Assembly: GCF_024464595.1 (NCBI RefSeq)
Contig: NZ_JANHAW010000002.1
Coordinates: forward strand, 558,001-622,000
DNA length: 64,000 nucleotides
Source: Halobellus litoreus
Lineage (GTDB): Archaea > Halobacteriota > Halobacteria > Halobacteriales > Haloferacaceae
Reading direction: 5' to 3'
The notes under the pieces were generated by a model. That model searched no databases. It was not told the origin of the DNA and saw only the letters and a list, made by a program, of their open reading frames with translations. Shown here in pieces: positions 1 to 64,000 of the stretch (the first letter of the stretch is position 1; every line of letters starts with the position of its first letter). Both the position numbers and the translations under genes were made by a program.

Positions 1-818
1 CGCCGGAGCTCGAAGTGGCGGCAGTCGGGCCGCATCGTCTCGTGGTAGGAGCGCCAGCCCCGGCCGTAGGCGCGCTCGGCGAGTTCGAGGCGTCGCCGCC
101 GCCGCTCCGCGTCGCGTCCGGCGTCGGCGGGCGTCACCTCGCTGGGATACCACTCGACCGTGCCGGTGGGATCGGGTTCGGCCCCCTCTGCCTCGCCGGC
201 CGCACCGACGTCGTCGTCGAACGAGAGCGTCAGGATGCCCACGTCGACGGGCAGATCCTCGAGGAGCGCCGGTTCGATGCGGCTCCCGGTGGACTCGGTC
301 GCCACCCACACCTCGTCGGCGAGGGCGGTCTCGACGTCGTGCTCCAACTGTCCGGAGAGCGCCCGCGCCGCCGACGCGTCGAGGTCGGGCTTGTTCTCGA
401 CCGCGACGATCCGCCGGACCCAGTCGGGATACGGCGCGACGCGTCTGATCTCGATCCGGTTGCCCCGCCGCCGCGTCTCGACGACCTCGCGGTCGGCCGC
501 GCGGTGGACGGCGGCGCGGACGTAGCGCCACGGGTACCCCGGATGCGGTAGCGCGTCCCGGTACCACGACCACTCGGCGGGGGCGTTGCGGACGACGTGC
601 AGGAGGTCCGAATCCAGTTCGCGCTCGCCGAAACGCCGGCGGGCCGCGAGACCCTCGGGGTCGCACTCGACGACGACAGTGTCCCAGCGACGCTCCCGGG
701 TGCCGAGCTGTCGGGAGACGAGGACGGCGCTCCGGCGGGTCGACTCGGGCGGCCACGACGTCTCCACCCAGCGACAGACGAGTAGCTCGAATCCGAACTC
801 GGCGTCTCCGGGGTACAC
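1..818 (-). CDS. DUF5787-like haloarchaeal protein (partial, C-terminus cut by window edge)
   Basis: An open minus-strand frame begins at a GTG (818) 18 bases after the stop of the upstream Nudix gene and stays open to the left edge, so the C-terminus is missing. The visible ~272 residues start VYPGDAEFGFELLVCRWVE and include PYPDWVRRIVAVENKPDLD, a segment that looks like the catalytic-strand region of a restriction-endonuclease-like fold (the VENKPDLD part resembles a D/ExK motif). From memory this is a conserved haloarchaeal family (DUF5787) of unknown function. The reading frame is the same as that of the Nudix gene, and the short gap suggests co-transcription. Nuclease activity is only an inference from the motif. 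Confidence 0.7.
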   Translation of the reverse strand, partial: MYPGDAEFGFELLVCRWVETSWPPESTRRSAVLVSRQLGTRERRWDTVVVECDPEGLAARRRFGERELDSDLLHVVRNAPAEWSWYRDALPHPGYPWRYVRAAVHRAADREVVETRRRGNRIEIRRVAPYPDWVRRIVAVENKPDLDASAARALSGQLEHDVETALADEVWVATESTGSRIEPALLEDLPVDVGILTLSFDDDVGAAGEAEGAEPDPTGTVEWYPSEVTPADAGRDAERRRRRLELAERAYGRGWRSYHETMRPDCRHFELR

Positions 819-836
819 GGGTGTCGACTCCGGCGT

Positions 837-1298
837 CTACGCGAGGTACTTCCCGTCCTCGGCCTCGCCGTTCTCCGCGGCCAGTTGATCCAGGTACTCG
901 TGGGCCCGCTCGAATATCTCGCGGGGACCGTCCTGCGTGATCGTGTTGAGCGCCTGCTCGTAGTCGCGCCACTGGAGGTCGCGGTGTTCGTTCGAGAGCT
1001 CGGCGCTCGCCTCGAAGGAGCGCGCGATGAACAGGTGAACGGTCTTGTGGATCGTCTTGCCGTTGGCCTCGAAGACGTAGTCGTACTCCTCGCGGAACCC
1101 GTCGATGAGGCGGAAATCCTCGATCCCCGCCTCCTCTTTCACTTCACGAATCGCCGTCTGCTGGAGCTCCTCTTCGCCCTCGACCCCGCCTTTGGGGAAC
1201 TCCCAGTCCCCCGGTCGGCTCTTCAGGAGCAAATACTCCCGTTCGCCGCGGGTGTCGCGGAAGAGGATCGCTCCAGCGCTTACCGCTTCCACTGTCAT
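837..1298 (-). CDS. Nudix hydrolase, diadenosine tetraphosphatase-like
   Basis: The 153-residue protein has a complete Nudix box (consensus GX5EX7REUXEEXGU) at about residues 37-59, beginning GGVEGEEELQ and ending REVKEEAGI, which supplies the metal-binding glutamates. The N-terminus (SAGAILFR, then WEFPKGG) is typical of the bis(5'-nucleosyl)-tetraphosphatase type, which cleaves Ap4A and related dinucleotides in the cytoplasm. Length is normal for the family. Exact substrate cannot be told from sequence. The DUF5787-like gene follows 18 bases downstream on the same strand. The ATG at 1298 is the first in frame. Confidence 0.88.
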   Translation of the reverse strand: MTVEAVSAGAILFRDTRGEREYLLLKSRPGDWEFPKGGVEGEEELQQTAIREVKEEAGIEDFRLIDGFREEYDYVFEANGKTIHKTVHLFIARSFEASAELSNEHRDLQWRDYEQALNTITQDGPREIFERAHEYLDQLAAENGEAEDGKYLA

Positions 1299-1555
1299 TA
1301 GCTACACAAACCAGACAGGACGTTAAGAGGCTATCGGACGTTGGAGGAAGACGACCCCGGCACGCGGCCGCGTACCCGCCACTCCGAGACGAGGATCGAA
1401 TCGATATGCGATCGTGCGGTCAGGGGGGTCGTGCCGGAGGAGTCACCCCGCGTCCGCCGCGGTTGCTCGGCACGCCGGCGCGGGAACGACGGTCCGATGG
1501 ATGTACTTTTACCGCTCGGTGCCGACGTCTCTCCTAACCCAGCGAGATCCCAGCT

Positions 1556-1888
1556 ATGACCTTCGTCACGAAACTCCGCTTCCAGTCGGGGAACCGACAC
1601 GAACTGGAATCGGAAGTCTCAGACCTCAAATCGATGCTCGAACGCAAGGGCGCGGAGTGCAAGGGGCCGCACGCCGACCCGCCCGAGCGAATCACCGTCC
1701 CGCAGTACAAGTCGCTGCAGCCCGGCGACGCGTTCTCGGCGTGGGACTACACCGTCTACTCGCGACACCTGGAGATCCACGGCAACGACCACATCGCCCG
1801 CGAGGTCGGCCACATGGACTTCCCGGAGAGCCTCCACGTCGAAATCGAGGTCGAACAGCAGAAGCCCGCCGGTCACCTGCGGAAGTAG
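1556..1888 (+). CDS. uS10/mL48-like small protein
   Basis: A 110-residue protein resembling the haloarchaeal uS10-like family: ribosomal S10-type alpha/beta fold, with the conserved core KGAECKGPH and QYKSLQPGD. It is distinct from the canonical ribosomal uS10 encoded with the elongation factor genes. Its role is not established; a ribosome- or RNA-associated role is inferred from the fold. A T-rich TATA-like element (about 1506-1513) lies some 45 nt upstream, giving a short leader. It is flanked by a divergent Nudix gene and a convergent small OB-fold gene, so it is probably monocistronic. Confidence 0.75.
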   Translation: MTFVTKLRFQSGNRHELESEVSDLKSMLERKGAECKGPHADPPERITVPQYKSLQPGDAFSAWDYTVYSRHLEIHGNDHIAREVGHMDFPESLHVEIEVEQQKPAGHLRK

Positions 1889-2005
1889 CGCAGCGCGGGA
1901 GCCAACGGTCGAACCGCGGCGTCGACAACGACAACCGAACCGCGGGATCCGCGTCGACGTCGGCGCGTCCCGACGAGGGGGCGGCGACGACGACCGAAGC
2001 CGTAG

Positions 2006-2269
2006 TCAGCCCTCGTTTTCCAGCACGTCGACGACGCGCGCGGTGCCGCGGAACGTCGACTCGTCGAACGATTCCACCTCGATTCTGACCTTCGCGTCGA
2101 GGAGCGACGGGTCCGCGCCGGGCAGTTCCAGGACCGTGTCGCCGACGCGGACGAGCAGGCCGTCGTCGGTGCGTCCGGTGACGAACGCCGGCACTTCGTC
2201 GCCGACCTCGAAGGACGGCGTCGACGAGCGGAAGCGGAGCCCCGCCAGGAACTTGTCCAGGCGGCTCAT
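2006..2269 (-). CDS. small OB-fold (TRAM/S1-like) haloarchaeal protein, DUF7513-like
   Basis: 87 residues starting MSRLDKFLAGLRF. The body (EVGDEVPAFVTGRTDDG, then VRVGDTVLELPG) has the alternating beta pattern of a TRAM or S1-like OB fold, suggesting nucleic-acid binding; this is inference. The ATG overlaps the stop codon of the upstream NhaC-type antiporter gene in an ATGA arrangement, so the two are translationally coupled. A longer upstream extension in this frame was rejected because it would lie inside the antiporter gene. Confidence 0.75.
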   Translation of the reverse strand: MSRLDKFLAGLRFRSSTPSFEVGDEVPAFVTGRTDDGLLVRVGDTVLELPGADPSLLDAKVRIEVESFDESTFRGTARVVDVLENEG

Positions 2270-3786
2270 ACGCGGCTCACCTCCTCGCTCGCGCGGTCGG
2301 AGACGTACTCGCGGCCGTACCCGGTCCACGCCGCCAGCAGGAAGACGGCCACGAGGAACCACCCGTGGAAGACGAACGGGAAGACCGAGGCGGGGTTGAC
2401 CACCATCGCCTGGGTGAACCACTCGTACTGGTCCGGGAGCCGCTGCATCGCCGAGTAGCCGGCGAGCAGGCCGCCGCCCCACGGGAAGATGTACCCGAGC
2501 GCCGCCGTGTTGGCGTCGAGGATGTTCGCCCGGCGGTAGCCGTTGATGTTGAAGCGACGGCCGAGCGTCTTGATGTACGGCGCGATGGCGATCTCGGCGG
2601 CGGTGTTGATCGTGATCATCGCGTTGACGATCGCCGTCCCGAGGACCATCGTCGTCTCGGCGCGCCGGACCGTGGTCGCGACGCGTTCGAGCAGGAACTC
2701 CTGGATGGCGTCGAAGCCGCCGCCGCGCTGCATCAACTGCGCGGCCGCGACGATCAGGAGCACGAGGACGATCAGCGGGAAGAAGCCCACTGCGCCGGTG
2801 TAGAGGCTCCCCGAGACCGTCGCGCTGCCGGGGTCGACGGGGACGATCAGCGAGCCGAGTACCGGGATCGCGTCCATCGACTGGACGAGGGCGGACTCGC
2901 GGGACCCCTCGAACGCGAGGATCGCCGAGGCCTCCGAGAGGCCGAGCGCGAGGTTGAGCACGACCGAGAGGACGATCCCCCAGGAGATCGCCTCGACGAT
3001 GTGCCGGCCCCGGACCGCGGTCACGATCACGACGCCGATCGAGGCGAGGTGGACGAGGCCGAGCGCGGTGCCAGCGCCGCCGGTGGCGGCCGCGTCGACC
3101 GGCGTGCCCTGCATCGCCTGGCCGGCGACCAGGTACGACGCGAACGCGAACACGGCCGCGACGATCGCGTACTTGAACCGCGAGGCGACGACGCCGCCGA
3201 TGTCGGCGTCCTGCGTCACCGCGGAGACGATCGTCGTGTCGCTCACGGGCGCGAGGTTGTCACCGAAGACCGCCCCCGAGAGGATCGCGCCGAACAGCAG
3301 GATCGGGTTCGCGCCGACGGCGACGCCCGCGGGGAACACCAGGGCGGTGAACGCGATCGCCGTCCCGTAGCCGGTTCCGATTCCCGTCGCCAGGAGCGCC
3401 GCGAGGATGAACGTGATCGCGGGGAACAGCGCCGCGCCCACGCGGACGGCCTCTGCGGCCCAGACGAGGCCGTCGACGAAGCCGCCGACCTGGATGGTCT
3501 CGGCGAACATCCCGGCCCACAGCCAGGCGACGATCGCGGTCGCGGCGACCCGCTGTGTCATCCCGTCGAAGAGGATGTCGGCGTAGGTCTTCCAGGAGCC
3601 ACGGACGAAGAACATTCCGCCGATCAATCCGACCAGGATCCCCACGATGAGGCCGCTGGTATCGCCGATACCGAGCAGTCCGCTCTGGACGATCGCCCAG
3701 ACGATGAAGAAGGCGATGGGGATCGCACTGGCGGCACGCCCCCCATAGAACTGGAGCGTCGTCGATTCGTCGGTGGTAGAACTCAT
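2266..3786 (-). CDS. nhaC: Na+/H+ antiporter, NhaC family
   Basis: A 506-residue polytopic membrane protein with about 11-12 hydrophobic segments. The signature GAVFGDNLAPVSDTT (about residues 177-191) is the NhaC-family transport motif with conserved Asp and Ser/Thr residues. These antiporters exchange Na+ and H+ across the cytoplasmic membrane; in halophiles they support Na+ exclusion. The N-terminus MSSTTDESTTLQFYGG is cytosolic. A TATA-like element (GTTTATCC on the minus strand, 3811-3818) sits about 29 nt before the ATG, consistent with a leaderless message. The small OB-fold gene is coupled through an ATGA overlap. Some family members are assigned to other cation or amine substrates, so specificity is inferred. 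Confidence 0.88.
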   Translation of the reverse strand: MSSTTDESTTLQFYGGRAASAIPIAFFIVWAIVQSGLLGIGDTSGLIVGILVGLIGGMFFVRGSWKTYADILFDGMTQRVAATAIVAWLWAGMFAETIQVGGFVDGLVWAAEAVRVGAALFPAITFILAALLATGIGTGYGTAIAFTALVFPAGVAVGANPILLFGAILSGAVFGDNLAPVSDTTIVSAVTQDADIGGVVASRFKYAIVAAVFAFASYLVAGQAMQGTPVDAAATGGAGTALGLVHLASIGVVIVTAVRGRHIVEAISWGIVLSVVLNLALGLSEASAILAFEGSRESALVQSMDAIPVLGSLIVPVDPGSATVSGSLYTGAVGFFPLIVLVLLIVAAAQLMQRGGGFDAIQEFLLERVATTVRRAETTMVLGTAIVNAMITINTAAEIAIAPYIKTLGRRFNINGYRRANILDANTAALGYIFPWGGGLLAGYSAMQRLPDQYEWFTQAMVVNPASVFPFVFHGWFLVAVFLLAAWTGYGREYVSDRASEEVSRV

Positions 3787-3893
3787 CGGGCGAGTTGTCG
3801 ATAGCGTCTCGGATAAACGAACCGATCCGCCGGGAGACGGGTCCGGGAGCGGCCGCCCGACTGAGGATTCCGAAGAGAGCGCGCTCCCGACGC

Positions 3894-3901
3894 GATTTTA
3901 C
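3894..3901 (+). promoter_or_regulatory. TATA box of the M20 amidohydrolase gene
   Basis: GATTTTAC is centred 27 nt before the ATG at 3925, the spacing expected for a leaderless haloarchaeal transcript, and it supports that start codon. Confidence 0.55.
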
Positions 3902-3924
3902 CGACGGACGTCGCAGAGGACGGT

Positions 3925-5196
3925 ATGTCTGTGACCGACCTCGTCGAACTCCGACGCGACCTGCATCGCCATCCCGAACCGGCCTGGCGCGAGTTCTACA
4001 CCACCGCGCGGATCGTCGAGGAACTGGAGGAACGCGACCTCGACGCGCTCTATGTTGGACGGGAGGCGCTCGCCGAGACGGACCGCGTGGGCGTCCCCGA
4101 GGACGACGAACTCGACGAGTGGATGGCGCGCGCCCGCGCTGCCGGTGCCCGGGAGGACGTCCTGGAGCGGCTCGAGGGGGGATACACCGGCGCGGTCGCG
4201 GTCGCCGAACGGGGCGAGGGCCCAACGGTCGCCCTGCGGGTCGACATCGACGGGCTGCCGATCGACGAGTCTGGAGTGGACGACCACCACCCCGCGGCCG
4301 AGGGGTTCCGCTCGGAGCACGAGGGGTACATGCACGCCTGCGGCCACGACGCCCACGCGGCGATCGGGATCGGCGTCCTCGACGCCGTCCTCGACAGCGA
4401 CTTCGCCGGGACGCTGAAGGTGTTCTTCCAACCGGGCGAGGAGCGCATCGTCGGCGGGGAGCCGATGGCGAACTCGGGGCACCTCGACGACGTCGACTAC
4501 CTGCTGGCGGTCCACGTCGGCCTCGATCACCCGACCGGCGAAGTCGTCGCCGGAATCGACGGCTTCCTGGCGGTCTCGCAGTTCGAGGCCGAGTTCGTCG
4601 GGACGCCCTCGCACGCAGGGGCGCGACCCGAGGCGGGGGACAACGCGATGCAGGCGGTCGCGACGGCCATCGAGAACCTCTACGGGATCCCGCGCCACGG
4701 CGACGGGGCGACGCGGGTCAACGTCGGCGTCGTCGAGGGCGGGACCACGACGAACATCGTGGCCGAGCGCGTCGCGATCGAGGGCGAGGTCCGGGGCGAT
4801 TCCACCGAGTTGATGGAGTATATGGACGAGAAGGCCCGCCGCGTTCTCCGCTCCGCGGCCGAGATGCACGGCTGCGAGGTCGAGATCGCGACGGCGGGGA
4901 GTGCCCCGTCGACCCACAGCGACCACGAACTCGCGGGCGTCGTCGCGTCGGTGGCTCGCGAGGTCGACGGGATCACGTCCGTCCTCGAATCGGACCACCT
5001 CGGCGGCAGCGAGGACGCGACGTACCTGATGCGGCGCGTCCAGGAGCGCGGCGGGTACGCGGCGTACGTGGGCGTCGGCACGGATCACCCCGGCGGCCAC
5101 CACACGAGCACGTTCGACGTCGACGAGGCGAGCATCGCTCACGGCGTCGACGTGCTCTCGCGAGCGGTCGTCGAACTCGGCTCGCGGCGACCCTGA
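3925..5196 (+). CDS. M20-family amidohydrolase, AbgA-like
   Basis: 423-residue M20D-type metallopeptidase or amidohydrolase. The N-terminal ELRRDLHRHPEPAW and the metal-binding segment HACGHDAHAAIG (about residues 138-149), PGEE (about 171-174), and a C-terminal HHTST supply the dinuclear metal ligands and catalytic glutamate. The insert of about 60 residues between the first helix and the VALRVDIDGLP strand resembles AbgA (aminobenzoyl-glutamate hydrolase subunit A) more than plain IAA-amino-acid hydrolases. Predicted to hydrolyse an N-acyl amino acid in the cytoplasm; substrate unknown. The ATG is supported by a TATA box 27 nt upstream. It is divergent from the antiporter gene. Confidence 0.85.
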   Translation: MSVTDLVELRRDLHRHPEPAWREFYTTARIVEELEERDLDALYVGREALAETDRVGVPEDDELDEWMARARAAGAREDVLERLEGGYTGAVAVAERGEGPTVALRVDIDGLPIDESGVDDHHPAAEGFRSEHEGYMHACGHDAHAAIGIGVLDAVLDSDFAGTLKVFFQPGEERIVGGEPMANSGHLDDVDYLLAVHVGLDHPTGEVVAGIDGFLAVSQFEAEFVGTPSHAGARPEAGDNAMQAVATAIENLYGIPRHGDGATRVNVGVVEGGTTTNIVAERVAIEGEVRGDSTELMEYMDEKARRVLRSAAEMHGCEVEIATAGSAPSTHSDHELAGVVASVAREVDGITSVLESDHLGGSEDATYLMRRVQERGGYAAYVGVGTDHPGGHHTSTFDVDEASIAHGVDVLSRAVVELGSRRP

Positions 5197-5260
5197 CCGG
5201 ACGGCGGGGCGACCAGTCAGACGAGGGGTCACACGTCCGACCACCGTCAGACTCTCCGGA

Positions 5261-5268
5261 AAGTATTT
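5261..5268 (+). promoter_or_regulatory. TATA box deciding the start of the 5296 gene
   Basis: AAGTATTT is centred about 31 nt before the ATG at 5296 and only about 16 nt before an in-frame GTG at 5281, so a transcript from it would begin near 5291 and exclude the GTG. Confidence 0.5.
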
Positions 5269-5295
5269 GATCCGGATTCAGTGATACACACAGGG

Positions 5296-7650
5296 ATGAA
5301 CAGTCGAACTATCGACGTGGTGACCGACTGGGAGACGGTCTCCGCACCGGACGGATACGAGGGGCTCCACGGACTCGCCGACAGGGAGTTCAGCGGGGCC
5401 GTCTCCGCCGGGATGACGTGGGCGTTCTTTCTCAACGGCCGCGTCGTCGGCGTCTTCGAGGGGGACATCGAGGACTTCGAGGACGCCGAACTGACCGCCT
5501 ACCGCGCGGCAGATCCGAGCCTTCCGCTCTTGTTTTCGATGCAGGAACGCGGCGGGGAGACACAGGCGAGTTACTACACGAACGAGACGCCGCTCTCGGA
5601 GGCGGACCAGACGCTCTCGAACGGCGGCTTCACGGGCTATATCGAGCTTTCTGAGAACGTCCTCTCCGGGGATTACTACGTCGTCTACCACGGCGGGAAG
5701 TCGATGAGTGCCGCCTTCGTCGGGAGCTCCGAACGGCTGCTCACGGGCGATGAGGCGTTCGAGACGGCCGCCGACGAGGTGGGGATCTACGAGGTCATCG
5801 ACGTCGGCGTCGAACTCGTCGACATCCCGGAACCGCCGGCGGCCGCGGTCGAGGAGGCCGAGGACGAAACGTCGGCCGTGGCGGACCCCGAAGACGCGGG
5901 CGAGGCGGGGACCGACGGATCGGAGGAGGCCGCCGCAGAACCCGAGGGGGACACGGCCGCAGAACCCGAGACCGAGGCGGAGGCGACGGCCGAAGCCGAT
6001 CGCAGCGACGGCGTCACCACCGTCGACGACGCAGAGACTGGACCGGAGGCGAACGCCGATACCGCCGGGGAAGCGGATGACGAATCGGCGGCGACGGACG
6101 CGGATTCCGCGGGGGAGGCGAGTGCCGAACCCGCGGCGGCAGACGCCGGTGCGGAGGCGGAGGCCGGATCCACAGGCGGGGCGGCCGCCGAGAGCGACGC
6201 TGGGTCGTCGTCGACTGAGCCGGACTCGGAACGCGATAGGCGGCCGTCGCGCGCGGACGACGCGGAGCGGCTGACCGAGCGGGATCCGGCGGCGACGCCG
6301 GCGGGACCCCAGCACGATGCGCGGGACCCAGAGTCGACGACGGCGGCCGAGACTGGGGAGTCCGCGATCACCGAGGGGCCGACGGAAGCGACCGGGTCGG
6401 AGACGGTGCAATCGAGCGACGGACCCGCCGTGTTCTCCGACGAGGAGCGCTGGCGCGAGGCGAAGACGATTCCGTCGCTCGACCCGAGCGAGTCCAGCGG
6501 GAACGGAACGACCGGCGAGGCCGACAGCGACGAATCGGACCGGCGGTCCGCACGCGAGCGGGTCGCACAGATGCAGCGGGACCGGAGCGCGCGGAAGGCG
6601 GCGCGCGAGCGGAAGGCGTCGAAGTCGAACCCCTCCCCGGCGAAAGCCAGAGAGCGAGCGTCCTCACCGGCGACGGGCGAGGCGGTCGAACGGCTTAAAA
6701 AGCGGCTCTCGCGGGCGCGAGACAGGGTCGAATCGCTCGAAAATGAACGGAACGACCTGGCGGAGGAGCGCGACGAACTCCAGCGCGAACGCGCGGAGCG
6801 GGACCAGCGCATCGAGGAACTCGAAGCCGAACGCGAACAGCAGCGCGAGCGTATCGAGGAACTCGAAGCGGAGGTCGAACGTCTCGAAGCCGAACTCGAC
6901 GCGACGTCGCCCGGGGAGGACGTCACCCAAGAGACCTCGATGTCGCCCGATCAGGCGCTCTCGGGGACGAACCTGTTCGTCCGGTACGATCGAAAGGGCG
7001 AGGCCACGCTGGAGCACGCACACGACGGCGAGGCCACGCGCGAGGACGTCAGCGGTAACCTCCGGCTCGAACACCACACCACTTTCGAGACGGAGGGGCT
7101 GGTCGTCGACGGACGCCCGTACGTGGCATTCCTACACGACAGCACCGAGTACTCGTTCGCCCACTGGCTCGTGACTGATCTCCTCTACGAGATCGGTCAG
7201 ACCGGAAACCGGTCCGGTCTGTCGGGCGTGTTCGACGCGATACCCGACATCGATCGCATCGAACTGTACGGCACGGTGGGCGTCGAGACCGACGAGGGCG
7301 TCGAACGGCGCGACTTCGACGTCATCTTCCGCGACAAGATGGGCGATCCGCTGTTCGTCGCGGACATCAACGCCTCCCGGAACGCGACGACGGAGGCGAT
7401 GGTCGACTCGCTCGTGTCGAACACCGGGACCATCGCGAGCGAGGACGAGTCGCTGGCGGCGGGTTTCTACGTCACCGAGTCCTTCTACGAACCCGGCGCG
7501 CTGGAGACGGTCGCCGAGGAGACCGGGGGCGGGCTCCTCTCGCGGTCGAGCAAACTGTCGTACGTGAAACTGTCGCGGAAGCGCGGCTACCACCTCTGCC
7601 TGGCGGAGGCCCGGAACGGGGAGTTCCACCTGAACGTGCCGGATCTGTAG
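5296..7650 (+). CDS. large acidic coiled-coil haloarchaeal protein (DUF7527-like)
   Basis: About 784 residues in three parts: an N-terminal globular domain (1-185; begins MNSRTIDVVTDWETVSA), a very acidic, alanine-rich low-complexity linker (about 190-440), a basic/charged coiled coil with heptads rich in Glu and Arg (about 450-545, e.g. RIEELEAEREQQRERIEEL), and a C-terminal domain (about 555-784) with SRNATTEAMVDSL. The C-terminal part resembles a conserved haloarchaeal family (DUF7527 from memory). No membrane segment or signal peptide is visible. The architecture suggests an oligomeric cytoplasmic scaffold or regulator, but function is unknown. I chose ATG 5296 over GTG 5281 because of promoter spacing. 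Confidence 0.75.
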   Translation: MNSRTIDVVTDWETVSAPDGYEGLHGLADREFSGAVSAGMTWAFFLNGRVVGVFEGDIEDFEDAELTAYRAADPSLPLLFSMQERGGETQASYYTNETPLSEADQTLSNGGFTGYIELSENVLSGDYYVVYHGGKSMSAAFVGSSERLLTGDEAFETAADEVGIYEVIDVGVELVDIPEPPAAAVEEAEDETSAVADPEDAGEAGTDGSEEAAAEPEGDTAAEPETEAEATAEADRSDGVTTVDDAETGPEANADTAGEADDESAATDADSAGEASAEPAAADAGAEAEAGSTGGAAAESDAGSSSTEPDSERDRRPSRADDAERLTERDPAATPAGPQHDARDPESTTAAETGESAITEGPTEATGSETVQSSDGPAVFSDEERWREAKTIPSLDPSESSGNGTTGEADSDESDRRSARERVAQMQRDRSARKAARERKASKSNPSPAKARERASSPATGEAVERLKKRLSRARDRVESLENERNDLAEERDELQRERAERDQRIEELEAEREQQRERIEELEAEVERLEAELDATSPGEDVTQETSMSPDQALSGTNLFVRYDRKGEATLEHAHDGEATREDVSGNLRLEHHTTFETEGLVVDGRPYVAFLHDSTEYSFAHWLVTDLLYEIGQTGNRSGLSGVFDAIPDIDRIELYGTVGVETDEGVERRDFDVIFRDKMGDPLFVADINASRNATTEAMVDSLVSNTGTIASEDESLAAGFYVTESFYEPGALETVAEETGGGLLSRSSKLSYVKLSRKRGYHLCLAEARNGEFHLNVPDL

Positions 7651-7654
7651 GCGG

Positions 7655-7695
7655 AAAGCAAAAACGAGGCGAAAACGGGTCTTCGGACGTCCGAA
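7655..7695 (-). terminator. candidate terminator between convergent genes
   Basis: A perfect 14-base palindrome TTCGGACGTCCGAA (7682-7695) sits directly after the stop of the minus-strand gene and is followed, in its direction, by several T runs (complement of 7655-7680). T runs are the usual archaeal termination signal; the hairpin role is inferred. Confidence 0.5.
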
Positions 7696-7696
7696 C

Positions 7697-8002
7697 TCAG
7701 CCTTGAACTTCGACGGCCTCTTCGATCTTCATCTCGTCGAGTTTGTCGACGATCTGATCGAGTTTCTCGTCGAGTTCGTCGACGAAGTCGGCGGTCCGCT
7801 CGGTCGTGATCGCACCTTGGCTCGACGGTTCGATGAGGTTCTCCTCTTCGAGGACGCGCAGCGAATAGCGGACCTTGTGATGCGGGTAGCCGGTCTCGTT
7901 CGACATCTTCACGATCCCGATCGGTTCGCTTTCGATGACCATTCTCAGGACCTGCAAGTGGCGTTCTAGCATATCCACTTCCTTCTCCAGTCGGTCTATC
8001 AT
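7697..8002 (-). CDS. small winged-helix transcriptional regulator
   Basis: 101 residues: an N-terminal helix MIDRLEKEVDMLERH, a winged-helix domain (about 15-70) with IVKMSNETGYPHHKVRYSL as the likely recognition segment and a wing ending EPSSQGAITT, and a C-terminal amphipathic helix (FVDELDEKLDQIVDKLDEM) likely for dimerisation. Similar small predicted regulators are widespread in haloarchaea; target unknown. A palindromic TATA box (8029-8036) lies 30 nt upstream of this ATG, arguing for a leaderless message and against a much longer in-frame extension that runs antisense through purA. It is divergent from purA. Confidence 0.8.
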   Translation of the reverse strand: MIDRLEKEVDMLERHLQVLRMVIESEPIGIVKMSNETGYPHHKVRYSLRVLEEENLIEPSSQGAITTERTADFVDELDEKLDQIVDKLDEMKIEEAVEVQG

Positions 8003-8028
8003 GTCATCTGTTAACTTGTCTGGGCAGG

Positions 8029-8036
8029 ATTTAAAT
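8029..8036 (-). promoter_or_regulatory. TATA box of the winged-helix gene
   Basis: ATTTAAAT, a perfect palindrome in a GC-rich region, is centred about 30 nt before the ATG at 8002 on the minus strand. Confidence 0.6.
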
Positions 8037-8260
8037 GTTGCCCTCCGGACCGCAGAACCAGCCGACGAGGGTCCGGATTCCCGCCGCGTACGGGTGTTGT
8101 TACCGTGTACGAGCGGGGGTGTAAATAACGATTCGGGTCGATTCTCACGCGGTGGTTCCGCCGGCGAGACGGGGAGGGGATGCGGGGGGGTGGCATCGAC
8201 CCGTCCGCAGCCGACAGCCACGTCCGCGGCTCGACTCTCGATCGCTCGCGGACCGTAATG

Positions 8261-8269
8261 GGTTTTACG
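8261..8269 (+). promoter_or_regulatory. TATA box of purA
   Basis: GGTTTTACG is centred about 26 nt before the purA ATG at 8291, fitting a leaderless transcript. The rest of the 288-base gap back to 8003 holds a second AT-rich patch (GTGTAAATAACG, about 8118-8129) with no gene that I can assign. Confidence 0.5.
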
Positions 8270-8290
8270 GGGGGCGGAGAACCGCCGTGT

Positions 8291-9616
8291 ATGACCGTCA
8301 CGATCGTCGGCTCCCAGCTCGGCGACGAGGGCAAGGGTGCGCTCGTCGACCTGTGGGGAGGCGACGCCGACGTCGTCGCCCGGTATCAGGGCGGCGACAA
8401 CGCAGGCCACACCGTCGTCGAGGGCGGCAACGAGTACAAGCTTTCGCTGGTGCCGAGCGGCGCCGTCCGCGACAAGGTCGGCGTGCTCGGAAACGGCTGC
8501 GTCGTCAATCCGAAGACGCTGTTCTCGGAGATCGACGACCTCCGCGACCGCGGCCTCGACCCCGACGTCCGCGTGGCCCGACGCGCACACGTGATTATGC
8601 CGTATCACCGCCGACTCGACGGCATCGAGGAGGAGGCCAAATCCGACTCCGACCTCGACGCCGGAACTACCGGGCGGGGAATCGGGCCGACCTACGAGGA
8701 CAAGGCCGGTCGCCGCGGCATCCGGGTCGGCGACCTGCTCGACCCGGCCGTGCTCCGCGACCGCCTCGAATACGTCGTTCCCCAGAAGCGCGCGCTGGCC
8801 GAGGACGTCTTCGGCGTCGATCCCGACGAGGCCTTCGACGTCGACGCCGTCTTCGAGGAGTACCGCGAGATCGGCGAGCGTTTGAAGGAAGAGTCGATGA
8901 CCGTCAACGCCGGGGAGTTCCTCGGCTCGCATCTGGACGACGGCGACGACGTCCTGTTCGAGGGCGCCCAGGGCACCTCGATCGACATCGACCACGGCAT
9001 CTACCCGTACGTCACCTCCTCGAACCCGACCGCCGGCGGCGCGGCCACCGGCACGGGCGTCGGGCCGACCGTCGTCGGCCGCGGCGAGGTCGTCGGCATC
9101 GTCAAGGCGTACCTCTCGCGCGTCGGCACCGGGCCGCTCCCGACGGAACTGACCGGCGGCGACGAGGACCTCGCGGACTACATCCGCGAGAAGGGCGGCG
9201 AGTTCGGCACCGTCACCGGCCGACCCCGCAGGATCGGCTGGCTCGACATCCCGATGCTCAGACACGCCGCTCGCGTGAACGGGTTCACCGGCATCGCCGT
9301 GAACCACATCGACGTGCTCGCCGGTCTCGACGAGGTGAAGGTGGGCCACTCCTACGACCTCGACGGCGAGGAACTGTTCACGATGCCCGCGACGACCGAA
9401 CGCTGGGGTCGCTGCGAACCGAACCTCCGCGAGTTCGAACCGTGGCCGGAGGTCGACTGGACGGCCGTCGCCGAGGATGGCTACGACGCGATTCCGGAGA
9501 ACGCTCAAGCGTATCTCGACTACGTCTCCGCGGAGGTCGATGCGCCGATCTACGCCATCGGCGTCGGCCCAGACCGTGCGGAGACGATCGAATTAGCGAA
9601 CCCCTTCGACGAGTAA
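8291..9616 (+). CDS. purA: adenylosuccinate synthetase
   Basis: 441 residues. Catalyses GTP-dependent ligation of IMP and aspartate to adenylosuccinate, the first committed step to AMP. The P-loop region GSQLGDEGKG (about 7-16) with the catalytic Asp, the GDNAGHTVV segment with the catalytic His, and TGRPRRIGWLD near the C-terminus are diagnostic. Length matches the family. The ATG at 8291 gives a proper N-terminus MTVTIVGSQ and has a TATA box at leaderless spacing; longer in-frame starts upstream are not supported. Confidence 0.97.
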   Translation: MTVTIVGSQLGDEGKGALVDLWGGDADVVARYQGGDNAGHTVVEGGNEYKLSLVPSGAVRDKVGVLGNGCVVNPKTLFSEIDDLRDRGLDPDVRVARRAHVIMPYHRRLDGIEEEAKSDSDLDAGTTGRGIGPTYEDKAGRRGIRVGDLLDPAVLRDRLEYVVPQKRALAEDVFGVDPDEAFDVDAVFEEYREIGERLKEESMTVNAGEFLGSHLDDGDDVLFEGAQGTSIDIDHGIYPYVTSSNPTAGGAATGTGVGPTVVGRGEVVGIVKAYLSRVGTGPLPTELTGGDEDLADYIREKGGEFGTVTGRPRRIGWLDIPMLRHAARVNGFTGIAVNHIDVLAGLDEVKVGHSYDLDGEELFTMPATTERWGRCEPNLREFEPWPEVDWTAVAEDGYDAIPENAQAYLDYVSAEVDAPIYAIGVGPDRAETIELANPFDE

Positions 9617-9637
9617 GCGAAGGTCGCGAACCCGTAG

Positions 9638-9645
9638 CCTTTTCA
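9638..9645 (+). promoter_or_regulatory. TATA box of the Trm112-like gene
   Basis: CCTTTTCA is centred about 28 nt before the ATG at 9670, so this small gene can be transcribed separately from purA. Confidence 0.45.
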
Positions 9646-9669
9646 CCGGCGCTTGCCTTCCGTAGCGTG

Positions 9670-9858
9670 ATGAAAGAGTCTCTGATGGACATCCTCTGTG
9701 ATCCCCTCGACAAGAGCGACCTCGAACTCGAAGTCGACGAGCGCGACGGCGAGGAGATCATCGAGGGCCGACTCATCGGAACCGTCACGGGCGAAGTGTA
9801 CCCCATCGAGGACGGCATTCCGAACCTGCTGCCGCCGGATATGCGCGACGAGGAGTAG
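9670..9858 (+). CDS. Trm112-like methyltransferase partner
   Basis: 62 residues, MKESLMDILCDPLDKSDLEL then GEVYPIEDGIPNLLPPDMR, the pattern of the Trm112/YcaR family. In archaea Trm112 is a small zinc-binding-fold activator that stabilises several SAM-dependent methyltransferases acting on tRNA, rRNA and release factor. Here only one N-terminal Cys (C10) remains, as is common in haloarchaeal forms. It lies 53 bases after purA and has its own TATA-like element. Confidence 0.85.
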   Translation: MKESLMDILCDPLDKSDLELEVDERDGEEIIEGRLIGTVTGEVYPIEDGIPNLLPPDMRDEE

Positions 9859-9878
9859 TCCCCGCGGCCGTCCCGACG

Positions 9879-11492
9879 TTACCGCCTGTTGAGCCACCAC
9901 CATCCGGCGACGAGGGCGACGACGGCGACCACGGCACCGACACCGAGAAGCGTCGAGTCGTCCGTTCCCTCCTCCTCGGTGACGGTCACCGGAACGACGG
10001 AGGCATCCAGTCGCACCGTTTCGCCGTCCGGCCGCTCCGCCGTGACGTTCAGCGACACCGAAGACTGCGTCGCGACAGCGTCCTCGGACACGGTAACCTC
10101 GAACGCGAGCGTCGCGGTCTCGCCCGGTCCGAGTTCCGGGACGTACGCGGTCCGCGACGCGGAGGAGAACGGATCCGTCACCTCGATCCGACCGCGAACG
10201 TCCGAGAGCGCCACGTCCTCGACGTTCCGAAGTCGAACGGTCAGTCGATTGTCCGAATCCACGTCGAAGGTCGCGTTTTCGGGGGCCACAGCCAGCCAGT
10301 CGCGTTCCGGCCGGAGCCGGACGGCGGGTTCGAGCGGGTCGCTCGTTCCGGGGTTCCCCCGGGCGTCGCGGTAGCGGACGGTCAGGTTCAGTTGCCGTCT
10401 CCCGGCCGACGCGCCGTCGCCGACGTCGACCTCGAAGGTGAAGTTGCGCCGGTCGCCGGGTGCGAGACGTCCCAGCGCGACTTCGCCGTCGACGGGGGCG
10501 ACGTGGGGGCTCGACGAGCGATAGACGAGGACGGCGCGTTCGACGGGGACCGGACCGCGGTTCCCGACTGTCCCGCTGATCGTTCCGGGTTCGCCGACGT
10601 ACAGGTCGCTCGACAGATTCCTGACGGCGAACGCGACCTCCGCCTGCGGCACGATTCCGGCGGTCAGTTCACGCGAGGCCCGCTGAACGCCGTCGACGTC
10701 CGTGTACGAGACCGTGGCCGCGACCGGGTACTCCCGTCGCACCGCGTCGGAAGCGACGCGCGCACGGAACTCGAAGGTGCGGTTCTCGCCCGGTTGCCAA
10801 GCGTCGCTGAACGCTCGCGCCTCGGCCGAGCCCCGGCCGAAGGTGAGCTCCTCGTCGGCGGACCGGAGACGCAGCGTCGCCTCGGACGCCGGTTCCGTCC
10901 CGACGTTTTCGACGGTCACGGCCACCGGTCCGACACCGCCGACGCGCGTGTTCGACGCCACGTCGACGACCTCGAACCGGGGGCGGTCACGGACCGTGAT
11001 CTCGATGAAGCGGGTGCGGGTGCGTTGGTAGTTCCGGAACTCCGGGTCGTCGGTTCCCGATCCGTACCGAACCGTCCGCGTGTAGCTGTAGCGGACGTCG
11101 ACCGGGAGTCGGTAGGTCCCCGGTCTCGCGTCCGCCGGAATCGTGAGCGACACCTCGAACGGCCCCACGGTGCCTTCGGGAACGTTGCCGGCGGGGATCC
11201 GACCGGTGTTGACCCTGATCGGGGAGGAACCGCTCCGAACCTCCGCGGTCAGCGCCCGGGCGGTGATGACGCGCTCGACGTACTCCGTCGGGCCGGCCTC
11301 CCGGATGATCCCGTCGTTCGTGACGTAGATCGGAATCGTCACCTCCTGGCCGGGGGCGACCCGGTTGTCGGGCGCCTGAATCGAGATCTCGGGCGAGCCC
11401 TCGACCTCTTCGACGATCGCGGTGGAAACCGGGACGCTCGAGAGCACGACGAGGAAGACGACCAGGCCGGTGAGACGGCGGGGGAGAGCCAT
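9879..11492 (-). CDS. exported NEW3/COG1361-type membrane-anchored protein
   Basis: 537 residues: a signal sequence (MALPRRLTGLVVFLVVLSSVPVSTA), repeated Ig-like domains of the NEW3/CARDB kind (segments such as GEPGTISGTVGNRGP and LRNVEDVALSDV), and a C-terminal anchor (about 515-535) ending WWWLNRR. Such COG1361 S-layer-like proteins sit outside the membrane; exact role unknown, perhaps cell-surface scaffolding or partner of an exporter. The ABC exporter genes are just upstream on the same strand. The nearest TATA box (11611-11620) is too far for a leaderless start at 11492; a 30-codon leader ORF fills the gap. A GTG at 11594 in frame would put 34 charged residues before the signal peptide and lies too close to the TATA box. 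Confidence 0.75.
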   Translation of the reverse strand: MALPRRLTGLVVFLVVLSSVPVSTAIVEEVEGSPEISIQAPDNRVAPGQEVTIPIYVTNDGIIREAGPTEYVERVITARALTAEVRSGSSPIRVNTGRIPAGNVPEGTVGPFEVSLTIPADARPGTYRLPVDVRYSYTRTVRYGSGTDDPEFRNYQRTRTRFIEITVRDRPRFEVVDVASNTRVGGVGPVAVTVENVGTEPASEATLRLRSADEELTFGRGSAEARAFSDAWQPGENRTFEFRARVASDAVRREYPVAATVSYTDVDGVQRASRELTAGIVPQAEVAFAVRNLSSDLYVGEPGTISGTVGNRGPVPVERAVLVYRSSSPHVAPVDGEVALGRLAPGDRRNFTFEVDVGDGASAGRRQLNLTVRYRDARGNPGTSDPLEPAVRLRPERDWLAVAPENATFDVDSDNRLTVRLRNVEDVALSDVRGRIEVTDPFSSASRTAYVPELGPGETATLAFEVTVSEDAVATQSSVSLNVTAERPDGETVRLDASVVPVTVTEEEGTDDSTLLGVGAVVAVVALVAGWWWLNRR

Positions 11493-11584
11493 CAGTCCGG
11501 TCTCCGGCCGGTCGGACGAGTCGTGGCCTCGGCGCACGCGGACCGCAACCGTGCGGCCGTCCGCCCTTCGGGCGTTCTGTCCAT
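11492..11584 (-). CDS. candidate 30-residue leader ORF coupled to the exported protein
   Basis: ATG at 11584 opens a 30-codon ORF (MDRTPEGRTAARLRSACAEA...) whose TGA stop shares its last base with the ATG of the exported protein (TGATG). The TATA box at 11611-11620 would start transcription about 5 nt before this ATG. The peptide is Arg-rich and lacks the acidic bias of its neighbours, so it may act by being translated rather than by its sequence. No homologue is known to me; it could be chance. Confidence 0.35.
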   Translation of the reverse strand: MDRTPEGRTAARLRSACAEATTRPTGRRPD

Positions 11585-11610
11585 CAGTACGCACAGACCA
11601 CGCGAACTCA

Positions 11611-11620
11611 GTTAAAATGT
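11611..11620 (-). promoter_or_regulatory. TATA box upstream of the leader ORF
   Basis: On the minus strand ACATTTTAAC, centred 31 nt before the ATG at 11584 and about 123 nt before the ATG of the main gene. Confidence 0.5.
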
Positions 11621-11646
11621 GTTGTGTGTGTCACGACGGGCGAGGC

Positions 11647-12438
11647 TCAGAGGTCGCGGGAGCGGAACCGGACCACGCTGAGAAAGAGGAGGAAGAGCGC
11701 GGCCGAGAGCAGCAGCAGCGCGTCGCCGACGGCGAGCGTCTCCCGGAGGAGTATCTCCGTGGGGTCGATGTACCGCGTCGGACTCACGTCGCCCAGCCAC
11801 TCGGTGTCGGTCCCGGCAGTGACGGAGTCGAGCAGAAACAGGAGGAAGACGGTCGCGATGCCGCCCAGTTGGGCGGTGCTCGCGCGGTCGACCGTGACCG
11901 AGAGCACCTGGCCGATGCCGAGACAGACCAGGTGATACGGGACCGAGAGCAGATGCACGGCGAGCAGATAGCGCGGATCGACCGGGTACCCGATCGCCAC
12001 CGTCCCGCCGAACACGACGAGCGGAATCAGGAGGTTGAGCAGGACGAGCGGCGTGAGTAGCGCGAGCGTCTTCTCGACGGCGACCTGCGTTCTCGACACC
12101 GGCGCCGCCAGAACCAGATACAGCCGCTTCGACTCGATGTCGCCGGCAAACGTCCCGCCGGCGGCGTACGCCATATACAGTCCGAGGAGCAGGACCCAGA
12201 TGAACTGGTACAGTTCACCGGCGACGAACCCTTCGATTGTCGAAAAGGACTCCACACCGAAGCCCTCGCGGACTGACTCTGGGTAGGCCTCCAGCAACGC
12301 GTCGAAGTCGGCCCCCGCCTCTGCGATCGACGGGTAGAGGTAGACGATCAACAGCGAAAACAGCGACAGGAGGACTGTCAGCGCGACGGCCCCCCGCACC
12401 CGCTGGCGAGCCTCGTATCGCGTCGTCTCAAACCGCAT
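11647..12438 (-). CDS. ABC-2 type transporter permease
   Basis: 263 residues with six predicted membrane spans. The N-terminal MRFETTRYEARQRVRG is the usual cytosolic helix of ABC-2 permeases, and GDIESKRLYLVLAAPVSRTQ is the conserved loop between spans. It forms an exporter with the ATPase encoded immediately upstream, whose 3' end it overlaps by 11 bases. Substrate unknown. An in-frame extension upstream would be coded inside the ATPase gene and was not used. Confidence 0.85.
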   Translation of the reverse strand: MRFETTRYEARQRVRGAVALTVLLSLFSLLIVYLYPSIAEAGADFDALLEAYPESVREGFGVESFSTIEGFVAGELYQFIWVLLLGLYMAYAAGGTFAGDIESKRLYLVLAAPVSRTQVAVEKTLALLTPLVLLNLLIPLVVFGGTVAIGYPVDPRYLLAVHLLSVPYHLVCLGIGQVLSVTVDRASTAQLGGIATVFLLFLLDSVTAGTDTEWLGDVSPTRYIDPTEILLRETLAVGDALLLLSAALFLLFLSVVRFRSRDL

Positions 12439-13363
12439 CGCGTTCCTCCTCCGCTCCTCGCTCCTCCTCTGCTCCTCGCTCCTCCTTTGTACCCCCGTAG
12501 AAGTGCATAAAGACCTCCTCGATCGGCGGTTCGTCGATCTCGACGTCAATCACCCGATGGGCGGACAGTTCCGCGAACAGATCGTTGTAGTCGCCGGTAA
12601 ACGTGAACTGCGCCTCGCGGCCCTCCGATTCGAAGTCGACGACGCCGTCGAGGTCGATTTCGTCGGCCGTCAGCGGGGTCTCGGTGTGAACGCGAACGCG
12701 CTTGCCGCCCCGTTCGAGGAGGTCGCCGACGTGCTCGACCGTGACGAGTCGACCGTCCCTGATGATCCCGACGCGGTCGCAGACGCGCCGGACCTCGCCG
12801 AGGACGTGCGAGGAGAAGAAGACCGTCTTCCCGTCCGCGCGCTCCTCGCGGAGAAACCGGTTGAACGCCTCCTGTTTGAGCGGGTCCAGCCCCGACGTGG
12901 GCTCGTCCATCACGATCAGGTCGGGGTCGTGCATAAACGCCTGCACGATCCCCAGCATCTGTTTGTTGCCCGTCGAGTACTCTCTGATCTTCCGTTCCAG
13001 CGGCGGCCTGAACAGTTCGAGGAGTTCCTCGCGCCGCGCGTCGCCCTTGAGACGACCCTGGTAGTCCAGAAACGCGCCGCCCGTAACCGCGTCGTTGAAC
13101 GCGGGTTCGCCCGGGAGAAAGCCGATCCGGCCGCGTACCTTTCGGAGGGCACGCGTGTCGCGAACGTCCGCACCGAGGACCGTCGCCGTCCCCTCGGTCG
13201 GCGTCTGGAACCCCATCAGCTGCCGGATCGTCGTCGACTTGCCGGACCCGTTCGGGCCCAGGTAGCCGAATATTTCGCCGTGATCGATCGAGAATTCGAG
13301 GCGGTCGTTGGCCACCGTCTCCCCGTACGCCTTCGTCAGCCCTCGGACCTCGATCGCCGCCAT
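12428..13363 (-). CDS. ABC transporter ATP-binding protein
   Basis: 311 residues: Walker A GPNGSGKST (about 37-45), Q-loop region, signature YSTGNKQ in place of the usual LSGGQ (the SGG is replaced by STGN, a common variant in this exporter group), Walker B LIVMDEPTSGLDP and the H-loop FFSSHVL. It drives the ABC-2 permease encoded downstream. The C-terminal tail is a tandem EERGAE repeat encoded by 18-bp DNA repeats. The start at MAAIEV is chosen because the preceding 48 codons are arginine/proline-rich and lack acidic character. Confidence 0.88.
   Translation of the reverse strand: MAAIEVRGLTKAYGETVANDRLEFSIDHGEIFGYLGPNGSGKSTTIRQLMGFQTPTEGTATVLGADVRDTRALRKVRGRIGFLPGEPAFNDAVTGGAFLDYQGRLKGDARREELLELFRPPLERKIREYSTGNKQMLGIVQAFMHDPDLIVMDEPTSGLDPLKQEAFNRFLREERADGKTVFFSSHVLGEVRRVCDRVGIIRDGRLVTVEHVGDLLERGGKRVRVHTETPLTADEIDLDGVVDFESEGREAQFTFTGDYNDLFAELSAHRVIDVEIDEPPIEEVFMHFYGGTKEERGAEEERGAEEERDAV
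12444..12489 (-). repeat. 18-bp tandem repeat at the end of the ABC ATPase gene
   Basis: Two near-identical units (TCCTCCTCYGCTCCTCGC at 12444-12461 and 12462-12479, plus-strand reading) and a partial third. They encode the EERGAE repeats of the ATPase tail and end just before the overlapping permease start. Confidence 0.8.
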
Positions 13364-13511
13364 CGTATCGGAGCATATGTCACCGACGTATAAAATACGC
13401 CCCTCCGGACGACGCCACCGACGACCGGCACGCGGATTTCGCCTCGCTGGCGCCGCAAACGGCTTCGATTCAGCCTGAACGTTTTTACTCGTCGGCGTCG
13501 TTGTCATCGAC

Positions 13512-14426
13512 GTGTCAGAATCGCTCCGGGTGGAACTGAACCGCGAGGCCGTTCACGCCATCGACGCCCCCGACGCGTTCACCGCTGAGGGGCCGTTCCA
13601 CATCGAACTCCACAACGCGGGCGGTGCGGTCCACGTCCACCTCCACCTCGACGACGACCTCTCGCGCGTCTCACGGCTCGACGACGTGAATCACTACGTC
13701 GAGGAGGGCGCGACGAAGCGGGTTCCGGTCGGCGTCCTCCCGAACCGTGATTCCCGCAGGGGTCGACTCAAGATCGTCTCCGGATACGGCGCGGAGGAGG
13801 CGTACGTGAGTCTGACGGTCGTTCCGAAGTCGAACCGGCGGGCCGCCTCCGGAGGGAACCGGCGAAAGGATTCGGGGAGTGGTTCAGGGAGCGATGCGGC
13901 GCGTCGCTCACCGGGTGCGAACGACTCGCGGAGCGGTGAGACGGCGACGGCAGATCGGACCGGCGAGGCGGATCAGGAGGCCGCGACCGGCGGGGCGGGG
14001 ACGATCGGCAGAACAGCGGTGAACGACGGGAGGGCGACGACCGGTGGGACGGGGACGGCGAACCGGCCGTCTCCGACGGTCCGGAACGACGACGGCGGTG
14101 CCGATCACGGGAGCAGCGTCGACCGGGACGCCGGTCCCGCCGACGCCTCGATGGAGTCGGAGGTCAGTGCGTCGCAGAGCGGATCACGCCCCCAGTCAGC
14201 GTCGGAAGGGCAGAGAGACGCCCTCGGACTCGACTCGCTCGGGGACGTCGTCGCCGACGGCTGGCGCAAATCGCCGGAAGCAGTCACGTTCCTCGCGCTG
14301 GCCCTCGTGGCAGTGGTCGTCGGCGGCGGCGTGATCGCCGTCGTCGACGAACTTCTCTTGGCACTCGTCGTCGCGGCGGTCGTCGCGGGCGCCGTCGCGG
14401 TCGCCGGGTGGCTCCTGCTACAGTGA
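13512..14426 (+). CDS. haloarchaeal membrane-anchored protein (DUF7524-like)
   Basis: 304 residues starting at GTG. The N-terminal domain (1-100) is beta-rich (MSESLRVELNREAVHAID, then VHVHLHLDDDL), followed by a Gly/Ser/Thr-rich disordered linker (105-235) and two C-terminal membrane segments (about 257-304). From memory this is the DUF7524 family of unknown function. The N-terminal domain is probably cytosolic with a C-terminal hairpin anchor, or the reverse; topology is uncertain. It is divergent from the ABC exporter genes. Confidence 0.75.
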   Translation: MSESLRVELNREAVHAIDAPDAFTAEGPFHIELHNAGGAVHVHLHLDDDLSRVSRLDDVNHYVEEGATKRVPVGVLPNRDSRRGRLKIVSGYGAEEAYVSLTVVPKSNRRAASGGNRRKDSGSGSGSDAARRSPGANDSRSGETATADRTGEADQEAATGGAGTIGRTAVNDGRATTGGTGTANRPSPTVRNDDGGADHGSSVDRDAGPADASMESEVSASQSGSRPQSASEGQRDALGLDSLGDVVADGWRKSPEAVTFLALALVAVVVGGGVIAVVDELLLALVVAAVVAGAVAVAGWLLLQ

Positions 14427-14485
14427 CCCCCGCATAGATCTGGACCACGCGAACAGGCTCGACGCCGTCGACGACCGCCCGCTCC

Positions 14486-14620
14486 TCACTGGAGGTACGA
14501 CGGATCCTCGGCGTCGCAGTTCTCCTCGTGGGCCTTCGCGTCCCGCTCGTCGTCGAGCAACAGTCCGCACTCGTCACACTGGTACCACGTCCCTCCGTCC
14601 CGCTCGACGGTCGACACCAT
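14486..14620 (-). CDS. 44-residue zinc-finger protein (DUF7128-like)
   Basis: MVSTVERDGGTWYQCDECGL followed by HEENCD: a CxxC...HxxxxC arrangement for one zinc ion, as in small haloarchaeal zinc-finger proteins (DUF7128 from memory). Possible upstream GTG at 14632 gives four more residues. Likely nucleic-acid or protein binding; function unknown. Convergent with the DUF7524-like gene. Confidence 0.75.
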   Translation of the reverse strand: MVSTVERDGGTWYQCDECGLLLDDERDAKAHEENCDAEDPSYLQ

Positions 14621-14742
14621 ATCGTGAGACACGTTGTCACGACTCAAAACGCTTCCCCCCAGAGGCGTGCGGGCCCGATTCGACCGGCGTCGTCCGGGGA
14701 CAGGCGGGCAAGACAAAAGAGCGGTCGAACCGAAGCGGGGGT

Positions 14743-16986
14743 ATGAGCGCGGACGACACCCTCGAACTGACCGTTCGGGGGGCGGAAAAGCGGGACGCCG
14801 GGCGAGGGATCGCGCGGCTCCCCGAACCGGCGCGACGGCGACTGGGCGTCCTCAGCGGCGACACCGTCGTCGTGGCGGGCGAGAGAGAGACCGTCGCGAA
14901 GGTGTGGCCGGCCGGCGGCGACGTGCCGACCGACGTCGTCCTCGTCGACGCCGACACGCGGACGAACGCCGGGGCGAAGATCGGCGCGACCGTCAGCGTC
15001 CGGAAGGTCGACGTCGACGACGCCGACTCGGTGACGCTGTCGATGCCCGACGACGTGGCCTTCGCGGACGACGACCGGGCGGTCGAACTGATCAAGCGGG
15101 CGATCCGCGACCGGCCGATCAAGCCCGGCGGCCAGATCCACTTCGAGACGCTGAGCGACGACCCGTTCGTCGTCTCGGAGACGTCGCCGGAGGGGATGGT
15201 CCGCGTCACCGAGGAGACGGAACTCCGACTGAGCCGCGAGGGGCGGTTGAGCCGCGTCGTCACCTCCATCTCGGAGGGCGTTCGCGGCTCCGGCGGCGGC
15301 CGGGGACCCAGCGACGGCGACGGTGGCGGAGCGGGCGGTCGCGGCGGTCGAAGCGGTGGCGCGGGCGGCGTCGCGACCGCCGACAGCGGCGTGTCGGTCA
15401 CCTACGAGGATATCGGCGGCCTCGACGAGGAACTCGACCTCGTCAGGGAGATGATCGAACTGCCGCTCTCGGAGCCGGAGGTGTTCGCCCACCTCGGGAT
15501 CGACCCGCCGAAGGGCGTGCTCCTGCACGGGCCGCCCGGGACCGGGAAGACGCTCATCGCGAAGGCCGTCGCCAACGAGGTCGACGCGACGTTCGTCGAC
15601 GTCTCCGGGCCGGAGATCATGTCGAAGTACAAGGGCGAGTCCGAGGAGAAACTCAGGGAGAAGTTCACCGACGCCCGCGAGAACGCGCCGGCGATCGTCT
15701 TCTTCGACGAGATCGACTCGATCGCGAGCAAGCGCGACGACGGCGGCGACGTCGAGAACCGCGTCGTCGGGCAGTTGCTCTCGCTGATGGACGGCCTCGA
15801 CGCCCGCGGCGACGTCGTCGTCATCGGCGCGACAAACCGCGTCGACACGCTCGATCCCGCGCTGCGCCGCGGCGGCCGCTTCGACCGCGAGATCGAGATC
15901 GGCGTCCCCAACGAGCAGGGCCGGCGGGAGATCCTCGACGTCCACACGCGACGGATGCCCCTCGCCGACGACGTCGACGTGGACCGACTGGCCGCGCGGA
16001 CGCACGGCTTCGTCGGCGCGGACCTCGAATCGCTGACGACCGAGGCGGCGATGATCGCGCTCCGCCGGGGCCGCCGAGCGGACGCCGCGGCTCCGATCAC
16101 CGGGCTGGAGGTGACCCGTGCGGACTTCGAGGCCGCGATGGCCGCGGTCGAACCCTCGGCGATGCGGGAGTACGTCGCGGAGTCGCCGACGACGACGTTC
16201 GACGACGTCGGCGGCCTCGACGACGCGAAGCGGACGCTCGAACGCGCGGTGACGTGGCCGCTGACGTACGGACCGCTGTTCGACGCAGCGAAGGCGGACC
16301 CGCCCACGGGCGTCCTCCTCCACGGCCCGCCGGGGACCGGCAAGACGCTCCTGGCTCGCGCCATCGCCGGCGAGAGCGGCGTCAACTTCGTGCAGGTCGC
16401 CGGCCCCGAACTGCTGGACCGCTACGTGGGCGAGTCGGAGAAGGCGGTACGAGAGGTGTTCGAGCGCGCGAGACAGGCCGCCCCGGCGATCGTCTTCTTC
16501 GACGAGATCGACGCGGTCGCGACGAACCGCGACGCGGCGAGCGGCGACTCCGGCGTCGGCGAGCGGGTGGTCTCACAACTCCTGACCGAACTCGATCGGC
16601 TGGCCGACCACCCGAACCTCGTCGTCCTCGCGGCGACGAATCGGAAGGCAGCGCTCGATCCAGCCCTCCTGCGACCCGGGCGCTTGGAGTCCCACGTCGA
16701 GGTCCCCGCGCCGGACGAGGCGGCCCGACGCGAGATACTCGACGTCCACCTGGACGGCAAGCCGCTGGCCGACGACGTCGACCGCGACGAACTCGCCGCG
16801 GCCACCGAGGGCTACTCGGGCGCGGACGTCGCCGCCGTCGTCCGCGAGGCGTCGATGCGCGCGATCGAACGCGTCGCGGCGGCCTACGAGGGAGAGACGG
16901 CCAACGAGCACGCCGGCGAGGTCGTCGTCTCCAGAGATGATTTCGAAGCTGCGCTGGAGGCGGTCGGGCCGTCAGGTGAGTCTTAG
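14743..16986 (+). CDS. cdc48: CDC48/VAT-family AAA+ ATPase
   Basis: 747 residues. The N-terminal double-psi barrel and four-stranded barrel (1-170, with IKPGGQIHFETL) are followed by two AAA+ modules: D1 with GPPGTGKT near 263-270 and FFDEIDS, and D2 with GPPGTGKT near 528-535 and FFDEIDA. The protein unfolds substrates for the proteasome in archaea. Before D1 there is a glycine-rich linker of about 28 residues that is longer than usual. D1 and D2 both keep Walker A, Walker B and arginine fingers. A single ATG start fits the family N-terminus. Confidence 0.95.
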   Translation: MSADDTLELTVRGAEKRDAGRGIARLPEPARRRLGVLSGDTVVVAGERETVAKVWPAGGDVPTDVVLVDADTRTNAGAKIGATVSVRKVDVDDADSVTLSMPDDVAFADDDRAVELIKRAIRDRPIKPGGQIHFETLSDDPFVVSETSPEGMVRVTEETELRLSREGRLSRVVTSISEGVRGSGGGRGPSDGDGGGAGGRGGRSGGAGGVATADSGVSVTYEDIGGLDEELDLVREMIELPLSEPEVFAHLGIDPPKGVLLHGPPGTGKTLIAKAVANEVDATFVDVSGPEIMSKYKGESEEKLREKFTDARENAPAIVFFDEIDSIASKRDDGGDVENRVVGQLLSLMDGLDARGDVVVIGATNRVDTLDPALRRGGRFDREIEIGVPNEQGRREILDVHTRRMPLADDVDVDRLAARTHGFVGADLESLTTEAAMIALRRGRRADAAAPITGLEVTRADFEAAMAAVEPSAMREYVAESPTTTFDDVGGLDDAKRTLERAVTWPLTYGPLFDAAKADPPTGVLLHGPPGTGKTLLARAIAGESGVNFVQVAGPELLDRYVGESEKAVREVFERARQAAPAIVFFDEIDAVATNRDAASGDSGVGERVVSQLLTELDRLADHPNLVVLAATNRKAALDPALLRPGRLESHVEVPAPDEAARREILDVHLDGKPLADDVDRDELAAATEGYSGADVAAVVREASMRAIERVAAAYEGETANEHAGEVVVSRDDFEAALEAVGPSGES

Positions 16987-17002
16987 GCGGGGCGATCGAA
17001 CC

Positions 17003-19858
17003 TCAGTCCCAGAACGACTGCGTCCGCGCGTACTGCCGCTCCTGTTCGAGGATGTCGCGGTAGAAGTCGGCCTCGTCCTCCCGGAGTTTGCCGATGATCC
17101 GAGCCGCGGTCTGCGGCCCGACGCCGCGCCCGGCGAGTGCGATCACGGCCTGCTTGCCGTGGCTCTGGACGAGACTCGCCGAGCGGTAGGCGCGCTCGAC
17201 GAGGCGCTCCGCCTCGCTGTCGCGCTCGTCGGGGTCGGCCCGGACCGCCGCGGGCGTCTCCTCGTCCCAGGGGTTCAGACAGGCGATTCGGGTCGCGCCG
17301 CACTCCGGGCACTCTGGCTGGTCTCGCACCCGGCGGACCTTCGTCTCGTGCTCCCAGTCCGAACAGTGCAGACAGAGCAGTCGGACGCGGTCGTTCCGAA
17401 TCCGCTCTTCGATCGCCTCGATCACGCTCGCGTCGGCGTTCTCGGGGACGAGCAGTTCGCGGCCGCTGGAGCGGCCGTCGACGCCGATCGGGGTCCGCTC
17501 CCGGGCGGTCTCCAGCGAGAGGGGGCTCTCGTCGTCGTGGAGTCGGTCGAGCAGGTCCGCCGTCGCCTCGACCGCGAGGTCGACGTGGAAGACCTCCCGG
17601 ACGGCCTCGTCGTAGACGGGCGTGTCTTCGAGCGCGGCGAGCAGGCGGTCCGCGCCGAAGCGCTCCCGGCCCTGGTAGCGCTTGAGCGCGCCGAACTTCG
17701 CGGCGACCTGCGCGAGCGTGAACTTCAGCGCGTCGGAGTTTTTGAGCGCCAGTTCGAGGACGGCCTCGACGTGGGCCGGATCGGTCGTCTCCAGCACCTC
17801 GACGACGTCGCGGGCGGACGCCCGCGAGGAGACCTCCAGTTCGATTCGGTAGGGGCTTATCTCCATTCCCACCGACGTGCCGGTGCGCTGCCCGACGAGC
17901 GCGGCGAGCAGGCGGCCCAGCGTCTCGTTCACGCGGTGGCCGTAACAGCTGTTGAGCACGACCTGCCGGGCCTGCCCCTCGACGACGAGCCTGTCGGCCG
18001 TCGGGATCGGATGGCCGGCCTCGACCTGCCGCTCGATCGGGTCCAGGGCGGAAGCGAGCGTCTCCGTATCGGTCGGATACCGGGCCCGGAGGTCGCGGGC
18101 GACCGCCGCCCGCGACGCGCCGCTCTCGAACTGCCCGGCGGCGACGTCGCGGATCTCGCCCACCTCGTTGGCGACGGCGGCCGGGACGGGGATCTCCGAG
18201 CCGGTCCAGGAGGGGACCTCACCGCTGGGGTCCTCGATCGGCGTGACGTTCACCCGCGCCTCCTCGTCGTCGATGTCGTTGATGCGCCACATCTCGCCGC
18301 GCTGGACGAAGGCTGCACCGGGTTCGGCGAAGTTAACGACGAAGCGCTCGTCGAGCGTGCCGATCTGGCCCCGCGAGGAGATGTCGTGGACCTCGTAGGT
18401 CTCCTCGTCGGGGATCATCGAGAGGTTGGCGTAGAAGTACTGCCAGGTGCCGCCCGATTTCTCCAGGCGGTCGGCCTCCTCGTCGAGCCAGAGGAGGCGG
18501 TTCTTCGAGAGTTCTCTGACCACCTCGCGGAACGTCTCCGTCGCCAGATCCGAGAACGGGTAGGCCGCCGTCACGAGGTCGTAGGCCCGCCGCGCCGACA
18601 CCTCGCCCTCGTCCATCACGACGCCGACGATCTGGTTCGCCACGGTGTCGAGGCTGGCGTGGTGGATCCGCGCGGGTTCGACGTCTCCCGCTTCGGCGCG
18701 ACGGGCGATGGCGAGCGCTTCGAGGGTGTCGTCGGGAGAAGAGGTGACCAGCGTCCCCCGCGAGACCTCGTCGCGGCGGTGCCCCGCCCTGCCGACGCGC
18801 TGGAGGAGCCGCGAGACCTCTCTGGGACTGCCGTACTGGACGACGTGGTCGACGCGGCCAACGTCGATGCCGAGTTCCATCGATGAGGTACAGACGAGCG
18901 CGTCGAGATCGCCGGATTTGAACCGGTCCTCGACGTCGATTCGGACGTCCTTCGAGAGCGAGCCGTGGTGGACCTCGATCGGCTCGCCGAGCGTCTTGAA
19001 CCGCGAGCCCAGCGCCTCGGCGGTCTGCCGCGTGTTGACGAACACGAGCGTCGATTCGTGGTCGCGGACGACGTCTCGGATCACTCGAACGTGGCTCGCG
19101 ATCTCGTCGTCGGTGGCGAGTCTCCCGGCCAACTGCTCGTCCTCGGGCGTGGTCTCGGGACGGGTGACCGTGAACGAGACGTCGCTGCCGACGTCGACCT
19201 CGACGATCTCGAACCCCCGATCGCCCGTCAGGAACTTCCCGACCTCTTCGGGAGAGCCGACGGTCGCCGAGAGGCCGATCCGCTGGAACGGCCCAGAGAG
19301 CGCCCGCAGTCGTTCTAAAGCGACGGTCAGTTGTGCCCCGCGCTTCGCGGAGGCGAGTTCGTGGACCTCGTCGACGACGACGTGGCGGACGTCCGAGAGG
19401 GCGCGACGCAACTTCTTGCCCGTCAGCATCGCCTGCAGCGTCTCCGGCGTCGTCACCAGGACGTCCGGCGGGTCGTCGGCCTGCTTGCCGCGCTGGTACT
19501 GCGTCGTGTCGCCGTGGCGGACGTCGATCTCGACGTCCAACTCCTCGCCCCACCACTCCAAGCGCTGGCGCATATCCCGATTGAGCGCCCGCAACGGGGT
19601 GATGTAGAGCGCCGAGAGCCCCTCGCGTTCCTCGGGGTCCGAGCGAACGATGGCGTCGAGCACGGGGAGCATCGCCGTCTCCGTCTTGCCCGTTCCGGTG
19701 GGCGCGATCACGAGGGCGTTCTTTCCGGCCGCGAGCGGCGGAATAGCGCGGCGCTGCGGCTCCGTCGGCGTCTCGAACCCGCGGTCGGACAGCGCCGCCC
19801 GGACCGACTCGCCGAGCGAGGTGAAGGCGTCCATCCCCCGCGACGCGCCCTCTGACAT
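17003..19858 (-). CDS. Lhr-type superfamily 2 ATP-dependent helicase
   Basis: 951 residues. Walker A APTGTGKT (about 52-59), VDEVHEL (about 148-154), SATVGSP (motif III) and the helicase C motif RVGRAGHRRDEV are clear. After the two RecA domains come the winged-helix and the Lhr core, then two Cys pairs (CLHC about 829-832, CPEC about 849-852) likely forming a zinc site, and a C-terminal helix-hairpin-helix-like segment (GRGVGPQTAARIIG). Lhr2-type helicases unwind DNA or RNA:DNA in repair and recombination. It converges with cdc48, 16 bases between stops. Confidence 0.92.
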   Translation of the reverse strand: MSEGASRGMDAFTSLGESVRAALSDRGFETPTEPQRRAIPPLAAGKNALVIAPTGTGKTETAMLPVLDAIVRSDPEEREGLSALYITPLRALNRDMRQRLEWWGEELDVEIDVRHGDTTQYQRGKQADDPPDVLVTTPETLQAMLTGKKLRRALSDVRHVVVDEVHELASAKRGAQLTVALERLRALSGPFQRIGLSATVGSPEEVGKFLTGDRGFEIVEVDVGSDVSFTVTRPETTPEDEQLAGRLATDDEIASHVRVIRDVVRDHESTLVFVNTRQTAEALGSRFKTLGEPIEVHHGSLSKDVRIDVEDRFKSGDLDALVCTSSMELGIDVGRVDHVVQYGSPREVSRLLQRVGRAGHRRDEVSRGTLVTSSPDDTLEALAIARRAEAGDVEPARIHHASLDTVANQIVGVVMDEGEVSARRAYDLVTAAYPFSDLATETFREVVRELSKNRLLWLDEEADRLEKSGGTWQYFYANLSMIPDEETYEVHDISSRGQIGTLDERFVVNFAEPGAAFVQRGEMWRINDIDDEEARVNVTPIEDPSGEVPSWTGSEIPVPAAVANEVGEIRDVAAGQFESGASRAAVARDLRARYPTDTETLASALDPIERQVEAGHPIPTADRLVVEGQARQVVLNSCYGHRVNETLGRLLAALVGQRTGTSVGMEISPYRIELEVSSRASARDVVEVLETTDPAHVEAVLELALKNSDALKFTLAQVAAKFGALKRYQGRERFGADRLLAALEDTPVYDEAVREVFHVDLAVEATADLLDRLHDDESPLSLETARERTPIGVDGRSSGRELLVPENADASVIEAIEERIRNDRVRLLCLHCSDWEHETKVRRVRDQPECPECGATRIACLNPWDEETPAAVRADPDERDSEAERLVERAYRSASLVQSHGKQAVIALAGRGVGPQTAARIIGKLREDEADFYRDILEQERQYARTQSFWD

Positions 19859-19948
19859 CGGTGGGACTACCGGCGCGAGCGGATTAAGCGCAGCGTTCGA
19901 CCGCGGCTGGACGACCGGAACACAGCGGCCCGGGCACGTAGCGAAGCC

Positions 19949-20074
19949 TCACTCCCCGAGGAATCGGAGCACGCCGCCGACGGCCGCGACGAGAGCGCCC
20001 GTGATGAAGGTACCCGGGAGCGGGAGTGCGAAGAGCAGTCCACCGGCCAGCACCACTTTCGTCGACGTTCTCAT
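19949..20074 (-). CDS. 41-residue membrane microprotein
   Basis: MRTSTKVVLAGGLLFALPLP then GTFITGALVAAVGGVLRFLGE. One or two hydrophobic segments with a Pro-Gly break; a positive N-terminus suggests an inside orientation. Similar short proteins are conserved in haloarchaea by recollection; function unknown. Confidence 0.6.
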   Translation of the reverse strand: MRTSTKVVLAGGLLFALPLPGTFITGALVAAVGGVLRFLGE

Positions 20075-20197
20075 AGGGACGATTCCGTCCAGAGAGTGAA
20101 AAGGGGAACGCCGGTCACTCCCGCGGCCGATCGTTTCGGCCGCAGCCGACCTCGATGGCGGCGGAGACGTTTTCACCGCGGAGACGGATGCCGAGAC

Positions 20198-20458
20198 GTG
20201 ACTCCCCGAACTGCCTTCTGGACGGCCCTCCTCGCCTACGGCGTCCTCACGCTGGCGTCGGCCGCGGGAGCGCTCCGGATCGCGAGTCCCGGATCGGTCG
20301 CGAGCGTCGCCGCCGGCGTCCTCCTCGTCGCCAGCGCCGGATACGCGCTCTGGCGTCCCGACCGCGCCGGCGGCCCAGATGAGTGGAACCTCGTCGTCGC
20401 CGCGGCCGTCGGCGGGGCGGTCCTCTACGCGCTCGGCCTCCTCGTCGGCGCGCTTTGA
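20198..20458 (+). CDS. 86-residue membrane protein of unknown function
   Basis: Starts at GTG and reads MTPRTAFWTALLAYGVLTLA, with three predicted membrane spans (about 7-25, 31-49 and 62-84). No family recognised with certainty. Divergent from the 41-residue microprotein. An in-frame upstream ATG at 20096 would add an Arg-rich, non-acidic stretch and is unlikely. Confidence 0.6.
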   Translation: MTPRTAFWTALLAYGVLTLASAAGALRIASPGSVASVAAGVLLVASAGYALWRPDRAGGPDEWNLVVAAAVGGAVLYALGLLVGAL

Positions 20459-20492
20459 GCGATGAGCGCCAGCGCCTCTACGCTCCGTCGGA

Positions 20493-21302
20493 TCAGACGG
20501 AGCGGTACGGTCCCAGCCGGGTCCCGTCGAGGAGGAACGCCTCCGTCTCCTCCTCGACGAGGGCGGCGGGGAGGAACGGCGACAGAAAGCCCTGGCCGTC
20601 GACGTTGACCCAGGTCCCTCCGGAACGATCGTTGAACGCCGGGAAGACCACGATTTCGGGATCGCGCCAGTCGAGATCGGCGACGTCGACTCCCAGGTGC
20701 TCGGCGAACGGCTCCGGACGGAGCGGGCCGCGGAGCCACGCGCGTTCCTTGCGCCCGCCGCCGACGCTGTCTTCGAGTCGGACGGCGGGGTGCTCGTGGC
20801 CGACGCAGACGACGTCGCTCTCGACGACCTCGCGGGCGGGCCAGGTGTGGCCGTGGACGAACCCGACGCGACCCAGTCTGCTCCCGCCGCTGTCGGTGAT
20901 CCGGAGTCGGTCGTCGTCGATCGATTCGAACCGCGCCGGGACGCCGACGTCGTGGTTGCCGCGGACCAGCGTCACGGGGGCGCGGTCGAGCAGGGCTTCG
21001 AGGAGTTCGTCGAGCTCCTCGGCCTCCGCGTCGTTCGACCCGCCGATACGGTGGCCCAGGTCCCCGAGCACGACGAGCCGATCCGGGGCGATCCGATCGA
21101 GGAGGCCGAGCAACCGAACTCGACGGACGGCCGCGTTGCTCTCCAGTTCGACGCCGCGCTCGTAGCGCAGGCCGGCCTCGATGCCGGCGTGGTAGTCGGC
21201 GACGACGAGCGCCCGCTCACCGCCGATCCGAGCGGTCGCCGCGGGCTCGCCCGGGATTGGCTCGACGAGCGGGGCAGGACCGACGGAGTCGAGAGGCGAC
21301 AC
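20493..21302 (-). CDS. rpe: metallophosphoesterase of the rpa1 operon (Rpe)
   Basis: 269 residues. Calcineurin-like motifs DYHAGIE, LGDLGH, RGNHD and HGHTWP supply the dinuclear metal ligands. It begins at GTG 21302, two bases after the stop of rpap1, the same gene order as the rpa1-rpap1-rpe operon described in Haloferax volcanii, where Rpe is a predicted phosphoesterase accompanying the RPA single-strand-DNA-binding complex. Likely a nuclease or phosphodiesterase; substrate not shown by sequence. Confidence 0.88.
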   Translation of the reverse strand: MSPLDSVGPAPLVEPIPGEPAATARIGGERALVVADYHAGIEAGLRYERGVELESNAAVRRVRLLGLLDRIAPDRLVVLGDLGHRIGGSNDAEAEELDELLEALLDRAPVTLVRGNHDVGVPARFESIDDDRLRITDSGGSRLGRVGFVHGHTWPAREVVESDVVCVGHEHPAVRLEDSVGGGRKERAWLRGPLRPEPFAEHLGVDVADLDWRDPEIVVFPAFNDRSGGTWVNVDGQGFLSPFLPAALVEEETEAFLLDGTRLGPYRSV

Positions 21303-21304
21303 GC

Positions 21305-23089
21305 TCAGATCGATTTCAGCGTTCCCTCGTTGGGCTCGTAACACATCCCGCTCATCAGCGCCTCTTGGATGGCGTCCTCGACATCGTCGGGGTCCGCGCC
21401 GTACTCCTCGACGACGCTCGCGACGACGGCCTCGCGGTCGGCCCCGTCGCCGTCGTCCAAGTCTGCCATCACTGAGACGGCGGCGTCTTCGAGGTCGACG
21501 TCCGCGGCCGAGGCGTCACCGCCCGCCTCGACCTCCGATGCCGACGGGGCTTCGTCCGCCTCGTCGTCGACGCCGACGGCTGTGTCGTCGCCGGCGTCGC
21601 CGGGCGCGCGCCCGTCATCCGTCTCTGTCTCGATCTCGGACTCCAGTTCGTCGACGTCGGGCACGTCGATGTCGGCCTCCCCGGGCTCGTCGACCTCGTT
21701 GCCGGTCTCGAACTCCGTGCCGTACTCGGCCTCGATCTCGGCGCGCTCCTCCTCGTCGAGTTCGTACATCTCGTCGTCGGCGATGCCCGCTCCGGCGTCG
21801 GCCGAGGCGGCGTCCGCCTCTGTTCCGAAGTCTCCGAGGCCGCCGGACGCCGAATCGTCTCGGTCCTCACTTGGCGATTCGGCGGCGCTCTCCTCGGGGC
21901 CGGAGTCCGGCTCCTCGACGGACGACGTCGTCGGTTCGGCGGCGCTAGCCGAATCCTCGATGGCAGACTCGCTCTCCTCGTCGACGACGCTTGGCGAGTC
22001 AGTATCGCTCGGCGAGTCGGTATCGCTCTGCGAGGCGACGTCGCTCGGCGAGTCCGCATCGCTCACCGAGGCGTCGTCGCTCTCGGCGGCGACGTCCGTA
22101 GGCGGTGTTTCCGCTGCGGATTCCGTGGGTGGAGCGTCCCCCGCGGCGTCGCCGGGCGATGTCGCTCTCGGGACGTCGTCCAAACCGTCCGCCGCGGAAT
22201 CAGCCCCGCTCTCTGCTGGGGCCGTCGTCTCGCTACCCGCATCGACCGCCGTCTCCGCGGAAGCCGTTTCCGCGTCGCTATCGGTGACCCCGCCCGTGGC
22301 CGCCTCCGAAGGCGACGCCTCGCCGTCCACCGAGACCGCGGCGGCGGCGTCCCCGGGTGCCGCGGACGCCGCGGCGACCGCCGGCAGCGGGCCGAGTTCT
22401 CGCTCGCCGGGGTCGTCGGGCGCGGCGGTCGGTGCCTCGACGGCGTCGCGCTCGCCCGCGACGAGTTCGAGCGCCTGGACCGCCATCTCCCGGATGCCTT
22501 CGAGGTAGTGCTCGGTCGGTTCGTAGTGGTCGACCGCGAGCGCGACGCCCTGCGCGAGCGCGGATTCGACGCCGCGGGACTCGAGCGCCGCGGTCAGGTC
22601 CTCGCCGCGGACGTCCAGTTCCAGCGCCGCGGCGGTCGTCGCGACGCGTTCGAGTGTCGCCTCCGCGGCGGCGACGACCCAGCGGTCGCGCGTGTCGGCG
22701 TCGACCTCGTTGAGGCTCTCGGGCCTGACGGAGGTGAAGATGCGGTCGGAGTCCTCCGGTTGGTACGTCCGCGCCTTACCCGTCAGCGAGACGAAACACG
22801 GCGGCGTGGCCCGATCCAGGAAGTTCATCGCGTCCGGTTGGTACTGCCCGGCGTAGGAGACGAACACGCCGGTCGGGTCGGCGATCCGCCCCCGGAGGAT
22901 CTCCTCGTTGACCTGTTCGACCTCCGTGAGCGCGCCGACGGCGAACAGCCGGTTGACGCGCGCGCCGGTGGGCGTCACGACGTAGTTCGGCGCGCGCTCG
23001 TCGTCACCCTCGGAGTACGACAGCGTCGCGTCGTCGAACTCGGCGGCGAAGAGGCGCCGCGCGACCTCCCGCCCCTGGGGCGCGTCGCT
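21305..23089 (-). CDS. rpap1: RPA-associated protein (Rpap1/COG3390)
   Basis: About 595 residues (the ATG at 23092-23090 overlaps the rpa1 stop). The conserved N-terminal domain (1-215) begins MSDAPQGREVARRLFAAEF and includes VSYAGQYQPDAMNFLDRATP, typical of Rpap proteins that bind RPA. It is followed by a long acidic Ser/Asp/Ala-rich low-complexity region (about 215-540, containing SDTDSP repeats) and a short C-terminal winged-helix-like segment (VVASVVEEYGADPDDVEDAI), which resembles the tail of eukaryotic RPA32. Rpap proteins are required for RPA function in Haloferax. The acidic region is much longer than the folded part and makes this protein unusual in length. Confidence 0.88.
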   Translation of the reverse strand, partial: SDAPQGREVARRLFAAEFDDATLSYSEGDDERAPNYVVTPTGARVNRLFAVGALTEVEQVNEEILRGRIADPTGVFVSYAGQYQPDAMNFLDRATPPCFVSLTGKARTYQPEDSDRIFTSVRPESLNEVDADTRDRWVVAAAEATLERVATTAAALELDVRGEDLTAALESRGVESALAQGVALAVDHYEPTEHYLEGIREMAVQALELVAGERDAVEAPTAAPDDPGERELGPLPAVAAASAAPGDAAAAVSVDGEASPSEAATGGVTDSDAETASAETAVDAGSETTAPAESGADSAADGLDDVPRATSPGDAAGDAPPTESAAETPPTDVAAESDDASVSDADSPSDVASQSDTDSPSDTDSPSVVDEESESAIEDSASAAEPTTSSVEEPDSGPEESAAESPSEDRDDSASGGLGDFGTEADAASADAGAGIADDEMYELDEEERAEIEAEYGTEFETGNEVDEPGEADIDVPDVDELESEIETETDDGRAPGDAGDDTAVGVDDEADEAPSASEVEAGGDASAADVDLEDAAVSVMADLDDGDGADREAVVASVVEEYGADPDDVEDAIQEALMSGMCYEPNEGTLKSI

Positions 23090-24357
23090 CACGACCGCAC
23101 CTCCGCGAGCAGCGCGCTCGCACGCGCGGCCGGTTCCTCAGTCGAGCGCTCGAACTCGCCCGCCTCGACGCTCGCGCCGTAGTCGTCGACCGAGAGGTTC
23201 CCGCGCACGCGGTACTCACGGCCGACGATGCGCTCGCGGATCTCGTCGGCGACGACCTCCTTGTCCATCGCGTCGCGGGCGGCCGCCATCGCCTCGTCCA
23301 TCGTCCCGCCGTAGAGTTCCTCGGTGAGGTCGCGGTCGAGCACCGCCGTCACCGTGCCGGTGCCGTCGTCGACGATCGCCTTCACGCGCATATCGTCCTC
23401 GCCGTCGACGTCGCCGTGGCTCCGACACTGGCCGTTCTGGAGCACGCGGCCGCACTCCGGACAGCGCTCGATGAGCCCGGAGCCGTCGCGGACTTCGAGG
23501 ACATTGCCGACGAGTTCGACGTCGAAGAGGCCCCCGGAACCGACCGCCTCGGCGATGCCCATCCGCGGGGCCTCGTCGTCGACATCGACTTCCCGGGCCA
23601 GCGGCGTGACCGTCGTGAACTCCGAGAGGTTCACCTGCGGGACGCCGCGGAACTCCCGCACGTAGACGTCCTCGAAGCGGAAGTCGTGGCCCTCTCGGAG
23701 TTCCGAGCGGGCCTTCCAGTCGGTGAAGGGCAGCCGTCCGGTCTCGTCGGCGACGACGCCCGAGCGGATCGTGGTCTCGCCGTCCCGGCCGTCGATGACG
23801 CGCTCCTCGGATTCGAGGACGCGCACCTCGACGTTCCGGCCGCGGTCGCCAGACCGGAGGGAAACGAGGTCCGAGTCGCCGCCGACCTCGTAGGGGGTCT
23901 CGACGGGCGTCGTCTCGACGGCGACCGTCGAGGACTGACCGACGTTCAGTTCGGGCCGGCCGTCCCACTCGCGGACGCCGGCGTTACCGACGGTGATCGA
24001 GTCGCCGGGCTCGAACCCGAAGTCCTCCCACGCCGTGTAGGAGATCTTCCCGGTCTCGTCGGCGAACTCACCCTCGCGGATGACCTGTTCTTCGCCCTGG
24101 TACTGAATCGATCGCTGGCCGACCGAGAGCACCCGAACCGTCACGGTGACGTTCCCGTCCTCGGGCGTGACATCGGCGACGTCCTTCGTCGTCGGCGTCG
24201 CGTCGCCGCCGTCGCCGCCGTGCTTCCGGCGGATGCTCTGTTTGGCTTCGTCGATCGGTACACTGTACGACAGCAGGTTCTCCAGGTCGGATCGAACCTC
24301 CGCTTTGTCAACCCCGAGGGCGGAGGCGAGCTCCTCGGCGTGTTCGTCTACGTCCAT
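23089..24357 (-). CDS. rpa1: replication protein A (RPA1), single-stranded DNA-binding protein
   Basis: 422 residues: a short N-terminal helical domain (1-45), OB folds at about 60-150, 165-250 and 270-395, and a zinc finger CPECGRVLQNGQCRSHG inside the third OB fold (first Cys about 299). This is the haloarchaeal RPA1 architecture, binding ssDNA in replication and repair. The start MDVDEHAEELASALG is preferred over an ATG 15 codons earlier. Its stop overlaps the rpap1 ATG by four bases, and rpe follows. Confidence 0.93.
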   Translation of the reverse strand: MDVDEHAEELASALGVDKAEVRSDLENLLSYSVPIDEAKQSIRRKHGGDGGDATPTTKDVADVTPEDGNVTVTVRVLSVGQRSIQYQGEEQVIREGEFADETGKISYTAWEDFGFEPGDSITVGNAGVREWDGRPELNVGQSSTVAVETTPVETPYEVGGDSDLVSLRSGDRGRNVEVRVLESEERVIDGRDGETTIRSGVVADETGRLPFTDWKARSELREGHDFRFEDVYVREFRGVPQVNLSEFTTVTPLAREVDVDDEAPRMGIAEAVGSGGLFDVELVGNVLEVRDGSGLIERCPECGRVLQNGQCRSHGDVDGEDDMRVKAIVDDGTGTVTAVLDRDLTEELYGGTMDEAMAAARDAMDKEVVADEIRERIVGREYRVRGNLSVDDYGASVEAGEFERSTEEPAARASALLAEVRS

Positions 24358-24421
24358 CGTCGTCGAACCTACAGCCGCCTGGAATAAAAAGGGTCGCCGC
24401 AAGGGGCAGCCGAGTGGCCCG

Positions 24422-24757
24422 TCAGGCGTCGTCGTCGATCCGGCCCGACACGTAGACCACGAGCGCGAGCGGAATCCCGAGCACGATGGCGAGCGTCAGC
24501 CCACCGTAGGCCGCGAATCCGAGCGGGGTCGCGGGGAACGGGACGAGGAAGAGAAAGCGCGGGGGTTCGAGCCCCTCGACGAACGTGGCGATCAGGAACC
24601 CGGCGGTCGCGGTGACGAGGACGAGTATCAGGTACAGCCCGACGACGAGCCGGGGACCGGCATAGCCGGCGCGCGGTCGCCGTTCGGAGCCGGCGTCGCT
24701 CGGAACGTCGCCGCGCCGCTGGCCTTCCTCGACGTCCGGGGAGTCTCGCTCGCTCAC
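24422..24757 (-). CDS. small membrane protein (DUF7520-like)
   Basis: 111 residues from GTG: a charged N-terminus (SERDSPDVEE), then two membrane segments (about 35-57 and 78-103) separated by EGLEPPRFLFLVPFPATPLG. In haloarchaea such proteins cluster with cytochrome oxidase genes, as here (coxA begins about 2 kb away). Probably an oxidase assembly or accessory factor; inference only. Confidence 0.65.
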   Translation of the reverse strand: MSERDSPDVEEGQRRGDVPSDAGSERRPRAGYAGPRLVVGLYLILVLVTATAGFLIATFVEGLEPPRFLFLVPFPATPLGFAAYGGLTLAIVLGIPLALVVYVSGRIDDDA

Positions 24758-24842
24758 GTCGAAAGCTGACGTGTGGACGCGGTTAAGCGACCCGCTCTCG
24801 ACCGACCGACGCACCTTTGAGCACGCGCCACGAATCACGTGT

Positions 24843-24926
24843 ATGAGTGATGGAGACCTGCTCGGAGTCGTTCTCGGAGCAATCGCGATCCTGATGTTCG
24901 CCACCGGACTCTTTCTCGCGTTCTGA
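24843..24926 (+). CDS. 27-residue single-span membrane microprotein
   Basis: MSDGDLLGVVLGAIAILMFA then TGLFLAF and TGA. One hydrophobic helix covers nearly the whole peptide. A TATA-like ACCTTTGAG (about 24811-24819) is centred 28 nt before the ATG, giving a leaderless message. The position between cox-associated genes suggests a small oxidase-related subunit, but this is inference. Confidence 0.55.
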   Translation: MSDGDLLGVVLGAIAILMFATGLFLAF

Positions 24927-25071
24927 TCCCGTCGACGATCGTCGGGAGTCGGCGGCGATCGATCGCCGCGGTTCGGGCTGAACGTGGCCGTCGGCTCAGA
25001 CCGGATCGACTCTCCGCGATAGTGCCGTCAAAAACGTCGAAAGCGTCGAAAAGAGGCGGTTCCTGCGCCAG

Positions 25072-26859
25072 TTACGTGTCGGACGCGGCGTCGTCCGCGT
25101 CGTCGACGTGGCCGCCGTCCGTCAGCGCTGCCTCGTCGTCCGCCTCACCGCCGTCGGCGATCGCCGTCTGCTGCTTCTGGTCGAACCAGTCCCACTCGGC
25201 GGTGTAGAGGCCGGACTGCCGGAGGTTCCACGGGTCGCCGTCGTCGATCTCCGGACCCTCGAGCCACGACTGGACGAAGTTCCAGACGAAGATGATCTGC
25301 CCGACGAGCAGTATCAGCGCGCCCAGGGTCGCGAGCTGGTGCAGCGTCGCGAACTGCGGGAGGAACGTCGCGTACCGGCGCGGCATCCCGCCGTACCCGA
25401 GCAGGATCATCGCGAAGAACGTGATGTTCGTCCCGATCATCGACAGCCAGAAGTGCGCCTTCCCGAGGGTCTTCTGGTACATCCGACCGGTGTACAGCGG
25501 GAACCAGTAGTAGAGTCCCGAGAACCCGGCGAAGGCGATCGCGCCCATCACGACGTAGTGGAAGTGCCCGACGACGTAGTAGGTGTCGTGCAGCACGAGG
25601 TCGATCGGGATCGACGCGAGGAAGACGCCGGTGACGCCCCCGATGATGAAGTTCGAGACGAACCCGACCGAGAACAGCATCGGAGTCGTGAGCCGAACCC
25701 GACCGTTCCACATCGTCGTGATCCAGTTGAACGTCTTCACCGCGCTCGGTATCGCGATCGCGAGCGAGACGGCCATGAACGAGGCGCGGAGCCGCGGGTC
25801 CATCCCCGTCGCGAACATGTGGTGCGCCCAGACGCCGAAGGAGAGCACGCCGATCGCGAGCGTGGAGTAGACGACGAACTTGAACCCGAACAGCCGACGC
25901 CCCGAGAACCGCGGGATCACGTAGCTGACGATCCCCATCGGCGGCAGCACGAGGATGTAGACTTCGGGGTGACCGAAGAACCAGAACAGGTGTTGCCAGA
26001 GGATCGCGCCGCCCTCGCCGGAGAAGAACGTCGTTCCGAAGTTGCGGTCGAACAGCAGCATCACGATCGCGCTGCCCAGGAGCGGGAACGCGAACAGGAT
26101 GAGCCCCGACTGGGTGAGGATCGTCCACGAGAAGATGTCGAGGTTCGCCCAGGAGACGTCCTCGCCGCGCTCGGTGAAGATGGTCGCGATGAAGTTGATC
26201 GATCCCATCGTCGCGGAGACGCCCGAGAGGTGTAGTCCGAGGAGCATCAGGTCGACACCGGCGTTGGCCTGGTTACCCGCACCCGCGCCGGTCGACAGCG
26301 GCGTGTACATCGTCCAGGCCGTCTGGGCCGGGATGACGTCCGGCAGCGGGAAGAAGCCCGCCCAGATGAGCAGCGCGGCGGGCGGGAGCAGCCAGAACGC
26401 GATGGCGTTGATCCGCGGGAACGCCATATCGTCGGCCCCGATCAGCAGGGGGACGAGGTAGTTCGCGAACGCCGCGATGATCGGCGTCCCGAAGAGGAAC
26501 AGCATCGTGATGCCGTGACTCGTCAGTAGCGAGTTGTAGAACGTGTTCGAGATGAGCGACATCCCGGGATCGATGAGTTCGATCCGCATCACGACGACCA
26601 TCAGTCCACCGACGGCGAACGCGATGAGTCCGTACGCGCCGTAGAGGATGCCGATGTCCTTGTGGTCGACCGTCGTCAGCCACCGAATGACGCCGGACGG
26701 CTTCTCTTCGGAACCGTAGCTTTCCTTCTGCCCGAAGGCACCGCCACCCGCGACGGGGGTGTACGAGCGCCAGTTTTCGACCCGCGCGAGCCACGCGGCG
26801 ACGGCGATGAGGAAGAGCCCCATAAGCACCGTCAGTGCTAACTGTCCGTTGACCTCCAT
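25072..26859 (-). CDS. coxA: cytochrome c oxidase subunit I (aa3/A1-type)
   Basis: 595 residues, about 12-14 membrane spans. The core contains WFFGHPEVYILVLPPMG (Cu-B His, cross-linked Tyr and the proton-channel Glu that marks A1-type oxidases), WAHHMFATGM (Cu-B histidines) and GHFHYV (haem a and a3 histidines). It reduces O2 to water and pumps protons in the cell membrane. The N-terminus MEVNGQLALTVLMGLF carries an extra span typical of haloarchaeal forms. The ATG at 26859 is supported by an AT-rich element about 26 nt upstream. The C-terminal tail is acidic. Subunit II is not in this window. Confidence 0.96.
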   Translation of the reverse strand: MEVNGQLALTVLMGLFLIAVAAWLARVENWRSYTPVAGGGAFGQKESYGSEEKPSGVIRWLTTVDHKDIGILYGAYGLIAFAVGGLMVVVMRIELIDPGMSLISNTFYNSLLTSHGITMLFLFGTPIIAAFANYLVPLLIGADDMAFPRINAIAFWLLPPAALLIWAGFFPLPDVIPAQTAWTMYTPLSTGAGAGNQANAGVDLMLLGLHLSGVSATMGSINFIATIFTERGEDVSWANLDIFSWTILTQSGLILFAFPLLGSAIVMLLFDRNFGTTFFSGEGGAILWQHLFWFFGHPEVYILVLPPMGIVSYVIPRFSGRRLFGFKFVVYSTLAIGVLSFGVWAHHMFATGMDPRLRASFMAVSLAIAIPSAVKTFNWITTMWNGRVRLTTPMLFSVGFVSNFIIGGVTGVFLASIPIDLVLHDTYYVVGHFHYVVMGAIAFAGFSGLYYWFPLYTGRMYQKTLGKAHFWLSMIGTNITFFAMILLGYGGMPRRYATFLPQFATLHQLATLGALILLVGQIIFVWNFVQSWLEGPEIDDGDPWNLRQSGLYTAEWDWFDQKQQTAIADGGEADDEAALTDGGHVDDADDAASDT

Positions 26860-27000
26860 AGGCAACTCTGAGGAACGAACGGTAATGAAAGGTTCGGGAC
26901 GGCGCGGCCGGTCGCGGGTCCCGGAAGTGAGATACGGCACCGCTCATACGACGTATCGTTCGAGAGAGAATGCCAGAAACGATGGCGCTGCCGCCGCCGA

Positions 27001-27420
27001 TCAGGCGTCTTCGCCGTCCGAGTCCGAAGCGGCGTCGGCGTCGTCCGCACCGTCGTCGGTTTCGTCGCCCGTCTCGCCCTCGATGGCCGCGGAATCAGCC
27101 TCGTCGGCGTCGGGGTCGACCGCCGCCGGCGCCTCGTCCTCTTCGAGCGGCTTGGCACCTCTGACGCCAGCCTGTCCCGGGAGATAGACCTCGCCCGACT
27201 GCTCGCTGCCGGCGACCGCTCGGCCGGCGAAATACGTCAGGATCGCGAGCAGCACGAACGGCACGGCCAGCAGTCCGAACTGGATCGCCGACGCGAGCGG
27301 GTCGATGCCGAACGGGGCGATCACCGCGAACGCGACGACGAAGAACGCGATGATGAACAGGGGGACGACGTTGACCGTGAGGTCCAACAGCGTGTCCCGA
27401 TCGAAGATCTTGTTCGCCAT
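27001..27420 (-). CDS. cox-associated membrane protein (DUF6684-like)
   Basis: 139 residues: two membrane spans (about 14-36 and 46-68) after MANKIFDRDTLLDLTVNVVP, then a long acidic tail (90-139). From memory this is the DUF6684 family, always found near haloarchaeal oxidase genes. Probable oxidase accessory factor. An AT-rich element (CTATTTGA on the minus strand, about 27443-27450) is centred about 27 nt upstream. Confidence 0.75.
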   Translation of the reverse strand: MANKIFDRDTLLDLTVNVVPLFIIAFFVVAFAVIAPFGIDPLASAIQFGLLAVPFVLLAILTYFAGRAVAGSEQSGEVYLPGQAGVRGAKPLEEDEAPAAVDPDADEADSAAIEGETGDETDDGADDADAASDSDGEDA

Positions 27421-27487
27421 ACCTGCCTCTTCCGGTGGAGAATCAAATAGGTTGTTGGTTTGCGGCCGGGAGGCCGACGTCACCGCG

Positions 27488-27853
27488 TCAGTAAGACGGC
27501 TCTCGGGTAGGGCTGAACAGCGTGCCGGCGACGCCGGCAGCGACGAGGATCGCGGCCGCCGCGACGATCGCCAGCCCGCGGTTCGGGAGCCCGATGCGGG
27601 TGAACATAAACGCCAGCCCGAGCACCGCGAGCGGCGCGGAAACGCCGATCAGCCCGCGCCACGGCGTCCGGGCGTAGCCCGACTCCGTGGCCATCCCGGC
27701 GACGCTCCCGCCGAAGAGGAGGAGCCCCCCGACCGCGAGCGGGAGCAGGCCGAAGAGGATGCCGAGTTCGGCGATCGGGATGCCGAGTGCGATGAACACC
27801 GGCCACGGACTCGCCATTCGATACTGCTCCGAGAGCCCCGGTTCTGCGTCCAT
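27488..27853 (-). CDS. cox-associated membrane protein (DUF7541-like)
   Basis: 121 residues: four predicted spans, starting MDAEPGLSEQYRMASPWPVF. Each span is short and Gly/Ala-rich; small haloarchaeal oxidase-cluster family, function unknown. It lies 67 bases upstream of the DUF6684-like gene on the same strand, consistent with one cox transcription unit. Confidence 0.7.
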   Translation of the reverse strand: MDAEPGLSEQYRMASPWPVFIALGIPIAELGILFGLLPLAVGGLLLFGGSVAGMATESGYARTPWRGLIGVSAPLAVLGLAFMFTRIGLPNRGLAIVAAAAILVAAGVAGTLFSPTREPSY

Positions 27854-27986
27854 TACCGGCCTTACGTCCCGAGACGTACAAAGGGCTTCGATTTTCACCC
27901 CGTTCCAGAGAACGGGGCGGGCGCGACCCGTCGGACCCGCTCGGAAAGAACAGGTTTTTCGACGCAGATGGCCGAACGGTAACACG

Positions 27987-29099
27987 ATGGGACTGGAGGA
28001 AGAGATCGAAGAGATCCGCGAGGAGATCGCCGAGACGCCGTACAACAAGTCGACCGAGGCGCACATCGGTCGGCTGAAGGCGAAGCTCGCGGAGAAGAAA
28101 GAGAAACTCGAAAACCAGTCCGGAAGCGGCGGCGGTCACGGTTACGCGGTCGAGAAAACCGGCGACGTGACCGTCGCCCTCGTCGGCTTTCCGAGCGTCG
28201 GCAAGTCGACGCTGATCAACGCGCTCACCAACGCCGACAGCGAGGTCGGCGAGTACGAGTTCACGACGCTCGACGTCAATCCGGGGATGCTCAAACACAA
28301 CGGCGCGAACATCCAGATCCTCGACGTGCCGGGCCTCATCGAGGGCGCGGCAGGCGGCCGCGGCGGCGGCAAGGAAGTTCTCTCCGTCGTCCGGACCGCG
28401 GACCTAGTCGTCTTTCTCCTCTCGGTGTTCGAGATCGACCGCTACGAGCGGCTGAGCCAGGAGTTGTACAACAACAAGATCCGCCTGGACGCGTCGCCGC
28501 CGAACGTCACTATCTCCAAGCGCGGGAAGGGCGGCATCCAGGTGACGACCGCCGACGACGTCGACCTCGACGAGGACACGATCGCCGGCGTCCTCCGCGA
28601 GCACGGCTACGTCAACGCCGACGTGACCGTCCGCGGCGACATCACGATCGACGAACTCATCGACGGCATCATGGACAACCGCGTCTACCTGCCGTCGATC
28701 GTCGCCGTCAACAAGGCGGACCTCATCGACCGCGACTACCTCCCGACGGTCGAGGAGGACCTCCGCGAGGTCGGGGTCGACCCCGACGACGCCATCTTCA
28801 TCAGCGCCGAGGCCGAGAAGGGCCTCGACGCGCTGAAGGAGGAACTCTGGGACGCGCTGGGGCTCATCCGGGTGTATATGGACAAGCCGGGCCGGGGCGT
28901 CGACTACGACGAACCGCTGGTGCTGATGGAGGGCGAGAACACCGTCGACGACGCCCTCGACAAACTCGGCGGGACGCTGGACGAGCGGTTCCGGTTCGCC
29001 CGCGTCACCGGTCCGAGCGCGAAACACGACGAACAGCAGGTCGGCCGCGATCACGAACTTCAGGACGAGGACGTCCTCCGTGTCGTCGCCCGGAAGTGA
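27987..29099 (+). CDS. DRG/Obg-family GTPase
   Basis: 370 residues: N-terminal helical hairpin (1-48), GTPase domain with GFPSVGKST (G1, about 69-77), DVPGLIEGA (G3), NKAD (G4) and ISAEAEKG (G5), then a C-terminal TGS domain (IRVYMDKPGRGVDYDE onward, 290-370). This matches archaeal DRG (Rbg) GTPases, which associate with ribosomes. ATG 27987 gives the family N-terminus MGLEEEIEEIREEIAETPYN; a TATA-like TTTTTCG lies about 30 nt upstream. Its end overlaps the next gene by 20 bases. Confidence 0.93.
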   Translation: MGLEEEIEEIREEIAETPYNKSTEAHIGRLKAKLAEKKEKLENQSGSGGGHGYAVEKTGDVTVALVGFPSVGKSTLINALTNADSEVGEYEFTTLDVNPGMLKHNGANIQILDVPGLIEGAAGGRGGGKEVLSVVRTADLVVFLLSVFEIDRYERLSQELYNNKIRLDASPPNVTISKRGKGGIQVTTADDVDLDEDTIAGVLREHGYVNADVTVRGDITIDELIDGIMDNRVYLPSIVAVNKADLIDRDYLPTVEEDLREVGVDPDDAIFISAEAEKGLDALKEELWDALGLIRVYMDKPGRGVDYDEPLVLMEGENTVDDALDKLGGTLDERFRFARVTGPSAKHDEQQVGRDHELQDEDVLRVVARK

Positions 29100-29679
29100 C
29101 GCCGGCGGCGACGTCGGGGCCGACGGGAGGGACGCTCGCGGCGACGACGCCGGGACCGACGAGAGTGGCACTCCCGGCGCCGCGGACACCGACGCCCGCG
29201 TCGAGGCCCGGTTCGCCCGCGTCGCTCCCGGGGCGCATTCGACCGTCGGAACCGTCCTCCTGCTGCTCGCGCTGCTTTTCGTTCCCTGGTCGGTCCAGGT
29301 GTTCTCCGGCCGCGACGCGACCTTCGTGTTCGCGTGGGGGCTGCTCAACACGAACCCGCCGTCGGTGACGACGCTCTACGAGTTTCTCTTCGTGTACACG
29401 CGCGGGTTGCCGGAGTACATCCTCGCGTGGCCGCTCTCGACCGTCCTGTACGGAGGGGCGCTCGTGAGCGCCGTCTCCGGGTGGCTGGTCGGGTGGGAAG
29501 ATCCGCGGGTCACCGGCGGCCTGTTGGCGGTCGCGGCGGTCGCCCAACTGCAACTGGCGTGGGGATTCTCCCTCCAGCCCACCCGCACGGCGTGGCCGGT
29601 CGGCGCGCTCGCGCTGCTGTCGGTCGCGTGGTGGTGCTACTGGCCGGCGGTTCGCGCGTCCTTCGATCCGGAGGACTGA
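29080..29679 (+). CDS. haloarchaeal membrane protein (TIGR04206-like)
   Basis: 199 residues from GTG: a Gly/Asp-rich N-terminus (1-50), then five predicted spans, including VPWSVQVFSGRDATFVFAWG. From memory this is the TIGR04206 family, function unknown. It overlaps the 3' end of the DRG GTPase gene by 20 bases in another frame, indicating co-expression. Confidence 0.7.
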   Translation: MSSPGSDAGGDVGADGRDARGDDAGTDESGTPGAADTDARVEARFARVAPGAHSTVGTVLLLLALLFVPWSVQVFSGRDATFVFAWGLLNTNPPSVTTLYEFLFVYTRGLPEYILAWPLSTVLYGGALVSAVSGWLVGWEDPRVTGGLLAVAAVAQLQLAWGFSLQPTRTAWPVGALALLSVAWWCYWPAVRASFDPED

Positions 29680-29725
29680 CCCGACCGACCACGATTCCGA
29701 ACCGTGATCGTCCTCGCTTCAGCAC

Positions 29726-29733
29726 CCTTTTTG
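29726..29733 (+). promoter_or_regulatory. TATA box of the VOC gene
   Basis: CCTTTTTG is centred about 28 nt before ATG 29758; leaderless spacing. Confidence 0.5.
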
Positions 29734-29757
29734 ATTGCGGCGACCGACCCCTCGGAT

Positions 29758-30522
29758 ATGTCCGGAGTACTCGATCACGTAATGGTGCGCGTCGAAGACC
29801 TCGAAGAATCGCTTGAGTGGTACACGACGCATCTGAACTACGAGGAGAAGGGCCGCTGGGAGGCCGACACCTTCACCAACGTCTACCTCGGCCCCGAGGA
29901 GATGCACGAGGAGGGCGCGATGCTCGAACTCACGTACAACCACGACGACCGGACCTACGAGATGGGCGACGCCTGGGGCCACATCGCCGTCCGCGTCCCC
30001 GAGGGCGAACTCGAATCCCACTACGAGCAGTTGATGGACGAGGGCGTCGAGGACTACCGCGACCCAGAGTCCTGCGGCGGTCGCTACGCGTTCGTGACGG
30101 ACCCCGACGGCCACGAGGTCGAGATCGTCCAGCGCGACCCCGACCTGCCGACGTGGAGCCTCGATCACACGATGATCCGCGTCGAGGACGCCGACGAGGC
30201 GATCGGCTTCTGGACCCGGAAGTTCGAGTACGAGCAGCCCCGTCGCTGGGAGTCCGACACGTTCGCGAACTACTTTATGAAGCCCGAGGGCGCCTCGGAC
30301 GCCGCGATGACCGTCGAACTCACGTACAACTACGACGGCCGCTCGTACACGATGGGCGACGCCTGGGGGCACCTCTGCGTGCGCGCCGACGACCTCCACG
30401 ACTACTGGGAGACGCTGCTGGAACGCGGCGCCGAGGACTACCGCGACCCGGCCTCCTGTGACGACCGGTACGCGTTCACGACGGACCAGGACGGCCACGA
30501 GATCGAGATCCTGGAACCCTGA
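29758..30522 (+). CDS. tandem VOC (glyoxalase-fold) protein
   Basis: 254 residues made of two homologous halves. Each half starts with a DHxMxRVED strand and holds a GDAWGH(I/L)(A/C)VR segment and a DPDGHEVEI or DQDGHEIEI strand, giving His and Glu metal ligands. The repeat arrangement forms one paired beta-alpha-beta-beta-beta barrel as in glyoxalase I. A lactoylglutathione lyase annotation is usual, but haloarchaea lack glutathione, so the thiol cofactor (perhaps gamma-glutamylcysteine) or a different reaction is open. Confidence 0.85.
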   Translation: MSGVLDHVMVRVEDLEESLEWYTTHLNYEEKGRWEADTFTNVYLGPEEMHEEGAMLELTYNHDDRTYEMGDAWGHIAVRVPEGELESHYEQLMDEGVEDYRDPESCGGRYAFVTDPDGHEVEIVQRDPDLPTWSLDHTMIRVEDADEAIGFWTRKFEYEQPRRWESDTFANYFMKPEGASDAAMTVELTYNYDGRSYTMGDAWGHLCVRADDLHDYWETLLERGAEDYRDPASCDDRYAFTTDQDGHEIEILEP

Positions 30523-30620
30523 GCGGTCGGACGCCGTTCCCCGGGCCCCGGGTGCTGAGACGTCGTGATCGGCGTCCCACCGGCGCGGTCTGTCGACCGC
30601 GACGCACGGAACGGCAAGGG

Positions 30621-30628
30621 ATTTATTG
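30621..30628 (+). promoter_or_regulatory. TATA box of artA
   Basis: ATTTATTG is centred about 26 nt before the ATG at 30650, which excludes the in-frame GTG-type start further upstream. Confidence 0.55.
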
Positions 30629-30649
30629 GTCAACCTCGTTCTGTCGCCT

Positions 30650-31573
30650 ATGCCCGGCTTGCTCTCCGACGCACTCGCGTGGGTCGTCATCCTGACGTTC
30701 GCCGTCGGAGCGCTCTCGATCGACCGAAACGAGCGGTTCGCGCGCTACGCCACGGTCGCCGCGTGGATCGGCTTCGCCGTCTTCTGGTTGCAACTGGTCC
30801 CGCACTTCGCGTTCGTCCACAAGAGCTACGTCGAGGGGATCCTCTCTGTCGCCGCCGTCCCGGCCTCACTGTACACCGGCTATCTGCTGTGGGGCGGCCG
30901 CGACTCGCTGTTCGTCCTCTCGCGAGCGGTCGCCGCGATGGGGCTGATCTACCTCCCCTTCGAGACGATTCCGGCGTTCACGCTCCTGGGCCTCGCCGTT
31001 CCCGCGCCCCGCGGCGTGCTGATGGAGACCGTCGCCGACCAGACGGCGTTCCTGGTGAACGCCCTGGGCTACCACCCGGAGATGATCGTCGGCGACCAGG
31101 GGTTCCACAACACCTTCCTCTTCTTCGACGGCGATCACCGCCTGACCGTCGAGGTCGTCCTCGCGTGCACGGGGCTGGGGAGCATCGCCATCTTCGCCGG
31201 ACTGATCAGCGCCGTGAAAGCGCCGCTCCGCCGGAAGCTCCGCGCGATGGCGGTCGCGGTGCCGATCATCTACGCCCTGAACCTCCTGCGGACGACGTTC
31301 ATCACGATCACGTTCGGCAAGCAGTACATGCAGTGGTTCGTCGACGAGATTCTCCTGCTGTTCGGCTCCTCGGACCCCTACATGGTCTCGTTTTTCATCT
31401 CGGATCGGATCATCAGCCAACTGCTCGCGGTCGTGGTCCTCATCGGGATCACCTACCTCGTGGTCCGCGAACTGCCGGAGCTGCTGACGATCATCGAGGA
31501 CGTGCTCTTCCTGGTGACCGGGGACGAGTACGACCTCGAAGCCGAACTCGGCCTGAACCGGCCGGGTGCCTGA
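30650..31573 (+). CDS. artA: archaeosortase A
   Basis: 307-residue membrane protein with about eight spans. The catalytic triad of ArtA is visible at the same numbering as in Haloferax volcanii: Cys173 in VEVVLACTGLGS, Arg214 in NLLRTTF, and Arg253 in ISDRIIS. ArtA cleaves PGF-CTERM tails of surface glycoproteins and replaces the C-terminus with an archaeal lipid. The agreement with known numbering confirms the ATG 30650 start. No PGF-CTERM substrate is encoded in this window that I could find. Confidence 0.95.
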   Translation: MPGLLSDALAWVVILTFAVGALSIDRNERFARYATVAAWIGFAVFWLQLVPHFAFVHKSYVEGILSVAAVPASLYTGYLLWGGRDSLFVLSRAVAAMGLIYLPFETIPAFTLLGLAVPAPRGVLMETVADQTAFLVNALGYHPEMIVGDQGFHNTFLFFDGDHRLTVEVVLACTGLGSIAIFAGLISAVKAPLRRKLRAMAVAVPIIYALNLLRTTFITITFGKQYMQWFVDEILLLFGSSDPYMVSFFISDRIISQLLAVVVLIGITYLVVRELPELLTIIEDVLFLVTGDEYDLEAELGLNRPGA

Positions 31574-31612
31574 ACGGAACCGAGCCCGGACCGCTCGTCG
31601 AGGTCACCGGCT

Positions 31613-31619
31613 GATATTT
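31613..31619 (+). promoter_or_regulatory. TATA box of the DUF4260-type gene
   Basis: GATATTT is centred 28 nt before ATG 31644. Confidence 0.45.
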
Positions 31620-31643
31620 CCCGCGGGGAAGCGTAGGGGACGT

Positions 31644-32024
31644 ATGCATCCTCATTCGTTTCTTCGGCTCGAAGGGTTGACCGTCCTCTGTGCTGCCCTC
31701 GTCGGCTACGTCGCGCTCGGCGGGCCGATCTGGCTCCTCGCGCTCCTCGCGCTCGCCCCCGACGTCGCGATGCTCGGCTACCTGGCCGGCCCGCGAATCG
31801 GCAGCCTCTCCTACAACGTTGCCCACACTTACGCGCTCCCGCTCAGCCTCGGCGCGGTCGGTCTCTGGCTCGGGGTCGATGTCGCGGTTCTGGTCGCACT
31901 CGTCTGGGCGGGGCACATCGGCGCGGATCGACTCGTCGGGTACGGTCTCAAGTTCGACTCCGGGTTCAGCGACACTCACCTGTCCCCGCAGTCGGCCGTC
32001 GACCCGGTCACCGCGGGCAAGTAG
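31644..32024 (+). CDS. DUF4260-type membrane protein
   Basis: 126 residues with four predicted spans. The family core is visible: LALAPDVAMLGYLAGPRIG, YNVAHTYALPL and GHIGADRLVGYGLKF. DUF4260 proteins are small integral membrane proteins of unknown function in bacteria and archaea; conserved His, Asp and Asn lie near membrane edges. It follows artA by 70 bases and has its own TATA-like element. Confidence 0.85.
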   Translation: MHPHSFLRLEGLTVLCAALVGYVALGGPIWLLALLALAPDVAMLGYLAGPRIGSLSYNVAHTYALPLSLGAVGLWLGVDVAVLVALVWAGHIGADRLVGYGLKFDSGFSDTHLSPQSAVDPVTAGK

Positions 32025-32075
32025 CGGCCCCGGATGGGTGGAACGGCAGATCGGCCCGCGGCCGCTCGCCACGAC

Positions 32076-32855
32076 TCACCGCTCGGTTTCGGCCAGGACG
32101 TCGTCCGGCGCGCCCCCCAGCGTCGCGAGCGCGTCGGACTCGAGGTGGTGGAGGTCGCCGGGGATCACGAGCAGGTGCAGCGGGTCGCCGAAGTCGCGGT
32201 CGGCCAGCGCCGAGAGGCGGTCGGCCGCGACGGTAGGGTCCGGGCTTCCGGCGCGGGCGACGGCGACGCCGAGGGCGTCCGCCCAGTCCGCCGCGAGCAT
32301 CTCGGCTGCGACGTCGGCGGTCATATACTCGTCGCGCTCGGCCTTGATGTCGAGGTAGACCACGGTGTGGAGGCCGCGCTCGCGGTTGGCCTCGATCGAG
32401 TCGACCACGCTCTCGGGGACGCCGTCCGCCCCGTGGGCGTAGGGAAACGGCAGCGTGACGGCCTTCCCGAAGCGGTAGTTCTGGAGCCCGGTGAGGCCGC
32501 TGGCGGCGGTCTGCGCCGTGACACCGTGCACGACGCGGGTCTCGATGCCGCGCTCGACCGCTCGGAGTCGGAGGTCGACGTGCGTCGTCGAGATCATCGT
32601 GTCGCCGGCGGTGAGGAAGGCGACGTGCTCGTCCTCGGCAGCGTCGAGGATCGCCTCGGGGTGCTGTTCGACGCCCGCGCGGTCCCGGACCTCGATGTCG
32701 ACGCCGTGCGCCGCCGAGAGGTCCTCGACGGTCGCGCCGACGAGGTGACTCGTGTAGAACTCCGCGAACGCGCGGTCGACGTCGGCGAGCGTCTCCCGTC
32801 CCTCGACGGTGATCGAACGCTCGTCGTAGAGCCCGAGACCGATGAACGTGAGCAT
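32076..32855 (-). CDS. dph5: diphthine synthase
   Basis: 259 residues. SAM-dependent methyltransferase that trimethylates the modified histidine of elongation factor 2 in diphthamide synthesis. MLTFIGLGLYDERSITVEG, LTAGDTMISTTH and GVTAQTAASGLTGLQNYRFG are the family hallmarks (tetrapyrrole methylase-like fold). Length is normal. A TATA-like element (CTTTTACC on the minus strand, 32877-32884) lies about 26 nt upstream. Confidence 0.95.
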   Translation of the reverse strand: MLTFIGLGLYDERSITVEGRETLADVDRAFAEFYTSHLVGATVEDLSAAHGVDIEVRDRAGVEQHPEAILDAAEDEHVAFLTAGDTMISTTHVDLRLRAVERGIETRVVHGVTAQTAASGLTGLQNYRFGKAVTLPFPYAHGADGVPESVVDSIEANRERGLHTVVYLDIKAERDEYMTADVAAEMLAADWADALGVAVARAGSPDPTVAADRLSALADRDFGDPLHLLVIPGDLHHLESDALATLGGAPDDVLAETER

Positions 32856-32927
32856 AGAGTCTCTGGGCGGGCGGTGGGTAAAAGCGGCCTGAAAGACGGT
32901 CGGCCGCGGGGTAGCGATCTCGGGGGG

Positions 32928-33146
32928 CTATTCGGCGTCGAGCAGTCCGAGGTCGTCGGCGACGGCGTCCGCCAGGGCGTCGGCGAGCACCGGGTCGACC
33001 TGGGCGATCTCCTCGCCGTCGTGACGGTGGTCGTTGTGCGTGTCGATGGACTCACGGAGTTCCGACAGCGGCACTCGCGAGGTCGTCCCGCAGTCCTCAC
33101 AGACGATCGGGACTGTCGGCTCGTCGTCGGTCTCCTCGTCGGTCAT
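32928..33146 (-). CDS. 72-residue zinc-ribbon-like protein
   Basis: MTDEETDDEPTVPIVCEDCG with a CxxC pair and a later His cluster (HNDHRHDGE) suggest a single zinc site. Strongly acidic. A small haloarchaeal protein of unknown function, 72 bases upstream of dph5 on the same strand. Role not inferable. Confidence 0.6.
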   Translation of the reverse strand: MTDEETDDEPTVPIVCEDCGTTSRVPLSELRESIDTHNDHRHDGEEIAQVDPVLADALADAVADDLGLLDAE

Positions 33147-33237
33147 ACCCGACAGTCGGACGACAGCTGTGAAAACTGGTCCGGTTTCCGCGGGCTGCGG
33201 TCGACCAGCAGCGCGACGAGCGGGCCGGTGTGAGCGC

Positions 33238-33813
33238 TCACCGACGATCGCGACGCCACCACGACTGTGAAGGCGGCGCGAGCACCAGCAGCCACGCGCC
33301 GAACATCACGACGCCGCCGAGTTCCGGCAGGGCGAAGCCGTCGCCGGGGCGGATCCCGTACGACCACAGTATCCATCCGGCGACGTGACCAGCCGCGAGC
33401 AGAAGGCTCACGCGACCGGTCGGAGACGCGCGCCGCCGCCAGCCGTCGAGTGTCACCGTCGCCGTCGCGAGCAGGAAGAAGGCGATCGCGGCGGGGAAGT
33501 GCGGCTCCGTCCCGGCCGGAAAGACGCCGACGAGCGCCATCGCGAGCAGCGAGAGCGCGTAGCCGACGCCGAGAGGGGACGAATGCGGGTGAAGCGCGAG
33601 CGCGTACGCGAGCCCGACCGCCGCGCCGCCGACGAGGCCGCCGTTGAAAAGCAGCGCGACGAGCGGGTCGGCGGCGACCCCGAGGTCAGAGAGAGCGCTC
33701 TCGGTCCACGAGAAGGTCGGCGAGAGAAACGTCGCTGCCAGAATAGTCGAACTCGTGAAGACCGCTCCGGCCGGTCCGGCGAGGCGCGCGGCGGGCGAGT
33801 CTCCGGCTGTCAT
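33238..33813 (-). CDS. DUF998-type membrane protein
   Basis: 191 residues with six predicted spans. The start region SPTFSWTESALSDLGVAADP, and VGVFPAGTEPHFPAA, are the DUF998 hallmarks. Function unknown. Lies 36 bases upstream of the oxidase subunit III gene's end on the same strand, so it may be co-transcribed with it. Confidence 0.85.
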   Translation of the reverse strand: MTAGDSPAARLAGPAGAVFTSSTILAATFLSPTFSWTESALSDLGVAADPLVALLFNGGLVGGAAVGLAYALALHPHSSPLGVGYALSLLAMALVGVFPAGTEPHFPAAIAFFLLATATVTLDGWRRRASPTGRVSLLLAAGHVAGWILWSYGIRPGDGFALPELGGVVMFGAWLLVLAPPSQSWWRRDRR

Positions 33814-33849
33814 CGAATCACCGCGAGAAACGGAACCGGTTCGCCGCAG

Positions 33850-34710
33850 TTACGCGCCGACTTCCGCGCCGACGTACAGCACGACGACGAGGAACACCCA
33901 GACGACGTCGACGAAGTGCCAGTACATCGACGCTGTGCTGACGGAGACGTGCCGTTCGGCGGAGTACTGCCCGAGCAGCGCCCGGACGAAGACGATCCCG
34001 ATGAGCACCGCACCGAGGCTGACGTGGAGCCCGTGGAGCCCGGTGAGGCCGAAGAACGCCGAGGCAAAGAAGCCCGACGTCAGCGTGAAGCCCTCGTGGA
34101 TGATGAACTCGTAGTACTCGTAGATCTGTCCGCCGATGAAGATCACGCCGAGGAGGAGCGTCACGGCGAGGCCGCCGATGAACTTCGTGCGGTCGTCGTT
34201 CCGGATCGCCACGTGTGCGTAGTGGAGCGTGATCGACGAGAGGATCAGGATGAGCGTGTTGCCGATGACGAGCGAGGTCGTCAGGTTCGGCACTCCCACG
34301 AAGATCGAGCCCCAGTCGCCGGCGCGGATGTAGAAGTAATAACCGAACAGTGCGCCGAACGTCGCGAGCTCGGATCCGAGGAACGCGAGCATCCCCCAGC
34401 GGAGCTTGTTCGCGCTCTTGGCGTCGGCGTCGCGCTCCCAGAACTTGATTACGAAGGCGTGATACACCCAGCCGTACAGTCCAACCAGAAAGATTCCGAT
34501 CGTGGCCACGAGCGCGGCCGGCCCGGCGATCGGGCTGACGATCGCCCCGTCGCCACGTCCGAGGATGTACAGCGCGGCCGCGACGTAGACGCCCGCTGCA
34601 CCGAGTGCGGTGACGAACGGCCACCAACTCGCCTCACCGAACCCACGGGGCCAGTCCTCCACGGCCGGAAGGTGGTGTCCGTGGTCGTCGTGTGCTTCTT
34701 CGGTACCCAT
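33850..34710 (-). CDS. coxC: cytochrome c oxidase subunit III
   Basis: 286 residues, seven spans. SSITLHYAHVAI, GQIYEYYEF, FFGLTGLHGLHVSLG (the His-rich GLHGxHV motif) and the terminal YWHFVDVVWVFLVVVLYVG are diagnostic of subunit III of haem-copper oxidases. It stabilises the O2-reducing core. It lies about 7 kb from coxA on the same strand, so the oxidase genes are split. ATG 34710 has a CTTTTTAG element at 34733-34740 on the minus strand, about 26 nt upstream. Confidence 0.95.
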   Translation of the reverse strand: MGTEEAHDDHGHHLPAVEDWPRGFGEASWWPFVTALGAAGVYVAAALYILGRGDGAIVSPIAGPAALVATIGIFLVGLYGWVYHAFVIKFWERDADAKSANKLRWGMLAFLGSELATFGALFGYYFYIRAGDWGSIFVGVPNLTTSLVIGNTLILILSSITLHYAHVAIRNDDRTKFIGGLAVTLLLGVIFIGGQIYEYYEFIIHEGFTLTSGFFASAFFGLTGLHGLHVSLGAVLIGIVFVRALLGQYSAERHVSVSTASMYWHFVDVVWVFLVVVLYVGAEVGA

Positions 34711-34822
34711 AGGCGTCCGTTTCGATCCGACGACTAAAAAGCCTCCCAAAACACGCGGCCGCAGATCCGATCCCGACGCCGTCGATTCCGTCCTCCGGCC
34801 CGCCGGCCACCGTCGTCCCGTC

Positions 34823-35899
34823 TCAGTCGGCGTTCGACGGCGACGCGTGGTACGGACCCGCCGCGATGTCCCGCCGGAGTTCGTCGAGCGCGTCCCGACT
34901 GCCGCCGTTGCTCATCTCGGTGACGACGGCGAGCACCTCCTGTCTGGATATCTTCACGCCTTTCGAGGAGAGCGCGTCTTCGGGCCGTGCGAGCAGTTCG
35001 CGGAGCGTTCCGACGGCGAGGAGGAACGGGATCGCCCACGCTTCGAGGGTGTTGCCGTCGCGGAGCGGCACCGTTTCCAGGTACGTCTGGGCGTCGTCGA
35101 TGAAGGACCCGGCGAACTCGGCCGTCCGGCGGACGACCGACGCGGCGCTCGCCTCGTGGCTGTCGTCGATGACTTCCTCCTGCGGGACGCCGACCTCGCG
35201 GAGCCACTCCGCCGGGAGGTACACGTTGTCCTCGGTGGTGTAGTCGTCGTAGACGTCCTTCGAGATGTTGACCAACTGCAGGAGGAGGCCGAACTCCTCG
35301 GCCGTGTCGTATAGGCGGCGGCGGCGATCGGCCGCGACGTCGTGCCGCGTCACGAGGTTCGTGATGAGGTTCCCGACCGTCCCCGCGGCGTAGTAACAGT
35401 ACTCTTCGAGTTCGCTGCGGGTCTGGATCCGGAGCCCCCCGTGGTCCTCGTAGCGCTCGACGAAGTCGGCCATTCCCTGAACCAACTCCCGCGCCGGCGG
35501 GACGACCGCGTTCTGGACGTCCTCGGGGAGGCTCTGGAACGTCCGCAGGACCCGCGGCGAGTCGCGCACGACCGCCCAGTCGTCGGTCAGCTCCGCGTCG
35601 TCGGGGAGGTACGGTTCGACGTCGTTCGCGAACGTCTCCGGGGGCGTCTCCTCCTCGGGATCGAGAACGGCGTCGTAGGTCCGGAGCAGTTCGGCCTGTT
35701 CGGTCGCCGGGATGTGCGAGGCGTCTTCGACGGTGTCCGCGATCCGGCAGACGAGATACCCGAGACAGATGTACGACGACATCGGTTCGTCGAGCACGTC
35801 CACCGTGAGCGCGAAGGTACGAGACACCCCCTGCACCGATTCGTGACACCACTGGAGATCGGCTTGGTCGACTCGGGGGCGTTCATCCTGCTGAGACAT
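34823..35899 (-). CDS. squalene/phytoene synthase family head-to-head prenyltransferase
   Basis: 358 residues. The first aspartate-rich motif reads DTVED (about 56-60), as in squalene synthase rather than the DELVD of phytoene synthase, and the second region (NISKDVYDDYTTED, about 216-229) with VYLP is also present. Haloarchaeal proteins of this type join two farnesyl diphosphates to squalene for membrane isoprenoids; phytoene synthesis for carotenoids is the alternative and cannot be ruled out. TATA box on the minus strand at 35927-35936. Confidence 0.85.
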   Translation of the reverse strand: MSQQDERPRVDQADLQWCHESVQGVSRTFALTVDVLDEPMSSYICLGYLVCRIADTVEDASHIPATEQAELLRTYDAVLDPEEETPPETFANDVEPYLPDDAELTDDWAVVRDSPRVLRTFQSLPEDVQNAVVPPARELVQGMADFVERYEDHGGLRIQTRSELEEYCYYAAGTVGNLITNLVTRHDVAADRRRRLYDTAEEFGLLLQLVNISKDVYDDYTTEDNVYLPAEWLREVGVPQEEVIDDSHEASAASVVRRTAEFAGSFIDDAQTYLETVPLRDGNTLEAWAIPFLLAVGTLRELLARPEDALSSKGVKISRQEVLAVVTEMSNGGSRDALDELRRDIAAGPYHASPSNAD

Positions 35900-35926
35900 T
35901 CGGAGTGTGAGCCCCTACGGAGGGCG

Positions 35927-35936
35927 GGATAAAAAG
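35927..35936 (-). promoter_or_regulatory. TATA box of the squalene/phytoene-type synthase
   Basis: On the minus strand CTTTTTATCC, centred about 32 nt before the ATG at 35899. Confidence 0.5.
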
Positions 35937-35980
35937 CTTCGTGGGGTTGATCGGTGCGGCGTCGGTACCGCGGTTTGGAT

Positions 35981-36015
35981 CGGAACGAGCTGCTAATCGG
36001 CTCGTTCGGAACGAG
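35981..36015. repeat. inverted and direct repeat between PadR-like gene and synthase promoter
   Basis: AACGAGC (35984-35990) and GCTCGTT (36000-36006) form an inverted repeat with a 9-base spacer; CGGAACGAG occurs at 35981-35989 and again at 36007-36015. It lies about 45-90 bases upstream of the synthase TATA box and after the PadR-like gene. It could be an operator or a terminator. Confidence 0.45.
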
Positions 36016-36105
36016 TTAGCGCCGTTCGGGCGTGAACGGATGTGCGATCGGGCGGCAATCGTCCCCCGTGACGGCGGCGACAGCCCGCCGTCGACGGGGC
36101 TTCCT

Positions 36106-36396
36106 TCAGTCGGCGTCGCGCCCGTCCAACCGCGCGGTGAGCCACGCGTGATGGGATTCGACGCCCGCGATCCCGGCCTCCGTGAGCCGGTACACGTCGT
36201 GGATCCCCTCCGTCTCGCAGTCGACGAACCCGCGGTCGACGAGCGCGTCGAGGCTGCCGTAGAACGACTGCGGGTCGAGCCGGGTCTCGTAGTGTCGTTC
36301 GAGCGCCGTCTTGAGTTTCTGTCCGCGGAGTTCGCCCGTCTCGTAGAGCAGTGCGCACATATCCCGTCGCCGCCCGCTCTGGAGCCACCGCGCCAT
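36106..36396 (-). CDS. PadR-like winged-helix regulator
   Basis: 96 residues starting MARWLQSGRRRDMCALLYET, with a winged-helix domain: GQKLKTALERHYETRLDPQS (recognition region), LVDRGFVDCETEG (wing) and RLTEAGIAGV. PadR-type regulators of this size bind DNA as dimers. The target is unknown; the downstream synthase or its own promoter is possible. A longer frame upstream runs into a divergent gene and was rejected. Confidence 0.75.
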   Translation of the reverse strand: MARWLQSGRRRDMCALLYETGELRGQKLKTALERHYETRLDPQSFYGSLDALVDRGFVDCETEGIHDVYRLTEAGIAGVESHHAWLTARLDGRDAD

Positions 36397-36522
36397 CGTC
36401 GGCGGGAGGGGCCGAGCGGACACGTCACTTTCGGTTCGCCGTCCGGGTCGCTCCACGACGGGACCACGTCGAGCCCCAGTCGGAACCGGTAGGTTCGACT
36501 TTCCCGACCCCAAACGAGGGGT

Positions 36523-36798
36523 ATGGGAGAACGCGAGGCGAGCGCGAACGGAATCACCGCGCGGTACGAGGAGACCGAGACGGAGCGACTGCTCACGTTC
36601 CGGGCCGACGGTGGAACCGCGGCGATCGCACAGAACGTCGAGGGGTACGCGATGCTGAAAGTGCGGCCGCGCGCCGACGGCGACGAACTCGAACGGTACT
36701 ACGGCTTCGATATGGCGCTCGACCACGCCGCCGAACTGCTCGGCGTCTCGGCGCACGACCTGCCGGTCCCCGACGCCGCCGCGGACATGGGGATGTGA
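36523..36798 (+). CDS. small haloarchaeal protein (DUF7111-like)
   Basis: 91 residues: MGEREASANGITARYEETET with VEGYAMLKVRPRADGDELER and YYGFDMALDHAAELLGV. An alpha/beta protein with no Cys; from memory DUF7111, unknown function. Its C-terminus (LPVPDAAADMGM) is short and hydrophilic. Divergent from the PadR-like gene. Confidence 0.7.
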   Translation: MGEREASANGITARYEETETERLLTFRADGGTAAIAQNVEGYAMLKVRPRADGDELERYYGFDMALDHAAELLGVSAHDLPVPDAAADMGM

Positions 36799-36841
36799 GC
36801 GCGCCGACGTCCGTCTTCCGACTGCGAACGACCGATACTAC

Positions 36842-37543
36842 TCAGTCCCGACGCCAGTAGAACCGCGGTCCGAGAAAGAGGTACGCGAGCGAGAGGAACA
36901 GCAGTCCGAAGGCGAACCCCTCGCCGATGGCGCCGACGAGCCGCTCGCCCATCCGGCCGCCGAGGAGGATCGCGGCCGCCTGGACGATTCCCATCACGAG
37001 CGCGTCCTGCGCGTGCAGGTCCGGGTACGTGATCGGTGCGAGCATCAGCGCCGTCAGCAGGTAGACCAGCGGGACGAGGACGATCGGACTCGTGAACCCC
37101 GCGAGCACGGTCGCACCGATGATCGTCGCGGCGAGCGTCGTCTGGACGCCCTCCGTCTCGGCGGCGTCGCTGTCGTAGGCGGTGTAGAGTCCGAGTCGGG
37201 TGACGGCGGCGGCGACGAAGAGCGCGCCGCCGGTCAGCGCGAGTAGCCCGCGCCACCCGGTGAGCCCCCACGAGGTCGACACGGCCATCGAGACCAACAG
37301 CGCGGGCGCGACGCCGAAGGAAGCCACGTCGGCCAACGAGTCGAGGTACGGCCCGACGTCCGTCCCGCCGCGCCGTCGCGCCACCACGCCGTCGAGCGCG
37401 TCCGCGATCGCGGCCAAGAGGAGGAGCCGCGCGGCGAGTTCGACGTCGACGGTGGCGGCGACTGCCGCGAGAAATCCGAGCGCGGCGTTGGAGACGGTCA
37501 CCGCGTCGGCGAGGCCCACCCGACCGACGAACCGCGGTTTCAT
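36842..37543 (-). CDS. pssA: CDP-alcohol phosphatidyltransferase (archaetidylserine synthase-like)
   Basis: 233 residues, about six to seven spans. The CDP-alcohol motif D-x2-D-G-x2-A-R-x8-G-x3-D-x3-D is complete (ALDGVVARRRGGTDVGPYLD, then SLAD). It transfers a headgroup (serine is likely) to CDP-archaeol in the membrane. In Haloferax volcanii PssA and PssD (leading to archaetidylethanolamine) are needed for ArtA-dependent protein lipidation. ATG 37543 has an AT-rich element about 28 nt upstream. Confidence 0.88.
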   Translation of the reverse strand: MKPRFVGRVGLADAVTVSNAALGFLAAVAATVDVELAARLLLLAAIADALDGVVARRRGGTDVGPYLDSLADVASFGVAPALLVSMAVSTSWGLTGWRGLLALTGGALFVAAAVTRLGLYTAYDSDAAETEGVQTTLAATIIGATVLAGFTSPIVLVPLVYLLTALMLAPITYPDLHAQDALVMGIVQAAAILLGGRMGERLVGAIGEGFAFGLLFLSLAYLFLGPRFYWRRD

Positions 37544-37646
37544 ACCTCCGCCCTCTCGGAGGACGGGTTTACCTCTTTACATCCGGGGCGGGAATCGGCC
37601 TCCGATCGGCCACCGGTCAGCGTATCCGCCGCGTCCGGACCGCGCC

Positions 37647-37654
37647 ACATTTAG
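37647..37654 (+). promoter_or_regulatory. TATA box of the cupredoxin gene
   Basis: ACATTTAG is centred about 27 nt before ATG 37678. Confidence 0.45.
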
Positions 37655-37677
37655 CGCTCGCACCCCGAGTGTGAACT

Positions 37678-38124
37678 ATGACACGGCAGCGAGCGTCGGA
37701 CGGCCCTCGACTCTCCAGACGGCGCCTCCTCGGCGGGCTCGGCGCGGCGGCAGCGACGGGGCTGGCCGGCTGTTCGGCATCGGGCGCGGAGGACGACTAC
37801 GACGTCGGGATGACCGCCGTCGCGTTCGACCCTCCCGAATTCACCATCTCCGTCGGGGAGACGGTCGTCTGGCGGAACACGAGTTCCCGCGGACACACCG
37901 TCACCGCCTACGGCTCGGGGATCCCCGAGGACGCCGAGTTCTTCGCCAGCGGCGGCTACGAGACGACTCAGGAGGCCCGCGACGCCTTCACCTCGGAGTT
38001 CGGCGGGGCCATCGACAGCGGCGAGACGTGGTCCCACACCTTCGAGGTGCCCGGCGAGTACGAGTACTTCTGCATCCCGCACGAGCAGGCGGGAATGGTC
38101 GGGACCATCGTCGTCGAGGAATAG
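37678..38124 (+). CDS. halocyanin-type blue copper lipoprotein
   Basis: 148 residues. The signal SRRRLLGGLGAAAATGLAGC has a twin-arginine motif and a lipobox with Cys32. The cupredoxin domain keeps all four type-1 copper ligands: His73 (RGHTVTAY), Cys132 (YEYFCIPHEQ), His135 and Met140. A membrane-anchored electron carrier outside the cell, likely donating electrons to an oxidase. Monocistronic, between pssA (divergent) and the S3Ae operon. Confidence 0.9.
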   Translation: MTRQRASDGPRLSRRRLLGGLGAAAATGLAGCSASGAEDDYDVGMTAVAFDPPEFTISVGETVVWRNTSSRGHTVTAYGSGIPEDAEFFASGGYETTQEARDAFTSEFGGAIDSGETWSHTFEVPGEYEYFCIPHEQAGMVGTIVVEE

Positions 38125-38208
38125 CCCGGCTACCGCGATCGCGGGTTCGATAGCGGCGTCGCTCCCGAGGTGGCTATCGGCGAAAAAACGAATCGTCCGC
38201 GGACCGAA

Positions 38209-38853
38209 TCAGGCGTCGTCGACCGCGACGTCTTCCTCGTCGACGTCGACGGCGGCCTCTTCCTCGGCGGCGACCTCTTCGGGCCGCGCTTCGAGGGTGA
38301 GCTTCTGTACCTCGACCCGGCGGAGCGGGTAGATCGTCTTCGCTTCGCCGTAGATGGCCGAGGAGAGCCGCCCCTCGATGACGCTGTCGACGAGTTCGTC
38401 GAAGGTCCGCTCGGCGGCGGCCTCCTCGACGAGGTCGATCATCACCCGACGGATCGCCTTCTCCTGGCTGCGGTCGGCCTTCTTGGTCGTGAAAGCGACG
38501 GGCTGGAGCTGGACGCGGTAGTCGTCCGTCGTCAGCACCGTGATCGCGACGTCGACCTTCGAGGCCCCGCGGCGGACGAGGCTGCGGACGTAGTCGCGCG
38601 CGAGTTCGTGCTTGATAAACTCGGTGTAGGCCGCGTCGCTCGTGACCTCGTTCACCTTGAAGGTGAGCTTCGTGTTGTTCTCGCCCTGATCGCCGGTGAT
38701 GTCGCCGAGGGTCACCTCGACGGTCCGACCGTCGACCTTCTCGGGTTCGTCCGCGAAGGTCGAACCGATTTCGGTCCGGTCGAACTGCTCCGGCGCGATG
38801 AGGGTGTACCATCGCTTGCCGCTCTTCTGCTTCGAAACTGATCGTTCACTCAT
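38209..38853 (-). CDS. rps3ae: ribosomal protein eS1 (S3Ae)
   Basis: 214 residues: MSERSVSKQKSGKRWYTLIA, with KVNEVTSDAAYTEFIKHELA, is diagnostic for archaeal S3Ae of the small subunit. The C-terminal tail is acidic (EEEAAVDVDEED). The ATG overlaps the 3' end of pcc1 by eight bases. Last gene of the conserved rps15-recJ-pcc1-rps3ae operon. Confidence 0.96.
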   Translation of the reverse strand: MSERSVSKQKSGKRWYTLIAPEQFDRTEIGSTFADEPEKVDGRTVEVTLGDITGDQGENNTKLTFKVNEVTSDAAYTEFIKHELARDYVRSLVRRGASKVDVAITVLTTDDYRVQLQPVAFTTKKADRSQEKAIRRVMIDLVEEAAAERTFDELVDSVIEGRLSSAIYGEAKTIYPLRRVEVQKLTLEARPEEVAAEEEAAVDVDEEDVAVDDA

Positions 38854-39136
38854 AGATGTGTGTCCGTGTCGTGTCGACGATGGCGTCTGCCACCGTCAGG
38901 TTGACCACGGTGTCGTCCACCGTGGACTGCAACCCGCCGACCGTCTCGCGGGAGATCCGCGTCGTGAGCGTGTCGCCCTCGACGGTCGTCTCCATCGAGT
39001 CGGTGTTGTCCGGACGAACCGCCGCCGCCACCGTCTCGGCGTCGGCGTGGGTCGTCCTGAGGCGGGCCGTCCGCGACTCGCACTCGCGAGCCGCGTCCGT
39101 CGCGTTCGGTTCCGTCTCTGTGCTGTCGTTCGTCAT
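38846..39136 (-). CDS. pcc1: KEOPS complex subunit Pcc1
   Basis: 96 residues, with TTVEGDTLTTRISRETVGGL and DDTVVNLTVADAIV matching the Pcc1 family (about 80 residues). Pcc1 is the dimerisation subunit of the KEOPS tRNA t6A-modification complex. The first 25 residues are a poorly conserved acidic extension. Located between recJ-like and rps3ae, as in other haloarchaea. Confidence 0.85.
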   Translation of the reverse strand: MTNDSTETEPNATDAARECESRTARLRTTHADAETVAAAVRPDNTDSMETTVEGDTLTTRISRETVGGLQSTVDDTVVNLTVADAIVDTTRTHIYE

Positions 39137-39185
39137 CGTCGTGCCTCCGAGTCGGTCTCCGCCGCTCCGTGCGCGTCTCGTCGAG

Positions 39186-40430
39186 TCATTTCGACGCCTC
39201 CCTGATCGCGGCGATCACGTCCGCTTCTTCCGTCGCGGGATCGAAGCGGGCGATCGCCCGCCTCGGACCGCCGGACCACGCCGCGCTCTCGGTCGGGAAC
39301 TCCGACGCGAGCGCCGCAGCGGCGTCGTCCGCACCTGATTCGGGCGCGGACAGCGCGGCGCGGCCATCGTCGAGTGCGGCGACCAGCGGCTCCGGCGATC
39401 GGAAGTCGCGGACGAGTCGAGCGACCGTCCGCAGTCGGCCGAGCGTGGCGCCCTCGTCGCCGCCGTTGTCGCCCTCCATATCCTCGGCGCGGACGTCCGC
39501 GCGGACGACGTACACGCCGTCGTACCGGCCGGTGTGGGCCGTATCGACGGCGCGGTGAACCGCAGCCGCGTGGTCGCGCCACGCGTCGAGCGCGGCGGAC
39601 CGTCCCCCGTGTCCGAGCGCGAGGGCGACCCCGACGCCCGGGCGTTCGACCGCGACGGCGTTCAGCACGTCGGCCAAACCGCCGAGCGTCGCCATCGGGC
39701 CGTCGGGCGTCGCGTACGGGCGAAGCAGCCGTTCGACCGCCGTCGCACCGCGCGGCGTCGACTCGTCGTCGCCGGCGACGGCGAGCGCGACGAGCGAGGC
39801 GATCGAGCGCCGCGTCTCCTCGTCCTGCGCGTTCGAGTCCGGTTCCAAAACCGACGAGAGTTCGGCCCTGGAAGCGTCCTCGGTGCCCGAAAACGCCGCG
39901 TGTACCAGCGTCGAGTGGGCGAGTCCGTCGACGACGTCGTCGACGGGGATCGCAACGCCCGCACGTCGCTCCATCGAACCCGCGTCGGTCGCGGTTTCGA
40001 CGAGCGGGGCAGCGACCGAATCGGGGTGCGCCCCGGCGGCGACCGTTCCGGCCAACGCCAGGATCGGATCGATGACCCCGTCCGAGCCGCGTCCGGGGTC
40101 GCCGACGAGCGTCGTCGCCACCTCGTGTGCGCGGAGGCTCGCCGGTCGACCCTCCGCGTCGATCGTGACGTCCGCATCCGGCAGGTCCGAACCGACTGCG
40201 ACCAGCAGTCCATCGTCGCTGTCCGTCGATACGTCGGTGCCGAGCGAGGCGACGCGAACCTGGAACGGAACGTCGACGCCGCGGAGCGCGCGCGCGAGGA
40301 GCCCGGCGGCCGCCAGCGCGTCGCCGTCCGCGTGGGCGACGATGCGGGCGAACGCGGCCGAGGAGAGCGCCGCTGCGACACTCTCTTCGGGGGCGTTCGC
40401 GTCAGCGGTTGCGTCGGGCTGGGATGACAT
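39186..40430 (-). CDS. RecJ/DHH-superfamily protein with degenerate active site
   Basis: 414 residues. The N-terminal AHADGDALAAAGLLARAL (about 32-49) is the first DHH-family motif (HxDxD). A clear DHH triad further on is absent, while GHGGRSAALDA near residue 280 resembles the GGHxxA motif of the DHHA1 domain. In archaea, RecJ-like proteins include the GINS-associated nuclease and inactive Cdc45-like partners of the replicative helicase; the loss of DHH suggests the inactive type. Coded in the conserved rps15-recJ-pcc1-rps3ae operon, 17 bases after rps15. Confidence 0.75.
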   Translation of the reverse strand: MSSQPDATADANAPEESVAAALSSAAFARIVAHADGDALAAAGLLARALRGVDVPFQVRVASLGTDVSTDSDDGLLVAVGSDLPDADVTIDAEGRPASLRAHEVATTLVGDPGRGSDGVIDPILALAGTVAAGAHPDSVAAPLVETATDAGSMERRAGVAIPVDDVVDGLAHSTLVHAAFSGTEDASRAELSSVLEPDSNAQDEETRRSIASLVALAVAGDDESTPRGATAVERLLRPYATPDGPMATLGGLADVLNAVAVERPGVGVALALGHGGRSAALDAWRDHAAAVHRAVDTAHTGRYDGVYVVRADVRAEDMEGDNGGDEGATLGRLRTVARLVRDFRSPEPLVAALDDGRAALSAPESGADDAAAALASEFPTESAAWSGGPRRAIARFDPATEEADVIAAIREASK

Positions 40431-40447
40431 CGGAGCGATGGGGAGAC

Positions 40448-40915
40448 TTACTCTTCGAGGAGTTTGACGGCGACGTCGTACGTGTAGGTGAAGTCCTCGT
40501 CGAGTTCGTCACCGCGGTAGTAGTCGACGAGTCGACGGATCTTCGATTCGGTGTTCTGCAGGGCGCGCTTGTTCTGCATGTCCTGCTGGTTCTCGTTGAC
40601 GTGGCGACGCAGGCCGACGGCGCGCTGCATCAGGTTCCGGAGGTCTTCGGGGAGCTCCGGCGAGGCGTCGTTCTCGTCGAGAATCGTGGTGACCTTCTTG
40701 CCGGTCGCGACCTTGACGTCGGGGACGGGAACGCCCTTGACGCCTTCGTCGCGGAGCTTCAGGCCGATCTGGCTGGGCTCGTAGCCCTGTTCTGCGAGTT
40801 CGACGACGCGCGCTTCGATGTCGTCGGGGTCGACGTCGCTCCACTCCGGGGGTTCGTCTGCCACCGGCTTGTCCGAACCGGACGAGCCACGGCGGCGGGT
40901 ATGCATTCGTGCCAT
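40448..40915 (-). CDS. rps15: ribosomal protein uS15
   Basis: 155 residues: MARMHTRRRGSSGSDKP, then LAEQGYEPSQIGLKLRDEG and HVNENQQDMQNKRALQNTES. Archaeal S15 is longer than bacterial S15 at the N-terminus, as seen here. First gene of the rps15-recJ-pcc1-rps3ae operon. The upstream 239 bases to the tRNA-Ala (divergent) hold its promoter and otherwise no gene. Confidence 0.96.
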   Translation of the reverse strand: MARMHTRRRGSSGSDKPVADEPPEWSDVDPDDIEARVVELAEQGYEPSQIGLKLRDEGVKGVPVPDVKVATGKKVTTILDENDASPELPEDLRNLMQRAVGLRRHVNENQQDMQNKRALQNTESKIRRLVDYYRGDELDEDFTYTYDVAVKLLEE

Positions 40916-41116
40916 TGTTATCGGGTTGGAACGGCACAGACCGCAGAATACGCGATGTGACGCCGCCGACGGGTGTCGACGGCATCGCACTTCCGCAATC
41001 CCAAGCCGCGCGAGCGCGGCGAGTCAGATTTGCGGCCGTGCTGTTCCCACCGGAACACACAAGCGTCCGCAAGAAAAGGATTCCGACCCGTGCTCGCGGT
41101 TCCGCAAGTCGAAGCC

Positions 41117-41122
41117 CTTAAG
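41117..41122 (+). promoter_or_regulatory. promoter element of tRNA-Ala
   Basis: CTTAAG, flanked by CC and AA, lies about 35 nt before the mature 5' end of the tRNA, so transcription would begin about 8 nt upstream of it. Confidence 0.4.
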
Positions 41123-41154
41123 AACGAAAACGGAATACGGACGAGTGCGAACGA

Positions 41155-41226
41155 GGGCTCGTAGATCAGCGGTAGATCATCCCCCTGGCACGGGGAAGGC
41201 CGCGGGTTCAAATCCCGCCGAGTCCA
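41155..41226 (+). tRNA. tRNA-Ala (GGC anticodon)
   Basis: 72 bases fold into a standard cloverleaf: acceptor GGGCTCG pairs with CGAGTCC; D arm GATC..GATC; anticodon stem TCCCC/GGGGA with loop CTGGCAC, so anticodon GGC reads GCC (and GCU) alanine; T arm GCGGG-TTCAAAT-CCCGC. The third pair is G3-U70, the alanine identity element. The discriminator base is A. The CCA end is not encoded. Confidence 0.97.
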
Positions 41227-41332
41227 CTTCTAATAACTCCCGTGGCGAGGGACGGGAGAATCGAAGTACACGTTCTAACACGTCCGATAACGACGGTTCT
41301 AGTTCTGAGTCCGCTCCCTCACGAAAGAGAGA

Positions 41333-41351
41333 GCGTTTGGAATCCAAACGC
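41333..41351. repeat. perfect hairpin-forming inverted repeat
   Basis: GCGTTTGGAATCCAAACGC: an 8-bp stem with a three-base loop (or nine bp with one). It lies between tRNA-Ala and the end of the TlpA-CcdA-lipoprotein operon, so it may end either transcript. It lies in the 214-base interval 41227-41440, where I see no gene. Confidence 0.65.
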
Positions 41352-41440
41352 GGGTCGCCGCCGTCCGGCGGTGAGTCGAGGGAGTGGCGGCCGATCTGCC
41401 GCGGCTGCGGAAGTCCGATGGATCGGGCGAGTCGGCGGCC

Positions 41441-42169
41441 TCAAGCCCACTCGGGGGTCTCGACGGTGGTCGTCCCGACGCGCTCGAACCGGACCGTCTG
41501 CGTGATCACTCGCGGTCCGGAACGGTACGCGACCGTCTGTCTCGTCTCGATCTGGCGAACGTACCCCGATGGATGCACGAGTAGCGTCATCGAGGCGTTC
41601 GACGTGACGTGGGTGTCGTTCAGGTTCGCGCGGACGCGGTAGAACGAGGTACCGTTCCGCGTAACCGTCTCGACCGTCGTGTTTCGACGAGTGCTATATC
41701 GGTACAGAAGCTGACGGTGGAGCGCGCTGTTGAGGCGGACGGAGGAGTTGAGCAACTGCACGTCCCGCACTCGGGTGTCGTTGCCGGAACGAATGCGAAC
41801 GACCGTGTCGTTCCCGTGCCGCCACGACGTGATGCGGTCCGGGGCCCGCTGGGAGCGCTCCGGGACGTCGCCGGTGACCGTTCGCGTCCGAACGGCGCTC
41901 GCTCGCACGGGGGAGCGCGGATCGACTCGCCACGTTCGGTTGGTGACCGTCCGGAACGTGTCGTTGGCGTCTCGAACGGTGGTCGTCGATCGGACGGTGA
42001 ACGTCTGCGATCGGAGCGTCTCCGTGTGCGCGCGAATCAACGAGTTAGAGTCGGTTACCTCGCTCGACGTCAGTTCCGGCGACGACGGCGAGTCGATCGG
42101 TGCGGTGCACCCGGCGGTGAGCAGCAGGCACGCGACGCAGATCGGGACGAGGTACTCGCGAGGATTCAC
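41441..42169 (-). CDS. secreted lipoprotein of unknown function
   Basis: 242 residues from GTG. The signal MNPREYLVPICVACLLLTAGC ends in a lipobox, so the mature protein is probably anchored by Cys21. The mature part is a beta-rich domain with many N-glycosylation sequons (NDT, NRT, NGT, NDT, NAS) and no Cys of its own. Not recognised as a known family. The GTG overlaps the stop of the CcdA-like gene (GTGA), making it the third gene of a thiol-disulfide operon, but it has no cysteine to be a redox substrate. Confidence 0.65.
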   Translation of the reverse strand: MNPREYLVPICVACLLLTAGCTAPIDSPSSPELTSSEVTDSNSLIRAHTETLRSQTFTVRSTTTVRDANDTFRTVTNRTWRVDPRSPVRASAVRTRTVTGDVPERSQRAPDRITSWRHGNDTVVRIRSGNDTRVRDVQLLNSSVRLNSALHRQLLYRYSTRRNTTVETVTRNGTSFYRVRANLNDTHVTSNASMTLLVHPSGYVRQIETRQTVAYRSGPRVITQTVRFERVGTTTVETPEWA

Positions 42170-42909
42170 TGGGGGAGCACCTCCGGGAACCCGTAGAAGT
42201 AGTAATAGATCTCCGCGACGCCGGAACAGACGAGGAGCGCGCCGGCCACGCGGTAGATCGTCCGGGTGTGGGATCTGAGCGCCGCGGTGATCGACGACCC
42301 GCCGAGGGCGGTCGCGCTCGTGAAGGCGGTCAGGACAGCACTCATCCCGAGCGCGTACGTGAGCGCGACGCCGACGCCGAGCACCGGCCCGGCAGCGACG
42401 CCCCGGAGGACGACCGCGATGAAGAGCGGCGCGGTACAGCCGGCTGCCGCCCCGGCGTAGAGTGCGCCGAAGAGAAAGAACCCGCTGAAAGACCGCTCTC
42501 GCTCCGGCAACTGAACCACCGACAGGGAGGGCTCCCACCCGATCATCATCAGACTGCCGGCGAGCACGAACACGCCCCCGACGACGAGTTCCATAACGGC
42601 GATGTCGGCGAGCGCCTGCGCCCCCAGAAACGCCGTCGTGCCCGCCAGGCCGACGTATACGACCGTCATTCCGGCGCCGGCGAGCGCGCTCAGGAGTACT
42701 GCCCGCCCGATCGGGCGACGAACGCGCGAGACGACGGAAGCCGAGGCCGCCGTCCGGGACGCGGTTCCGCCGCCGGTGTTAGAAACGGTATCGCTGAGGA
42801 AATACGAGAGGTAGCCCGGGAGCAGCGGAAACGCACACGGGGCGAAGAACGTGGCGGCCCCGGCGGAGAACGCGAGTCCGAAGAGCGCGGGGGTAGCGAG
42901 TCCGGTCAT
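42166..42909 (-). CDS. CcdA-like thiol-disulfide membrane transporter
   Basis: 247 residues, six spans. FFAPCAFPLLPGYLSYFL and AAAGCTAPLF carry the two conserved Cys residues of the CcdA/DsbD-beta family, which carry reducing power across the membrane to extracellular thioredoxins. The ATG follows the TlpA-like gene's stop by two bases. Its partner is the TlpA-like lipoprotein. Confidence 0.88.
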   Translation of the reverse strand: MTGLATPALFGLAFSAGAATFFAPCAFPLLPGYLSYFLSDTVSNTGGGTASRTAASASVVSRVRRPIGRAVLLSALAGAGMTVVYVGLAGTTAFLGAQALADIAVMELVVGGVFVLAGSLMMIGWEPSLSVVQLPERERSFSGFFLFGALYAGAAAGCTAPLFIAVVLRGVAAGPVLGVGVALTYALGMSAVLTAFTSATALGGSSITAALRSHTRTIYRVAGALLVCSGVAEIYYYFYGFPEVLPQ

Positions 42910-42911
42910 TA

Positions 42912-43487
42912 TCACGCCTCCGCCACCAGCGGATCGACGATCGACTCGAATTCCTGGAACGTGCGCGCCCTGACCGACGGCGACTCGCCGGTCGCGGGGG
43001 TTCCATCCGCGTCGAACACGAGGTTCGTCGGATAGCTGTTGGCGTTCCACCGCGACGTCGCGGCGAGAGCCGGATCCTTCACGACCGGCCAGGTTCCGTC
43101 GTACTCGTTCCAGAACTCCTCGATGAGCGATTCGTCCACTTCCGGCGTGATCGACACCATATGGAGGGTCTCGGCGTCGTATTCGGCCCGTAGCTTCCGG
43201 AACGCCGGCATCTCCTCCTGACAGGGCCGGCACCAGGTCGTGAAGAAGTTCAACAGGGTGACTTTCCCCTCGGGTTTGAGGACGACGTCGCCGTCCGGGA
43301 ACCCGTTGCGGGTGACGACCGACGGGAGCGCCAATCTGGAGTCCGTGTCGGCGCCGTCGGTTTCCGTTTCGGTTTCGGTCTGCGACGCGTTCGTGCCGGT
43401 GTTCGACTGGCCGACACAGCCGGCGAGACCGATTCCGAGGCCGGTGCTGATCGCTGTGAGGACGGATCGGCGGTCACTGGAGGGCAT
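42912..43487 (-). CDS. TlpA-like thioredoxin lipoprotein
   Basis: 191 residues: signal MPSSDRRSVLTAISTGLGIG ending in a lipobox (Cys24), a Thr/Glu linker, then a thioredoxin fold with NFFTTWCRPCQEEMPAF, whose active-site Cys pair is Cys86 and Cys89. An extracytoplasmic reductase, likely reduced by the CcdA-like gene product coded next, and possibly used in copper-site or cytochrome maturation. An AT-rich element lies about 34 nt upstream of the ATG. Confidence 0.9.
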   Translation of the reverse strand: MPSSDRRSVLTAISTGLGIGLAGCVGQSNTGTNASQTETETETDGADTDSRLALPSVVTRNGFPDGDVVLKPEGKVTLLNFFTTWCRPCQEEMPAFRKLRAEYDAETLHMVSITPEVDESLIEEFWNEYDGTWPVVKDPALAATSRWNANSYPTNLVFDADGTPATGESPSVRARTFQEFESIVDPLVAEA

Positions 43488-43552
43488 ACGTCGATTTGGG
43501 GGTTTCTTCTCGGGGGGTATTATTTCTCTGAAGGGTACAGGACGGGCTTTAC

Positions 43553-43705
43553 TCATCGCAGGTGTGGTCTGGGTGTGTGCGTCACGCGTCGGTCGAGCCA
43601 ACCTGGCTCCCGATCGACATCGTCGTCTGAAGCGCCGACGGCGGTGGCGGCCGCGTCGGCGGCGGTCGTCGTCCACGTCCGTGTCGGGAGGATCACGTTC
43701 GTCAT
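43553..43705 (-). CDS. candidate 50-residue ORF coupled to the monooxygenase gene
   Basis: Starts MTNVILPTRTWTTTAADAAA and ends RPHLR. Its ATG overlaps the monooxygenase stop codon (ATGA). The peptide is not similar to anything I know and has a mixed composition, so it may not be real. The rest of 43488-43701 holds the tlpA-like promoter. Confidence 0.3.
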   Translation of the reverse strand: MTNVILPTRTWTTTAADAAATAVGASDDDVDREPGWLDRRVTHTPRPHLR

Positions 43706-44913
43706 ACAAACTCACCTCCCCCGCTCCCGACGTCTGCGTCTGCTCCGTCGGGACCCGCGGGCGTTGGAACCGGCGCGTCGGCGACGCGCCGACGACGGAA
43801 GCGCCTGAACAGCGTCACCGGGAGCGCGGAGACGACGGCGTTTCGGACCCGCCAGGCGACAGGTGTCCCCATCGTGGCGAGTTGACCGAGGCGGTGGGAC
43901 TCGGATCTGACCCGGTTGGCTCGGCTCGCCCGGACCGATTCGTACGCCGTGAGAGCGTCACCGACCGTCGCGTTCGACTCGAACGCGTGTGCGAGCGCGA
44001 CGGCGTCTTCGATCGACTGGGCCGCCCCCTGCCCGGCGAACGGTAGCATTCCGTGTGCGGCGTCGCCGGCGAGCACCGTCGACCCACGATGCCACCGATC
44101 CAACGCGGGGAGGTCCCGCAACCCGGTCGTGATGATCTCGTCGCCCGCCAGCGATTCGACGATCGCCGGAATCGGGTCGGGATAGCCGCCGAAGTACGAG
44201 CGGATGTCGTCGACCGACGCCGTCTCCGACAACTCCGGCGGCGCCGTGGCGAACCAGTAGAACCGGTCCTCGGCGATCGGCGCACCGCCGGTGTACGTTC
44301 CGTCGCCCCACACCTCGAACCCGATCGGTTCGCCGCGTTGGTCCAACGACACCGACGGGAGCGCTCGGAAGACGGTCGTGTTCAGCGAGCGCGTCGAGAC
44401 CGGCGAGATCGTCTCTCGCACCCGAGAATCGATACCGTCCGCCCCGACGAGAACGTCCGGGCGGATGCGTGTCCCGTCGGCGAAGCGAACGGTCGGCGAC
44501 TCCGGATCGCTGACTGCGACGCACCGTTTTCCGGTGTGGATCGGGGCGTTCAGCCGCTCCCGGAGGATCGCCAAGAGCTTCGCCCGGCGAATCGCGACGA
44601 AGCCGTAGCCGAACTCCGTTCGCTCGACACCTCCGACGTCGAACGTCTGCAACACCCGATCCCGCGGGGAGCGGATTCGGATCCCCGAGAGCGGCATTCC
44701 CGAATCGCGAATCTCGGCGGCGACTCCGAGCGTCTCGAGGGCCACGAGCGCGTTCGTCTGGAGGAGAATCCCCGCGCCGACCGGTCGATACTCGGACGCG
44801 GCTTCGTACACCGCGACAGTGAATCCTCGCTGTTCGAGCGCGAGGGCGGTCGTGAGGCCGCAGATGCCACCACCGACGATGGCGACCTGCACCTCGCCGT
44901 CACGTCTACGCAT
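43702..44913 (-). CDS. FAD-dependent monooxygenase
   Basis: 403 residues of the p-hydroxybenzoate hydroxylase fold. VAIVGGGICGLTTAL is the dinucleotide-binding GxGxxG motif, VGADGIDSRVR is the DG motif, and LAGDAAHGMLPFAGQG is the FAD ribose-binding GD motif. It hydroxylates an aromatic or similar small molecule with NAD(P)H and O2; the substrate is not apparent. It is divergent from an HTH-10-type regulator with an 83-base shared promoter region, which may control it. Confidence 0.88.
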   Translation of the reverse strand: MRRRDGEVQVAIVGGGICGLTTALALEQRGFTVAVYEAASEYRPVGAGILLQTNALVALETLGVAAEIRDSGMPLSGIRIRSPRDRVLQTFDVGGVERTEFGYGFVAIRRAKLLAILRERLNAPIHTGKRCVAVSDPESPTVRFADGTRIRPDVLVGADGIDSRVRETISPVSTRSLNTTVFRALPSVSLDQRGEPIGFEVWGDGTYTGGAPIAEDRFYWFATAPPELSETASVDDIRSYFGGYPDPIPAIVESLAGDEIITTGLRDLPALDRWHRGSTVLAGDAAHGMLPFAGQGAAQSIEDAVALAHAFESNATVGDALTAYESVRASRANRVRSESHRLGQLATMGTPVAWRVRNAVVSALPVTLFRRFRRRRVADAPVPTPAGPDGADADVGSGGGEFV

Positions 44914-44966
44914 ATCTCAGCGTACGTCGAACTAACGCCAACAGTTGTTGCCGGTCATACACAGTA

Positions 44967-44974
44967 CTTTAAAT
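44967..44974 (+). promoter_or_regulatory. TATA box of the HTH-10 regulator
   Basis: CTTTAAAT is centred about 27 nt before ATG 44997, in the 83-base region shared with the divergent monooxygenase gene. Confidence 0.6.
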
Positions 44975-44996
44975 TACAGTCTCGTAGTCGTCTCCG

Positions 44997-45653
44997 ATGC
45001 GGTATCTCACCGTCGAGGCCGCGCCGGACGGAACGGCCGCGCTGCACCCGCTCGGGACGGAACTCCGGGACGACCCCTCGTTCACACGCGAGGCGATCCA
45101 TCACGTCGAACTCCTCGACGATCGGAGCGTCCTGATGCTCGCGGAAGGAAGCGGCGATCGGGCGCGGTACGCCGAGATTATGCGGGAATCGCCGTACGTC
45201 GAGGACTTCCTGGTTTCCGGGACGGATCGGTGGATGGCAGTCAGCCAGTTCGAGTTGTCCGGGCCAGCGAAACAGATTATGCTGCGCGCGGACGTGCCGG
45301 GCGTCGTCGTCGAGACTCCCATCCACATCAACGCCGACGGGTCGCTTCGGATCACGTATCTCGGCGACGAATCGGCGTTACAAGACCTCTACAGCGCGAT
45401 TGCCGACGACGTACCCTTCCAACTGGACGTGCTGGAAACGGGAACGTACGCGCCGGATCAACACTCGTTGACGCGGATTCTCACACCCCGACAACGAGAC
45501 GTCCTCGAAGCGGCCGTCGAGAGCGGCTACTATCGCGAGCCGCGTCGCGCGACGCACGAGGACATCGCCGAGACGGTCGGAATCGCGTCCACGACGGTGG
45601 GCGAACACCTGCGGAAGATCGAACAGCGAGTGTTCACCGCTCTCGTTCGGTGA
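44997..45653 (+). CDS. bacterio-opsin-activator-type HTH regulator
   Basis: 218 residues. The N-terminal part (1-150) is a sensor-like domain of the Bat-associated type; the C-terminal HTH-10 domain starts at LTPRQRDVLEAAVESGYYRE and includes THEDIAETVGIASTTVGEHL (recognition helix region). Such regulators are common in haloarchaea and control nearby genes. Being divergent from the monooxygenase, it is a good candidate regulator of it. Confidence 0.88.
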   Translation: MRYLTVEAAPDGTAALHPLGTELRDDPSFTREAIHHVELLDDRSVLMLAEGSGDRARYAEIMRESPYVEDFLVSGTDRWMAVSQFELSGPAKQIMLRADVPGVVVETPIHINADGSLRITYLGDESALQDLYSAIADDVPFQLDVLETGTYAPDQHSLTRILTPRQRDVLEAAVESGYYREPRRATHEDIAETVGIASTTVGEHLRKIEQRVFTALVR

Positions 45654-45798
45654 GTGCCGGGAACGCTGGTCGATATTCGCGGGTAAACCGAACAACCGTG
45701 GTAATACTCAGCAGTACAGTATAACTCTGGTTCCGTATCTCAACAGATGGCTCTGGTACCGGCGTTATTGACCCCACTCGTGGGAAGTCGCAGTCGCG

Positions 45799-46674
45799 AT
45801 GAATTGGTCCCCCTCCCGACGGTCGTACATCAAAGGAACTGCTCTCGCTGGCCTTCTCGGCACTACCGGGTGTCTCTCGACAACCGGGCAGACGCAACCT
45901 TCGACGGAGACGCCATCAACAGAGACGGCGTCACCGACGGAAACCGAGACTACCCCCGTCGAGTCGCTGGACGCGTGGCTCGCGGATGCCAACGGCCACG
46001 ATGGAACCCCGAGGCGGTTCGGCACCGGCGCGCAACCGACGATCTCCGTCGGCGAACCCACCGACGACGGAATCGCCTTCGATCCGGCGGTGATCCGCGT
46101 TCGCCCGATGAGCAACGTCCGCTGGGATTGGACGGGTCACGGCGGGAGGCACAACGTCGTCGCCGTCGACGGCACGTTCGACAGCGGACGGGCGAACGCT
46201 CAATCCGGAACCGGATACCACTACATCTTCGAGGAGACGGGCGTGTACCCCTTCTTTTCGGCACCGCACCGCGACGACGGGATGAAGGGCGCGGTACTCG
46301 TCGAGGCGGTCCCCTCGACCGGGTACCCGGCGGTGGACGAGTGGCTGGCGAGCGCGCCGAACTTCACCGGCGACGTCGTCGATCGGACGGCGTCCGACAC
46401 CGCGACGGTGACCGTCGGCGCGCCCGACAGCGAGAATCAGTTCGTGTTCTCGCCGCCGGTACTGGAGGTGTCCACCGAGACGACGGTCGAGTGGGAGTGG
46501 GTGGGCAGCGGCCCGCACAGCGTCTCGTTCGAGGGTCACGAGATCGGTAGCGACGGGGTCGTTTCCACGTCCGGCGTTCACTTCACGCACACGTTCGAGG
46601 AACCGGGAACCTATCGATACCACTGTACGCCGCACGAGAGCCTCGGGATGCGAGGAGCCGTCATCGTGGAGTGA
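45799..46674 (+). CDS. two-domain halocyanin with a degenerate first copper site
   Basis: 291 residues with a Tat-type lipobox signal (RRSYIKGTALAGLLGTTGC, Cys25), a Thr-rich linker (30-55) and two halocyanin-type cupredoxin domains. The second domain (about 175-291) has His240, Cys276, His279 and Met284 as copper ligands. In the first (about 55-170) the positions are His118, Ser154, His157 and Met162, so the Cys ligand is replaced by Ser. The second site should be a blue copper centre; the first may be copper-free or a different type of copper site. Confidence 0.87.
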   Translation: MNWSPSRRSYIKGTALAGLLGTTGCLSTTGQTQPSTETPSTETASPTETETTPVESLDAWLADANGHDGTPRRFGTGAQPTISVGEPTDDGIAFDPAVIRVRPMSNVRWDWTGHGGRHNVVAVDGTFDSGRANAQSGTGYHYIFEETGVYPFFSAPHRDDGMKGAVLVEAVPSTGYPAVDEWLASAPNFTGDVVDRTASDTATVTVGAPDSENQFVFSPPVLEVSTETTVEWEWVGSGPHSVSFEGHEIGSDGVVSTSGVHFTHTFEEPGTYRYHCTPHESLGMRGAVIVE

Positions 46675-46778
46675 AGCACACCGAGAGCGCAGAAGGAGTC
46701 CGTCGAGATCGAATATTTTCGGACAGCGTCGGTTCGAGAGAACGATCGATCGGACAGAGATAACAGAAACTTTGCACG

Positions 46779-47651
46779 GTGCTGTCGGAGTTCGAGAAGA
46801 TGTTTCGGTCGAACAGCGACCCGCCGACGTTCGGAGGTGGGTCTACGGTCCCCGTCGCAACGTACCTCCTGACAATCGTGGTCCTCTCCGGACTGATCCT
46901 CGTCTCCCCGAGCGCGTCGCCGCCGCCGCTTCTGGGAACCGCCTGGGGCGTCTTCCTCGTCGCGCTCGCGCTCGGGGCGTCGAAGATCGAGGGCGTCTCC
47001 CCCCGATCGATCTTCCCGTCGGTCCGAACCCTCGTCCCCGTCGTCGTGACGCTGGGCGCGTTCTGGGCCGCCTACAACCTCGTCGTGGTCGGGTTCGCCG
47101 TCGGGGGGGTTCCCGGTTTCGAGATGTCGCCGTCGAGCGTCGCCGCCCATCCGCTCCGGTACCTCGCGGTCCTCCTGGGTTCGGTCCTGTTCACCGCGAT
47201 TCCGGAGGAGTCCCTCTTCCGCGCGTATCTCCAGGAGAAGTTCGTCTCGCTCGCTGGCGGCGGCTCCCGCCGCGCGGTCGTCACTGGAATCGGCGTCGCG
47301 ACGCTCCTGTTCGCCCTGTTTCACCTGCCGAGATGGTTCCTCGCGTCGGGCCACGGGATCGGGACGTCGCTGGCAGCCCGGTTGCTCGGACTGGTCCTCG
47401 TCGGCCTCACGTACGGAATCGCGTACGCGCTGACGGGGAACCTCTGGCTGGTCGCGCTGTTCCACGCGACGATGAACCACCCGCCGTTCCTCGTGACGGT
47501 GAGTTACCCGCCAGACCTGCACCTGTTCGTCGGAGTCGTCGAGAGCGCCGCCATCGTGGCGGTCGTCTACGCGGCCGTTCGCGTCGTCGATCCGGACGGC
47601 GCCGCGCTCGGCGGGTTCCAGCGAGCGGCCTCGTCCGCGCCCGGCGAGTAG
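46779..47651 (+). CDS. CPBP-family intramembrane metalloprotease
   Basis: 290 residues, eight predicted spans. The motifs EESLFRAYL (EExxxR), FALFHLP (FxxxH) and HATMNH are those of the CPBP (CAAX/bacteriocin-processing) protease family. The start is at GTG 46779 or ATG 46800. Family members cleave prenylated or leader-type peptides in membranes or give immunity; substrate unknown. Downstream lies the ABC exporter with direct repeats between. Confidence 0.85.
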   Translation: MLSEFEKMFRSNSDPPTFGGGSTVPVATYLLTIVVLSGLILVSPSASPPPLLGTAWGVFLVALALGASKIEGVSPRSIFPSVRTLVPVVVTLGAFWAAYNLVVVGFAVGGVPGFEMSPSSVAAHPLRYLAVLLGSVLFTAIPEESLFRAYLQEKFVSLAGGGSRRAVVTGIGVATLLFALFHLPRWFLASGHGIGTSLAARLLGLVLVGLTYGIAYALTGNLWLVALFHATMNHPPFLVTVSYPPDLHLFVGVVESAAIVAVVYAAVRVVDPDGAALGGFQRAASSAPGE

Positions 47652-47668
47652 CTCCCCGTACCGCTCAC

Positions 47669-47718
47669 GCGCTCCGATCGATCGCGGAAGCGGCGATCGG
47701 TGGCGCTCCGATCGATCG
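47669..47718. repeat. 16-bp perfect direct repeat upstream of the ABC exporter operon
   Basis: GCGCTCCGATCGATCG occurs at 47669-47684 and at 47703-47718, 34 bases apart (about three helical turns). It lies about 40-95 bases before the exporter's TATA box. A regulatory operator is plausible. Confidence 0.7.
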
Positions 47719-47760
47719 GGGTGACCTGTCGATCGAGGCGGCCAGCCCGTCGAGAAAGAA

Positions 47761-47768
47761 AGATACAT
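47761..47768 (+). promoter_or_regulatory. TATA-like element of the ABC exporter operon
   Basis: AGATACAT is centred about 30 nt before ATG 47794 and only about 11 nt before the in-frame ATG at 47776. It supports the start at 47794. Confidence 0.4.
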
Positions 47769-47793
47769 AGGCCGAATGTCAAAAGGTGGCGAT

Positions 47794-48720
47794 ATGGCCG
47801 CCATCGAAACACGGTCCCTCTCGAAGCGATTCGGTTCCCTCCACGCGGTTCGCGATCTCGACCTCACGGTCGAGTCCGGTGAGGTGTTCGGATTCCTCGG
47901 CCCGAACGGTGCCGGGAAGTCGACCACGATCAACATCCTGCTGGACTTCGTTCGCCGGAGCAGCGGCGACGTGAACGTCCTCGGGTACGATCCGGAGCGG
48001 AACCCGCAGGCCGTCCGGCAACGCATCGGCGTGCTGTCCGAGGGCACGGGGTTTTACCCCCGGGACACCGCCCGCGATCACGTCGCGTTCGCGATCGAGA
48101 TGGAGCGGGCCGGCGACGACCCCGACGCCGTCCTCGAACGCGTCGGAATCGCCGACGCGGCTGATCGCGCCGTCGGAGGCTTCTCGAAGGGGATGCGAAA
48201 GCGACTCGGCCTCGCGATCGCACTCGTCGGCGATCCGGAGATACTGGTGCTCGACGAACCGCTTGGCGGACTCGATCCCGAAGGCGCCCAACGGCTCCGC
48301 GAGATCATCCGAGCGGAGCGCGACCGGGGTGCGGCGGTGTTCTTTTCGAGCCACATTATGGATCAGGTCGAGGCGATCTGCGACCGGGTCGGGATACTGC
48401 ACGACGGGGAACTGGTCGCCGTCGACACCGTCGATCGACTCCGCACGAGCGTCGCGGAACCGGCGCGGTTCAACCTCGTCTTCGCGTCCGTGCCAGAGGA
48501 CGTCCCCGCTGCCGTCCGGGCGGTCGACGGCGTCACCGACGTGACTGTCGCCGGTGAAACCGTCCGCGTCACCTGTCGGGATCCGGCGGTCAAGTCGGCA
48601 GTCGTCGCGCGCGTCGACTCGCTGGACGCGACGATCCGTGACATCGACACGCCGGGATCCTCGCTCGAACGGGTGTTCCGCTCCGTGACGGACGACGCCG
48701 ACGGCCACGTGGACGGATGA
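47794..48720 (+). CDS. ABC transporter ATP-binding protein
   Basis: 308 residues: Walker A GPNGAGKST (about 37-45), signature FSKGMRKR, Walker B ILVLDEPLGGLDP and H-loop FFSSHIM. The protein starts MAAIETRSLSKRFG, like the other ABC-2 ATPase in the window, and an ATG 18 bases upstream is less likely because of promoter spacing. Its stop overlaps the permease ATG (ATGA). Exporter of unknown substrate. Confidence 0.9.
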   Translation: MAAIETRSLSKRFGSLHAVRDLDLTVESGEVFGFLGPNGAGKSTTINILLDFVRRSSGDVNVLGYDPERNPQAVRQRIGVLSEGTGFYPRDTARDHVAFAIEMERAGDDPDAVLERVGIADAADRAVGGFSKGMRKRLGLAIALVGDPEILVLDEPLGGLDPEGAQRLREIIRAERDRGAAVFFSSHIMDQVEAICDRVGILHDGELVAVDTVDRLRTSVAEPARFNLVFASVPEDVPAAVRAVDGVTDVTVAGETVRVTCRDPAVKSAVVARVDSLDATIRDIDTPGSSLERVFRSVTDDADGHVDG

Positions 48721-50498
48721 GCCGCACGGTCACCTACGCCCGCGCCGACGCGCGACGGCTGCTTCGAAGCCGACGCGTGTGGGCGGCGGCCGCGTTGCTC
48801 GCGCTGATGTTCCTGCCGTCGATGCCGGCCGTCGCCGACCCGGAACGGCGACCGATCGGCGAACTCCTGCTCGTGATCCCGTTCGACCTGCTCACGTTCG
48901 CACTCGTCGTCGTGGCGGCGGTCGGCTACGGTGCCGTCGCCGGACAGCGCGGGACGGTCCAGTTCAGGCTGGGGCTCGGCGGCACGCGCCGCGAACTGGT
49001 CGCCGGAACAGCGCTCGCGAGAGCGACGGCGACCGCCCTCGTCCTCGTGGGGGCTCTCGCGGCCGCGCAGGTCGTGGTCGTACAGAACTACGGCGCGCCG
49101 TACGCGGTCGCGTACTGGACGATGGGCGCGTGGCTGGTGCTGTACGGCGTCGTCTGGACGGCCGTCGCCGTGGGGTACGCCGCGGCGTTCCGCTCGCCGT
49201 ACCAGTCGCTCGCAGCGCTGGCGGGGACGTACGTCGTCTTCAGCTCCAATTACGGCGTGTGGGGCGCGGTGATCCGACCGCTGTTCGCACTCCTCGCGAC
49301 GGGGTCGACGTCGGTGCCGGCGTACGAGGTCCTCGCGAACGCGCCGCTGTGGCTCCGCGTCGTCGAGCGCCTGAACCCGATCCGTGACCTCTGGCTGGCA
49401 CTCCGCTGGTCGGTCGGCGTCGCCGGACCGGGGACGGCCGTCGGCAATCCGTTCGCCCACGCCCTGGGAGCGGTCGTCCTCGTCCTGTTCGGTGCGGTTC
49501 CACTGCTGGTCGGCAGCCGGCGGTTCGAGCGAGCGGACCTCGGGAGTGAAGCTCGCGGATTCCGACTCGCACTCGTGGCTCGGTTCCGGGAGGCGGCAGG
49601 ACGGTTCGTGCCGTCAGCCGCGAGAGCGGGCCGCGAGCCGACCGAGACCGCGTCCAGCCGCTCGCATCGCCGACTCGTGGCCCGCGCCGACCTCCGGCAC
49701 GCCCTCCAGAACCGGATCGTGCTCGCGGGCGTCGGGCTGGCGCTCCTGCTCGGTGGCCCGTCGGTCTGGCAGCAGACCGCGAGCAGCACCGTCTTCGAGG
49801 TGAGCGAACAGCTCGTTCGCGTCCCCGGCCGATTGGTGTTGCCGCTGGTGGCGCTCGGCGTTGCGGTGGGCCACCGCGCCGTGGTCGGTAAGCACCTGGC
49901 CGGGACCGCGCAGTTCGTCCTCAGCACGAACGGGACCCGCCAGGACCTGTTCGCCGGCACGGTCATCGCGCGGTTGACGGTCGTACTCGGGACGGCGCTC
50001 GCGTTGCTCGCCGTCGCCTGGGTTCTCGCGACCGTCCGGCTCGGGGCGCTCTACCCGGGGGCGATCGCCGCCGGGACGCTCTGGATCGTGGCCTACGCGA
50101 CCCTGTGGACGAGCCTGACGGTGAGCGCCTCGGCGGTGGCGGCGACGCGGTACCGGTCCCTCGCCGCGATATTCGGCGCGTTTCTCCTGTTCAGTACCGG
50201 CGTCGGACTCTGGGGGTCGGTCGTCCGTCCGTTGGTGGCGTACCCGATCACGGGCCGGTTCGAGTCGGGACTGGTGCCGAATCGGGACTGGCCGGCGTGG
50301 TTTCACGCCGTCGATCACCTGAATCCGTTCGTCTCGCTCGAAACGCTCAAAGGCGGGTTGTACGCCGCGGCGGGGCACGGAACGCAGACCGCGCCGTCGC
50401 TGCCACTGGTCGGTTACAGTGCCGTCGTCGTCGTCCTGTTCGTTCTCGGGGCGCTGGCGGTCGGTCTGCGCCGGTTCGAGAGCCGCCCGTTGGGCTGA
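48717..50498 (+). CDS. ABC-2 permease with duplicated halves
   Basis: 593 residues: two homologous six-span halves (1-275 and 320-593). The repeat is seen from matching segments: VQFRLGLGGTRRELVAGT in half one and AQFVLSTNGTRQDLFAGT in half two, and FSSNYGVWGAVIRPL matched by FSTGVGLWGSVVRPL. Usually such permeases work as homodimers of single halves; here one chain supplies both. It is encoded with its ATPase through an ATGA overlap. Confidence 0.85.
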   Translation: MSRTVTYARADARRLLRSRRVWAAAALLALMFLPSMPAVADPERRPIGELLLVIPFDLLTFALVVVAAVGYGAVAGQRGTVQFRLGLGGTRRELVAGTALARATATALVLVGALAAAQVVVVQNYGAPYAVAYWTMGAWLVLYGVVWTAVAVGYAAAFRSPYQSLAALAGTYVVFSSNYGVWGAVIRPLFALLATGSTSVPAYEVLANAPLWLRVVERLNPIRDLWLALRWSVGVAGPGTAVGNPFAHALGAVVLVLFGAVPLLVGSRRFERADLGSEARGFRLALVARFREAAGRFVPSAARAGREPTETASSRSHRRLVARADLRHALQNRIVLAGVGLALLLGGPSVWQQTASSTVFEVSEQLVRVPGRLVLPLVALGVAVGHRAVVGKHLAGTAQFVLSTNGTRQDLFAGTVIARLTVVLGTALALLAVAWVLATVRLGALYPGAIAAGTLWIVAYATLWTSLTVSASAVAATRYRSLAAIFGAFLLFSTGVGLWGSVVRPLVAYPITGRFESGLVPNRDWPAWFHAVDHLNPFVSLETLKGGLYAAAGHGTQTAPSLPLVGYSAVVVVLFVLGALAVGLRRFESRPLG

Positions 50499-50638
50499 TT
50501 CGCTGTGCTTTCGGACGCCGTCGCGCTGGACAAGGAATATAGTCCGTGGCTTCGTCGTGCCGCTGACGGGTGAACCGCGGGGGGCGAGCCATCGGGCGGT
50601 TCCGCGCGACGAACCCGCGCCGCCGGGATGATCCAACG

Positions 50639-52435
50639 ATGGCAGGGACACTCACACAGAATATCGCCTTATCGCGCGCACGTGATGAACACGGGTACGT
50701 CGACGCCTCGGTCGTCTTCGAGATCCCCTCGAACGTCGGCCGGGTCTCCGTCCAGGTCCCGCCGTGGACCACGGTCGACAGCGTCCGGGGCTTCGATCGA
50801 CGGTCGGGGTCACAGCAGTTCGTCTGGACGGGCGGCGCCAGCAGACCGACACTGGAACTGACCGTCCCGGCGGAGAAGCCGACGCTGGGCGCGGCCGGGA
50901 CCACGATGGTCGACGTCGGGGAGTGGGCGATCATCGAGGCCCCGAACCTGCTCACGCAGTGGCGACACCGCGGCGAGGAACCGACGTTCGAGCGACGCCT
51001 CGTGGTCGACGACGAGGGGATCGCGAGCAGCGACGGCGGGCTGGTGTACCTCGGGCCGCACCGCGAGCACACCCGGCGCGCGGCCGGCCAGCGGATCCGG
51101 CTCGTCGAACCCCGCGCGGCGTCGCTTCGGGAGTCGCCGAGGGACATCCTCGACGCGTTGGCACACGCGGCCCGGGAACTCCGCGTCAGCGGCCGAGACG
51201 AGGAGGTCGTCGGCATCGCGGCACCGACGCGACCCGTGAACTGGGGGCCCGGCGGGCTCCACGCGGGCGGGAACGCCTTCTGGGCCCGGGACAGTTCGCG
51301 GCTCGACAAGCCGAACAGCACCTGGATCCACGAGTACGTCCACACGCGGCAGGAGTTCGGCACCGACGCCTCGATGAAGTGGATCGTCGAGGCGACGGCG
51401 GTCTACTACGCGACGCAACTCACGTACGAGCGGGGCGGGATCTCCGACGGCCAGTGTCACGCCGCGCTCAACACGTCCACGTGCGCGACCGACGCGCTCG
51501 GAACGCCGGTGTCGTGGAGTTCGGCGCACGTCCCCTACCGCAAGGGAAGCCGGGTCGTGAGCTGGCTCGACCGGCAGATCCGCGAGTACAGCACCGCGAC
51601 GCTGGCCGACGTCCTGGCGTCGATGAACCGGCTCTCCGACGGCTCGATCACCGATCCACCGATGCTGTCGGGAGCCCTCGACGACGACGACGAAGCGGTC
51701 GGCTTCGAGGATTTCAAGCGGCTCGTCGCCGCCGCCGTGGGGAGCGAGCCCGGCGGCAGGACGTTCCGACCCATCGAGAGCGGGCTGGACTCGGCGGTCA
51801 CCAGTTCGAGCGTGCCCGAGGCGACGTCCCCGCCCGGCGTCGGCGACGTGTCGGGCGAACCGGTCGCGGACCCGGCGGCGGCGACGGACGCGACCGAGTT
51901 GCTCGACGATGCGTTCGGCGAGCGCTACGGCGAGGAGGTCGTCGAGGGCGACGGTCGGATCGACGAGGGCACGGTCTTCGGCGACGACGGCGACGGCGGC
52001 TCGCTCATCGAGGAGTCCGACATTTTCGGCGGCGATCGGGACGGCGGCGACGACGGGACGACGACGGTGAGAATCGAAACCTCGGGGAGCGACGTCACCG
52101 TCGGCGGCGACGTCGACGACGCCGACGTCGAGCGGACCGAATCGGGGATCAGCGTCGACACCTTCGGCTCCGACATCGAGGTCGACGCCTCGGGAATGGA
52201 CATCAGCGTCTCGACCGGCGGCGGCGCGAGCACCGAGATCAGCGTCTCGGGCGACGGCATCAGCGTCGAGAGCGGCGACGTCAGCGTCAGCACGACCGGC
52301 GGCATCGAGGTGGGTGGCGACGTCTCCACCGGCCTCGGCGACGGCGACGACGACGCCTGTTCGTTCTGCGGGGCGGACCTGTCGGACCACGACGGCGCGA
52401 AGTGCCGCTCGTGCGGCTGGCCGACCGGGTGGTGA
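50639..52435 (+). CDS. putative HEXXH metalloprotease with beta-repeat and zinc-ribbon tail
   Basis: 598 residues: an N-terminal beta domain (1-150), a protease-like domain with HEYVHTRQEF (His231, Glu232, His235) and a downstream Glu251 in VEATAVYY, giving HEXXH-x15-E as in gluzincin-type peptidases; a low-complexity region (350-480) rich in Asp/Gly; a repetitive beta segment (about 480-560; e.g. SDIEVDASGMDISVSTGGGA) like a small beta-solenoid; and a zinc ribbon at the C-terminus (Cys574, Cys577, Cys589, Cys592). No signal peptide or membrane span is seen, so it may act in the cytoplasm. I do not know this architecture. Confidence 0.65.
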   Translation: MAGTLTQNIALSRARDEHGYVDASVVFEIPSNVGRVSVQVPPWTTVDSVRGFDRRSGSQQFVWTGGASRPTLELTVPAEKPTLGAAGTTMVDVGEWAIIEAPNLLTQWRHRGEEPTFERRLVVDDEGIASSDGGLVYLGPHREHTRRAAGQRIRLVEPRAASLRESPRDILDALAHAARELRVSGRDEEVVGIAAPTRPVNWGPGGLHAGGNAFWARDSSRLDKPNSTWIHEYVHTRQEFGTDASMKWIVEATAVYYATQLTYERGGISDGQCHAALNTSTCATDALGTPVSWSSAHVPYRKGSRVVSWLDRQIREYSTATLADVLASMNRLSDGSITDPPMLSGALDDDDEAVGFEDFKRLVAAAVGSEPGGRTFRPIESGLDSAVTSSSVPEATSPPGVGDVSGEPVADPAAATDATELLDDAFGERYGEEVVEGDGRIDEGTVFGDDGDGGSLIEESDIFGGDRDGGDDGTTTVRIETSGSDVTVGGDVDDADVERTESGISVDTFGSDIEVDASGMDISVSTGGGASTEISVSGDGISVESGDVSVSTTGGIEVGGDVSTGLGDGDDDACSFCGADLSDHDGAKCRSCGWPTGW

Positions 52436-52503
52436 GGCCGCATCGGTTCTCGGGCCGGGGAGCCGTCGCACCGAGAGGTCGCCGCGGTGACCGGGAACCC
52501 AAC

Positions 52504-52511
52504 GGTTAAGA
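52504..52511 (+). promoter_or_regulatory. TATA box of the polytopic membrane protein gene
   Basis: GGTTAAGA is centred 28 nt before ATG 52536, favouring it over ATG 52521. Confidence 0.5.
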
Positions 52512-52535
52512 CGACTTCCGATGACCGGGTCAAAT

Positions 52536-53600
52536 ATGTCAAGCGGGTATCCGTACGTCTATCCGCCCGACCGGTTGTTCCACGTGGGCGGACGGCGGAT
52601 ATCGACCACCGTCGTCGCCCTTGCGCTCCCGGTGGTGGTGGCCGCCCTCGACGTGATGCTGTTCGGATTCCCGGAGACGGGCGTCCCCTACAACTACCCG
52701 CTCTTCGGCGACGTCGTGCTCGTCTGGCTGGCCGTCCTGTTTCTCCGGCTCTCCCACCGCGTGCTCTGGAACATCGGGGACGAGTTCGCCACGCTGATCC
52801 GATTGAGCCGCGGGAATCCGGTTTCGCTCGTGCAGTCACTGACGCCGGAGGACATCCACAGCGACCTACAGAACGTGCTGTACCTCGCGTATCACCCGGT
52901 CGTTCTGGTCGTCGGTGCAGTCCTCGGCGGGACGTTCGTGAGCGCCATTATGCACTGGATGGGCGTCTTCGAGGCGTACCCGTACCTGGGGATGAACTTC
53001 GGGTTCGGCGCGGCCCACGGGGTGTTCTTCGGGCCGGTCGTCGGCGGGGCGTACGTCGTCGTCCGCGCGTACACCACGTACATCGCCGACATCAACCTCC
53101 TGGACCCGAACGGCGTCGGCGGCTACCGACAGATCGGCAACGGTATCGTGAAACTGGCGACGTACGCCATCGGCATCCTGACGTTGGATTTCGTCATCCT
53201 GTCCAGCGTGACGTTCACCGCGTTCGAGCGGTTCCAGGTCGTCGTCAGCGCGCTGTTTCTTCTCGTCCTCGCCGTCGTCGTCGTCGGGACGGTGACGGTC
53301 ACCGTTTTGGTGCGACGGAAGTTGCTGCAGGTCAGAAGCGAGAAGGTCAGTCTGATGCGCGAGACGTTCGCCGACGTCGAGCGGGAGTACTGGCGAAAGT
53401 ACAGAGCCGAGGAGAACAACCTCCCCGAGGCGCTGAACGTCCTCTCGATGTACGCGATGTTCTATCAGATGAGCGATATGGACATGTGGCCGATCAACCT
53501 GTACTCGCTCGTCCGACTGGGCACGAGCGTGAGTTTCTCGCTGGCCGTGTACTACCTCGACCTGATCAACTCGATCAAATCACTCGCGACGCTCGTCTAG
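52536..53600 (+). CDS. polytopic membrane protein of unknown function
   Basis: 354 residues beginning MSSGYPYVYPPDRLFHVGG with about 7-8 spans (two near 28-75, then about 115-180 and 210-260), a basic-acidic coiled cytosolic stretch at about 260-305 (RRKLLQVRSEKVSLMRETF) and a final span. No family I recognise. Its TAG stop overlaps the stop of the convergent nucleotidyltransferase gene within one CTAG. Confidence 0.6.
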   Translation: MSSGYPYVYPPDRLFHVGGRRISTTVVALALPVVVAALDVMLFGFPETGVPYNYPLFGDVVLVWLAVLFLRLSHRVLWNIGDEFATLIRLSRGNPVSLVQSLTPEDIHSDLQNVLYLAYHPVVLVVGAVLGGTFVSAIMHWMGVFEAYPYLGMNFGFGAAHGVFFGPVVGGAYVVVRAYTTYIADINLLDPNGVGGYRQIGNGIVKLATYAIGILTLDFVILSSVTFTAFERFQVVVSALFLLVLAVVVVGTVTVTVLVRRKLLQVRSEKVSLMRETFADVEREYWRKYRAEENNLPEALNVLSMYAMFYQMSDMDMWPINLYSLVRLGTSVSFSLAVYYLDLINSIKSLATLV

Positions 53601-54436
53601 CCCTCCAAACCGGCGACTCGACCGATCGTCATCAGGTGGGCGTAGACGAGGACGAGCGGGGTGACGAGAACGAACCCGAGGTCCAGGCGCGGCTCCGAGC
53701 GCAGCGTCTCAAACCGACGGCGGTACCAGTCGGGAACCGGGAGGCGATCGAGCGCCCGGTCGAGCGACCCCGGCGGTTCCTCCTCGAGGTGAAAGGCGCA
53801 GTTGTACGCGGTCCACTTCGCCGCCTCCAGCGAGTAGTCGATCGCCCGCGAGGAAACGAGACAGTACCCCGACTGGGCCGCGGCGAGCGCGACGGTGACC
53901 AGGAGGCTCCGGCACAGTTCGCGGTAGCGATACTCGGTCGGAGTCCCGACCGCTTCCCACTGGGGCCTGACGGGCGACCCGTATATCGTGATCCCCGTCT
54001 CGAACACGCCGAACAGGACCGTCCGCCACGGCGCGACGAAGGGAGCGATCGAACTCGTGTTGAAGACGGCGGGAAACTCGCCCGCAGTCACCGCGGCTTC
54101 GGTGGTCACGAACCCCGACCGGAACATCCCGGTCGCCCGCTCCAGAACGCGTTCGAGCGGCGACCGATCGTCGGTACCGGAGTCGAGATACGCCGCGGCC
54201 AGTCGGTCGCAGTCGGCAGCGACCCGATCGAGAGCCGCCGCCGACGCGTCGGATTCCAGGACGACGACGAGGTCGACGTCGCTGATCGTCGTCGTCTCCC
54301 CCGACACGACGCTCCCGAACAGGAGAATGCTCGCGACCTCGTCCGCCTCGAGCGTCGCGGCGAGGGCTTCGAGATACGCGCGCGACTGCTCGGACAGCGA
54401 CGAATCGATCGCCTCGAGCGACAGTTCCACGCTCAT
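53597..54436 (-). CDS. nucleotidyltransferase-fold protein
   Basis: 279 residues. LLFGSVVSGETTTISDVDLV shows the pol-beta-type GS motif (residues 41-42) and the DxD metal site (Asp53, Asp55). The C-terminal half is mostly helical with two hydrophobic stretches (LLVTVALAAAQ and FVLVTPLVLVYAHL). It resembles NTP_transf_2 (minimal nucleotidyltransferase) proteins; function (adenylylation or uridylylation of a protein or small molecule) unknown. Confidence 0.75.
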   Translation of the reverse strand: MSVELSLEAIDSSLSEQSRAYLEALAATLEADEVASILLFGSVVSGETTTISDVDLVVVLESDASAAALDRVAADCDRLAAAYLDSGTDDRSPLERVLERATGMFRSGFVTTEAAVTAGEFPAVFNTSSIAPFVAPWRTVLFGVFETGITIYGSPVRPQWEAVGTPTEYRYRELCRSLLVTVALAAAQSGYCLVSSRAIDYSLEAAKWTAYNCAFHLEEEPPGSLDRALDRLPVPDWYRRRFETLRSEPRLDLGFVLVTPLVLVYAHLMTIGRVAGLEG

Positions 54437-54458
54437 TGGGGGGTCCGCGGGGCGGGTC

Positions 54459-55595
54459 TCAGGCCAGTCGCTCGGCCGCCAGGTCGGCCCCTTCGCGCAG
54501 CGCTTCGAGTTTCTTCCAGGCGATGGCGGGGTGGACGGCGTTCGCGCCCGCGACGACCGTCTCGAACCCGCAGTCCGCGCCGGCGACGACGCGCTCGGGA
54601 TCCCCCACCGCGTCGGCGAAGCGCTCGATGCGCTCGGCGACGACCTCGGGGTGCTCGACGATGTTCGTCTTCACGTCGATCACGCCCGGAATCAGGTTCC
54701 AGCCGTCCGGCAGCGGATGTTCCTCGAACGTGCGGTACTCGTGTTGGTGCCGCGGGTTCGCCCCCTCGACGACCAGGCCGCCGACGTCGGCCTCGTAGAA
54801 CGCGCCGATGACCTCGTCGAGCGCGACGTCGCGGTGATGAGGGCCCTCGTAGTTGCCCCAGCAGCCGTGCAGGCGGATCTGGTCGTCGGGGACCCCCGCG
54901 ACTGCCTGGTTGAGCGCGTCGACGTGGGTCCGCACCCGCTCGCGGAACCGGTCGACGGAGTCGTCCTTGTACGTGAGCGTGAAGCCCGCCAGCAGGTCGG
55001 GGGCGTCGATCTGGAGGATCGCCCCCGTCTCGGCGATCAGTTCGTACTCGGTGGCGAGCGCGTCGGCGAGGTCGAAGAGGTACGCCTCGTCGCTGTCGTG
55101 GGAGTCGGTCTCGGTGAACCGAAGGACGGCGCCGGGCGAGGGCGCGGTGTGGAATCGTCGGTGGAACTCGACGCCCTCGGCGGCGACCGCCTCGTCGAAC
55201 CTGGCGAGGTCCCGTCGGAGGTCGTCCTCGCCGACGTACTCGATCGGTCCGGTCGCCACCGGGCCGCCGATGTTCTCGGTGTCGCCGAGCAGTTCCCGGG
55301 CGTACTCCGGGAAGTCGTCGAGGTCCGAGGGCCACGCCCGCTCGACGGTCCCCTCGCCGAACCCCGAGAGGCGGTTGGTGACGTCGACCGAGTAGGCGAT
55401 GCGACTCTGCTCGCCGTCGTTGGCGACGTCGATGCCGACCTCGGCCTGGCGGCGAATCACCTCCCGGATCGATTCGTCGACGGCGTCCTCGAACGCCCCG
55501 TCGTCGCGGTCCGCAGCGTCTGTCAGCAGCGACCTGAGCCGGTCCGAGCGGGGGAGGCTTCCGACGTGCGTGGTGCGTATCGTGGGCGGTGACAT
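54459..55595 (-). CDS. MetE-like (cobalamin-independent) methyltransferase
   Basis: 378 residues, about half the length of full MetE. The zinc-binding residues appear in LHGCWGNYEG (His, Cys), VVEGAN (Glu) and AGADCGFET (Cys). The family includes archaeal methionine synthase cores and coenzyme-M methyltransferases; MTTHVGSLPR-like N-terminus (TTHVGSLPRSD) is typical. It likely methylates homocysteine, perhaps with a corrinoid protein as donor; donor not shown by sequence. 22 bases downstream of the nucleotidyltransferase start, same strand. Confidence 0.85.
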   Translation of the reverse strand: MSPPTIRTTHVGSLPRSDRLRSLLTDAADRDDGAFEDAVDESIREVIRRQAEVGIDVANDGEQSRIAYSVDVTNRLSGFGEGTVERAWPSDLDDFPEYARELLGDTENIGGPVATGPIEYVGEDDLRRDLARFDEAVAAEGVEFHRRFHTAPSPGAVLRFTETDSHDSDEAYLFDLADALATEYELIAETGAILQIDAPDLLAGFTLTYKDDSVDRFRERVRTHVDALNQAVAGVPDDQIRLHGCWGNYEGPHHRDVALDEVIGAFYEADVGGLVVEGANPRHQHEYRTFEEHPLPDGWNLIPGVIDVKTNIVEHPEVVAERIERFADAVGDPERVVAGADCGFETVVAGANAVHPAIAWKKLEALREGADLAAERLA

Positions 55596-55671
55596 CGGTT
55601 CGATTGTCTCGCGACGGCCACAAAGGGATGTCGGGGTCGGACTCGGATTCGGACGCGCGCGAGCGATGTAT

Positions 55672-55872
55672 TCACCACCGGAGCCACACGAGCATCGCGA
55701 ACCCGATCGCGAGCGTCGCGGGAACGAGCATCCCGAGGAGCGCGAACAGTCCGACGTCGCCGAACGTGACCCACCCCGCGAGTTCGACCAGCGCCCAGAG
55801 GCTCACCGCCAGGACGGCGAGGCCGACGAGCGCAGCGGTCAGGCGGTCGTCCATCTCTCCGGGAACCTCCAT
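55672..55872 (-). CDS. 66-residue two-span membrane protein
   Basis: MEVPGEMDDRLTAALVGLAV with spans at about 12-33 and 39-63 ending VWLRW. Small haloarchaeal membrane protein with no assigned function. Encoded upstream of the MetE-like gene on the same strand, 76 bases apart. Confidence 0.6.
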   Translation of the reverse strand: MEVPGEMDDRLTAALVGLAVLAVSLWALVELAGWVTFGDVGLFALLGMLVPATLAIGFAMLVWLRW

Positions 55873-55965
55873 CGGCTATCCAGACGGTCGCAGTCGGCGT
55901 AACGTTTGCCCCGAGCGGCGACCCGACGACGGAGAGCTGCCGCCGATCTCGTGAGATGGAGTACC

Positions 55966-55972
55966 GTTTATG
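55966..55972 (+). promoter_or_regulatory. TATA box of trpB
   Basis: GTTTATG is centred 29 nt before ATG 55998, arguing against the in-frame ATG at 55956, which lies before it. Confidence 0.5.
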
Positions 55973-55997
55973 TCGGGGGACGGAGTACTGGGGGCGT

Positions 55998-57149
55998 ATG
56001 TCGAACGGAGAGTTCGAAGGATACGGCGGACGACACGTCCCCGAACCCCTCGAGGACCCGCTCGAACAGCTGGCAACCGCCTACGACGAGATCAAAGACA
56101 CCGACGAGTTCCGGCGCGAACTCGACGGCTTGCTCGAGGACTACGCCGGGCGACCGACCTCGCTCTACCACGCCGAGGGGCTGAGCGAGCGCTACGGAGC
56201 GGACATCTACCTCAAGCGGGAGGACCTCCTCCACGGCGGCGCGCACAAGATCAACAACGCGCTCGGGCAGGCGCTGCTCGCGAAGCAGGCGGGCAAGTCC
56301 CGACTCATCGCCGAGACCGGCGCGGGCCAACACGGCACCGCGACGGCGATGGTCGGCGCGCTCTTGGACCTCGACACGGAGATCTATATGGGGAAGAAGG
56401 ACGTCGAGCGCCAGAAGATGAACGTCTTCAGGATGCGGCTGATGGGCGCGGAAGTCAACGAGGTCACCCGCGGCGGGTCGGGGCTCTCGGACGCCGTCGA
56501 CGCCGCCTTAGAGGACTTCGCGAAGAACATCGACGACACGCACTACCTCGTCGGCTCCGTCGTCGGCCCCGACCCCTTCCCGCGGATGGTCCGGGACTTC
56601 CAGGCCGTGATCGGTGAGGAGGCCCGCGAGCAGTTCCTCGATCGCACCGGCGACCTCCCCGACGCGGCGGTCGCCTGCGTCGGCGGCGGCAGCAACGCGA
56701 TGGGGCTGTTCCACGCCTTCCGCGACGATGACGACGTCGCGTTCTACGGGGCGGAGGGCGGCGGCGAGGGGGCCGGTTCGAAGCGCCACGCCGCCCCGCT
56801 GGCCGACGGCGAGGACGGGACCATCCACGGGATGCGCACCCGCGTCATCGACGACGACGTGGAGGTCCACTCGGTCTCCGCCGGCCTCGACTACCCCGGC
56901 GTCGGCCCGGAGCACGCGATGTTCCGCGCGGTCGGCCGCTGTGATTACCGCGCCGTCGACGACGACGCGGCGAAAGCCGCCTTCCGCGAACTCGCCGAGG
57001 AGGAGGGCATCATCCCCGCGCTCGAGTCCAGCCACGCGATCGCGCTCGCGAAGGACCTCGCCGAGGAGCACGACACGATCCTCGTGAACCTGAGCGGCCG
57101 GGGCGACAAGGATATGGAGCAGGCCGCGGAGCTGTTCGACTTGAACTGA
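55998..57149 (+). CDS. trpB: tryptophan synthase beta chain
   Basis: 383 residues. GGAHKINNA carries the pyridoxal-phosphate lysine (Lys84), with GAGQHGTATAMVGAL, GGGSNAMG and the C-terminal SGRGDKD motifs. It is the TrpB1 type, which works with TrpA. No trpA, trpC or other trp gene is adjacent. In haloarchaea trpB is often in a trpCBA cluster, so this one is separate: a second copy or a relocated single copy. Confidence 0.94.
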   Translation: MSNGEFEGYGGRHVPEPLEDPLEQLATAYDEIKDTDEFRRELDGLLEDYAGRPTSLYHAEGLSERYGADIYLKREDLLHGGAHKINNALGQALLAKQAGKSRLIAETGAGQHGTATAMVGALLDLDTEIYMGKKDVERQKMNVFRMRLMGAEVNEVTRGGSGLSDAVDAALEDFAKNIDDTHYLVGSVVGPDPFPRMVRDFQAVIGEEAREQFLDRTGDLPDAAVACVGGGSNAMGLFHAFRDDDDVAFYGAEGGGEGAGSKRHAAPLADGEDGTIHGMRTRVIDDDVEVHSVSAGLDYPGVGPEHAMFRAVGRCDYRAVDDDAAKAAFRELAEEEGIIPALESSHAIALAKDLAEEHDTILVNLSGRGDKDMEQAAELFDLN

Positions 57150-57273
57150 GTGCGTCGCCGCACGAACCGGGGCGTTCGAGCCACGCGGGACAGGTCGTCT
57201 CGCGTCTCTCCCAGGCCGGTTCGCCGCTCCGCAAACCCTAATTCGGTCCGCGCGGTAGCGGTCTGCAGAGACT

Positions 57274-57561
57274 ATGTGTCGGGAACTGAAGCGGGAGCCG
57301 ACCTGGGTGGCGGCGATCAGGCTGGCGATGCTCGAAGGCCGAGTGGACACCGAATCCGTGATCGAGGAGGCGAACCTCGTTCCGGGAAGAGAGCGAACCG
57401 TCCGCGACGTTCTCGACACGATGGACGAACGCGGCGTGTTGAACGCCGTCGGGGAAGACACGTATCTGCCGGGGAAGGTCCTCCTGAACTCGGACCGGTT
57501 CGACCTCGACTTCGACAACGCGTCCGACGGCGGCGCGCATCGCTGGAAGTCGTCGGTCTGA
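57274..57561 (+). CDS. small winged-helix-like protein
   Basis: 95 residues, MCRELKREPTWVAAIRLAML, with a helical N-terminus and a wing-like end (LNAVGEDTYLPGKVLLNSDR). It resembles small haloarchaeal HTH proteins, perhaps a DNA-binding regulator. Located between trpB and an AbrB-type gene. An AT-rich patch (CCCTAATT, about 57235-57242) lies 35 nt upstream. Confidence 0.55.
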   Translation: MCRELKREPTWVAAIRLAMLEGRVDTESVIEEANLVPGRERTVRDVLDTMDERGVLNAVGEDTYLPGKVLLNSDRFDLDFDNASDGGAHRWKSSV

Positions 57562-57608
57562 CCGACGCTGCGGGGCCTGCGGTCGATCCACTCACATAGC
57601 GTAAACTA

Positions 57609-57616
57609 TGTAAATA
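57609..57616 (+). promoter_or_regulatory. TATA box of the AbrB-type gene
   Basis: TGTAAATA is centred about 24 nt before ATG 57636. Confidence 0.45.
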
Positions 57617-57635
57617 CCACGCAGATACGTACTGT

Positions 57636-57791
57636 ATGGGCACGCTGACGAACACGAAGATTTCGGAAAAGAACCTGACGACGGTCCCCAAACCGGTTCG
57701 GAACTTCCTCGACGTCGGTGCCGGCGACCGCGTCGAGTGGCAGGTCGAGGACGGGAAGATAATCGTCGAGAAGTTCGAGGACGACGAGTAG
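57636..57791 (+). CDS. AbrB/SpoVT-family DNA-binding protein
   Basis: 51 residues: MGTLTNTKISEKNLTTVPKP then VGAGDRVEWQVEDGKIIVEK. The swapped-hairpin AbrB fold is recognised from TVPKPVRNFLDVGAGDRV. Such proteins are dimeric regulators or antitoxins; no toxin gene is adjacent, so an orphan regulator is more likely. Confidence 0.85.
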   Translation: MGTLTNTKISEKNLTTVPKPVRNFLDVGAGDRVEWQVEDGKIIVEKFEDDE

Positions 57792-57838
57792 CGGGCGCGG
57801 ACGCTGCTCCGTCGCGGCCTCGCGGTCCCTCTCTCTTT

Positions 57839-58522
57839 TCACCCTTCCAGGTCGCTCGGCTCGTCGACGTCTCGACGGACGCCGGGATCGGACACCGCGA
57901 CGCAGGCGCTTTCGCCGCTTTCCAGGAGGATCTCGCGCCCGCCGATGTCGCCCGAGACGTCGACGAGGTCGTCGAAGAAGCGACGATCGAACAGCACCGG
58001 GTTGCCGCGGACGCCGTCGTGGGCGGCGGCGAGCGCGTCGCCGACGCCCGCTTCGTAGGCGTCGACGAGGGTCTCGACCGTCTCCGGGTCGACGAACGGC
58101 ATGTCGCCGAGCGCGATCACCGACGCGTCGACCCCGCGGTCCGGGTCGCCCTCGCGCTCCGCGTCGAGGAGCGCCCCGATCCCGGCGCGGAGTGACGACG
58201 CCTGCCCCGTCTCGTACTCGTCGTTGACGACGACGGTAACGTCGAGTCCGTCCAGCGCGTCGGCGACGCGGTCGGCCTCGTGGCCGACGACCGCGACGAC
58301 CGGATCGAGCGAGGCGTCGAGGAGCGTCCGGGCCGCGCGCCGGACGAGCGGGTCGCCCCCCTGGGTCGCCAGCAGTTTGTTCCGGTCGCCGAAGCGGGTG
58401 CTCGCCCCAGCGGCGAGGAGCACGCCCGCGACTCGGGAACTGTCCCGCGTTCGGTCGCGCTCGCTTCTCTTTCCCTCGAACGGCGGGGAGACGACCGGGA
58501 CGTCGCCGGCGCCGCCCGTCAT
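57839..58522 (-). CDS. MocA/MobA-like nucleotidyltransferase
   Basis: 227 residues. GVLLAAGASTRFGDRNKLL is the nucleotide-binding motif and YETGQASSLRAG plus ALGDMPFVDPETV mark the family of molybdopterin cytidylyl/guanylyl transferases. Form I CO dehydrogenase uses molybdopterin cytosine dinucleotide, so a cytidylyltransferase (MocA) role is likely. The ATG overlaps the moeA stop codon (ATGA). Confidence 0.85.
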   Translation of the reverse strand: MTGGAGDVPVVSPPFEGKRSERDRTRDSSRVAGVLLAAGASTRFGDRNKLLATQGGDPLVRRAARTLLDASLDPVVAVVGHEADRVADALDGLDVTVVVNDEYETGQASSLRAGIGALLDAEREGDPDRGVDASVIALGDMPFVDPETVETLVDAYEAGVGDALAAAHDGVRGNPVLFDRRFFDDLVDVSGDIGGREILLESGESACVAVSDPGVRRDVDEPSDLEG

Positions 58523-59781
58523 CGCTCGACGACCGGGTAGGGGACGACGTCCACCGACTGGTCGCGCGCGACGCCCTCGCCCGTGAGGACGAACCCGTCG
58601 GCGCGGGTGGCTCTCGTGCTCGACGAGAGGACGCTGGGATCGAACGACTCCTCGTAGACCGACAGCGACGAGTCGGCGTGGCCGAGTGGCATCGCGACGG
58701 CGACGTCGTCGCCACCGTCATCACCGTCGGTGTCACCGGCTTCGAGCGTGACCGGAATCGCGTAGGCGAACCCGGGCGTCGCGATGCCGACGTCCCGCGC
58801 CATCCGGGCGGGCACCGTCGGCAGCGACGTCTCGCCCGTGAAGAACGGCCGCGCGACGAGCGTTGTCACCGCGTGTGCGCCCACCGGCTTCCCGGGGATG
58901 GCGAGCGCGACGGCGTCGTGGTCGGGCAGTTCGGCGACGGCGATCGGTTTCCCCGGGCGGAGCCGCACCCGGTGGAACAGCACCTCGCCGAGCGACTGGA
59001 GGGCGCGCACCACGTAGTCCTTGTCGCCGACGCTCGTCCCACCCGTCGTCACGACGACGTCGTGCTCGTGGGCCAGGTCCGCGATCCGCGACTCGACGCG
59101 GTCGTAGTCGTCCGGCACCGTCCCCTCGTAGGCGGCCTCGTGGCCCCACGAGCGCACCAGCCCCGCGAGCATCGGGGAGTCGAGGTCGGTGTGTCGGCCC
59201 TCGTGGATCTCCGTTCCGGTCGCGAGCAGACCGACGGAGAGGCGGGCGCGAACCGCGACGGACTCGATCCCGAGGTCGCCCAAGAGGATGGCGTCCTTCG
59301 GGGCGAGCCGTTCGCCCGCCTCGAACAGCCGTTCTCCCTCGGCGACGTTGCTCCCGCGCTCGTAGACGTACGTCCCGGGTTCCAGCTCGGTCCCCGTCAA
59401 CCGCCCCTCCTCGACGGTCGCCTCCTCGCGTTTGAGCACCGCGTTCGCCGCGGTCGGGACCGGCGCGCCCGTGGCGATGCGGATCGCCTCCCCGGGTTCC
59501 AGCGCCGGCGGGTCGTCCTCCGGGAACACGTCCGCGTCGACGACGGAGAGTGGGTACTCGTCGGTCGCGTCGAACGCGAACCCGTCCATCGTCGCGTGGC
59601 TCCGCGCGGGGACGTCGACCGGGGACTCGATCGGTTCGGCGAGTGTTCGGCCGGCGATACGGTCGAGCGCGACCGTTTCGGTATCGGCGGTCGGCAGCCA
59701 CCGCTCGCGCAGGCGTCGGACGCGTTCGGCTCCCTCCTCCCATCCGATCAGGTCGTCGTGGCTGTGGTCAGTGTCGCTCAT
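58519..59781 (-). CDS. moeA: molybdopterin molybdenumtransferase
   Basis: 420 residues. The MoeA core (MDGFAF, PRSHATMDG-like ARSHATMDGFAF), GDLGIESVAV, VVVTTGGTSVGDKDYV and the C-terminal domain IV are present. It inserts molybdate into adenylated molybdopterin. Divergent from coxGMSL with a 197-base shared region; functionally linked to the CO dehydrogenase that needs the cofactor. A TATA-like CAATAAAAG on the minus strand (59859-59867) lies about 80 nt upstream, implying a leader of about 55 nt. Confidence 0.93.
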   Translation of the reverse strand: MSDTDHSHDDLIGWEEGAERVRRLRERWLPTADTETVALDRIAGRTLAEPIESPVDVPARSHATMDGFAFDATDEYPLSVVDADVFPEDDPPALEPGEAIRIATGAPVPTAANAVLKREEATVEEGRLTGTELEPGTYVYERGSNVAEGERLFEAGERLAPKDAILLGDLGIESVAVRARLSVGLLATGTEIHEGRHTDLDSPMLAGLVRSWGHEAAYEGTVPDDYDRVESRIADLAHEHDVVVTTGGTSVGDKDYVVRALQSLGEVLFHRVRLRPGKPIAVAELPDHDAVALAIPGKPVGAHAVTTLVARPFFTGETSLPTVPARMARDVGIATPGFAYAIPVTLEAGDTDGDDGGDDVAVAMPLGHADSSLSVYEESFDPSVLSSSTRATRADGFVLTGEGVARDQSVDVVPYPVVER

Positions 59782-59880
59782 TGTGGTCGATTTCGCTCAG
59801 TATCGGCCCTCGTGCGGGGCTCGGCCCGAGTATCGGCTTCGTTCCGTACCAACACAAACTTTTATTGGGTATCTGCATAG

Positions 59881-59897
59881 TATCATAGATCGTGATA
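59881..59897. promoter_or_regulatory. inverted repeat between moeA and coxG (candidate operator)
   Basis: TATCATAGATCGTGATA: arms TATCA and TGATA with a 7-base spacer, 24 bases before the coxG TATA element and close to the moeA TATA element, so a regulator bound here could control both directions. Confidence 0.5.
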
Positions 59898-59920
59898 ATA
59901 GTGTGCACATAGTGAGGGTA

Positions 59921-59928
59921 CTTAAAAG
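59921..59928 (+). promoter_or_regulatory. TATA box of the coxGMSL operon
   Basis: CTTAAAAG lies about 55 nt before ATG 59979, giving a leader of roughly 28 nt, longer than for most genes here. Confidence 0.5.
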
Positions 59929-59978
59929 ATGGCGACGCGCAGCCCCTGACCGACCGGCGACTTCGACGATGGACACAT

Positions 59979-60575
59979 ATGGAATTTGATGGAGAGTTCG
60001 AGTTAGACGGCGTACCGCCCGAGAAAGCGTGGATCGTGCTGTCGGACCCGATGGCGGTCCGAGATTCGCTGAAGGGGTGTCGCTACATCACCCCGATGGA
60101 CGACGACTTCAACTTCGACGAGTACGAGGCCGAGGAGGACGTCGAGATGCTGCCGGACGCGGACCCGGAGGTCGTCGCCGAACGGGCCTTCGTCGAGGGG
60201 CAGAAGTACGCGGCGCTGATGCAGGTCGGCGTCGGGAGCGTGAAACCCCGCTTCGAGACCACGGTCACCATCGACGAGCGCGACGGCGAGAACTTCAGGA
60301 TGATCGCGACCGGCGGCGGCGACGCCTCCGGGAGCAGTTTCAGTATGGAGTCGGGGATGGAGATCCACGGGCTCGAAGACGGCGAGGGCTCCCGGATCGA
60401 GTGGTGGACCGAGGCCGACATCTCGGGTCGGATCGCCCAACTCGGCTCGCGGGTCATCAATCCGGTCGCCAACAAGATCGTGAACAACTTCTTCAGTAGC
60501 ATCGAGCAGCAGATGACGGACGTCGACGAGGACACCAACTCCGGCGTCACCGACAGACTCAGGAACATGTTATGA
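59979..60575 (+). CDS. coxG: CoxG-family SRPBCC protein
   Basis: 198 residues. MEFDGEFELDGVPPEKAWIV and DPMAVRDSLKGC are the CoxG N-terminal hallmarks (START-like SRPBCC fold), and the C-terminal part is a predicted membrane-binding tail (NPVANKIVNNFFSSIEQQM). In bacteria CoxG helps attach CO dehydrogenase to the cell membrane. First gene of coxGMSL; its stop overlaps the coxM ATG. Confidence 0.9.
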   Translation: MEFDGEFELDGVPPEKAWIVLSDPMAVRDSLKGCRYITPMDDDFNFDEYEAEEDVEMLPDADPEVVAERAFVEGQKYAALMQVGVGSVKPRFETTVTIDERDGENFRMIATGGGDASGSSFSMESGMEIHGLEDGEGSRIEWWTEADISGRIAQLGSRVINPVANKIVNNFFSSIEQQMTDVDEDTNSGVTDRLRNML

Positions 60576-61459
60576 AAGCGGCACCGTTCGAACACCACGA
60601 GCCGACGTCGCTCAGCCAGGCGGTGAGCCTCATCGAGAGCCTCGACGAGCCGACGATCCTCGCCGGCGGGCAGAGTCTGGTTCCGATGCTCCGGTTCCGA
60701 CTCGCCCGGCCCGACACCGTCGTCGACATCAACGGCATCGACGAACTCGACTACCTCCACGAGGCGGACGGCTACCTCAAGATGGGCGCGCTCGCGCGTC
60801 ACGCCGACGTCGAGGACTCGGAGCTGATAACCGAGAGGTACGGGAGCTTCGCGGACGCGGCCCCGCTGGTCGCGGACCCGCAGATCCGAAACCGCGGGAC
60901 GATCGTCGGATCGATCGCGCAGGCCGACCCGAAGGGCGACTGGGGATCGATCCTCATCGCGCACGACGGCGAAGTCGTCGCCGCGGGCCCCGACGGGGAG
61001 CGGACCGTCCCGATCGACGAACTGTTCCTCCTCCCGTACGACACGTCTCTCGGCGAGAACGAACTCATCACCGAGGCGCGCGTCCCGACCCCGGTCGAGC
61101 GGGAGGGCAGCGCCTACCACAAACTGAAGCGCAAGACCGGCGACTACGCGATGGCCGGCGTCGCGGCCCGGCTGATCCTCGACGAGGACGGGCGAATCGA
61201 GACGGCCGGCATCGGGATGACCGCGGTGGACATCACGAACGCCCGCGCCGCCGACGCGGAGGACCATCTCGAAGGCGAGCGGCCCAGCGCCGACCTGTTC
61301 GAGGCCGCGGGCGAACTGGCGGCCGAACAGTCGAACCCCGAGTCCGACGAACACGGCGACGCGTCGTACAAGGAGCGGATGGTCGAAGTGCTAACCCAGC
61401 GGGCGCTCGGTGATGCCGCCGAGCGTGCGGGGGTCACCAAACGGAGGGTAACACCGTGA
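60572..61459 (+). CDS. coxM: CO dehydrogenase medium (FAD) subunit
   Basis: 295 residues. [13 protein letters not shown] (about 31-43) and [18 protein letters not shown] (about 107-124) are the FAD-binding motifs of the xanthine-oxidase-family medium subunit (TxGGS-like TIVGS). It passes electrons from the iron-sulfur subunit to FAD and then to an acceptor. ATGA overlap with coxG and GTGA overlap with coxS. Confidence 0.94.
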
Positions 61460-62168
61460 CTGACGAACGCGAAATCACGCTGACGATCAACGGAACCGAA
61501 CGCACGCTCGAAGTCGAACCGCGACGGCTGCTCGTCCACGCGATCCGGGAGGACCTGGACATGACGGGCACGCACATCGGCTGCGACACCGGCAACTGCG
61601 GGGCCTGCACGGTCCTTCGGGACGGCGAACCGATCAAGTCCTGTCTGATGTTCGCCACGCAGGCCGACGGCAGCGAGATCATGACCGTCGAGGGGATGGA
61701 GGACCTCCCCGAGTCCGACGGCGAGCTCCACCCGCTCCAGGAGGGATTCCACGAGGAACACGGCCTGCAGTGCGGCTACTGCACGCCCGGAATGTTGATG
61801 GCGGGGAAGGCGCTCCTCGACGAGAATCCCGACCCCGACGAGGCGGAGATCCGGGAGGCGATCAGCGGCAACCTCTGTCGGTGCACCGGCTATCAGAACA
61901 TCGTGAAATCGATCGAGTACGCCGCCGACGAACTCGCCGCACAGCCGGCGACAGACGGCGGGACCGCGGCGGTCGAGCCCGGGTCGTCGGCGGACGTCGC
62001 CGCGAACGCCCCGGGAACGACCGGTGACGCGGACGGTCCGACGGCGGCCGACGACGCGGACGGTTCCGACCAGTTCGACGGGTACGATACCGAGGGCGGG
62101 TTCTCCTGCGGCGTCGAGAACTGCTGCGGCGGCCCATCGACCGACGCCGAACATCACGGAGACAACGC

Positions 62169-62172
<4 letters not shown>
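61456..62172 (+). CDS. coxS: CO dehydrogenase small (2Fe-2S) subunit with C-terminal extension
   Basis: 238 residues from GTG. The plant-type cluster has Cys43, Cys48, Cys51 and Cys63; the second [2Fe-2S] cluster has Cys106, Cys109, Cys141 and Cys143. The normal length is about 160; here residues 160-238 form a Gly/Ala/Asp-rich tail with Cys218, Cys223 and Cys224 near the end ([10 protein letters not shown]). The role of the tail is unknown. ATGA overlap with coxL. Confidence 0.93.

Positions 62173-64000
<1,828 letters not shown>

Follow-up and report, generated by a model that had tools for sequence, protein, structure and literature searches.

Introduction

Peptidases of family M1 are characterized by the signature HEXXH-x18-E and by the exopeptidase motif GxMEN, and those of family M61 (the glycyl aminopeptidase family) carry a GGLEH motif and usually end in a C-terminal PDZ domain. 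The glutamate of GxMEN or GGLEH binds the substrate N-terminus. Proteins of the FtsZl1/Tubulin_2 type were predicted in 2010, from gene context, to run a membrane-remodelling machine (PMC2875224), and tubulin/GTPase conflict systems have been described in PMC7159879. A text search of PMC2875224 for protease or peptidase gave no hit, and in the literature covered, an incomplete set of main texts, neither the protein family treated here nor any protease encoded at FtsZl1 loci was found described.

The gene analysed here lies within a stretch of 64,000 nucleotides of Halobellus litoreus DNA (the window), and its product was compared with these systems. The window protein resembles M61 enzymes (7xyo, 8j9c, 4fgm) in having an N-terminal beta domain and a thermolysin-like domain, an HEXXH motif, a Glu in a W-x-x-E-[AG] helix, and Y-x-K-G followed by a leucine-aspartate helix, and M61 is the best sequence-profile match of its family. 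It differs from them in its HEXXH-x15-E spacing with a shorter loop, in a GL[QH]xG-type motif instead of GGLEH, and in an acidic linker and ribbon at the place where M61 proteins usually have the PDZ domain. With M1 enzymes (tricorn F3, 1z1w; the two-domain enzyme of D. radiodurans, 6a8z) it shares the two-domain fold at a VIA Z of ~20, but its spacing is x15 rather than x18 and no GxMEN motif was visible by eye. The FtsZl1/Tubulin_2 systems (PF13809; PMC2875224, PMC7159879) enter the comparison because Tubulin_2 is present at six independent loci of the clade to which the window protein belongs, one of them (G258) having a similar set of vWA, kinase-FHA and PP2C genes, whereas the window gene itself does not adjoin Tubulin_2.

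Gene, reading frame and sequence features

The gene comprises an open reading frame of 598 amino acids (Table 1). The ATG was accepted as the start because similarity to the orthologue of Halobellus rarus (84% identical) begins exactly at that codon, and an in-frame GTG upstream of it, at 50570, was rejected for the same reason. Estimates of dN/dS between the two genes (core 0.19, linker 0.29, repeat tail 0.22) indicate that the window gene is under purifying selection.

Table 1. Features of the predicted peptidase gene and of its downstream neighbour; positions are those of the window.
Feature	Position	Strand	Basis or remark
Whole gene; predicted product an M61-like cytosolic gluzincin carrying an acidic linker, a repeat and a zinc ribbon	50639..52435	+	598 aa
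N-terminal beta domain (beta-saddle, M1/M61 type), residues 1-160, boundary approximate	50639..51118	+	AF2 strands 4-158, pLDDT ~80-93; M1/M61 chains align from residue 3
Catalytic domain, residues 161-400, boundary approximate	51119..51838	+	AF2 model, Foldseek, VIA, profile alignment
HEYVH, residues 231-235; predicted zinc ligands H231 and H235, predicted general base E232	51329..51343	+	No variation at H231, E232 and H235 among 55 members
E251, predicted third zinc ligand (HEXXH-x15-E)	51389..51391	+	Invariant; W-x-x-E in register with 4fgm and 7xyo (M61 structures)
Y300-R-K-G, corresponding to Y-x-K-G (catalytic tyrosine motif) of M1/M61	51536..51547	+	Matches YAKG of 4fgm in the alignment
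Conserved acidic linker motif (TELLDDAFGERYGEEVVEGDGRIDEGTVF...IEESDIF)	51893..52027	+	G258 orthologue 47% identical, E ~1e-8
Imperfect Ser/Gly/Asp/Val-rich beta-like repeat, Halobellus only	52061..52339	+	Sequence comparison; AF2 fold not confident
C-terminal zinc ribbon C574-x2-C577-x11-C589-x2-C592	52358..52414	+	Aligns with ribbon of G258 orthologue; missing in H. rarus
Polytopic membrane protein, probably starting at 52536	52521..53600	+	Same-strand neighbour, downstream

A sequence-only reading of this stretch had described an HEXXH-x15-E protein with an N-terminal beta domain, an acidic linker, a repeat of the SDxEVDASGM type and a C-terminal C-x2-C...C-x2-C ribbon, made without an export signal. 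Its residue numbers for the catalytic histidines and glutamates were correct, the beta domain and the four ribbon cysteines were recovered, and no hydrophobic segment of the signal or transmembrane kind was found in the window protein, whose best 19-residue mean hydropathy is 0.86 (2.4-2.9 in the signal and anchor segments of relatives). The linker was confirmed as well; it and the ribbon are conserved in the G258 orthologue, and no further copy of the linker motif was present in the fetched DNA. The repeat held up less well, being an imperfect low-complexity stretch seen only in the two Halobellus sequences, with pLDDT below 50 and no confident fold in the AlphaFold model. Folding of the isolated tail (repeat and ribbon) together with that of H. 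rarus gave a pLDDT of 45, and no fold could be assigned.

Fold and catalytic residues

Searches of Pfam, NCBIfam and PDB sequences with the window protein alone gave nothing useful, and matches to VgrG and gamma-crystallin were rejected as low-complexity noise. AlphaFold was supplied with 11 sequences and modelled residues 1-400 with confidence (pLDDT mostly 80-93) and the tail with low confidence. Foldseek with this core returned 7xyo (M61) at E 1.9e-12, the M1 structure 6a8z at 6.7e-12 and 4fgm at 9.4e-11, and VIA-align over ~340 residues gave Z scores of 20.1 to 1z1w and 19.8 to 4fgm (rmsd 4.2-4.5). A sequence profile of 55 family cores matched 4fgm (E 2.2e-5) and 7xyo (0.026), with WxxE and YxKGxxxxxLD in register. 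By these three comparisons residues 1-400 have the M1/M61 fold, and the earlier statement that the architecture could not be placed was not upheld for this part of the protein. The structure-prediction check proposed with that statement came out in favour of the predicted metal site, in that the model places two helices, 228-236 with HEXXH and 248-264 with the Glu, within the M1/M61 peptidase domain.

H231, E232, H235 and E251 (H236, E237, H240 and E256 in A2 numbering) are invariant across the 55 family members, so the HEXXH does not stand there by chance; in Y-x-K-G, Tyr and Gly are nearly invariant. The window protein is predicted, with high confidence, to be an M61-like zinc peptidase. Pfam Peptidase_M61 (PF05299) matched weakly in five of 55 relatives (best E 8e-4) and did not match the window protein, and no PDZ domain was matched anywhere in the whole window protein, the tail of which consists of acidic linker, repeat and ribbon. 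Because the family profile fails, the PDZ domain is missing and the spacing of the metal ligands is unlike that of M1, the core is read as an M61-related gluzincin and not as a formal member of M61. The stretch 5' of HEXXH is GGLHAGGNAFW, and GL[QH]xG is typical of the relatives; read by eye, the lack of the glutamate of the exopeptidase motifs hints at an endopeptidase.

The haloarchaeal family and its signal-less clade

Homologues of the window protein form a family, unnamed in Pfam and NCBIfam, that occurs in 207 of 292 Halobacteria genomes. A tree was calculated from 70 cores and rooted at the midpoint only, and in it the window protein falls into a monophyletic clade of eight (support 96/89). 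The other 62 cores come from exported proteins consisting of a signal peptide, the core, CARDB or TSP3 repeats (in the examples tested) and a C-terminal anchor that is often PGF-CTERM-like. Their cores are homologous to that of the window protein (25-46% identical) and have the same catalytic residues, but an N-terminal hydrophobic signal was found in 62/62, a C-terminal TM segment in 56/62, a PGF motif in 39/62 and a ribbon in none. Members of the clade, by contrast, have no signal (0/8), no PGF motif (0/8) and no anchor, and six of the eight have a ribbon, one to three zinc ribbons being usual; HEXXH, E251 and Y-x-K-G are retained in all eight.

Within the clade, the gene of which occurs in ~9 of 391 genomes, the window protein groups with the G258 protein (100/99), an orthologue from another taxonomic family that is 43-44% identical to it. 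The two align over their full length, including the acidic motif (DAFG..DEGxVF..SDIF) and the ribbon; the repeat is confined to Halobellus. In members of the Haloarcula type the C-terminus bears two or three ribbons (DZR, E down to 2e-15). The two members with no ribbon are that of L051, which runs off the contig end, and that of H. rarus, in which the tail carries a deletion: at L037:8847-8911 the ribbon-coding DNA has been lost and the reading frame ends in another frame, the rest of the gene being under purifying selection.

The window protein fits the signal-less clade in monophyly, absence of a signal, acidic linker and zinc ribbon, and it is very probably intracellular. Because exported forms prevail in the family, export was taken as ancestral, and we infer from this that in the clade the linker and ribbons were acquired while the signal peptide and the anchor at the C-terminus disappeared. 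A family common to most haloarchaea has thus switched cleanly between two forms, one exported and anchored, the other cytosolic and equipped with ribbons. The fold is classed as already known, and the cytosolic ribbon architecture and the genetic association described below are classed as new.

Association with Tubulin_2 genes

All seven clade loci outside Halobellus have a Tubulin_2 (FtsZl1-like) gene 0.13-6.8 kb from the peptidase gene, encoding proteins of 700-950 aa; since two loci (G239 and G293) are near-identical, these were counted as six independent ones. The peptidase gene is divergent from the tubulin genes in five of the six, and in four of those the gap is only ~125-155 bp. Nearly all Tubulin_2 matches stronger than E 1e-8 in these genomes lie in the peptidase locus, the exception being a long-type copy in G293. 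Under random gene placement the probability of this linkage would be ~4e-13, a figure to be taken as an order of magnitude only. The converse does not hold, most haloarchaeal Tubulin_2 loci being without the peptidase. The clade as a whole is likely to be functionally linked to Tubulin_2 systems.

The G258 locus also encodes a vWA protein, two Ser/Thr kinases with FHA, a zinc ribbon-FHA protein and a PP2C. A family of small exported proteins recurs in Tubulin_2 loci (L079:14228-14911, L080:7455-8135, L077:9825-10520 and L081:4104-4784, with weaker matches in L128, L129 and L090), including loci with no peptidase. In PADLOC the peptidase matched no defence family; LmuB matches of the tubulins were discarded as weak, and matches of the kinases as generic.

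Proposed function and alternatives

The best explanation, to which we assign a probability of about 0.55, is that the window protein is an intracellular regulatory protease, M61-like in type, which its linker and ribbon dock to partners in a tubulin-like system. The family from which it would derive is widespread in haloarchaea and consists of exported proteases anchored in the membrane. One branch would have dropped its C-terminal anchor as well as its signal peptide and acquired, besides an acidic linker, between one and three zinc ribbons, and linker and ribbon would tether the enzyme to a complex of cytosolic proteins. Zn2+ would be bound by H231, H235 and E251, E232 would act as general base, Y300 would stabilise the transition state, and the docked enzyme would cut a specific protein at that complex. 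In most of the branch the complex would be the Tubulin_2 (FtsZl1-like) filament system encoded by the adjoining genes, and the enzyme its regulatory or processing protease. The sequence-only reading had suggested that repeat and ribbon are used inside the cell to bind a nucleic acid or a protein partner. An intracellular zincin whose ribbon binds a partner is supported by the distribution of signals (0/8 in the clade vs 62/62 outside) and of ribbons (6/8 vs 0/62) and by the conservation of linker and ribbon in the G258 orthologue. The gene neighbourhoods make protein partners the more likely of the two; nothing specific was found in support of a nucleic acid. Against the explanation count the H. 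rarus protein, where the ribbon, having been lost, is dispensable, the lack of linkage to Tubulin_2 in Halobellus, and the many Tubulin_2 loci that have no peptidase.

The fold is that of the M1/M61 aminopeptidases, the Halobellus copies are not linked to tubulin, and H. rarus manages with no ribbon, all of which would suit a general intracellular peptidase or aminopeptidase of peptide turnover, with the tubulin linkage due to hitch-hiking on islands and the ribbon serving as a stabilising tail. We consider this unlikely, since the linkage recurs at the six independent loci, in two deep subclades and mostly as divergent pairs, since the rarity of the gene ill suits housekeeping turnover, and since the proteins have GL[QH]xG in place of the GxMEN or GGLEH glutamate. 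The Halobellus peptidase might instead have its partners in the genes around it, in the membrane protein encoded downstream, the ABC transporter encoded upstream or both, and might cut, for instance, a cytosolic loop or an export substrate, and the order of peptidase and membrane protein genes is indeed common to both Halobellus species. This is less probable still: the ABC genes are missing in H. rarus, and the membrane protein has no relatives at the other clade loci. Another Halobellus genome (G009) has the membrane gene with no peptidase at all, for which reason a role of the membrane protein as dedicated partner was rejected; it is probably not one. That the protein is a catalytically dead, structural zincin-fold adaptor scaffolding a complex would agree with the lack of a known enzyme activity for any family member found here, yet it is very improbable, given the retention of the catalytic motifs throughout the clade and the purifying selection on the gene.

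A wider form of the docked-protease reading is put forward tentatively, as somewhat improbable in its entirety. The clade would represent the protease arm of haloarchaeal FtsZl1 systems, a secreted M61-like enzyme re-routed to the cytosol with ribbon docking and acting on the tubulin-like filament or its membrane partners, and the Halobellus gene would have moved away from, or outlived, its tubulin partner. That the Halobellus copy still serves a tubulin-like system is doubtful. If the wider reading is true, a dedicated protease at the divergent promoter of Tubulin_2 genes would offer a testable handle on filament control.

The Halobellus loci

No Tubulin_2 gene was found near the Halobellus peptidases, either in the window or in the 14 kb around the H. 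rarus gene, and the strong Tubulin_2 match of the window genome lies on another contig and belongs to a distinct long type. This 1138-aa protein is encoded in L089:1352-18842 (contig C3 of G000, outside the window) beside apparent vWA, J-domain-like and HSP70-like proteins (identified by eye), an arrangement that resembles the tubulin/HSP70 systems of PMC7159879. In a further Halobellus genome (G007) the slot from S15/DHH to mobA/moeA holds a Tubulin_2 locus and a small exported protein, which replace the peptidase region (L129:4810-12176). Its presence in the matching slot is suggestive, but the slot is variable and could be a mere hotspot.

The membrane protein encoded downstream of the window gene has no Pfam match; its close relatives (~90%) are confined to two further Halobellus genomes, and remote ones (22-32%) occur in a few haloarchaea. 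In H. rarus the peptidase gene directly follows the end of S15, and at that place the window has 9.2 kb (41398-50634) that are absent between the matching H. rarus flanks and that encode an FAD monooxygenase-like protein, a cupredoxin protein, a CPBP (Rce1-like) protease and an ABC-2 transporter pair.
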